DNA of 33,893 bases from an uncultured Thiodictyon sp. (GTDB taxonomy: Bacteria > Pseudomonadota > Gammaproteobacteria > Chromatiales > Chromatiaceae). The stretch lies in NCBI RefSeq assembly GCF_903946935.1, contig NZ_CAJAXH010000230.1, positions 1-33,893 on the forward strand, in the 5' to 3' direction. Shown here piece by piece: positions 1 to 33,893 of the stretch. Made by a program: the position numbers and the translations under genes. The notes beneath the pieces are model-generated. The model was not told the DNA's origin. It saw nothing but the letters and a program-made list of their open reading frames with translations, and searched no databases. Numbering within the stretch: the first letter of the stretch is position 1; the number at the start of each line of letters is the position of its first letter.

Positions 1-139
1 GGATACAAGTTGTACGCATAGAAAATCAGAGGCTTACAGCGTTTCTGTCCGTTGCCACTAAGACCGCAATATTTTCGCCACTGGACTCTATCTACCTGTT
101 TCTAAAAAGATATGCTTCCACTGGAAATCCAAGAGACCC
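1..139. repeat. Left terminal inverted repeat (139 bp)
   Basis: These 139 bases are the exact reverse complement of the last 139 bases of the window (33755-33893); the match stops at base 140. The segment is AT-richer than the housekeeping genes. One forward frame stays open from base 3 to a stop at 153-155, running past the repeat edge, so this could be the 3' end of a gene cut by the window. The repeat may be a multi-copy sequence at which assembly stopped, the end of a mobile element, or an inverted chimera. Confidence 0.9.
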
Positions 140-141
140 AG

Positions 142-357
142 GTGAGACACCCTAACCATTTGAACCGTATAAGGAATCAGCCGCCTGTCTCACCTGTCTT
201 GCCTTTTTAAGTTGACACAAGAAAAGAGAAGCAGAGACCCCTAAAAAACTTTTTTATGGGGCTGACAGCAATAAAAAGTTTTTTGTGGAGCGGGGCCGAC
301 TGCGTGTCTCTCTACAGCCGCAATTCAGGAGGTGAGACGGTGAGACAGTGAGACAGT
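142..357. other. Origin-like region: GTGAGAC repeats and AT-rich inverted repeat
   Basis: The heptamer GTGAGAC occurs at 142-148, inverted at 187-193, and three times at exact 8-bp spacing at 332, 340 and 348. Between these lie two A/T-tract arms (243-257 and 270-284) that form an inverted repeat built on AAAAAACTTTTT. Iteron-like direct repeats beside an AT-rich segment are typical of replication origins of plasmids, phages and satellites, and also of operators. No initiator gene is visible within the window, so the role is inferred. Confidence 0.35.
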
Positions 358-441
358 CCCACGCCGTCGCTGGGGTAGTATCCCAAGCCGACCGATGTAC
401 GGAAACGCGCCTTCATGCTCCGTTGATAGATTGTCGCCAGA

Positions 442-816
442 TCAGCGACGGTTCGCAGATTTACGAGTATGTTGAGCGTTTACCGACTCTTTCGATGTGG
501 GGTAAGGCGCCAAGCCCTCAGAACATTCCAAGTTCATTAGTAAGGCTCGACGCTCCGTTAATGTGTTGGTGTACTGCGTGTCAAAGTCTTCACCATACAA
601 CTGCTTTTCTTCACCGTAGTACACCGCGAGTTGATGCTCTAGGTTCTCATAGAAACATGCCTGAGGTTCGCGGTCCTCCTTGCAAAGATCGCGTACGTTA
701 CAGGCAAGTTTAGCGGTAATCAGGGCCGCGGTAGGCTCTGGTGACGCGATAGGCTTTGGTGTCGCTGCACACCCGCATAGGACGCACACTGAAATAGCAA
801 TAGGAATCATCTTCAC
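442..816 (-). CDS. Small predicted lipoprotein, function unknown
   Basis: The 124-residue product begins with a short positively charged stretch and a hydrophobic segment ending in L-C-G-C at about residues 13-16. This fits a lipobox, so the protein is probably lipid-modified and anchored in a membrane. The mature part is hydrophilic, with several cysteines (in CNVRDLC, QACF and LECSEG) and an Arg/Lys-rich tail. A GTG start is chosen because AGGAG lies 8 bases upstream; an in-frame ATG two codons later is 14 bases from that site. It is transcribed away from the capsid cassette and separated from it by about 0.8 kb. Small lipoproteins in phage blocks can be Rz1-type spanins or superinfection-exclusion proteins, but nothing here identifies either. 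I do not recognise the family. Confidence 0.6.
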   Translation of the reverse strand: MKMIPIAISVCVLCGCAATPKPIASPEPTAALITAKLACNVRDLCKEDREPQACFYENLEHQLAVYYGEEKQLYGEDFDTQYTNTLTERRALLMNLECSEGLAPYPTSKESVNAQHTRKSANRR

Positions 817-1616
817 TGCTTAGTCTCCTGTGTTTTCGCATTACCCACACCGGCACACACCCGCAGGATGCGCCGCCGGACCTGCCTCGCATCCTATCCA
901 CTGCCGGCCCTGTTCGCACCTGGAAGCCCCGCACCGCCCCACCTGTCGCTCTACCGCCCCACCGTGCCCCGCCGCCCTGGGAGCCCCGCACCGGCTGCAC
1001 CCCTGTCGCGTACACACCCGCCGGAGCGTACACACTTACCCCGGATTGATAGGTTTTGCCGGTGGCACTTTTTATGCAAAATGCAATTTTCGTTCCCTAT
1101 CGTCAAGTGTGTATTTCGACCGCGCCCCGGCACTGTGTACAGCCGTTGCGCCCTGCACTGGCGCCACCTGGTAGACCTGGGAGCCTGCCCCGCCGATCCA
1201 ACTGCATCGGCTGCACCTGGGAGCCGTGCCCCCGCCGCCCGGCTGCACCTGTCCCTTTGGTCTTGGCCTGTCACAGTGACACACCAAACCCGCGCCCTTT
1301 TGGTTCAGCGTTACCCGTCCCCATTGGTTTTGAGTCTGACCCCAGTGGTTCAGGGCTTCGCGGGGGGATAGGGGGTGTTCAACGCTTTCAAGCATTTAGC
1401 CTTCCAGCGTTGGGGTAATGTTTACTCGCGCGCTTGTTATGCCGTGGGGGGGTCAGACCCCTTGGTAGCCACCTGTATAAAATTAGCATAATTCTTGCAA
1501 AATCACGCCTACCCCCGCGGGATGTGTACGCCCCTACCTGGTGAGCAAGTACCGTGCCAACCGCCTTTCGTCGGTCGGGGCTTTACTTTCAGCGCGTTTT
1601 AGTGGGTCAGAAAGTA
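817..1616. other. Gene-free 0.8-kb stretch with C-rich degenerate repeats
   Basis: No convincing gene is seen: the open frames here are low-complexity Pro/Arg/Ala readings of C-rich DNA and have no ribosome binding sites. A degenerate motif around CCTGGGAGCC recurs at about 918, 975, 1175 and 1214, usually followed by CCGCACC or a C-rich run. TGGTTCAG-like motifs recur between about 1300 and 1355. A short perfect hairpin, GGGGTC-A-GACCCC, lies near 1447-1460, and a short AT-rich patch follows at about 1476-1500. The stretch precedes the capsid operon and may be a long regulatory leader or decayed sequence. Confidence 0.5.
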
Positions 1617-1644
1617 TTGTGGAATGGCGCGCCGTGTGTATACT
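1617..1644 (+). promoter_or_regulatory. Sigma-70-like promoter of the capsid operon (leaderless)
   Basis: TTGTGG at 1617-1622 and TATACT at 1639-1644 are separated by 16 bases. The -10 is a near-consensus match; the -35 matches only in its TTG. Counting seven bases from the end of the -10 puts transcription start at 1651, the A of the ATG of the first gene, so the mRNA would have no 5' leader. No Shine-Dalgarno sequence is seen ahead of that ATG, which agrees with this reading. Confidence 0.45.
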
Positions 1645-1650
1645 GGTTCC

Positions 1651-1866
1651 ATGAATACGAAAACACCCCTTTTCCTGAATGCGCCAGATGGCGGGTTAAT
1701 CGCCGTTGCGCATATCGTGCGCGTTAGCACGGTCGAAAACGGTACAGCAGTGGCCAAATTAACGGACGGATCGCGCGTAGAGCTTGCCGAAAGCGAGTTT
1801 AACCGCTTGCGGTTGAACAACGAACAACCGCGCGTGCCTTATCTTACGAGAGACTTCCGCACATGA
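1651..1866 (+). CDS. Small protein, first gene of the capsid operon
   Basis: The product is a 71-residue soluble protein rich in alternating hydrophobic residues (AHIVRVSTVENGTAVAKLTDGSRVELAES, residues about 18-46, partly quoted), which suggests a small beta-barrel or SH3-like fold. An ATG nine codons further upstream (1624) is in frame. The start at 1651 is preferred because the -10 box at 1639-1644 lies inside that extension. The stop overlaps the ATG of the protease-capsid gene by four bases (ATGA), so the two are translationally coupled. Its position suggests a head accessory or regulatory role, but I do not recognise the family. Confidence 0.6.
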   Translation: MNTKTPLFLNAPDGGLIAVAHIVRVSTVENGTAVAKLTDGSRVELAESEFNRLRLNNEQPRVPYLTRDFRT

Positions 1867-3512
1867 AGCGCGCATATAGCACACTCGTTATCAAGTCGAT
1901 TGATACCACGCAAGGAATCATCGAAGGCATAGCGTCAACGCCTGCAATGGATCGCATGGGCGACGTTGTAGAGCCCATGGGAGCGCAATATAACTTGCCG
2001 ATACCTTTGCTCTGGCAACACGCACAAGATGCCCCCGTTGGCACGGTTACGCACATCGAACAACGCGCAGACGGGCTGTATATCCGTGCGCAACTGGCCC
2101 CCGCTGGTATCTGTGAAGACCTCGACAACGCCCGTGCGTACATCCTCGCGGGTCTGTGCCGTGCGTTTTCCTTGGGCTTCCGGCCTATCGAGTACAGTTT
2201 CCTGGATAGCGGGGGCACGCATTACACCGCTTACGAGGTTTACGAGATCAGTGTGGTAACCATCCCGGCCAATGCAGAGGCCACCATTACAACCATCAAG
2301 AGCTTTGACATGAACACCGCCCCCGCCGTTGAACCCGACACCCTGACCAACCCGCCGCCGGTCGAACCCGCCGCAGTGGATGACACCGCAGAGGCCCCGC
2401 CGCCGGTTGTGCAGCGCCAGTTGCGCCGGGTGCCCAGTGCCGCCCCCGCCCTGCATCTGGTCAAGCGCCAGTATTCCATCAAGAACGCCTTGGCGGGTGC
2501 CCTGAATATGGCGGGGGCAGATGATGGGTTTGAGCGGGAGATTGCCGGGGAGATGGTGCGGCGCAGTCCGGGGCGCATTTTTACGGGCGTCCCGATCCCG
2601 TTCAATGCCCTGTTCCAGACGAAGGCCGCACCGATCACGGGCAACAGTGGCGCCACGGGCGGTAACCTCTCGCCTCTGACGGCTACCGAGTATGCGGATA
2701 CGCTCTTGAGCTTCCGCGATGGTGGCTTGCCGCGTGAGTTCCTGGCACAACGCCTTGGCGTGTCCAGCTACAGCACAAACGAGCGGTCTGTGTCGGTGCC
2801 TGTCATCACGGGCAAGATTGCCGGTAAGGTTGTGGCGCTTGACGGCACCATTGACCTTTCCGACAGTGCATCGGACGTTGACACCGTGGAACCTGTAACG
2901 GTCGGCGCCAGAACGGAAGTACGCCGCTCGGTTTTTTATTCCCACGGGGGCGATATGATCCTTCGGCAGCAAGTGGGCCAAGCGATCCGCGAGACCATTG
3001 ATAGCTGCATCATCGGGCCGGCTGCCGCTCCCCCGGTTCCCGCTGGTATTCTGGACCTGGCCACGCAAGCCACGGTTTCGAGTATCGACTACACCGAGGC
3101 CGCCTATCGTGCGTTGCGTGAACAGTTGCGCAACTACCTCAAGAACCCCGAGGCGCCGATTAAGTTCTGCATCCCTGCTTCGGTTGCCGATACGCTGGCG
3201 ATTACTCCGCGGTTCCTGAACAGTCAGCAAAGCGTGCTTGACGACAGCACGGGCACGGCACGCATTGCAGGCACCGAAGTACAGCTTTCGCATGAAGTGG
3301 GGAACTACATCATGGCGGGTCTGTTCAACGAAGCCTACCTTGTCATGTTCAACAGTGCCGGCGTTGACGTGGTGGCCAACCCGTGGACCGCTGGCAGTTG
3401 GGAGACCGGGGGCTTTGAACTGCGCGCCCTTGTCGATATCGGCATCTATCTTCGCGATCCTAAAAGCATCCTTTACGGCACGCCCACTGCGCCAGTGGTC
3501 CCGGGTCCGTAA
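1863..3512 (+). CDS. HK97-type prohead protease fused to major capsid protein
   Basis: This 549-residue protein joins two phage head functions. Residues 1 to about 150 match HK97-family prohead proteases (U35-like): an EGIAS-TPAMDRMGDVV start, a WQH segment near residue 53 supplying the candidate catalytic His, and an AFSLGFRP segment near residue 103 supplying the candidate Ser. A Pro/Ala-rich linker (about 155-200) follows. The remainder resembles HK97-fold major capsid proteins, with an N-terminal arm, a TNERSVSVPVITG segment, an E-loop-like region and a C-terminal GGFELRALVDIGIYLRDPKS strand typical of the family. In most phages the protease and capsid are separate genes; a single polyprotein implies self-cleavage during procapsid maturation. 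It is followed two bases later by the portal gene. The fold assignment is firm; the exact cleavage site cannot be read. Confidence 0.88.
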   Translation: MKRAYSTLVIKSIDTTQGIIEGIASTPAMDRMGDVVEPMGAQYNLPIPLLWQHAQDAPVGTVTHIEQRADGLYIRAQLAPAGICEDLDNARAYILAGLCRAFSLGFRPIEYSFLDSGGTHYTAYEVYEISVVTIPANAEATITTIKSFDMNTAPAVEPDTLTNPPPVEPAAVDDTAEAPPPVVQRQLRRVPSAAPALHLVKRQYSIKNALAGALNMAGADDGFEREIAGEMVRRSPGRIFTGVPIPFNALFQTKAAPITGNSGATGGNLSPLTATEYADTLLSFRDGGLPREFLAQRLGVSSYSTNERSVSVPVITGKIAGKVVALDGTIDLSDSASDVDTVEPVTVGARTEVRRSVFYSHGGDMILRQQVGQAIRETIDSCIIGPAAAPPVPAGILDLATQATVSSIDYTEAAYRALREQLRNYLKNPEAPIKFCIPASVADTLAITPRFLNSQQSVLDDSTGTARIAGTEVQLSHEVGNYIMAGLFNEAYLVMFNSAGVDVVANPWTAGSWETGGFELRALVDIGIYLRDPKSILYGTPTAPVVPGP

Positions 3513-3514
3513 TC

Positions 3515-4759
3515 ATGGGAATCCGCGCGTGGCTTCGTTCTGCACTGTTGGGGCCTATGCCGGGCGGCCCCGGTAACTGGTCTGCGTCATGGCTTGCCAG
3601 TGCTGGCCTTGATCCCACGCGCGGGGATAACCCCGCCCCGTCAGAATCCATTGGTGTATCGGCTGTGTATGCAGCCGTGTCGCTCCTTGCTGGTACGCTC
3701 GCCGGGACAGACCTACAGCTTATCCGTAAAGGCCCCAGTGGGGGCAGTACGCGGGTTGCAACTGGGAGCGTGGCTTACTGTCTCGCTGATACGCAATTTG
3801 AGACGTTGGAAAGCTGGCTTTTCGATGCACTCGTGTCGGGTAACGGGTACCTTGCCAAGCGTAGAGACGCCCGCGGCGCAGTTGCTTTGCTTGAGTGGAC
3901 GCCAACATGGCGGGTTGCTGTCTGTGTTGCCGACTCAGGGGAAGTGGTTTATCAAGTCCTGGAAGACGGCACAGTAGGCGAACCTGCCGAACAGATAGCG
4001 GAATCGGACATGGTGCATTTGCGCTTTCGCACCACGGGAAAGCATCGCTATTTGGGCGTTTCGCCCCTTGTCACTTGTGCGCCCAGTATGGGCTTAGTCA
4101 CTCATACGCGGAAAGCGGGGGTAAGTGTCTACCGCAACGCGAGCTTGCCCAGTGTCCTTATCAAACACCCTAAAGCGTTCCCAGGGGAAGCAGGTAAAGC
4201 AGTTATAACGCGCATCAAGGAAGCGTTCATTGACGCAACCAGTAAGAGTAACTTAGGCGTCCCCATCGTTTTGACTGAGGGAATGGATGCGCAAATCATG
4301 GATGTTGCGAAAGCGGTAGACCTTCAGCTTGCTGAAATGAGCGCACTGGGGACGCGTGAAATAAGCCGCATCTATGGCGTTCCCCCACATTTGCTTGGCG
4401 AGACAGGTAGCATTAACTTCGCAAGCGCCAGTGAATCACAAAGGGCGTTCAATGCCACCACGTTGAAACCTTGGGCTATACGTTGCGCTGACTGTCTCTC
4501 TCACTCTCTGCTGTCGCGCAAAGAGAGAGTGAACGGCTCCCGTATCATGTTTGATCTTGATTCCCTGACTCGTGGGGCGGGGCAAGAACTAAGCGCCATG
4601 TGTTCGCAGCTTGTGAACGGTGGAGTAGTCACACCCAACGAAAGCCGCAGTTGGTTGAACATGGGACCGATTGAAGGGGGCGATGTATTGCGCGCCCCCG
4701 TGAACACGCTTCCGGTAACCAACTGGACAGCACAACCGACTAACCCGCCGATTGCCTAA
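3515..4759 (+). CDS. Phage portal protein (HK97 family)
   Basis: The 414-residue product matches HK97-type portal proteins, which form the dodecameric ring at one capsid vertex through which DNA enters and leaves. Visible hallmarks are the N-terminal AVYAAVSLLAGTLAG helix, the GNGYLAKRRD segment, the HLRFRTTGKHRYLGVSPL segment typical of the wing, and the EISRIYGVPPHLLGE motif near residues 285-299, characteristic of the clip/stem region. The length is normal for the family. Its start lies two bases after the capsid stop, so it is co-transcribed with it. In canonical HK97-like modules the portal precedes the protease and capsid and follows the terminase; here it follows the capsid and no terminase is seen. 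Confidence 0.9.
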   Translation: MGIRAWLRSALLGPMPGGPGNWSASWLASAGLDPTRGDNPAPSESIGVSAVYAAVSLLAGTLAGTDLQLIRKGPSGGSTRVATGSVAYCLADTQFETLESWLFDALVSGNGYLAKRRDARGAVALLEWTPTWRVAVCVADSGEVVYQVLEDGTVGEPAEQIAESDMVHLRFRTTGKHRYLGVSPLVTCAPSMGLVTHTRKAGVSVYRNASLPSVLIKHPKAFPGEAGKAVITRIKEAFIDATSKSNLGVPIVLTEGMDAQIMDVAKAVDLQLAEMSALGTREISRIYGVPPHLLGETGSINFASASESQRAFNATTLKPWAIRCADCLSHSLLSRKERVNGSRIMFDLDSLTRGAGQELSAMCSQLVNGGVVTPNESRSWLNMGPIEGGDVLRAPVNTLPVTNWTAQPTNPPIA

Positions 4760-4761
4760 CC

Positions 4762-4962
4762 ATGAGAGAGGAACAGACCTTAGAGGAGATCGCGGCACAG
4801 TGGAATGTCTCAAAAGCGCGGATATATCAGATCGAAAAGCGAGCCTTGAAGAAGTTGCGCGCATATTGCGACGCAATCGGCTTGAACTACGAAGACCTAA
4901 CCTCAACAACCACCATGGAAACCAACCATGCTCAACCCCTACGACTTACAGAAGATAGTTAA
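4762..4962 (+). CDS. Sigma-70 region 4-like HTH protein
   Basis: This 66-residue protein is almost entirely one helix-turn-helix of the sigma-70 region 4 type: TLEEIAAQWNVSKARIYQIE, then KRALKKLRAYC. The pattern (TLEEIA...V...RIxQIExxALxKLR) is the -35-binding helix pair of RpoD-like factors. It lacks region 2, so it cannot melt promoters by itself; it is more likely a small DNA-binding regulator or a late-gene activator that borrows the fold. It starts two bases after the portal stop, and its 3' end overlaps the next gene by 35 bases in another frame. Its role is inferred from the fold and operon position. Confidence 0.75.
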   Translation: MREEQTLEEIAAQWNVSKARIYQIEKRALKKLRAYCDAIGLNYEDLTSTTTMETNHAQPLRLTEDS

Positions 4963-5536
4963 CGTCTGCAATGATGTGCGCAATGAGACGATAAGCGCAC
5001 TTTCCCGTTACAGTGACGAAAGCATGTATGATTGGCTAACCTACCGTCTCGAAAATGCCCTTGACCAACTGCGCGAGGAGCAACTAGAAGCCGCTGAAGG
5101 TCCTGAACGCGAACGCCTGGAGCGTGAGGAGTGGATCAGGGAGTTCTGCGAAGACTTACGGCACACGGCGGAAGTCGAATGCCGCAACCCGAACCGGACC
5201 CCAGAGCGCACCCTGCACGCGCTCCTTATGACTCCCGACTTCAAGCCCCTGTTCAGAGACGAACACCGCTCCCGCAAGTGGCGTGAGGAAGCGGCGCAGC
5301 GGGAAGCCGAAGCCAAGCGGGAAGCCGAAGCCAAGGCCCGCTGGCGTGCAGAGTTCCCCCTTGCAGCCGCCGCTGAACAACGGGAGCTCTTGGCCATGGC
5401 ACAGGCCCGCCGGGACCGGGAAGCCGCAGAGATCGCTGCCAAAGCGGCGCAGTGGGCGCAGGGGGAACCTGCCCGGCGTGCCGAAGCCGCCTTGGTTGCG
5501 GCGATCAACCGCCCGGGGCATGATATCTGGGGCTGA
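4928..5536 (+). CDS. Coiled-coil protein of the capsid operon, unknown function
   Basis: The 202-residue protein is highly charged and helical. Its N-terminal part (to about residue 85) contains NVCNDVRNETISALSRY and Glu/Arg-rich helices. From about residue 115 onward it is an Ala/Glu/Arg/Gln-rich stretch with repeats such as REAEAKREAEAKARW, predicted to be coiled coil. The start overlaps the preceding HTH gene by 35 bases. GC is higher than in the portal gene, especially in the repeat part. In phage head operons coiled-coil proteins can be scaffolds, but a scaffold normally precedes the capsid gene, and no family is recognised. Function is open. Confidence 0.6.
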   Translation: MLNPYDLQKIVNVCNDVRNETISALSRYSDESMYDWLTYRLENALDQLREEQLEAAEGPERERLEREEWIREFCEDLRHTAEVECRNPNRTPERTLHALLMTPDFKPLFRDEHRSRKWREEAAQREAEAKREAEAKARWRAEFPLAAAAEQRELLAMAQARRDREAAEIAAKAAQWAQGEPARRAEAALVAAINRPGHDIWG

Positions 5537-5586
5537 ACTGAGTTATGAGCGATCCGGGGGCGATTATGCTTCCCGGGTCGTACACC

Positions 5587-6120
5587 CTATTTGAAAAGAA
5601 GCAGCGGGGGGGATATTCCAATCTCTACCGCTATCCGCGCGCCAAGCTGGCGCATCTGGTCTACTGCATCCCCCATGCGTCGCTTATATGTGGCGTCACG
5701 CTCTTCCGTGCGAGGCTCCTGCATCATTATCGCCACGCCCTTTGCATGAAAATCCTTAACTAACTCAACAAGCTTTTGGTTTCCTAAGACCTCGTGGATA
5801 CTCATTACCTCATCAAATCGCTCTTGGAATTTCTTTTTTTCTTTAGCGCAATCAACATAAGAAAGTGATTGAAAATCAGTTCTCCCCTGTAAGACAAATA
5901 AATCCCTCTCCATTATGGCAAGGATACGCGTGTATACGCAATTAGGAACTGCCTGACTCATCCAAAAATAGAATTGAATTCTATTTTTCATGAATTCTTG
6001 CGCTTCCTTGATAAGCTCTTCCGTTTCTGCTGGGGATATTGCTGGCGAGTCATCTGCAAATATCAATGGGGGCGCAACCGCCACACACACCGCCAGAACC
6101 AGAGCCTGTTTTGTGTTCAC
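5587..6120 (-). CDS. Secreted alpha-helical protein, unknown function
   Basis: The product has 177 residues. A clear signal peptide (hydrophobic ALVLAVCVAVAPPLIFA, cleavage likely after residue 22) leads to a helical mature part. Two cysteines (in NCVYTR and VDCAKE) could form a disulfide, which fits a periplasmic location. The start is GTG at 6118-6120 with only a weak GGA upstream. The gene converges on the capsid operon, and its 3' end lies about 50 bases from the coiled-coil gene. It is AT-richer than the housekeeping genes, which suggests it belongs to the accessory block. Together with the lipoprotein at the left end, it is one of two envelope-directed proteins bracketing the capsid cassette. 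No family is recognised. Confidence 0.6.
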   Translation of the reverse strand: MNTKQALVLAVCVAVAPPLIFADDSPAISPAETEELIKEAQEFMKNRIQFYFWMSQAVPNCVYTRILAIMERDLFVLQGRTDFQSLSYVDCAKEKKKFQERFDEVMSIHEVLGNQKLVELVKDFHAKGVAIMMQEPRTEERDATYKRRMGDAVDQMRQLGARIAVEIGISPPLLLFK

Positions 6121-6278
6121 TGTGTATTGTTCCGTTGAGAAGTTGCACGCCAGCTAATGTTATGCTGCACGAGCACGCGGCGCAACGATGCCTAAGCCCG
6201 TCGCACTCTGCTACCGTTCGTCGGGTCGCTTACACTTTTTGCGTGACTAACAAGCATGTGTAACACACCAAGGGGCCA

Positions 6279-6311
6279 GCATCTATAACAACTTGAAATC
6301 GTTATAGATGC
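6279..6311. repeat. Perfect 11-bp inverted repeat between the phage block and sgp
   Basis: GCATCTATAAC (6279-6289) and GTTATAGATGC (6301-6311) are perfect inverted arms around an 11-base loop. The pairing extends imperfectly outward through GGGGC/CCCC and ACACA/TGTGT. It lies at the transition from AT-richer accessory DNA to chromosomal genes, so it may be a bidirectional terminator or a trace of an element end. Confidence 0.6.
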
Positions 6312-6360
6312 CCCCTGTGTGACCGTCTTTGCAACCACGTCCCGCTTGGGGCATAAGAAA

Positions 6361-6382
6361 GGCCGTGCCCGGGGGCACGGCC
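6361..6382 (-). terminator. Rho-independent terminator of the sulfur globule-like gene
   Basis: GGCCGTGCCC and GGGCACGGCC form a perfect 10-bp GC-rich stem with a 2-base loop. Read on the minus strand, it lies about 27 bases after the stop codon and is followed by TTTCTTAT. Confidence 0.85.
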
Positions 6383-6409
6383 TGGCGGCCTGCGAAGCGC
6401 CGTAGGGAC

Positions 6410-6916
6410 TTACCTGGGTGAAGCTGCCGTCGGGGCGGGCGGCGCGCCGTAAGGGGTCGGCGGTGCGCCATAGCCCGGGGCGCCGTAGCCGCCGCCCGGA
6501 TAACCGTAGGCCGGGCCGCCATAGCCTGGGGCCGCATATCCCGGCGCGCCATAGCCGTAACCAGGTGCGCCGGCGCCCGGGTAGCCGCCATAGCCGCCGC
6601 CCGGGTTGCCATAACCGTAGCCGTAGCCCGGGTTGCCATAGCCGTAGCCGCGGCCGTTGCCGTAACCGCGCCCGTCGCCACGGCCATAGCCGTTGCCACG
6701 ACCGCTGCCGTTACCGCTCATGTTCATGTTGAAATTGCCGTTACCGTCTCCCAGCATGTCGTTCCACATGTCGCCGACCCCGTTGCCGTTGCCCCAGCCG
6801 TTGCCGTTGCCCGGTCCGCCCCAACCGGGGCCGCCCCAGGCCTGCGCGGCGAGGGGGGCGAACGCCGCGGCGCCGGCGATGGCGGCGACACTGATTAATT
6901 TAGAAAAAGGGTGCAT
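6410..6916 (-). CDS. Sulfur globule-like Gly/Tyr/Asn-rich secreted protein
   Basis: The 168-residue product has a signal peptide ([20 protein letters not shown], cleavage after about residue 26) and a low-complexity mature chain. The chain runs from a [13 protein letters not shown] segment, through a short [19 protein letters not shown] block, to GYG-type repeats and a Pro-rich tail. Purple sulfur bacteria coat their periplasmic sulfur globules with such Gly/Tyr-rich proteins (SgpA, SgpB and SgpC in Allochromatium vinosum), and the Asn/Met block resembles that family. The start is chosen because AGGAG lies 11 bases upstream and the signal peptide follows at once; longer upstream readings have no such support. 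The gene diverges from pyrG and ends at a strong terminator. A generic glycine-rich cell-surface protein is the alternative. Confidence 0.7.
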
Positions 6917-11030
<4,114 letters not shown>

Positions 11031-11091
11031 TGGGGCCGCACCGCCGACCGGGGTCCTCTGGTCGGCGGTCAAGTCGTTGCCGCTTCCATCC

Positions 11092-11439
11092 ATGCGCCTG
11101 CTGATCGTTCTGCTCATCGGCCTCCTGGTGGCACTCCAGTACCGACTGTGGGTCGGCGCGGGGAGTCGCGCGGACCTGTATGGCCTGCAACAGGAGATTG
11201 TCGCCCAGAAGGCCGAGCTGGAACGGCTGCGCAACCGCAACCAGGAACTCCATGCTGAGGTCGAGGACCTGCGCAGCGGCGAGGCCGCACTGGAGGAGCG
11301 GGCGCGCGACGAACTGGGGATGATCAAGGCCGGCGAGGCCTTCATCCAGGTGATCGAGCGGCCCAAACGGGTGCCCGCTGCGCCCGATCCGCCCGATATC
11401 GAGCCGGCCACACCGCCGACACATGGCAAAAGGAAATGA
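11092..11439 (+). CDS. ftsB: Cell division protein FtsB
   Basis: FtsB is a small bitopic inner-membrane protein that forms the FtsQLB complex and helps activate septal peptidoglycan synthesis. The 115-residue product has one N-terminal membrane helix (LLIVLLIGLLVALQYRLWV, residues about 3-21), then a coiled coil (about 30-65, QQEIVAQKAELERLRNRNQE) and the conserved EERARDELGMIKAGE region. The Pro-rich C-terminal tail is longer than usual. The start ATG is placed directly before the membrane helix; a longer frame beginning within eno would add an unsupported N-terminus. Its 3' end overlaps ispD by 17 bases. Confidence 0.93.
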   Translation: MRLLIVLLIGLLVALQYRLWVGAGSRADLYGLQQEIVAQKAELERLRNRNQELHAEVEDLRSGEAALEERARDELGMIKAGEAFIQVIERPKRVPAAPDPPDIEPATPPTHGKRK

Positions 11440-12157
11440 GTTGGACCCTTTGAGTAACCCGCGTTTCTGGGCGGTGGTACCGGCGGCCGGCGTGGGCCGG
11501 CGCCTGGGCGCCGCCATCCCCAAACAATACCTGGATTTGGCCGGGCGCCCGGTCATCGACTGGACGCTCGCCCCCTTTATCGACGACCCGCGCATCAGCG
11601 GGGTCTGGGTCGCCCTGGGCGCTGAGGACGGCTTCTGGTCCGCCACCGCCTATGCGTCTCACCCCAAGGTACGGCGAGTCGACGGCGGCGCCGAGCGCTG
11701 CCATTCAGTAATCAACGCACTGGACGCCCTAGCCGCGCAGGCCGATGGGGCCGACTGGGTGCTGGTCCACGACGCCGCCCGGCCCTGTCTGCGCCGCGCC
11801 GATCTCGACCGGCTGATGACTGAGCTGGCGGCAGACCCGGTCGGCGGCATCCTTGCCGTGCCGGTGCGCGACACCATGAAGGGTGCCGACGCCGCCGGGC
11901 GGATCGGCACCACGCTGGATCGCGCGGCCATGTGGCACGCCTATACCCCGCAGATGTTCCGCCTCGGCCCGCTGCGTGAGGCGTTACGCGATGCCATCGT
12001 GGCCGGCGACCTGGTCACCGATGACGCCTCCGCCATGGAGCGCATCGGACTGGCCCCGCGGCTCATCGAGGGTCACGCGGACAACCTCAAGATCACCCGG
12101 GCCGAGGACCTCCCGCTGGCCCGCTTCTATCTCGATTTACAGGCACGCACATGCTGA
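11423..12157 (+). CDS. ispD: 2-C-methyl-D-erythritol 4-phosphate cytidylyltransferase
   Basis: IspD couples CTP to methylerythritol phosphate in the MEP pathway of isoprenoid synthesis, which feeds carotenoids, quinones and bacteriochlorophyll side chains. The 244-residue product shows the CTP-binding loop [20 protein letters not shown], the [10 protein letters not shown] motif and [11 protein letters not shown] near the C-terminus, all normal for the family. The start overlaps ftsB; the first residues before [12 protein letters not shown] are poorly conserved in general, so the start is less certain than the call. It overlaps ispF by seven bases, and the two enzymes act two steps apart. Confidence 0.96.
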
Positions 12158-12639
12158 TCGGTCAGGGTTTCGACGTCCACCGCTTCGCCTCCGGGCGCCC
12201 CTTGATCCTGTGCGGCGTCACCGTCCCGCACGACCAGGGGCTGGCGGCCCACTCAGACGGCGATGTCGCCATCCATGCACTGTGCGACGCCCTGCTGGGG
12301 GCCGCCGCTCTGGGCGACATCGGCCACCACTTCCCGGACACCGATGACGCCTTTAAGGGGATCGACAGCCGTATCCTGCTGCGGCGCGTCATGGAGAGCC
12401 TGGCGGGGCTTGGGCTGCGGGTCCACAACGCGGACGTCACCATCGTCGCCGAGCGGCCCAAGATGGCCCCGCACATCGCCGCCATGCGCGCCCTGCTCGC
12501 CGCCGACCTGGGCTGCGACCCGGCGCGTATCAACGTCAAGGCCACCACCACCGAGCGTCTGGGCTTCACCGGGCGGGGGGAGGGCATCGCTTCGTTCGCG
12601 GTCGTGCTGTTGGCGGAAGGAAGGGCGCAAGAGGATTAG
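12151..12639 (+). CDS. ispF: 2-C-methyl-D-erythritol 2,4-cyclodiphosphate synthase
   Basis: IspF makes the cyclic diphosphate of the MEP pathway. The 162-residue protein has the zinc ligands in GQGFDVHRF (Asp and His near residues 7-9) and [18 protein letters not shown]. It also has the [10 protein letters not shown] loop and the C-terminal [19 protein letters not shown] motif. The length is that of stand-alone IspF rather than of an IspDF fusion, although ispD and ispF overlap by seven bases. A palindromic repeat lies ten bases downstream and separates the gene from truD. Confidence 0.97.
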
Positions 12640-12648
12640 GCCGGATAT

Positions 12649-12780
12649 CTCACGCCAAGGCGCCAAGCTCGCCAAGGTTGTTCAGTCCCTTGTCGGCGCT
12701 CGGTGATTCACCCGGCAGGTGATCTGGACACTGCACGCATCCCGTTGCCTTTCTTGGCGAGCTTGGCGCCTTGGCGTGAG
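12649..12780. repeat. 132-bp palindromic repeat with perfect 28-bp terminal inverted repeats
   Basis: The arms at 12649-12676 and 12753-12780 are perfect reverse complements and contain CACGCCAAGGCGCCAAG. The interior is homologous to the segment at 19322-19423, read in the opposite orientation. The flank after the right arm (12781-12804, containing CCGGATTTAGG) is also found in inverted form beside a third partial copy at 33693-33720. It is non-coding and is either a MITE-like element or a large REP-type intergenic repeat. Its place between ispF and truD also allows a stable terminating hairpin. Confidence 0.9.
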
Positions 12781-12870
12781 CAATTGCCGGATTTAGGTTC
12801 AGCGCTAGATCGCCCCACTTTTTCCGCCGAGTGACCCACGCTCCGTCGCTCATCGCCCCCTGGAATCCGC

Positions 12871-13926
12871 ATGATCGACCCGACCTGGACCGCTTTTCAC
12901 GCCCTGCCGCGCGCCCATGGCGGGCCATTGGGGTCCGGTCGCTTGCGGCACGAGCCCGCCGACTTCGAGGTCGAGGAGGTGCTGGGCTTCCCCCCGGACG
13001 GGGAGGGCGATCACCTGCTGCTGTGGGTGCGCAAGACCGACCAGAACACCGAATGGGTCGCCGGCCGCCTCGCCGAGGCCGCCCGGGTCGCCCAAAAAGA
13101 CCTGGGCTATGCCGGCCTCAAGGACCGCCACGCCGTCACCAGCCAATGGTTCTCCCTGCCGCGCCCGCGCGATTGCGAACCCGACTGGTCCGCCTTGGCC
13201 GCCGCGGGCGTTGAGGTGTTGGAAGTCCATCCCCACCGCCGCAAACTGCGCCGCGGCACCCTGGCCGGCAACCGTTTCCGCATCCGGGTGCGCGACTGGG
13301 CGGTCGACCCGGACACACTCGCCGGCCGCATCGCGGTCATCCGCGCAGCCGGTGTACCCAACTATTTCGGCGAGCAGCGCTTCGGCCGCAATGGTGCCAA
13401 CCTGGCACGCGCCGACGCACTTTTCCACGGCGCCATCCGCCGCCCGTCGCGTCACCAACAGGGCCTCTGGCTCTCCGCCGCCCGCTCCCAGGTCTTCAAC
13501 CAGGTCCTCGCCGAGCGGGTGGAGCGCGGCGACTGGGACCGGCCGCTCCCCGGCGACTGTCTCAACCTGGACGGCAGCCACTCCTGGTTTCCCGCCCCCG
13601 ACATCGACGATGGCTTGAGCGGGCGCACCACCCGCCTGGACCTGCACCCCACCGGTCCGCTCTGGGGCCGCGGCGACCCGCCCACCCAGGGCCAGGTCCG
13701 CGCCCTGGAAGACGCCGCCGCCGCCCGCTTCCCCGGCTGGCCCGCCGGCCTTGCCCGCTTCGGCCTGGAACAGGAGCGCCGCGCGCTGCGGCTGCCGGTG
13801 CGCGATCTGGCCTGGGCGCTGGCCGAGGGCAGTTTTGAGCTGCGCTTCCAACTCCCGGCCGGCGCCTATGCCACCGCGGTGCTGCGCGAGTTGGTGGACT
13901 GGGAGACGGGCGCCGCCGAGGATTGA
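12871..13926 (+). CDS. truD: tRNA pseudouridine(13) synthase
   Basis: TruD converts uridine 13 in certain tRNAs to pseudouridine. The 351-residue product has the family signature AGLKDRHAVTSQWFS, in which the Asp is the catalytic nucleophile (near residue 82). It also has the EVHPHRRKLRRGTLAGNRF stretch and NYFGEQRFGRNGANL, together defining the catalytic and TRUD-specific domains. The ATG at 12871 gives a normal N-terminus (WTAFHALPRAHGGP). In many gammaproteobacteria truD follows ispF directly; here the two are separated by the 132-bp repeat. surE and pcm, common downstream neighbours, are absent. Confidence 0.96.
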   Translation: MIDPTWTAFHALPRAHGGPLGSGRLRHEPADFEVEEVLGFPPDGEGDHLLLWVRKTDQNTEWVAGRLAEAARVAQKDLGYAGLKDRHAVTSQWFSLPRPRDCEPDWSALAAAGVEVLEVHPHRRKLRRGTLAGNRFRIRVRDWAVDPDTLAGRIAVIRAAGVPNYFGEQRFGRNGANLARADALFHGAIRRPSRHQQGLWLSAARSQVFNQVLAERVERGDWDRPLPGDCLNLDGSHSWFPAPDIDDGLSGRTTRLDLHPTGPLWGRGDPPTQGQVRALEDAAAARFPGWPAGLARFGLEQERRALRLPVRDLAWALAEGSFELRFQLPAGAYATAVLRELVDWETGAAED

Positions 13927-13952
13927 TCCGGGCGCCCAGCGGCTGGCAATCC

Positions 13953-14006
13953 GTCGCGGCCGAGGGGTCGCTCCAACCCCCGTAGGAGTGGCCTCCAGGC
14001 CGCGAC
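13953..14006. repeat. REP-like imperfect palindrome
   Basis: GTCGCGGCC and GGCCGCGAC are inverted arms. An extended imperfect stem includes GTAGGAGTGGCCTCCAGGCC on the right side. The sequence resembles the extragenic palindromes of pseudomonads and related gammaproteobacteria. It lies just after truD and ahead of the toxin-antitoxin operon. Confidence 0.65.
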
Positions 14007-14065
14007 GGGTTACCGCACACCCCGGTGGCCGGAGCGATGATCAAAGCCATCGGCTGGTACCCATC

Positions 14066-14080
14066 ATAGCAATTTGCTAT
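14066..14080. promoter_or_regulatory. Palindromic operator of the HigBA-type operon
   Basis: ATAGCA-ATT-TGCTAT is a perfect inverted repeat with a 3-base centre, twelve bases before the toxin ATG. A short AT-rich stretch (TATATTTGA) overlaps its right side and may include the -10. HigA-type antitoxins commonly repress their own operon through such a palindrome; binding here is inferred. Confidence 0.65.
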
Positions 14081-14091
14081 ATTTGAACCCG

Positions 14092-14379
14092 ATGCACATC
14101 ATCACCCACCGACGCATCCAAGATGCCGCCTATGAGCACCCCGCGTGCGCCGGGGCCTTGGACCATTGGTACCGGATCGCCAAGCAGGCCCAGGTGATGA
14201 ATTTCAGTCAACTGCGTGTCCTGTTTCCGGGAGTCGACAAGGTCGGTGACATCTATGTCTTCAACATCGGCGGTAACAAGCTCAGGTTGATCGCCGCCAT
14301 CCACTTCAATCGGCAGAAGGTCTTTGTGCGCGCGGTCTTGACTCACGCCGAGTACGATCAAGGGGGTTGGAAGCCATGA
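14092..14379 (+). CDS. higB: HigB-family mRNA interferase toxin
   Basis: The 95-residue product matches the HigB toxin family (RelE-fold, ribosome-dependent or free mRNA cleavage). It has the N-terminal MHIITHRRIQDAA helix, DHWYRIAKQAQ, VFNIGGNKLRLIAAIHF and a C-terminal VFVRAVLTHAEYDQGGW with the conserved TH(A)EYD end. The start at 14092 is preferred to one six codons upstream because it matches the usual N-terminus and clears the operator. The toxin gene precedes the antitoxin and overlaps it by four bases (ATGA), the typical inverted HigBA order. The surroundings (repeats, a probably transferred gene) fit a mobile stability module. Confidence 0.88.
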   Translation: MHIITHRRIQDAAYEHPACAGALDHWYRIAKQAQVMNFSQLRVLFPGVDKVGDIYVFNIGGNKLRLIAAIHFNRQKVFVRAVLTHAEYDQGGWKP

Positions 14380-14774
14380 ATCGTGTCGAATCCGCCATCG
14401 CCCACTGGCCTTATGTGGCACCGCTGTTGCGTCCGCTATCCACGCCAGATGACTACCAGGAGGCGGTGGCGGCCCTGGACGCGGTCTTGGATGCCGGGGG
14501 TGCGGACGAGTCACACCCGCTCGCTGGCCTGGCGGAGCAGCTCGGGGAGGTTGTGGCCGCATGGGAGCAACGGGACCCGATGCCCGCACCGGCCGACGGC
14601 GTCACCCTGCTGCGGCACCTGATGGACGTGCATGGTCTGCGGCAGTCGGACCTGCCCGAGATCGGCGCCCAAAGTGTCGTCAGTGACATCCTGATCGGCC
14701 GACGGAGCCTGAACATTCGTCAGGTCAAGGCCCTGGCGGCGCGCTTCGGCATCCCCGTGGGGAATTTTTTGTGA
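14376..14774 (+). CDS. higA: HigA-type antitoxin with XRE helix-turn-helix
   Basis: The 132-residue protein should neutralise the preceding toxin and repress the operon. Its first 70 residues are an acidic helical region likely to contact the toxin. The C-terminal part is a Cro/CI-type HTH: LLRHLMDVHGLRQSDLPEIG, SVVSDILIGRRSLNIRQVKA, ending in ARFGIPVGNFL. The start overlaps the toxin stop by four bases, which supports translational coupling. The length is greater than in compact HigA proteins but usual for those paired with this HigB group. Confidence 0.87.
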   Translation: MNRVESAIAHWPYVAPLLRPLSTPDDYQEAVAALDAVLDAGGADESHPLAGLAEQLGEVVAAWEQRDPMPAPADGVTLLRHLMDVHGLRQSDLPEIGAQSVVSDILIGRRSLNIRQVKALAARFGIPVGNFL

Positions 14775-14892
14775 CCGCATAGGCGATCCGTTTGCACCGC
14801 CGTTCCAAGTCGTAGGGTCCGCTGCGCGGAACAAAGCCCTCTCCGCTAGCGAGCCCCCAATGCGCGAGCTCCAGCGTCGCGTGTCGGGCCAC

Positions 14893-14910
14893 GGGAAGCT
14901 GGAGCTTCCC
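14893..14910. terminator. Perfect 8-bp hairpin between higA and the DUF4838 gene
   Basis: GGGAAGCT and AGCTTCCC form a perfect stem with a GG loop in the 197-base gap between two convergent genes. No long T-tract follows on either strand, so it may terminate transcription weakly or be part of a repeat. The rest of the gap (14775-14971) contains a REP-like GTAGGGTCCGCTGCGCGGA and nothing else recognisable. Confidence 0.4.
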
Positions 14911-14971
14911 TCGCCGGCGTTACCAACGAGAACCGTTGATGGTCAAGTCCGTATCGTCCATGCGCCACTTG

Positions 14972-17440
14972 TCATTTTTCTTGATAGAGGAACGGCCGAC
15001 GAAACATGCCGCCGAAATGGTGTTCGCAATTTGTCCGCAGGGCAATGGTGTTCCCCTCCTCTTTGAGCCTTCCCGACAGGTCCACATCCCACTCGTGGGC
15101 GAGGTCATTCTGCCACCATATTGGGTCTTGCTCGCGGTGGGCCACGGGTTGGCCGTTGACGTAAAGCCAGGCTTCGTTGAATAGACCAGGGAACCGCAGA
15201 TGCGCCTTGCTCTGTGCTTGGGCAGCCGTCAGTTCGACACTGGTGCGATACCACAGATCGCCCGTAAAGCTCTGTCCGTCCGGGTCGCGGATACCTTGCG
15301 CCTGGGCATAGAGATCCGTGCGCAGGATCTCCCATTGGTCGGGATAGTCCTTTAGGCTTCTGAGCGTGTATTGATCCTTGTTGGCACTCCAGAAGGCCAG
15401 GTCTACTGCCTGCGTGGCGTATTGCTGGGCGACACCCACGCGCTGCTTATCGCGATGGAACGCCCATTCCAAGGGGAGTAGGGCAATCAGTTGGCCATAG
15501 GGTCCGTCCGTGAGGTTGGCCAGTTTGGCATACTGCTGGACCTCACCCGGCCACCAGGCCGGCCCTTTCTCCCCCATCTTGCGATACGTGGTGAAGATGC
15601 CGTTCATGTCGGTCATGTCCTCGCGCACGGCCAGCGCCCGCGCGCCCACTCCCGCCGCCTCTTGATAGCGTCCTTGCGTGGCGGCCAGACTCACCATTCG
15701 CAAATAGCCATCCATGATCGCAAAGCTCATGCGGGTGAACTTCATACGGTCTAAAATCAATTGCTCATTACGCGTACGGTTGGTCTTGCGGGTCAGCGGT
15801 TCGACCAGCTTCTCGGCCTCCTCCAGGCTCCGGCGACAGGTCTCGATCACTGCGGGCGAGTAGATGGCAGGCGCCGCGAAATACTCGTGCTCAGTGACGA
15901 TGGTGTTCGCCCAGGCGGCATAGATCGTGTCCCAGTAAGTCGCCATGGGTGTGGCGGCCGGGCCGTAAAATTTAGGATAGAACTCCTTGAGCAGCAGTTC
16001 GATATCCTCGTCTGGGTTCCACATCAACCGTCCGCGGAAAAACAGGTTGAGAAAGGTGGTGCCGATGGCATTACGGCTCTCGGTATTGATGCCGAGTAGG
16101 CCGGCATCGCGATAGTGTTTGACGTCTTGACGAAACGCCTGATGCGACGGATTAGGCAGATCGCGCCAAACCAGCATGCCCTGGTCGTAATCATAGATCG
16201 CAAGACGGCCCTGCATGATCTTGGCCCAGCGCTTAATCATCTCCCGATACTCCTGGCGCGGCGGCGAATCCGGGGCGTCCATGCCATGATTGGGGTCGAT
16301 ATCGATGGGCGCCAGTTGGCAGAAGAGCGGCGGCTCGGCAGTCATGTCGCGTACCGGCGGGATTGTCATATTCGCATAGGCTAGAAAGCCCAATTTGGCA
16401 TGGCTGTCCGGGTGCTTTTCCTGCAGGATGCGCGCGATGTTGTTATACAGTTCTAGCATCGGGTCGGACACCGACCAGCGCATCATGTATTTGTCCCACT
16501 GGAGCTTCATCAGCGCCACGTCGTTGGGATCGGCCGAGTCGTAAATGCCGTCTGCGATGCTCAGTGAGATGTCTTTACCCTTGGCAAAGTTGGCATCGAG
16601 TTTCCGGGCGATATGTGCCGCCGTGGCCGGTGCGGTGATCGGGAAGTTGAATTTGCCTTGGGCGCCCGGCGCATCCTTGGTGTAGGCGTCAAGGGCATGG
16701 CCATCGGGCGGAAAGCCGCGGGCGCCGGGCAGCATCATGTTCCGTCGCAGAAATTCAGCTCTGCCGGTGCTGTCGCCGACCCAGGAAATCCAGTAGCTGC
16801 GGATCTCAAAAGGCGAGCCGTAGGTGTAATCGAGCGTGCCGACCGCCAGGGTCTTGAGTTCGGGAATTGCCTCGCCGAAATCCGTGGGCATATACCAGCG
16901 GCACCCCCAGCGCCAGAGCAATTCGGCGACCGCAAAATAGTGCGCCTCGTCATTGTTGCCGGCCAGGTATACGCGGTGGCCCTTGCGCAATAGGCCGATC
17001 GCGTCCGCACCCAGTATGGGGTTCGGCTTGGCCGCGGCACGAACGCGCTGCTCCCAATCCGGCAGCGCCTTAAAGGCCTCCTCGCCCACCAAGAAAATGG
17101 GTGCGTTACCCTTAAGCGTGGCGTCGATTTCTTCGCGCGTAAAAGCCACGCGCGGGGACGCACCGGTCATCAGGCCGATATACTTGGCTAGATCCATGGC
17201 AGCCAACCACTCGGCATTGCGCGTTCCTGTGGGCGCCTGGCCGCGCACAAGGCTGCCATCCTTGAGCTTTGTCTCAGGCAGCCCCGCCTCGGGCGAGACG
17301 ACGATCACGGCCTGGGTCTTGCCGGCGGACGCAATGATCAGGTTGCCGGACTTCGACATTCCAGCAACTTGGGCATGTGCATTGCCCAGGATGAACCAGA
17401 ACCCACAGATGAACACAAAGCAACGCATCGAGAGGGTCAT
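14972..17440 (-). CDS. Secreted DUF4838-type glycosidase-like protein
   Basis: This 822-residue protein has a signal peptide (CFVFICGFWFILGNAHA, cleavage near residue 23). It is followed by an alpha-glucuronidase-N-like fold, with AMDLAKYIGLMTGASPRV near residues 80-97 and a HYFAVAELLWRWGCRWYMP segment near 165-185. The middle part matches DUF4838 proteins: LGFLAYANMTIPPVR, PIDIDPNHGMDAPDS, YDYDQGML and FYPKFYGPAATPM. The C-terminal 130 residues resemble a jelly-roll sugar-binding domain (GDLWYRTSVELTAAQAQ, NEAWLYVNGQPVAHRE, WDVDLSGRL). DUF4838 proteins are thought to act on polysaccharides and are commonest in planctomycetes, verrucomicrobia and bacteroidetes, so transfer is likely. The start is supported by AGGA nine bases upstream. 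The substrate and catalytic residues are unknown. Confidence 0.8.
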   Translation of the reverse strand: MTLSMRCFVFICGFWFILGNAHAQVAGMSKSGNLIIASAGKTQAVIVVSPEAGLPETKLKDGSLVRGQAPTGTRNAEWLAAMDLAKYIGLMTGASPRVAFTREEIDATLKGNAPIFLVGEEAFKALPDWEQRVRAAAKPNPILGADAIGLLRKGHRVYLAGNNDEAHYFAVAELLWRWGCRWYMPTDFGEAIPELKTLAVGTLDYTYGSPFEIRSYWISWVGDSTGRAEFLRRNMMLPGARGFPPDGHALDAYTKDAPGAQGKFNFPITAPATAAHIARKLDANFAKGKDISLSIADGIYDSADPNDVALMKLQWDKYMMRWSVSDPMLELYNNIARILQEKHPDSHAKLGFLAYANMTIPPVRDMTAEPPLFCQLAPIDIDPNHGMDAPDSPPRQEYREMIKRWAKIMQGRLAIYDYDQGMLVWRDLPNPSHQAFRQDVKHYRDAGLLGINTESRNAIGTTFLNLFFRGRLMWNPDEDIELLLKEFYPKFYGPAATPMATYWDTIYAAWANTIVTEHEYFAAPAIYSPAVIETCRRSLEEAEKLVEPLTRKTNRTRNEQLILDRMKFTRMSFAIMDGYLRMVSLAATQGRYQEAAGVGARALAVREDMTDMNGIFTTYRKMGEKGPAWWPGEVQQYAKLANLTDGPYGQLIALLPLEWAFHRDKQRVGVAQQYATQAVDLAFWSANKDQYTLRSLKDYPDQWEILRTDLYAQAQGIRDPDGQSFTGDLWYRTSVELTAAQAQSKAHLRFPGLFNEAWLYVNGQPVAHREQDPIWWQNDLAHEWDVDLSGRLKEEGNTIALRTNCEHHFGGMFRRPFLYQEK

Positions 17441-17611
17441 CAGGTATCATCCTGTCAAGGTTCGGAGAGACTCGCGCGGACGATCCGGTGCAGGACCGCG
17501 GGCGCCTATGTTGCGATGAAGGTCCTCGTCAATGCAACAGCAATCCGGTGAGGGTTCATTCGCCGAATGATGCGCCCGGTGCGCTCCAATTACCGGGCGG
17601 GTGAGGTGCCC

Positions 17612-19075
17612 TCAGACCCCACCGGTACACCCGCTCCAGCGGCTCGGGAACAGGCTCTCGATGATGCCGGAGCGGTGCAGCACCGCGACTCCCAAAACCT
17701 GACCGCGATAGCTCACCACGACCTGCCCCGGCGGGTTTGCGGCGGCCTGTCCGGGCGTGGGGTCGAACTGCTCCCGGCGCAGATAGCGGTCGCGCTGCTC
17801 CTGGGTCAGGGGCAGATGCGAGCGGGTCGCGGCGGGGCCGAAGAGCAGGGCCGCGGTGGTGGTCGGCTTGGGTGGGCGGACATTGGTACGATGGAAAAAG
17901 AGCCCGCTGCCCTGCGTCCGGGGTACGGCCGGCGGGCAGTGGTCCGCGGCCATCAGGTGCAGTCCGCGGCGCGATTGCCGGTGGGCGCGCAGGTGTTGGA
18001 ACCAGTCTGCGGGCAGGCCGTAGTGGTCGCTGAGGTCGGGCAGCCAATCGGCGCCGTCTGACGGGTCCAGGATCGCGGTCAGCGGTTCCGACTCAGCATG
18101 TGTCTCCCCATCCTTTTCCAGCACGGCGATGAAGAACCCGCCGCTGTCGTTGTGGTGCGGCCAGATGCGCAGGCACCCGGCCAATTCAGCCGGCAGGTCA
18201 TGCCCGTCCCAATGGGTGAGACCGGGCGAGCCGATGAGCCCCGGCAGCTTGACCGGCACCAGGCGCAACTGCCCGGGGAGCTCCCCCAGGATGTCGGCCA
18301 CCACACACTCGTTCTCCTCCGGGGCGAAGGTGCAGGTGGAATAGACCAGTCGCCCGCCGGGCTTGAGGCGCTGCACCGCCTTGCGCAGCAGGGCGCGCTG
18401 GCGGGTGGGCAGCCGCGTTTGGCTGCCCGGGTCCAGGCGTTCGAGCAGGTGCGGGGTGCGGCGCAGCGTGCCCTCGCTGGAACAGGGGGCGTCGACCAGG
18501 ATGCGGTCGAACTGGCCCCCGGCGGTGGGCCAGTTGGCGCCGTCGGAACAGGTGGTCGAGCAATTCAGGATGCCGAGCCGGTCGAGGTTGCCTTGCAGTG
18601 CCTTGATGCGGGCGGAGGCGATGTCATTGGCGATCAGGGTCCCGCGGTTGCCCAGTGCGAGCCCGATCTGGGCGGTCTTGCCGCCGGGGGCGGCGCACAG
18701 GTCCAACACCCGTTGACCAGGGATCAGGTCGAGCAGGTGGGCCGGGACCTGGGAGACCTCCTCCTGGGCATGGGCCAACCCGGCGCAATACCACCAGTGC
18801 TGACCGGAGCGGGTCTCGACCGGCAGTCGCAGTGCCCCGGGCAGCCAGGGGATGGTCCGGGCCGCGATGCCTTCCTCCGCCAGCAGGTCCTGAAGGTCGG
18901 CGACCGTGATGCGGGTCGGGTTGGCCCAGATGACCGGGGCGAGCGGCCGGCACAGGGCGGCGGTGAAGGCCTCCCAGTCGTCGACGATGCCCCGGTAGCG
19001 ACCGAGCGGCGAGTCCGCGATCTGGTCCGGGGTGGGGAGCGAGGCGGCGCTGCCGCGGGCGGTGCGTGGGATCAT
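17612..19075 (-). CDS. RsmB/RsmF-type rRNA (cytosine-C5) methyltransferase
   Basis: The 487-residue product is a SAM-dependent RNA m5C methyltransferase. The SAM loop is VLDLCAAPGGKTAQIGLALG (near residue 125). Motif IV is DRILVDAPCSSEGTLRR with the Pro-Cys pair, and motif VI is VYSTCTFAPEENE with the catalytic Cys. The N-terminal NPTRITVADLQDLLAEEGI region and the C-terminal PUA-like part fit the RsmF (YebU) architecture, which in E. coli methylates C1407 of 16S rRNA. The gene length agrees with RsmF rather than the NusB-fused RsmB, but the specific target cannot be read. The ATG at 19075 is chosen because the longer upstream reading is low-complexity. It is transcribed in the same direction as, and upstream of, the DUF4838 gene. 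Confidence 0.88.
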   Translation of the reverse strand: MIPRTARGSAASLPTPDQIADSPLGRYRGIVDDWEAFTAALCRPLAPVIWANPTRITVADLQDLLAEEGIAARTIPWLPGALRLPVETRSGQHWWYCAGLAHAQEEVSQVPAHLLDLIPGQRVLDLCAAPGGKTAQIGLALGNRGTLIANDIASARIKALQGNLDRLGILNCSTTCSDGANWPTAGGQFDRILVDAPCSSEGTLRRTPHLLERLDPGSQTRLPTRQRALLRKAVQRLKPGGRLVYSTCTFAPEENECVVADILGELPGQLRLVPVKLPGLIGSPGLTHWDGHDLPAELAGCLRIWPHHNDSGGFFIAVLEKDGETHAESEPLTAILDPSDGADWLPDLSDHYGLPADWFQHLRAHRQSRRGLHLMAADHCPPAVPRTQGSGLFFHRTNVRPPKPTTTAALLFGPAATRSHLPLTQEQRDRYLRREQFDPTPGQAAANPPGQVVVSYRGQVLGVAVLHRSGIIESLFPSRWSGCTGGV

Positions 19076-19321
19076 AAGAATGGTCGTGGCTGGGCGCTGT
19101 CGGTGTCGAACCAGCCATGTTAACCCAGGGCGGGCTCGTTCCCCCAAGAGTCAGCGCAGCGTGCTATCCCCGGGCGAACGCATCACCGCCGAAGGCATTC
19201 GGCCACCGTCGACTGACAGATCGCGCCGCCTTTGCCGGAATTTTCCGCTTGCATCCTTTGACCCCGTATCGAGGATGCCGCCCGCGACCGCGACGCCAGC
19301 TCAACCTGGAAAGAGCAGTTG
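19076..19321. other. Non-coding stretch upstream of the rRNA methyltransferase
   Basis: Together with the following repeat this makes about 350 bases without a gene. It should contain the promoter of the methyltransferase gene on the minus strand, but no clear -35/-10 pair was found. Nothing else is recognised. Confidence 0.4.
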
Positions 19322-19423
19322 TCACGCCAAGGCGCCAAGCTCGCCAAGCAAGACACCGGAATGCGTTCGGTGTCCAAATCATCCGCCCGGTGAATGGTCG
19401 AGCACCGATCAGGGACTGAAAAA
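19322..19423. repeat. Partial copy of the 132-bp palindromic repeat
   Basis: It starts with the CACGCCAAGGCGCCAAG arm and follows the interior of the 12649-12780 element (GTGTCCAAATCATCC, GGGACTGAAAAAC), read as the reverse complement of that copy. The far arm is missing: similarity stops where the antitoxin gene 3' end begins. Confidence 0.85.
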
Positions 19424-19426
19424 CGA

Positions 19427-19684
19427 TCATGTCGAACGCTTCCAGGCGTCGCGTTCGGCGGCAACGTCGGCATCGATCGCCGCCTTGTCCCGGGTGGCGC
19501 GGCTCGGCTGGTCGAGGCAGTCCCATGCGCTCGGACCGGCGGTCATATGCGCGTCGTCCTCGGCGGCCAAGACAACATAACGCGGCCGGTCGTTCTCCAT
19601 GACCGGTACCGGATCTATTCGGAGTGAATCGTCCACGGCGGACATGCCGCGGCGCTCGATTTCCGGATCGGGGATACTGTTCAT
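19427..19684 (-). CDS. Phd/YefM-like antitoxin, orphan
   Basis: The 85-residue product begins MNSIPDPEIERRGMSAVDDS and continues with DPVPVMENDRPRYVVLAAED, the layout of Phd/YefM-family antitoxins (N-terminal DNA-binding fold with a central NRPxYVV strand). The C-terminal half, which would wrap the toxin, is Asp/Ala/Arg-rich. No toxin gene follows: its 3' end runs directly into a truncated palindromic repeat. The gene may therefore be a survivor of a pair whose toxin was lost. It lies six bases downstream of a DUF433 gene and is probably co-transcribed with it. The family call is by pattern only. Confidence 0.6.
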   Translation of the reverse strand: MNSIPDPEIERRGMSAVDDSLRIDPVPVMENDRPRYVVLAAEDDAHMTAGPSAWDCLDQPSRATRDKAAIDADVAAERDAWKRST

Positions 19685-19690
19685 GATAGG

Positions 19691-19948
19691 TTAGTCAATT
19701 GCTGCGGTGTTGTCACGGTTGCCGATGGCGGTCTCGACTTCGGCGGAGCGCCAGGCGGCATGGCTCGGCGTTTGGGCAATGTCTTCCGGTTCCAGATAGG
19801 GATACAAGGCCAGGATCTCGGGTCGGTCATGACCGCTCGCGATCATTCCGACAATCATATCAACGGTGACGCGCATACCCCGGATGCAGGGCTTGCCGCC
19901 CATGATCGCCGGGTCGAGGGTAATTCGGTCGAGTCGTTTCCACTCCAT
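19691..19948 (-). CDS. DUF433 protein (antitoxin-like), copy 1
   Basis: The 85-residue product carries the DUF433 core DRITLDPAIMGGKPCIRGMR, then VTVDMIVGMIASG and the acidic ILALYPYLEPEDIAQ. DUF433 proteins contain a small HTH and usually neutralise a DUF5615 PIN-like nuclease encoded next to them. No such nuclease gene is present here. The start at MEWKRLD is preferred to one eleven codons upstream because the second copy begins there too. In 77 aligned residues it differs from copy 2 (24984-25220) at seven positions, so a recent duplication is evident. It follows the ParDE pair and precedes the Phd-like gene on the same strand. Confidence 0.8.
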   Translation of the reverse strand: MEWKRLDRITLDPAIMGGKPCIRGMRVTVDMIVGMIASGHDRPEILALYPYLEPEDIAQTPSHAAWRSAEVETAIGNRDNTAAID

Positions 19949-20023
19949 CTTTGGCTCCAAGATCGATTGCTTAGTGGGCATTGTCCTGGTCCCGACGAAG
20001 TGCCAACCACCGTTGTCAGACCG

Positions 20024-20347
20024 CTACTGCGTGTCAACCCCCAACAGGGTCCACCAGGCCCGCGCCCCGTGCAGCACCCGCACGACCGAGATGCCGTCAG
20101 GGCGCGGCAGATAGAAGATCAAGTGTTTGTCGAAGCCTTTGATCCGCCACTTGCGCATCCCGCCCAAAGCGGCATTTCGTGGCTTCATCGGCGTGCCCAT
20201 CATTGGGCGACCCGCCAAATCGTCGAAACTGGCTTGGGCGTTTTTCAGGAATCGCTCCGCCGTGTCCAATCCGGCGTTCTCAGCCAGATGCACGAAATGT
20301 GCTATCAGGTCACGTCTGGCCGCCGCTCTCTGATAGACCTTCACCAT
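20024..20347 (-). CDS. parE: ParE/RelE-family toxin
   Basis: The 107-residue product has the RelE/ParE fold pattern: VYQRAAARRDLIAHFVHLAENAG, ERFLKNAQASFDDLAGRP, the LGGMRKWRIKGFDKHLIFYL strands with conserved Arg and Lys, and the C-terminal VVRVLHGARAWWTLL. ParE toxins poison gyrase, whereas RelE toxins cut mRNA; the RVLHGARD-like end is usual for ParE. Its ATG overlaps the antitoxin stop by one base (TGATG), so the two are coupled. The pair lies between prmC and the DUF433/Phd genes in an antitoxin-rich stretch. Confidence 0.85.
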   Translation of the reverse strand: MVKVYQRAAARRDLIAHFVHLAENAGLDTAERFLKNAQASFDDLAGRPMMGTPMKPRNAALGGMRKWRIKGFDKHLIFYLPRPDGISVVRVLHGARAWWTLLGVDTQ

Positions 20348-20604
20348 CAGCGCTGCTTGGGTGATGCCACGTGGGCCATTGCCTCCGTGCGCATGGCGGT
20401 CCAGTCCTCGGGGGTCAGAGGGCTCTCGGGGCTGTTCAATCCTTCGAGGAGCGCTGCCTCCAGTGTTTCTTCGGCCTTGCGCTTCTCATCGGCACAGATG
20501 AGTTCGCGCACATAGTCGCTGGCGCTGCTGTAGCGACCCTGGGCGACCTGCCCATCCACGAACTGCTTGAGCGGATCGGGTAGGGAAATGTTCACGGTTT
20601 GCAT
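20347..20604 (-). CDS. parD: ParD-type ribbon-helix-helix antitoxin
   Basis: The 85-residue product opens with the beta strand and helices of a ribbon-helix-helix DNA-binding domain: VNISLPDPLKQFVDGQVAQG, RYSSASDYVRELI. An acidic tail (EETLEAALLEGLNSPESPL) that should bind the toxin follows. This is the classic ParD arrangement, antitoxin first and toxin second. The start is placed at MQTVNISLPD; longer upstream frames add unsupported residues. It begins 80 bases after the prmC stop on the same strand and probably has its own autoregulated promoter in that gap. Confidence 0.87.
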   Translation of the reverse strand: MQTVNISLPDPLKQFVDGQVAQGRYSSASDYVRELICADEKRKAEETLEAALLEGLNSPESPLTPEDWTAMRTEAMAHVASPKQR

Positions 20605-20683
20605 GGCGATTGCCTCGATATACAGCGGGCGGCCCCGTCTCATGCAGAGGCTAACAGAAAACGAGGGACCTTTTTGGTCGTGG

Positions 20684-21583
20684 TCATGGTGATTTTTCCG
20701 ACTGATGAACCTCGGGTGCCCACGCCAGCGTGACCCGGTCCAGGCCCGCCAGGTCGTGCCGGGTTTCGGGATTGACCAGGCGATGCTCGCTGAACAGCCG
20801 ACGGACGGCGTCGCCTTGTTCAAAGCCGTGTTCGACCGCCAACAATCCTCCCGGGCGCAGGCAGCGGACGGCCTCGGCGGCGATCCGGCGAAGGGCGTCG
20901 AGCCCGTCGGGACCGGAGGCGAGGGCGGAACTGGGCTCGTAGGGCAGATCGCCCTGGCCCAAATGCGGGTCGGCGGCGGCGATATAGGGCGGGTTGGCGA
21001 GGATCAGGTCCAGTGAGTGCGGGGCGATGGGTGCGAGCCAGTCGGCACGCAGCAGCAGGACATTCTCGAGCCCGCACTCGCGGACGTTGGAGCAGGCGAC
21101 CGCCAGCGCGGCGGCCGAGCGGTCGGTGGCGATGACCCGCCAGTGGGGTCGCTCGTCGGCGACGGCGTCGGCGATGGCGCCGCTGCCGGTGCCCAGGTCC
21201 GCGACGACGCGCGGCCGCTGCGGGTCCGGCAGTTCCAGCGCGATCTCGACCAGCAGTTCGGTCTCCGGGCGGGGGATCAGGGTGTCCGGCGTCACCCGCA
21301 GATCCAGGGTCCAGAAGGACTGCCGACCGCGAATATAGGCGATGGGCTCGCCGGCCAGGCGGCGGGCGAGCAGGGCGTCGAAGCGGGCGGCGGCTGCGGG
21401 CTCCACCAGGGTCTCAGGCCAGGTCATGAAGCGGGTGCGCGTCCAGCCGGTCGCCGCGGTGAGCAGCAACTCGGCCTCCAGTCGGGGGGTGGCCTGGGGC
21501 AGGCGGGTGAGGGCGGCGGTGGCGGCGTTCAGGGTCTGGTCGGTGCGCCGACGGTGCCTGTTTTCGGGGGGATCAGTGTTCAT
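20684..21583 (-). CDS. prmC: Peptide chain release factor N5-glutamine methyltransferase
   Basis: PrmC methylates the Gln of the GGQ motif of release factors RF1 and RF2 and thereby improves termination. The 299-residue product shows the helical N-terminal domain, then the SAM-binding VVADLGTGSGAIADAVADERP and the active-site NPPY (in LILANPPYIAAADPHL) that binds the glutamine side chain. The ATG at 21583 is chosen over a start five codons upstream; both are possible. In most relatives prmC directly follows prfA in a hemA-prfA-prmC operon. Here 3.7 kb of accessory DNA intervenes, so prmC must have acquired or retained a separate promoter. An Asp in GAIADAV replaces a usually hydrophobic residue. 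Confidence 0.95.
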   Translation of the reverse strand: MNTDPPENRHRRRTDQTLNAATAALTRLPQATPRLEAELLLTAATGWTRTRFMTWPETLVEPAAAARFDALLARRLAGEPIAYIRGRQSFWTLDLRVTPDTLIPRPETELLVEIALELPDPQRPRVVADLGTGSGAIADAVADERPHWRVIATDRSAAALAVACSNVRECGLENVLLLRADWLAPIAPHSLDLILANPPYIAAADPHLGQGDLPYEPSSALASGPDGLDALRRIAAEAVRCLRPGGLLAVEHGFEQGDAVRRLFSEHRLVNPETRHDLAGLDRVTLAWAPEVHQSEKSP

Positions 21584-21999
21584 ACGATGAAGCGACAAGG
21601 CCGCCTCGGCACTCGGTCAGCCCCTTCCGGCTAACGGCCATGGCGCTCGCACCACCCCGCAAGATGAAAGTGGCGGGCGCCTTGGCCGTTCCCCCTCCCC
21701 GCCCTCCCCCCCGAGGGGGGGAGGGGGGATTGGACCGCGCTCCCGGCGCGACTTTCACGGTAAAGCCTCGACCTCCGGTTTGCGCGCGGCAGTACCGGAG
21801 GTCGAGGCTTAGCCGGTGGCGCGCCCGCGTGCAGGCGAGGCGGACCGGGCAAACCGACGGCGAGGGGCTATGCATTGCCCGGTGGCTGGTCGCTGGTGCT
21901 CCTGTCGGGCTTGAAGAGATACCGAGTGTAACGGAGCCAGTGGATGGCGGGGTGGTGCTGGACCTTCATTATCTCAGGACGCGCCGTTTCGGAGGTTGC
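21584..21999. other. Gene-free, highly structured GC-rich stretch
   Basis: No gene is convincing in these 416 bases. From about 21665 to 21760 nested inverted repeats occur: TGAAAGT...ACTTTCA outside, and a C-tract/G-tract hairpin (CCCTCCCCCCC with GGGGGGGAGGGG) near 21705-21728. The perfect 17-bp stem at 21763-21810 is listed separately. The rest holds no recognised site; the prmC promoter should lie near 21590-21640. Confidence 0.5.
21763..21810. repeat. Perfect 17-bp inverted repeat hairpin
   Basis: AAGCCTCGACCTCCGGT (21763-21779) and ACCGGAGGTCGAGGCTT (21794-21810) are perfect arms around a 14-base loop. The structure could end transcription or be a REP-like dispersed repeat; no second copy is present within the window. 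Confidence 0.85.
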
Positions 22000-23092
22000 T
22001 TAAGAAACAGGGGAAGTACGCAACACCACCCGAAAACCCAGATAGGCGCTGCGATGCTCGGGGAGAGACCAGCCGCGATACGCACAGCGTGCGTACCCTC
22101 GATGGCCGAGCCACGAGCCACCGCGTACGCCCCGCGCTTGATCATCCCTGGCCTCCAGGTCATCAAGGTTCGGGTCGTTCACCTGGCTGTAGTCGATCGT
22201 CCAGAGGCTGCGTGTCCATTCTGAGACATTGCCGATCATGTCGTGCAGACCGAACCCATTGGCCGGGAAGCAGCCGACCGGGGAGGTATCCTCAATCCCG
22301 GAGTCCTTGTAGTTGGCGGCATTTGGGTCGGGCGTATCGCCCCAGGGAAAAACACTCTCCCGCTGCCCGCCCCGCGCCGCCACCTCCCACTCCGGTTCGC
22401 TTGGCAGGCTGACCTGCCAGGCGCCGTCGTGGACCAGCCGGGCGGCCTCGCAGCCCGTCAGGGCCGATCCGCCCACCAGGGACTGGTGCAGCCACCGGCA
22501 GTAGGCCATAGCCTCCCGCCAGGCGATGTAGCGCACCGGTTGGCTGTCCGGATCGCGCAGCGCCCTGAGGTCGCGGGGTCCGGCCCCGGTCGCGGTGACG
22601 AAGACCCCGAACTGCGCGACCGTGACTGGGTAGCGGGCGATGTAGAAGGCCGGCGTCGGCGTACGGGCGTCGTTGATTTCGTGGTCGGACACGTCATGGC
22701 CGATGATCGTCGCGACCCGTGACTTGGCCGACTGCCGCGTGCCGATCCTGAACTGCGGATCGGCCGGGATCGCTACGAAGCCGAGTAGCTCATCCCTCGG
22801 CAGATAGAAGCATTCCGGGTCGAAGCGGGGATCACCCAGGCGGGCGACGAGCTTCCCGACCCGGACGCGCAGGGATGCTTTGAACCTCATCCGGCTGCTC
22901 GGATCGTCCAGCAATGCAATGATCCGCGTGGCGCACTCGGCCTTGAGCGCCTCCCCACTTTCGCGCCATTCGAGCGCGGCGATTCCCGCCAGTTCCGCCG
23001 CAGCGATCCGGGTGTCTGGCGTTTGCCCAGCCCGCGCCAGCGCCGGCAGAAATTTGCGCGCGGACTTGGCAGCATTGGCCCCGAGGTAGCCC
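22000..23092 (-). pseudogene. 3' part of a NACHT-FGE gene: FGE-sulfatase domain, separated by insertion
   Basis: This is the downstream half of one gene interrupted by the 113-bp element at 23098-23210. Read in frame from the element, it begins GYLGANAAKSARKFLP and has a short helical-repeat region (AAELAGIAALEWRE). It ends in an FGE-sulfatase (SUMF1-like) domain: FYIARYPVTVAQFGVF, SLPSEPEWEVAARGG, FPWGDTPDPNAANY, GLHDMIGNVSEWTRS, RGVRGGSWLGHRGYARC and YLGFRVVLR. An internal start near 22914 could still make a 304-residue piece. True formylglycine-generating enzymes need two active-site cysteines in the GGS...C...C stretch; here that stretch reads GGSWLGHRGYARC and lacks the usual pair. It is probably a binding or structural module rather than an enzyme. 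Confidence 0.85.
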
Positions 23093-23097
23093 GCTAG

Positions 23098-23210
23098 CAG
23101 CCTGTCGGACTTGATGGCGTAACCGATTGATTAAACAGGAAAACGACTTTTTGGCGCAAAAGAGGAAACTCTTTGCATTCAATCGGTTGCATCACTAAGT
23201 CCGACAGCCT
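23098..23210. mobile_element. 113-bp MITE-like insertion in the NACHT-FGE gene
   Basis: The ends are inverted repeats built on CTGTCGGACTT (from about 23101 and to about 23207), extended by a second matching block around AACCGATTGA. The 5-bp sequence GCTAG is present on both sides (23093-23097 and 23211-23215), as expected for a target-site duplication. The interior is AT-rich and encodes nothing. Removing the element and one GCTAG rejoins the flanking gene in frame. It looks like a non-autonomous derivative of an insertion sequence; the parent family was not identified. Confidence 0.85.
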
Positions 23211-24916
23211 GCTAGGAGCAGGATGGGCTCACGCCACCAGGGATCGTTCAGTCGGTCCTCGAGGTGCTTGACGATCTCGGGGTGGCCGCCCTCCCTGCCG
23301 GTCACCTCGAGCAGGTAGCGCGCGGCGAGGAACTCCTGGAAGGCCAGGTGGATGAAGCGGTAGACCCCGGCGCGCTCCTCCAGCACGCTGCCGCGCTGGC
23401 GGGCGCTCTGCAGGAAGTCGTCGATGCGCGGAATGAAGTCGGCCTCCCTGCGCAGCGCGGCTTTGATCGCCGCCTCTTCGATCTCGCGCCCCTGGTCGCG
23501 GCCCTGTGCGTGCATGTGGAAGGCGAGGTGTTGCGCCATGTCGCGGAAGGGCTTCCAGTCGGTCGAGAGCTCTCGGATGTCGCCCTCCTCGCGCCCGTAG
23601 TCCACCTGCAACAGGGCATTGATGGCCTTGTCGAACAGTTCAGCGCGCTCGTCGGGCAGGCGGCGGTTGTTAACGTGAACAATGAGCAGCAGGCGCACCA
23701 TCAGGGGGCTGTCGATCAGGGCCTCGAATTCCTTGCCCAGGCGCCTGCGGCGGTCCTGCTCCAGCCGCCCGATTCCGTCCAGCAGGTCGGTCACCCGCTC
23801 GCCGCGCAGGGCGGCATCTTGCGGGTAGATGCAGTCATAGGCCTGGCGGACCATCGGGGTTATGTGGGCATCGAGCCCGAGCGGCCGGACGAGGATCTCG
23901 CAGAAGCCCGCGCCCAAGGCGGTGCGCCCGCTGGGATAGGCGACGGTCCGACAGGTGACTAGCACGCGCATCGCCTCGCGCCCGCTCACCAGGTCCTCGA
24001 CACATTGGCGGACCTCGAACCGCTCGGACTCGTTGGCCACCTCGTCGAGCCCGTCGAGCAGCAGGAGAAGGTCCCGGCCATCCTGAAGGACTTGGACGAA
24101 AAAGTCGGCAGGGAGGTCGAAGTCGGCCTGCCGTTCAGTCAGGTGGTACGAGACGAAGTGTGCCAGGGTACGCTCGCGGGGGGGCGCGTTGCCCGGCAGC
24201 TTGCGCCGATAGCGCGCGAAGGACGCGAGCGGTACGAAAATGGGCAACGGCAACTCGTCCGGAGGGACATCGATCTGGACGAAACGAGGAGGGGCCGGCT
24301 TGAGTTTCCGGCTCGCCCGCATGGCTTTAGGCGGTGCAGTGACCTCTATCTTCTTCTTCAGTGCAAGGCGCGAATGCGCCGGTTCGGGCTCCCCGGTTAA
24401 CAGTGACGCGGCCAATGCCCAGGCCATGTGCACCAGTACGGTGGTCTTTCCGGACCCCGGCCCCCCGACGATTGCCAGGCGATTGCCCAATCCCAACACC
24501 TTGCTCAGGGGCAGATCCTCCCCGCTACCCGCCATCCACTTGGCTTGCAGCGGCACATAGGCCGTCTCAAGCGGCAGTATCACCACGGGCGCCCCGCCCG
24601 CCCGCTCAATCCCGCGCAGTTCGATGCACTCGGTGCGCGAACGCAACCAGCGCAGGTAGCCGGTCACCTGGCGGGCGATCTGCTCCTTGCTCAGGCGTCC
24701 GCTAGCGGCGGTGAAGTAGTTGGTGACGATCTGGGTGCCGGTGACGATGGTCTCGGCGTCACCCTCGACCTTGACGCTGCGCTCGCCCAATGCGTCGCTG
24801 CCGCCTTGGGCCATGGCGCCGGAGCCGCGGAGGTTCGCTGCTTGCCCGGCCTCCAGTTCGGCCACCCGGCGCCTCAGCGCCGCGATGTCATTCGGATCGA
24901 TGGAATCGGCTGCCAT
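23195..24916 (-). CDS. NACHT-domain NTPase (NLR-like), C-terminally truncated by insertion
   Basis: The remaining 573-residue product is the N-terminal and NTPase part of a larger protein. Residues 47-65 (SVKVEGDAETIVTGTQIV) form a small Gly/Asp-rich beta segment seen ahead of many bacterial NACHT modules. The Walker A motif is GGPGSGKTT at 151-159, and Walker B is LLLLLDGLDEV near 283-293, with a sensor-like VLVTCRTVAY following. The conserved FIHLAFQEFLAARYLL lies near 532-547. STAND NTPases of this class act as signalling switches, and several bacterial NACHT proteins protect against phages. The stop (at ...LLLAGCRT) comes from the element at 23098. The ATG at 24916 is preferred to a start at 25033, which lies inside the DUF433 gene. 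It begins 67 bases after that gene. Confidence 0.88.
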   Translation of the reverse strand: MAADSIDPNDIAALRRRVAELEAGQAANLRGSGAMAQGGSDALGERSVKVEGDAETIVTGTQIVTNYFTAASGRLSKEQIARQVTGYLRWLRSRTECIELRGIERAGGAPVVILPLETAYVPLQAKWMAGSGEDLPLSKVLGLGNRLAIVGGPGSGKTTVLVHMAWALAASLLTGEPEPAHSRLALKKKIEVTAPPKAMRASRKLKPAPPRFVQIDVPPDELPLPIFVPLASFARYRRKLPGNAPPRERTLAHFVSYHLTERQADFDLPADFFVQVLQDGRDLLLLLDGLDEVANESERFEVRQCVEDLVSGREAMRVLVTCRTVAYPSGRTALGAGFCEILVRPLGLDAHITPMVRQAYDCIYPQDAALRGERVTDLLDGIGRLEQDRRRRLGKEFEALIDSPLMVRLLLIVHVNNRRLPDERAELFDKAINALLQVDYGREEGDIRELSTDWKPFRDMAQHLAFHMHAQGRDQGREIEEAAIKAALRREADFIPRIDDFLQSARQRGSVLEERAGVYRFIHLAFQEFLAARYLLEVTGREGGHPEIVKHLEDRLNDPWWREPILLLAGCRT

Positions 24917-24983
24917 GGTTAAGACAAAGGCAAGGTCCGCACCCGCACCCAGGCGGCGGAACGGTTCATGTCCAGCAGCAGTT

Positions 24984-25220
24984 TCATACGTTGCCGATGG
25001 CGGTTTCAACCTCGGACGAGCGCCAGGCGGCATAGCTCAGCGCCTGGGCGATGTCTTCCGGTTCCAGATAGGGATACAGGGCCAGGATCTCTGGCTGGTC
25101 ATGGCCGCTCGCGATCATTCCAACGATCATCCCGACGGTTACGCGCATACCCCGGATGCAGGGCTTGCCACCCATGACCGCGGGGTCAAGGGTAATCCGG
25201 TCGAGTCGTTTCCATTCCAT
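24984..25220 (-). CDS. DUF433 protein (antitoxin-like), copy 2
   Basis: This 78-residue protein is a near-duplicate of the DUF433 protein at 19691-19948 (70 of 77 aligned residues identical), with the same PAVMGGKPCIRGMRVTV core. DNA similarity between the copies extends over the whole coding region and a few bases beyond its start. As with copy 1, the DUF5615 nuclease normally paired with it is missing; instead the NACHT gene follows 67 bases downstream on the same strand. It may be an orphan antitoxin, or it may have been recruited to regulate the NACHT gene. It shares the strand of prfA and lies about 100 bases downstream of it. Confidence 0.82.
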   Translation of the reverse strand: MEWKRLDRITLDPAVMGGKPCIRGMRVTVGMIVGMIASGHDQPEILALYPYLEPEDIAQALSYAAWRSSEVETAIGNV

Positions 25221-25256
25221 ATCAGGCTCCAAGGTCGATAGAGAAAACGAGAGGAA

Positions 25257-25311
25257 CTCGCGGCGCGCAGCGCCAGACACCGGCGTGACACCGCTGGAGC
25301 GGTGTCACGAG
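25257..25311. repeat. REP-like palindrome, family 2, copy A
   Basis: GTGACACCGCT and AGCGGTGTCAC form a perfect 11-bp stem (25285-25308) with a GG loop. It is preceded by CTCGCGGCGCGCAGCGCCAG. A close inverted copy is at 31714-31768. It lies directly after prfA and could end the hemA-prfA transcript. Confidence 0.88.
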
Positions 25312-25323
25312 AGTAGGAGAAAA

Positions 25324-26403
25324 TCAGTCGCCCATCATCATCGTCAGCTGTTCCGCCTGATACTCCGCCAGCAGCGGCTCGACGATCTGATCCAGCGCGC
25401 CCTCCATCACCTCATCGAGCTTGTAGAGCGTCAGATTGATGCGATGATCGGTGAGCCGGTTCTGCGGGAAGTTGTAGGTGCGGATGCGCTCGGAGCGGTC
25501 GCCGCTGCCGACCTGGAGCTTGCGCGACTGGGATTCGGCCGCCGCCTGGGTACCCTGGGCCGCCGCGAGCAGCCGCGCGTGCAGCAGTGACAGGGCGCGC
25601 GCCTTGTTCTTGTGCTGGGAGCGCTCTTCCTGACACTCCACCACCACGCCCGAGGGGATGTGGGTGATGCGCACCGCGGAGTCGGTCTTGTTGATGTGCT
25701 GACCGCCGGCCCCGGAGGCGCGGTAGGTGTCGATGCGCAGGTCGCCCGCGTTGATGTCGATGGCGTCGATGGACTCCACCTCCGGCAACACGGCGACGGT
25801 ACAGGCCGAGGTATGGACCCGGCCCTGGGACTCGGTCTCCGGGACGCGCTGCACGCGATGGGCGCCGGGCTCGAACTTGAGCCGGGAGTAGACGCCGCTG
25901 CCGCTGATGCGTACCACCACCTCCTTGTAGCCGCCAAGCTCGCCCTGGCTCTCGCTGTAGACCTCGGTGCGCCAGCCGCGCAGCTCCGCATAGCGCAGGT
26001 ACATGCGCAGCAGGTTGCCGGCGAACAGCCCCGCCTCGGCCCCGCCGGTCCCGGCGCGGACTTCGAGAAAGCAGTTGCACTGATCCTTGGGGTCCGGCGG
26101 CACCAGGAGTCGATGCAGTTCGGGCTCCAGCGCATCCCGCCGGGCGCTCGCGGCCGCGATTTCATCCCGGGCCAGGGGCGCCATCTCGGGGTCGGCCAGC
26201 AGCTCTTGCGCCGCCGCAACTTCCTCCTCGGTCTCCCGATAGCGACCGAAGCAGGTCACCAGGGGTTCCAGTTGGGCGTACTCGCGCCCCAGGTCGCGGA
26301 AGCGGTTGGTGTCGGACTGGGTCGCGGCGTCCGACATCAGCGCCGTGATCTCGCCGAAGCGCTCGTCCATGCGCTCCAGCCGGTCGCGGATCGATGGGTT
26401 CAT
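25324..26403 (-). CDS. prfA: Peptide chain release factor 1
   Basis: RF1 reads UAA and UAG stop codons and triggers release of the finished peptide. The 359-residue product has the GGQ motif ([17 protein letters not shown]) that enters the peptidyl-transferase centre and the tripeptide anticodon region [15 protein letters not shown], in which PET stands at the PxT position. Its ATG overlaps the hemA stop by four bases, so the two are coupled. The partner methyltransferase prmC, normally the next gene, lies 3.7 kb further on, beyond the DUF433-NACHT-FGE insertion. Nothing in the coding sequence suggests damage. Confidence 0.98.
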
Positions 26404-27677
26404 TGGGGCGGCGGGGCGGGTGCCGCCAGGCCGAGTTGGAACAGTTCGTTAGCGGCCTCCATGATCGCGGCATCGCCCTCCCGGGCGGCTTGGCGCAGCC
26501 GCGAGCTGGGGGCGTGCAACAGCTTGTTGGTGAGGGTGTGGGCGAGGAAGGCCAGCACATCGGGGGCGGACTTGCCGGCCTCCAACTGGCGCTTGGCCCG
26601 CTCCAGCACCTCATCGCGCAACTGCTCGGCGCTCTTGCGGTAGTCCTGGATGACGTTGGCGGCGTCCAGTGAGCGGATCCAGCCCATGAACTCCTCGGCG
26701 TGGAAGGCGACGATCTCCTCGGCCTCCATGGCCGCCGCCTGGCGGGAGCGCAGCCCCTCGTCGATCACCCCTTGCAGGTCGTCGACCGTGTAGAGATAGA
26801 CATCGCTCAAGGACGCCACCTCGGGCTCGATGTCGCGCGGTACGGCGATGTCCACCATGAACATCGGCCGGTGCCGGCGCTTTTTGAGCGCCCGCTCCAC
26901 CGTCCCCTTGCCCAACACCGGCAGGGGGCTGGCGGTGGAGGCGATGACGATGTCCGCCTCCGCCAGATGGTTGGCGATCTCGGTGAGGGCGATGGCGAAA
27001 CCGTCGAACTGGGCGGCCACCTCATGGGCGCGTTCCACCGTGCGGTTGGCCACGATGATGCGCCCAATGCCGTTCTGGTGCAGGTGGCGGGCGACCAGTT
27101 CGATGGTCTCACCGGCGCCGATCAGCATGGCCGTCTGTTGGGACAGGTCGCTGAAGATCTGGCGCGCCAGGCTCACCGCGGCGAAGGCCACGGAAACCGG
27201 GCTGCTGCCGATGGCGGTGTCGGTGCGGACCTGCTTGGCCACCGAAAAGCCATGTTGAAAGAGGCGTGAAAGGAGCTTTCCGGTGGACGTACAGTCGGTG
27301 GCGGTGGCGAAGGCGCTCTTCACCTGGCCCAGGATCTGGGGCTCGCCCAGGACCATGGAGTCCAGGCCGCAGCCCACCCGTAGCAGGTGGGTCACCGCGT
27401 CCCGGCCGGCGTGGGCGTAGACGAAGGGGTTGACCCGCTCGTACTCGATGCCGTGGAAGCCGCCGAGCCAGTGGCGCACCGTTTCCTCGCCCCCATCGTC
27501 GGTGGCGCAGTAGACCTCCGTGCGGTTGCAAGTGGAGAGCACCACCGCCTCGTGGACACCCGGGTGCCCCCGCAGGTCACGCAGCGCCCCGGCGATGATG
27601 TCTGGTCCGAAGGTGATGCGCTCGCGCACCTCGATTGGGGCCGTCTTGTGATTGAGACCGATAACCAGCAGTTTCAT
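26400..27677 (-). CDS. hemA: Glutamyl-tRNA reductase
   Basis: HemA reduces glutamyl-tRNA to glutamate-1-semialdehyde with NADPH, the first committed step to haem and, in phototrophs, bacteriochlorophyll. The 425-residue product starts [20 protein letters not shown], contains [12 protein letters not shown] with the catalytic Cys near residue 50, and has the Rossmann segment [17 protein letters not shown]. The C-terminal dimerisation helices are present. The start at 27677 matches the invariant N-terminus; longer frames upstream are spurious. It heads the hemA-prfA operon and diverges from the TPR gene, with 156 bases between them for both promoters. Confidence 0.98.
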
Positions 27678-27779
27678 GGTGTGACCGTCAAATTGGACTG
27701 CGCGATTGTCCGGCTTATGGCGCAAGATGCAAGTCGCGGTTGCGCACGGGTGGCCCGAAATACCCCAAGTCGATCTCCG

Positions 27780-27807
27780 CTGCAAGTCCCGACTGGCTGG
27801 GTATACT
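27780..27807 (+). promoter_or_regulatory. Putative sigma-70 promoter of the TPR-ispE operon
   Basis: TATACT at 27802-27807 is a near-consensus -10. CTGCAA at 27780-27785 is a weak -35 at 16-base spacing. Transcription would start near 27814, twenty bases before the TPR gene ATG. Confidence 0.4.
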
Positions 27808-27833
27808 GGCGGCCCGGCCCCCAGGAACCTCCC

Positions 27834-29711
27834 ATGAACCCCTCCTACATTACTGAAACACCGTCCCGAGAGTCCCGCGGCAGCGTTGCCGCCGCCGGGC
27901 TCGTTGCCGTCCTGTGCCTCGGCGCGCTCGCCGCGCCGCACGCGGACCCGCTAGCCGCCCAGGCCCCGACCCCGGCCAGCGCCCCGGCCGTCACCGGCAC
28001 GCCGGGGGCGGAGCCGGCGCCTGCCACTGGCCCAGCCGCCCCGGCCGTGCCCGACGGCCTGGACAGCGACCTAGTCTACGCGGTCCTGGTCGCCGAGGTG
28101 GCCGCGCACCGCGGCGATCTGGCGCTGGCCTTCGCCCAGTATCTGCGCGCCGCCGAACTGGCCCGCGACCCCAAGATGGCCGAATTGGCGGTGCGCACGG
28201 CGGTCAGTGCCGGGGACGACGCCGGCGCCGCGCGCGCCATGGCACTGTGGTTGAAGCTGGCGCCCGACTCGGCGGGGGCGGTCCAGGTCGCCGCCTTCCT
28301 GCGGATCAAGGCGGGCGACCAGGCGGGTGCGCTCGACTATCTGTCGCAACTGGTCCGGCTGGCCGGCGCGGATACCGAGACTGCCTATTTGCAGGCGGCG
28401 GGCATCGTGGCGCGGGCGGCGAGCCCGGCGGAGCGCCTCGAACTCATGCAGGCCTTGGCCGCGCGCGACGAGCGCAGCGCCGAGGCCCAGCAGGCGCTGG
28501 CGATCGTGGCCGCGAGCGCCGACCAACAGGCGGTCGCCACCACGGCCGCCCGCCGGGCGCTGGAGTTGCGTCCGGACTGGGACAAGCCGCGTCTCTTCCT
28601 GGTCCGGCTCCTGCTTGCCGCGGGACAACGCGACGAAGCCCGCGCGCTGCTTGAGCAGTTCATTGCGGCCAACCCGGACGATCAGTCCTTGCGTCTGCTC
28701 TACGGCCAATCCTTGCTCGAGCAGAAGGACTATGTCGGGGCGCGGGCCGCCTTCGAGCGGTTGCTCGCCGACCGGCCGAACGACCCGGAGGTCCTGTTTG
28801 CCGCTGGCATCCTGGCCATGGAGCTGGGCGACCTCAAGGTCGCGCGCGACGACCTGACCCGTCTGTACCAGAGCGACCAGCGGCGCGATGAGGCGAGCTT
28901 CTATCTCGGTCAGCTCGAGGAGCGGGCCGAGCAGAACGCCGCGGCCATCGACTGGTACGCCAATACCCAGGGGGCGAACCGGCTGGACGCCCAGGTCCGC
29001 ATCGCGGTCCTGCGGGCCAAGGCCGGCGAGGTGGAGCAGGCCCGCGAGAGTATCCAGCAGTTGCGCGACCAGGTGCCGGAGGCGGCGCAGACACTGTTCC
29101 TCGCCGAGGCCGAGATACTGGATCAGGCCGGGCGCGAGGACGCGGCCATGCAGGTGTATGCCGAGGCACTCAGCGCCTTTCCCGACGACCTGGACCTGTT
29201 GTACGGGCGTGCCATGCTGGCGGTGAAGCACGAGCGGATCGCGGCGGCCGAACAGGACCTGCGGCGCATCATCGAGATCAATCCGGACCATGCCGACGCG
29301 CTCAATGCCTTGGGCTACACCCTGGCGGATCGCACCGAGCGCTACCAGGAGGCGCTGGGTTATATCGAGCGGGCCTACAAGCTCAAGCCCGAGGAGCCGG
29401 CGATCCTGGACAGTGTCGGTTGGGTGAACTACAAGCTCGGTCGCCCCGCGGCGGCCCTGGAGTACCTGCAACGTGCCAACGAGGCCATGAAGGACGGGGA
29501 GATCGCCGCGCACCTGGGCGAGGTGCTGTGGTCGATGGGCCGGCAGGATGAGGCCCGCGCGGTCTGGGACAGTGCCCTCAAGGACCATCCGGACCACGCC
29601 TATCTGCTCAAGGTGGTCGGGCGTCATGCGCCGCCCGGGGCCGCGCCCGAGGTCCCGGCCGAGGTCCCGAACACTGTGCCCCCAAGTACCAGCAACGAGG
29701 CCCACCAGTGA
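27834..29711 (+). CDS. Exported tetratricopeptide-repeat protein
   Basis: The 625-residue protein has an N-terminal hydrophobic segment (AAAGLVAVLCLGALAAPHA, residues about 18-36) that acts as a signal peptide or anchor. An Ala/Pro-rich linker to about residue 80 follows, then many TPR units. Typical TPR signatures are ALAFAQYLRAAELARDPKMAE, NPDDQSLRLLYGQSLLEQKD, NPDHADALNALGYTLADR and EPAILDSVGWVNYKLGR. This protein type lies between hemA and lolB-ispE in many gammaproteobacteria and is thought to serve the envelope, possibly with outer-membrane lipoprotein sorting. Its stop overlaps the ispE start by four bases. The usual lolB between them is absent. Confidence 0.9.
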   Translation: MNPSYITETPSRESRGSVAAAGLVAVLCLGALAAPHADPLAAQAPTPASAPAVTGTPGAEPAPATGPAAPAVPDGLDSDLVYAVLVAEVAAHRGDLALAFAQYLRAAELARDPKMAELAVRTAVSAGDDAGAARAMALWLKLAPDSAGAVQVAAFLRIKAGDQAGALDYLSQLVRLAGADTETAYLQAAGIVARAASPAERLELMQALAARDERSAEAQQALAIVAASADQQAVATTAARRALELRPDWDKPRLFLVRLLLAAGQRDEARALLEQFIAANPDDQSLRLLYGQSLLEQKDYVGARAAFERLLADRPNDPEVLFAAGILAMELGDLKVARDDLTRLYQSDQRRDEASFYLGQLEERAEQNAAAIDWYANTQGANRLDAQVRIAVLRAKAGEVEQARESIQQLRDQVPEAAQTLFLAEAEILDQAGREDAAMQVYAEALSAFPDDLDLLYGRAMLAVKHERIAAAEQDLRRIIEINPDHADALNALGYTLADRTERYQEALGYIERAYKLKPEEPAILDSVGWVNYKLGRPAAALEYLQRANEAMKDGEIAAHLGEVLWSMGRQDEARAVWDSALKDHPDHAYLLKVVGRHAPPGAAPEVPAEVPNTVPPSTSNEAHQ

Positions 29712-30568
29712 CCCCCGAAGCGAACACGCTCCCCTGGCCGGCCCCGGCCAAGCTCAACCTGATGCTGCGCGTGCTGGGCCGGCGCCCGGACGGCTACCAC
29801 CGCCTGCAAACGGTCTTCCAGTTCATCGATTGCGGCGATCGGCTCTGGTTCACGCCGCGCGACGATGGCGCTATCCATCGCCTGGTGGATATCCCGGGCG
29901 TTTCCGAGTCGGCCGACCTGACGGTGCGCGCCGCCCGCGCCCTGCAAGTCCATGGCGGCGGTCGGTGCGGGGCGGACATCCGCCTGGAGAAGACCCTGCC
30001 GATGGGCGGCGGGCTCGGCGGCGGCAGTTCGGACGCCGCCACCACCCTGGTCGCCCTGAACCGGCTGTGGGGGCTCAATCTCCCGGAGGACGAATTGGCC
30101 GCGCTCGCCTTGCCGCTGGGCGCCGACGTGCCGGTCTTCGTGCGTGGGCGCGCGGCCTGGGGGGAGGGCGTCGGCGAGCAATTGACCCCGGTGGACCTGC
30201 CCGAGCCCTGGTATCTGGTCTTGATTCCGGCCGGCCAGGTCGCCACCGCGGCGGTTTTTGCTGACCCGCAATTGACGCGGGACTCAGTTCCCGTCAAACT
30301 TGCCGACTTCCTTGCGGGAGACCGGCGCAACGATTGTCTCGGGGGCGTGCGGCGCGGTTATCCCGAGGTGGCCGCCGCCCTGGACTGGCTAGAAGCCGTC
30401 GGGGGCGGTCAATTGACGGGGACCGGTGGGTGCGTGTTCGCGGTCTTCGCTGATCGGGACGCCGCCCTGGCGGCCCGTGAGCGCGTACCTGCGCAGTTCG
30501 GGTCCTTCGTGGCGCGTGGGCTTAACCGCTCTCCGCTGTTGGATCGGTTGGCTGGGAGCCCGACCTGA
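29708..30568 (+). CDS. ispE: 4-diphosphocytidyl-2-C-methyl-D-erythritol kinase
   Basis: IspE phosphorylates CDP-methylerythritol, the step between the IspD and IspF reactions encoded 17 kb upstream. The 286-residue GHMP kinase has the substrate segment [20 protein letters not shown], the ATP loop [17 protein letters not shown] near residue 100, and the C-terminal [11 protein letters not shown] motif (as [14 protein letters not shown]). A GTG start overlapping the TPR stop (GTGA) is chosen because it gives the expected N-terminus. The tRNA-Gln gene follows after 21 bases, a conserved gammaproteobacterial arrangement. Confidence 0.96.
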
Positions 30569-30589
30569 GTCACACGCGCAATGTTTTTT

Positions 30590-30664
30590 TGGGGCGTCGC
30601 CAAGCGGTAAGGCACCGGGTTTTGATCCCGGCATCCCCAGGTTCGAATCCTGGCGCCCCAGCCA
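30590..30664 (+). tRNA. tRNA-Gln (UUG anticodon)
   Basis: A full cloverleaf can be drawn: acceptor TGGGGCG pairs with CGCCCCA, the D arm contains AAGCGGTAAGGC, and the anticodon stem CCGGG/CCCGG encloses the loop TTTTGAT with anticodon TTG. The T arm is CCAGG-TTCGAAT-CCTGG. The discriminator is G, and the CCA end is encoded. A run of seven T directly precedes the mature 5' end. Confidence 0.97.
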
Positions 30665-30719
30665 ATTTATGCCGTCATTCATCCCCCCTGAGTCCGCTCG
30701 TTCAGACAGGAAGCCCGCC

Positions 30720-31673
30720 TTGCCTGCCAGTCACATGATGGTCTTTTCCGGGAATGCCAACCTGGAACTCTCCGCGGAGATCGCCGGACACCTTGGGTTA
30801 GCGCTGGGCAAGGCCGTGGTCGGCCAGTTCAGCGACGGCGAGGTGATGGCCGAGATCCAGGAGAATGTGCGCGGCCGCGACGTCTTTGTGGTCCAGTCCA
30901 CCGGCGCCCCGACCAACGACAACCTGATGGAACTGCTGGTGCTCATGGACGCGCTGCGCTGGGCCTCGGCCAAGCGCATCACCGCCGTCGTCCCCTATTT
31001 CGGCTATGCCCGTCAGGACCGGCGGCCGCGCTCGGCGCGGGTACCGATCACCGCCCGGCTGGTCGCCAAGATGATCGGGCAGGCCGGCGCGGATCGCGTC
31101 CTCACCATGGACCTGCACGCCGACCAGATCCAGGGTTTTTTCGATATCCCGGTCGACAATGTGTACTCCTCGCCGATCCTCCTGGGGGATGTCTGGCGCC
31201 AGAAGCACCCGGACCTGATCGTGGTCTCGCCCGACGTGGGCGGGGTGGTGCGGGCGCGGGCCCTGGCCAAGCGCCTGGATGAGGCCGATCTGGCGATCAT
31301 CGACAAGCGCCGGCCAAAGGCCAACGAGGCCCAGGTGATGAATATCATCGGTGACGTGGAGGGTCGCTCCTGCGTCATGATCGATGACCTGGTGGACACC
31401 GCCGGGACCCTGTGCCATGCCGCCAAGGCCCTGAAGGAGCACGGCGCCCGGAAGGTGGTGGCCTACTGCACCCACGCGGTCCTGTCCGGACCCGCGGTGG
31501 AGAACATTACCAACTCGGTGCTCGATGAACTGGTGGTGACCAATACCATCCCGCTGCGCCCCGCGGCCCGCAATTGCCCGCGCATCCGGCAGTTGAGCAT
31601 CGGCGAGTTGCTGGCGGAGACCATGCGTCGAGTCTCCACCGAGGAGTCGGTCAGTTCGTTGTTCATGGATTGA
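30720..31673 (+). CDS. prs: Ribose-phosphate pyrophosphokinase
   Basis: Prs makes PRPP from ribose 5-phosphate and ATP for nucleotide, His and Trp synthesis. Conserved parts seen are [16 protein letters not shown] at the N-terminus, the ATP-site [37 protein letters not shown], and the PRPP loop [14 protein letters not shown] choose a TTG start at 30720: it gives 317 residues beginning [12 protein letters not shown], close to the family's usual length, and AGGA stands nine bases upstream. An ATG at 30735 would also work but has no ribosome binding site; an ATG at 30669 lies only five bases after the tRNA. The gene ends at a strong hairpin. Confidence 0.96.
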
Positions 31674-31675
31674 TG

Positions 31676-31703
31676 CTCTTTTTTGGCTGAAGCCAAAAAA
31701 GAG
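31676..31703 (+). terminator. Terminator-like hairpin after prs
   Basis: CTCTTTTTTGGC and GCCAAAAAAGAG are perfect 12-bp arms with a TGAA tetraloop, starting two bases after the prs stop. The T and A tracts lie inside the stem, so it could act in either direction. Confidence 0.7.
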
Positions 31704-31713
31704 TCGTTATGCG

Positions 31714-31768
31714 CTCGTGACACCGCTCAAGCGGTGTCACGCATGTGACTGGCGCTCTGCGCCGCGAG
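31714..31768. repeat. REP-like palindrome, family 2, copy B
   Basis: This is the inverted counterpart of 25257-25311, with about nine differences in 55 positions. The same GTGACACCGCT/AGCGGTGTCAC stem stands at 31718-31741, here with a CA loop. It lies between prs and rplY, directly after the prs hairpin. Confidence 0.88.
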
Positions 31769-31881
31769 CGTCGGCGTTTGGAATTATTTGCTGGCTGATT
31801 TTTTAGTCCGCTCCTTGTGTGGCGGGGTACCTGGTCGCGGGTCCCCGGCGCATTGTTTTGTGATTTAACTGGAGAACGCCC

Positions 31882-32490
31882 ATGAGCGTAAATTTTGACG
31901 TCTTCGCCGAGCCCCGCAGCGATACAGGTAAGGGTGCGAGCCGCCGCCTGCGTCACCAGGGCCTGATCCCGGCCATCGTCTATGGCGGCCATCAGGAACC
32001 GGTGATGATCACGTTGCAGCACAACCAGATCCTCCGCCACCTGGAGCACGAGTCCTTCTACTCCCATGTGCTGAATCTGAAGATCGGTGAGACCGAGTCC
32101 ACCGTGGTGTTGAAGGACCTGCAACGCCACCCGGCCAAGCCCTTCATCCTGCATGCCGATTTCCTGCGCGTGAGCCAGGACGAGAAGCTGCGCATGGTGG
32201 TGCCCTTGCACTTCATGAACGTGGAGCAGTCCCCCGGCATCAAGGCCGGCGGCAATGCCTCGCACGCCCTGACCGAGATCGAGATCACCTGCCTGCCCAA
32301 GGATTTGCCCGAGTATATCGTGGTCAATGTCGCGGCCATGGCCATTGGCGACATCATCCACCTGGCTGAACTGCCGCTGCCTGAGGGCGTGACCCTGGCC
32401 CACACCCCGGATGCGGATGAGCCGGTCGTGGTCATGCACGGCCCCCGTGCCGGTGCGGAGACCACCGATGAGGCCGAGGGTGATGCCTGA
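31882..32490 (+). CDS. rplY: 50S ribosomal protein L25 (CTC form)
   Basis: L25 binds 5S rRNA in the large ribosomal subunit. The 202-residue product is the long CTC/TL5 form. The N-terminal RNA-binding domain (GKGASRRLRHQGLIPAIVYGG, to about residue 95) is followed by a beta-rich domain with PLHFMNVEQSPGIKAGG and ITCLPKDLPEYIVVNVAAM, and an acidic tail. The E. coli protein has only the first domain; the long form is common elsewhere. GGAG lies about nine bases before the ATG. It stands between prs and pth, as in most gammaproteobacteria. REP copy B and 100 further bases separate it from prs, so it probably has its own promoter. Confidence 0.96.
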   Translation: MSVNFDVFAEPRSDTGKGASRRLRHQGLIPAIVYGGHQEPVMITLQHNQILRHLEHESFYSHVLNLKIGETESTVVLKDLQRHPAKPFILHADFLRVSQDEKLRMVVPLHFMNVEQSPGIKAGGNASHALTEIEITCLPKDLPEYIVVNVAAMAIGDIIHLAELPLPEGVTLAHTPDADEPVVVMHGPRAGAETTDEAEGDA

Positions 32491-32517
32491 TCGCGTCCGG
32501 TCAGGACCCTGACTCGA

Positions 32518-32546
32518 CTGGCCCGGCGGACTGTCCGTCGGGCCAG
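32518..32546 (+). terminator. Hairpin between rplY and pth
   Basis: CTGGCCCG and CGGGCCAG are perfect outer arms, and the inner bases GCGGAC/GTCCGT pair almost fully, giving a stable GC-rich stem. No T-run follows, so it may attenuate transcription or be a processing site rather than a classic terminator. Confidence 0.45.
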
Positions 32547-32570
32547 CGCTCAACCGGAGCCAACATCGCC

Positions 32571-33149
32571 ATGGACCCCGTCGGCATCCGTCTCATTGTC
32601 GGTCTGGGCAACCCCGGCCCCGACTATGCCGCCACGCGTCACAACGTCGGCTTCTGGTTTGTCGACGCACTGGCCCTGGGGCAGCCATTCAAGGCCGAGG
32701 CCCGCTTCCACGGTGCGGTGGCGCGGCTCACCCGGCGCGGTATGGACCTGCGGCTCTTAAAGCCCTCGACCTTCATGAACCTCAGCGGCCGGTCGGTGGC
32801 CGCCGTCAGTCGCTATTTCGATATCCCCCCCGAGCAGGTCCTCGTCGTCCACGATGAGCTGGATCTCGCCGTCGGCACCGTGCGCCTCAAGCAAGGCGGC
32901 GGGCACGCGGGTCACAACGGCCTGCGCGACACCATCACTCAGCTCGGCAGCCGCGACTTCTGGCGCCTGCGCGTCGGCATCGACCATCCCGGCGACCGCA
33001 GCCAGGTCACCAACTATGTACTGGGTCGCCCCTCCCGGGACGACGCACTGCGGATCGAGGAGTCGCTGCGCGACGCCGAGGGGGCCATCGACGACTGCCT
33101 GGACGGGCGCTTCCAGATGGCGATGAACCGGTTGCATCGCGGGCGCTGA
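32571..33149 (+). CDS. pth: Peptidyl-tRNA hydrolase
   Basis: Pth frees tRNA from peptidyl-tRNA that has dropped off ribosomes. The 192-residue product shows VGLGNPGPDYAATRHNVGFW with the catalytic His in TRHN, PSTFMNLSGRSV, VHDELDLAVGTV with the catalytic-site Asp, and GGGHAGHNGLRD. The length is typical. The ATG at 32571 gives a slightly extended N-terminus (MDPVGIRLIVGLGNPG). The rplY-pth order is conserved, but the usual next gene ychF is missing, replaced by repeat-rich sequence that runs to the window end. Confidence 0.96.
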   Translation: MDPVGIRLIVGLGNPGPDYAATRHNVGFWFVDALALGQPFKAEARFHGAVARLTRRGMDLRLLKPSTFMNLSGRSVAAVSRYFDIPPEQVLVVHDELDLAVGTVRLKQGGGHAGHNGLRDTITQLGSRDFWRLRVGIDHPGDRSQVTNYVLGRPSRDDALRIEESLRDAEGAIDDCLDGRFQMAMNRLHRGR

Positions 33150-33163
33150 ACGCCGCCGGCGAG

Positions 33164-33664
33164 GTGTCGTACTCCGAGGTGTCTTGCCCAGTGGACTTCG
33201 CTCAGCGGGAGCTGGATATCCCCGTCCGCAATCCAGACGCCGCCCCAGGTGCCGAAGAAGAAAACCCTTACTCCATTCTCAATCAGGCGCGCATGATCGA
33301 CGAGCGAAACGCCATGAAGGCGAATGCGCGTGCCGAAGCGCGGGCGCAGGATGCCGAAGCGCGGGCGCAGGATGCCGAAGCGCGGGCGCAGGATGTCGAG
33401 GCGCGGGCGCGGGATGCCGAGGCACGGGCACGGGATGTGCCAGCGTGGAAACCGAATGGGTACGCATGGCAGCCGGAGCATCGGGTGCATGAACGGGAGC
33501 ATTCCGCGGATGCGCCCCCCGTTCAGCGGTGTCCGGATGGGTCATTCCCGCTCTCGTCCGGGGGCGGAGGGCCAGGCGTCTGTCGGTGGACTGGTGCCCT
33601 GATGCGGGGGGGTACGTCCGCCCCCGGCAGTGTGCATGGATCGTTGCGATTCGTCCCGCGTTGA
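33164..33664 (+). CDS. Hypothetical low-complexity protein with 7-residue repeats
   Basis: This open frame (GTG start, 166 codons) contains five tandem repeats of the type AEARAQD, encoded by a 21-bp minisatellite, and looks like a short coiled coil. The first 50 residues include an acidic EEENPYSILNQARMIDE stretch; the last 60 are Gly/Pro/Ser-rich without structure. No signal peptide and no clear ribosome binding site are seen. Similar Ala/Glu/Arg tails end some larger proteins, so this could be the remnant of a longer gene. Alternatively the repeat is non-coding, because the opposite strand also stays open through it. I do not recognise a family. Confidence 0.3.
   Translation: MSYSEVSCPVDFAQRELDIPVRNPDAAPGAEEENPYSILNQARMIDERNAMKANARAEARAQDAEARAQDAEARAQDVEARARDAEARARDVPAWKPNGYAWQPEHRVHEREHSADAPPVQRCPDGSFPLSSGGGGPGVCRWTGALMRGGTSAPGSVHGSLRFVPR
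33332..33436. repeat. 21-bp tandem repeat, five copies
   Basis: The unit GCCGAAGCGCGGGCGCAGGA plus T is repeated five times. The first three copies are identical, and the last two have G-for-A and A-for-G changes (GAGGCGCGGGCGCGGGAT, GAGGCACGGGCACGGGAT). The unit length is a multiple of three, so copy-number change would keep any reading frame. Confidence 0.92.
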
Positions 33665-33692
33665 TGTCTGCGGCCAGTGTCTGGCGCGTCAG

Positions 33693-33754
33693 CGCTTGAC
33701 CCTAAATCCGGCAGTTGATCACGCCAAGACGCCAAGACGCCAAGAAGAAACAAA
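33693..33754. repeat. Partial third copy of the palindromic repeat family
   Basis: CCTAAATCCGGCAGTTG, then ATCACGCCAAGACGCCAAG, corresponds to the right arm and outer flank of the 12649-12780 element read in reverse. The CGCCAAGA unit is tandemly repeated here. It directly abuts the right terminal inverted repeat. Confidence 0.8.
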
Positions 33755-33893
33755 GGGTCTCTTGGATTTCCAGTGGAAGCATATCTTTTTAGAAACAGGT
33801 AGATAGAGTCCAGTGGCGAAAATATTGCGGTCTTAGTGGCAACGGACAGAAACGCTGTAAGCCTCTGATTTTCTATGCGTACAACTTGTATCC
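33755..33893. repeat. Right terminal inverted repeat (139 bp)
   Basis: This is the exact reverse complement of bases 1-139. It joins a truncated palindromic-repeat copy on its inner side, whereas the left copy joins the GTGAGAC repeat region. Confidence 0.9.

What the first reader, a model, noticed from the sequence alone, without database searches (positions are those of the whole stretch)
22000..24916. NLR-like NACHT-FGE gene split by a MITE, with exact frame repair on removal
The two open frames are halves of one gene. Deleting the 113-bp element (23098-23210) and one GCTAG copy removes 118 bases from 2917, leaving 2799, exactly 933 codons, and restores LLAG-YLGANAAK across the joint. The intact protein would have a NACHT switch, helical repeats and an FGE-fold end, an architecture resembling bacterial immune NLRs. 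Its inactivation by a mobile element suggests the system is costly or recently lost.
Basis: partly seen in the sequence, partly recalled or inferred. Interest (0 to 1): 0.7.

Follow-up and report, generated by a model that had tools for sequence, protein, structure and literature searches.

The report
Decayed hypermutation-derived bacterial NLR-like sensor
In a purple sulfur bacterium, a gene shaped like an animal immune sensor, whose tip carries the scars of a targeted-mutation system, has been cut in two by a tiny mobile DNA element; the same element also broke a sister gene, and the mutation machinery itself looks dead.

Summary
68 complete copies were found in this genome, all flanked by CTAG, 47 identical to the window's. 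The net 118 bp breaks a 933-codon gene; an intact 932-aa orthologue beside the same neighbours in a congener aligns to both halves without a gap. It is modelled as NACHT, helical stalk and FGE fold.

A template repeat survives beside a paralogue (contig C287), whose variable repeat differs from it at 19 of 25 adenines and 0 of 96 other bases. Between close homologues of the window gene, template-adenine positions differ at 72-80%, other positions at 14-26%, like the upstream background (19-23%). The paralogue is split by the same MITE, and the adjoining DGR reverse transcriptase is a C-terminal relic. The window gene fits no template found, so it is a former target, not an active one. Defence is inferred. 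Closest precedent: Thiohalocapsa PB-PSB1 (PMC10907252). New member of a known kind.

The parts
22000..24916 (-). Interrupted NACHT-FGE gene (933 codons without the insert, stop included)
   Evidence: intact orthologue L177:7178-9976(-), 932 aa
23212..24916 (-). Upstream half: N-terminal extension, NACHT, helical region and start of helical stalk
   Evidence: model of the orthologue
24443..24466 (-). Walker A, GGPGSGKT
24041..24070 (-). Walker B, LLLLLDGLDE
23098..23211 (.). MITE, 114 bp, imperfect terminal inverted repeats; carries the premature stop at 23195-23197
23094..23097 (.). Target-site duplication copy, CTAG
23212..23215 (.). Target-site duplication copy, CTAG
22000..23097 (-). Downstream half: rest of helical stalk and FGE/C-type-lectin domain, no stop before the end
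22024..22656 (-). FGE-sulfatase (PF03781) domain
22011..22131 (-). Old variable repeat (VR) of DGR type: against the C287 template 18 of 25 adenines and 20 of 96 other bases differ

Best explanation
The gene is a bacterial NLR-like sensor descended from a DGR-diversified family and recently inactivated by a MITE. Inferred mechanism of the intact protein: a NACHT switch on a helical stalk is held off until the C-type-lectin tip, whose ligand surface was randomised by adenine-directed mutagenic retrohoming, meets its target; the NACHT then oligomerises and triggers a response. The effector may be a separate protein, since the genus proteins scanned show no recognisable N-terminal one. In this strain the gene is cut in the stalk (orthologue helix 559-575), so the NACHT half is truncated and the tip is out of frame. 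Shown here: gene structure, MITE identity, orthology, DGR footprint, truncated reverse transcriptase next to a surviving template. Inferred: ligand sensing, defence role, response.
For: MITE: 68 complete copies, all with CTAG. Orthologue: 932 aa, no gaps, same neighbours. Fold: mean pLDDT 80.6; among the 50 Foldseek rows shown the matches are FGE-fold proteins (FGE, ToxD, PvdO, EgtB, PorK, TvpA) and NLRs (NLRC4, NOD2, NLRP3); TvpA also by sequence, 8e-11. DGR: C287 TR/VR 19/25 A, 0/96 other, p 2.6e-17; two further own-genome VRs, C216 17/25 and 1/96, C287 minus-strand gene 11/25 and 2/96. Window, G007, G003, G005 C880, six pairs: TR-adenine positions 72-80% different, other positions 14-26%, upstream 19-23%; 0 of 845 slid placements of the mask reach the observed count (window against G007 only). 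9 of 9 template AAY codons are NNY in the window, background 55%. The Accumulibacter regalis homologue is a cis DGR target with a full-length RT: 17/27 A, 0/78 other. RT relic on C287: 80% identical to residues 218-360 of 361 of that RT; no match to the earlier part.
Against: No phage or ligand evidence. No PADLOC match for the intact orthologue. No recognisable N-terminal effector. The NLR matches of the model have low TM-scores (0.22-0.26 by query length) and rmsd near 13 A, so they speak for the domain kind, not for the whole arrangement. The window VR fits no TR found: 20 of 96 non-adenine mismatches make any DGR action on it old. Both halves still look constrained, so how long the gene has been dead is unknown. 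G000 is a 321-contig assembly; an RT on unassembled DNA is possible. G005 C880 lies on a 3.3-kb contig, so its orthology by place is not shown.
Confidence: 0.85

Rival explanations
1. The FGE end was never touched by a DGR; its variable surface reflects ordinary positive selection on a ligand-binding face.
For: C half has higher dN/dS than N half (0.28-0.37 against 0.18-0.24); no TR found matches the window gene.
Against: Changes sit at the adenine positions of a template found beside a paralogue, near the random expectation there and at background elsewhere; all nine AAY codons keep a pyrimidine third base in the window.
Confidence: 0.07
2. The MITE is a reversible switch: clean excision in part of the population turns the sensor back on.
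For: Exact 118-bp frame arithmetic; many identical copies suggest recent mobility.
Against: No empty allele seen (one assembly only); no transposase with these ends found in the genome; a net 118 bp is what any 114-bp element with a 4-bp duplication gives.
Confidence: 0.06
3. Assembly artefact from a high-copy short repeat.
For: 68 near-identical copies in a 321-contig assembly; several copies lie next to contig ends.
Against: 114 bp is short enough for ordinary reads to span; each of the 68 copies has its own flanks and CTAG pair; both flanks here match one gene of G007.
Confidence: 0.03
4. The two frames are separate working genes (sensorless NACHT and stand-alone lectin).
For: Both halves are open without further lesions; the G001 (probably Lamprocystis purpurea) homologue ends before the FGE part.
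Against: Four genus homologues are one frame through both halves; the element offers no in-frame ATG, GTG or TTG for the second half (by eye), whose first listed start is internal, TTG at 22914; the G001 copy looks decayed.
Confidence: 0.04

Closest known systems
Thiohalocapsa sp. PB-PSB1 DGR 3 and DGR 6 targets (Dore et al. 2024, PMC10907252; abstract, sections 6, 7, 10, 12, 18 and found passages read)
   Same: STAND/NACHT NTPase fused to a C-terminal CLec/FGE domain carrying a DGR variable region, in a purple sulfur bacterium; transposons and MITE-like repeats that degrade DGR parts; incomplete DGRs and candidate remote targets.
   Different: There MITE-like arrays replaced RT or TR, and eight of nine loci were still diversified in nature. 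Here a single 114-bp MITE cuts the sensor frames themselves, the only DGR RT found is an N-terminally truncated relic, and the window gene lies beside prfA-hemA away from any template.
Treponema denticola variable protein TvpA (PDB 2y3c)
   Same: FGE-type fold: 8e-11 by sequence, Foldseek rank 47.
   Different: No NACHT (recalled); its DGR origin is recalled and from a reference title seen.
Bacterial NACHT proteins (bNACHT) in phage defence (PMC12169576, search listing with start of abstract only)
   Same: Central NACHT; NLR-related.
   Different: Here no effector domain was found, no phage test exists, and no PADLOC model fits the orthologue.
Candidatus Accumulibacter NACHT-FGE loci with DGR (L243, L245)
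   Same: 60-63% identity in best segments, same domain order; L243 has TR, RT and adenine-only VR differences in cis.
   Different: L243 is one open frame; N-termini are longer (caspase domain in L245, sub-cut-off DUF4062 in L243).

Membership tests
MITE | Short, terminal inverted repeats, no transposase | tested here: met
   114 bp; arms match at 28 of 35, 84% over 37 nt with the duplications
MITE | Target-site duplication | tested here: met
   CTAG on both sides in 68 of 68 complete copies
MITE | Many near-identical copies | tested here: met
   69 end hits, 68 complete copies, 47 identical to the window copy
MITE | Autonomous partner with the same ends | tested here: inconclusive
   None among the 69 end hits of this genome; partial end matches in congeners gave no clear partner
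NLR-like NACHT protein | NACHT with Walker A and B | tested here: met
   PF05729 2.5e-9; motifs; Foldseek NLRC4, NOD2, NLRP3, low TM-scores
NLR-like NACHT protein | C-terminal sensor-type domain | tested here: met
   FGE/CLec end in orthologue and window half; sensing itself not tested
NLR-like NACHT protein | N-terminal effector | tested here: not met
   No Pfam domain before the NTPase in the window half (E up to 0.001) or the G007, G005 C418 and two G004 proteins (E up to 0.01). So it is called NLR-like, not filed as a tripartite bNACHT or Avs member.
NLR-like NACHT protein | Shown anti-phage activity | not testable with these tools
   No experiment possible
DGR target (active) | CLec-fold C-terminal domain with variable repeat | tested here: met
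DGR target (active) | Template repeat identical except at adenines | tested here: not met
   Window gene: nearest template 18/25 A but 20/96 other mismatches. Met for the C287 paralogue (0/96), nearly for C216 (1/96). The window gene is filed as a former target only.
DGR target (active) | Functional DGR reverse transcriptase in the genome | tested here: not met
   Three RVT_1 matches at E up to 0.01: C319 (with Cas1 beyond the MITE), C69 (not DGR-like by eye), C287 relic; assembly is fragmented
Formylglycine-generating enzyme | Two catalytic cysteines (role recalled) | tested here: not met
   Positions of human C336 and C341 (named by the C336S and C341S entries) align with G and A

The most novel reading that the evidence does not exclude
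DGR-matured sensors can be hard-wired. A receptor whose tip was randomised by a DGR has settled beside prfA-hemA in several species without any matching template found, keeping a species-specific frozen specificity like an innate receptor, and is then repeatedly lost: of the nine close family copies seen in the genus, five are broken, by different lesions. Trans-acting DGRs, explored for PB-PSB1, are the main alternative.
Probability: 0.25. Interest if true: 0.6.

Novelty: new member of a known kind. Interest (0 to 1): 0.45.

Why it matters
It extends NACHT-CLec DGR sensors, proposed in PMC10907252 as antigen sensors, to the Thiodictyon/Lamprocystis group, and shows stages of decay side by side: fresh variable repeats, an intact template, a truncated reverse transcriptase, and sensors cut by copies of one recently spread MITE. 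If the frozen copies work, bacteria may turn hypermutated receptors into fixed ones, which population sequencing of one syntenic locus could test.

Tried and rejected
Natural split gene: rejected. Active FGE enzyme: rejected, catalytic cysteines absent. Window VR as a current target of the C287 template: rejected, 20/96 non-adenine mismatches. A template inside the window: none; the only [RK]GG[SA][WYF] motif is the gene's own. Known defence family by PADLOC: none for the orthologue; the N half has two weak hits at its P-loop, mad8 5e-4 and GajB 8e-4. Parent insertion sequence: not found; a G005 contig with a partial end match has a transposase-like frame (by eye) but no clear pair of ends. 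Solved structures for the N half by sequence: 0 hits at E up to 0.1. Frames downstream of the G007 orthologue read as spurious. Enrichment of MITEs in FGE genes: 3 of the 5 in-phase intragenic copies; the binomial 3e-5 uses a guessed 1.5% share and a class chosen afterwards, so I do not lean on it.

Full report
Observation. The window is contig C230 of a 5,995,245-base, 321-contig genome. On the minus strand a frame starting at 24916 runs through a NACHT domain to a stop at 23195-23197, and an open stretch from 23097 to 22000 carries an FGE-sulfatase domain. Between them lies a palindromic element. In the 40 copies printed the base before the left CTAG varies while a G always precedes the right CTAG, so the element is 114 bp (23098-23211) and the duplication is CTAG. 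The end pattern has 69 hits in the genome and 0 for the reversed control. 68 are complete 114-bp copies with CTAG on both sides, 47 identical to the window's; one (C72) is cut by a contig end; one of the 68 (C6) has diverged, 18 mismatches. Of 190 genomes searched for the element, 5 match, the own one included, all in the genus, with up to 4 candidates scored per genome; the nearest is a full-length 96% copy in G005. The finding's arithmetic is right: 2917 - 118 = 2799 = 933 codons.

Orthology. Of 288 genomes searched with the N half at E <= 1e-30, 6 match, own included, all in one genus; only up to 4 candidates per genome were scored, so counts are lower bounds. Nine gene copies result. Four are single frames through both halves: G007 932 aa, G005 C418 998 aa, G004 936 and 1109 aa. 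Five are broken: the window and C287 by the MITE, G003 and G005 C880 by single-base frameshifts (drafts, so sequencing error is possible), G001 by a stop followed by unrelated sequence. G007 and G003 carry the gene beside prfA and hemA, as the window does; prmC lies on the other side in the window and, about 3 kb away, in G007. Against G007 both halves align with no gap (567 + 365 codons), dN/dS 0.18 and 0.34; other pairs give 0.20-0.24 (N) and 0.28-0.37 (C). The insertion is therefore read as recent. G001 is probably Lamprocystis purpurea DSM 4197 and G005 Thiodictyon Loclat_bin-12166 (contig lengths equal). G007 is probably Thiodictyon syntrophicum Cad16 (7.74 Mb in the abstract start of PMC5944118).

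Build of the protein. The intact orthologue was folded from an alignment of 23 sequences, itself included: mean pLDDT 80.6, pTM 0.76. A poorly predicted N-terminus is followed by the NTPase, a helical region, a helical stalk to about residue 654, and the FGE fold, most of whose blocks exceed 90. In the 50 Foldseek rows shown, FGE-fold proteins and the NLRs NLRC4, NOD2 and NLRP3 appear, the NLRs with TM-scores of only 0.22-0.26 by query length; TvpA is at rank 47. The MITE falls in the stalk helix 559-575. The two FGE catalytic cysteine positions read G and A. No Pfam domain precedes the NTPase in the window half or four genus proteins. Homologues elsewhere have other N-termini: a caspase domain in Accumulibacter contiguus, a sub-cut-off DUF4062 in A. 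regalis, ParA-like and TPR in Methylumidiphilus. All 8 scanned carry NACHT and FGE (8 of the 27 loci, which are 27 of 80).

The DGR. Downstream of the paralogue on C287 (N half 51-67%, C half 56% identical) lies a 121-nt template repeat, L118 5509-5629. The paralogue's own 3' end differs from it at 19 positions, all among its 25 adenines, none among 96 other bases (p 2.6e-17). Two more own-genome genes carry variable repeats of this template: C216, 17/25 and 1/96; the minus-strand C287 gene, 11/25 and 2/96. The window gene shows 18/25 and 20/96 (p 3e-6), so it is not a current target. Among the window, G007, G003 and G005 C880 (six pairs), template-adenine positions differ at 18-20 of 25 (72-80%; random expectation 75%), other positions at 13-25 of 96, and 400 nt upstream at 19-23%; sliding the mask upstream for window against G007 gives at most 14 against 19 observed in 845 placements. 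All nine AAY codons of the template are NNY in the window gene (background 55%). This is the mark of past adenine-directed mutagenesis in each lineage. In G007 (3 contigs) two places match the template at E <= 0.001: the gene's own end and a different template next to another RT, so no cognate template was found there either.

State of the machinery. This genome has three RVT_1 matches at E <= 0.01: an RT whose gene continues as Cas1 beyond a MITE (C319), a short RT on C69, and a piece on C287. The C287 piece matches residues 218-360 of the 361-residue A. regalis DGR RT at 80% and the A. contiguus RT at 82%; the stretch from the template onward matches the start of the A. contiguus ORF at 66%, so the N-terminal part of the RT appears deleted. 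Six of the seven other congeners have 1 to 12 RVT_1 matches, G002 none (not all are DGR). In A. regalis the homologous NACHT-FGE gene is a cis target with a full-length RT: 17/27 adenines, 0/78 others. 9 of 87 loci tested hold an adenine-biased pair, C287 among them; loci were cut at about 4 kb of flank and only motif-based pairs were tested.

Where the MITEs sit. Of 63 copies with at least 150 nt on both sides, 5 lie inside a frame that is in phase across the site: the window gene, the C287 paralogue, an FGE gene on C90, the RT-Cas1 gene on C319, and a repeat protein on C14 (TPR-like by eye). 44 show no coding signal on either side, 12 on one side, 2 are other arrangements; 5 further copies were too near contig ends. 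With 150-nt flanks a sixth appears. The caller recognises 80 of 98 known coding pieces, so some are missed. CTAG is not confined to intergenic DNA: 12 of 15 in the window, the two duplication copies included, fall in frames I listed as likely genes. Survivors inside genes are thus few, and three of the five hit FGE-domain genes. That fits relaxed need for these genes here; it does not show cost.

Literature. Searches (13 papers, all listed; 20 of 682 listed; 0; 15 of 25; 4) searched the held library for DGR, NACHT, formylglycine, MITE, Thiodictyon, Lamprocystis, Accumulibacter and CTAG terms. PMC10907252 (abstract, sections 6, 7, 10, 12, 18 and passages read) already describes NACHT- and nSTAND-CLec DGR targets in Thiohalocapsa PB-PSB1, MITE-like arrays replacing RT or TR, and candidate remote targets. 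PMC7159879 (passages) links FGE-type domains to DGRs in conflict systems. No listed title or abstract start reports this Thiodictyon-group locus. The kind is known; the instance, the cut sensors and the orphan copies are new as far as those searches show.

Noticed in passing
G000:C319, L138 (292-2115 and 2174-3508); MITE in L135: An RT-Cas1 gene (CRISPR adaptation type) is split by the same MITE; the RT part and the Cas1 part match families separately.
   Followed up: partly
L119 (G000:C90) 2072-2185: Another FGE-domain gene is split by the same MITE; two more copies lie on this stretch, at 6-119 and 7044-7157.
   Followed up: partly
L118 (G000:C287) 5509-6444: Template repeat intact, but the adjoining DGR reverse transcriptase lacks its N-terminal part.
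   Followed up: yes
L120 (G000:C6) 1893-2006: A diverged, older MITE copy (18 mismatches) inside what reads by eye like a ribonucleotide-reductase fragment.
   Followed up: no
window 24984-25220: DUF433 small gene (2.9e-23) just upstream of the NACHT-FGE gene; possible antitoxin-like partner (recalled).
   Followed up: no
L245 3047-6727 and 6731 onward: Accumulibacter contiguus: caspase-NACHT-FGE gene followed by a frame that holds a template repeat and an RT together.
   Followed up: partly
L243 3305-6544: Accumulibacter regalis NACHT-FGE DGR target with a sub-cut-off DUF4062 N-terminus, a domain recently reported as a TIR-like NADase (PMC13174449, title, abstract start and passages).
   Followed up: no
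window 14972-17440: Large protein with DUF4838 and a glycoside-hydrolase-2 sugar-binding-like region.
   Followed up: no
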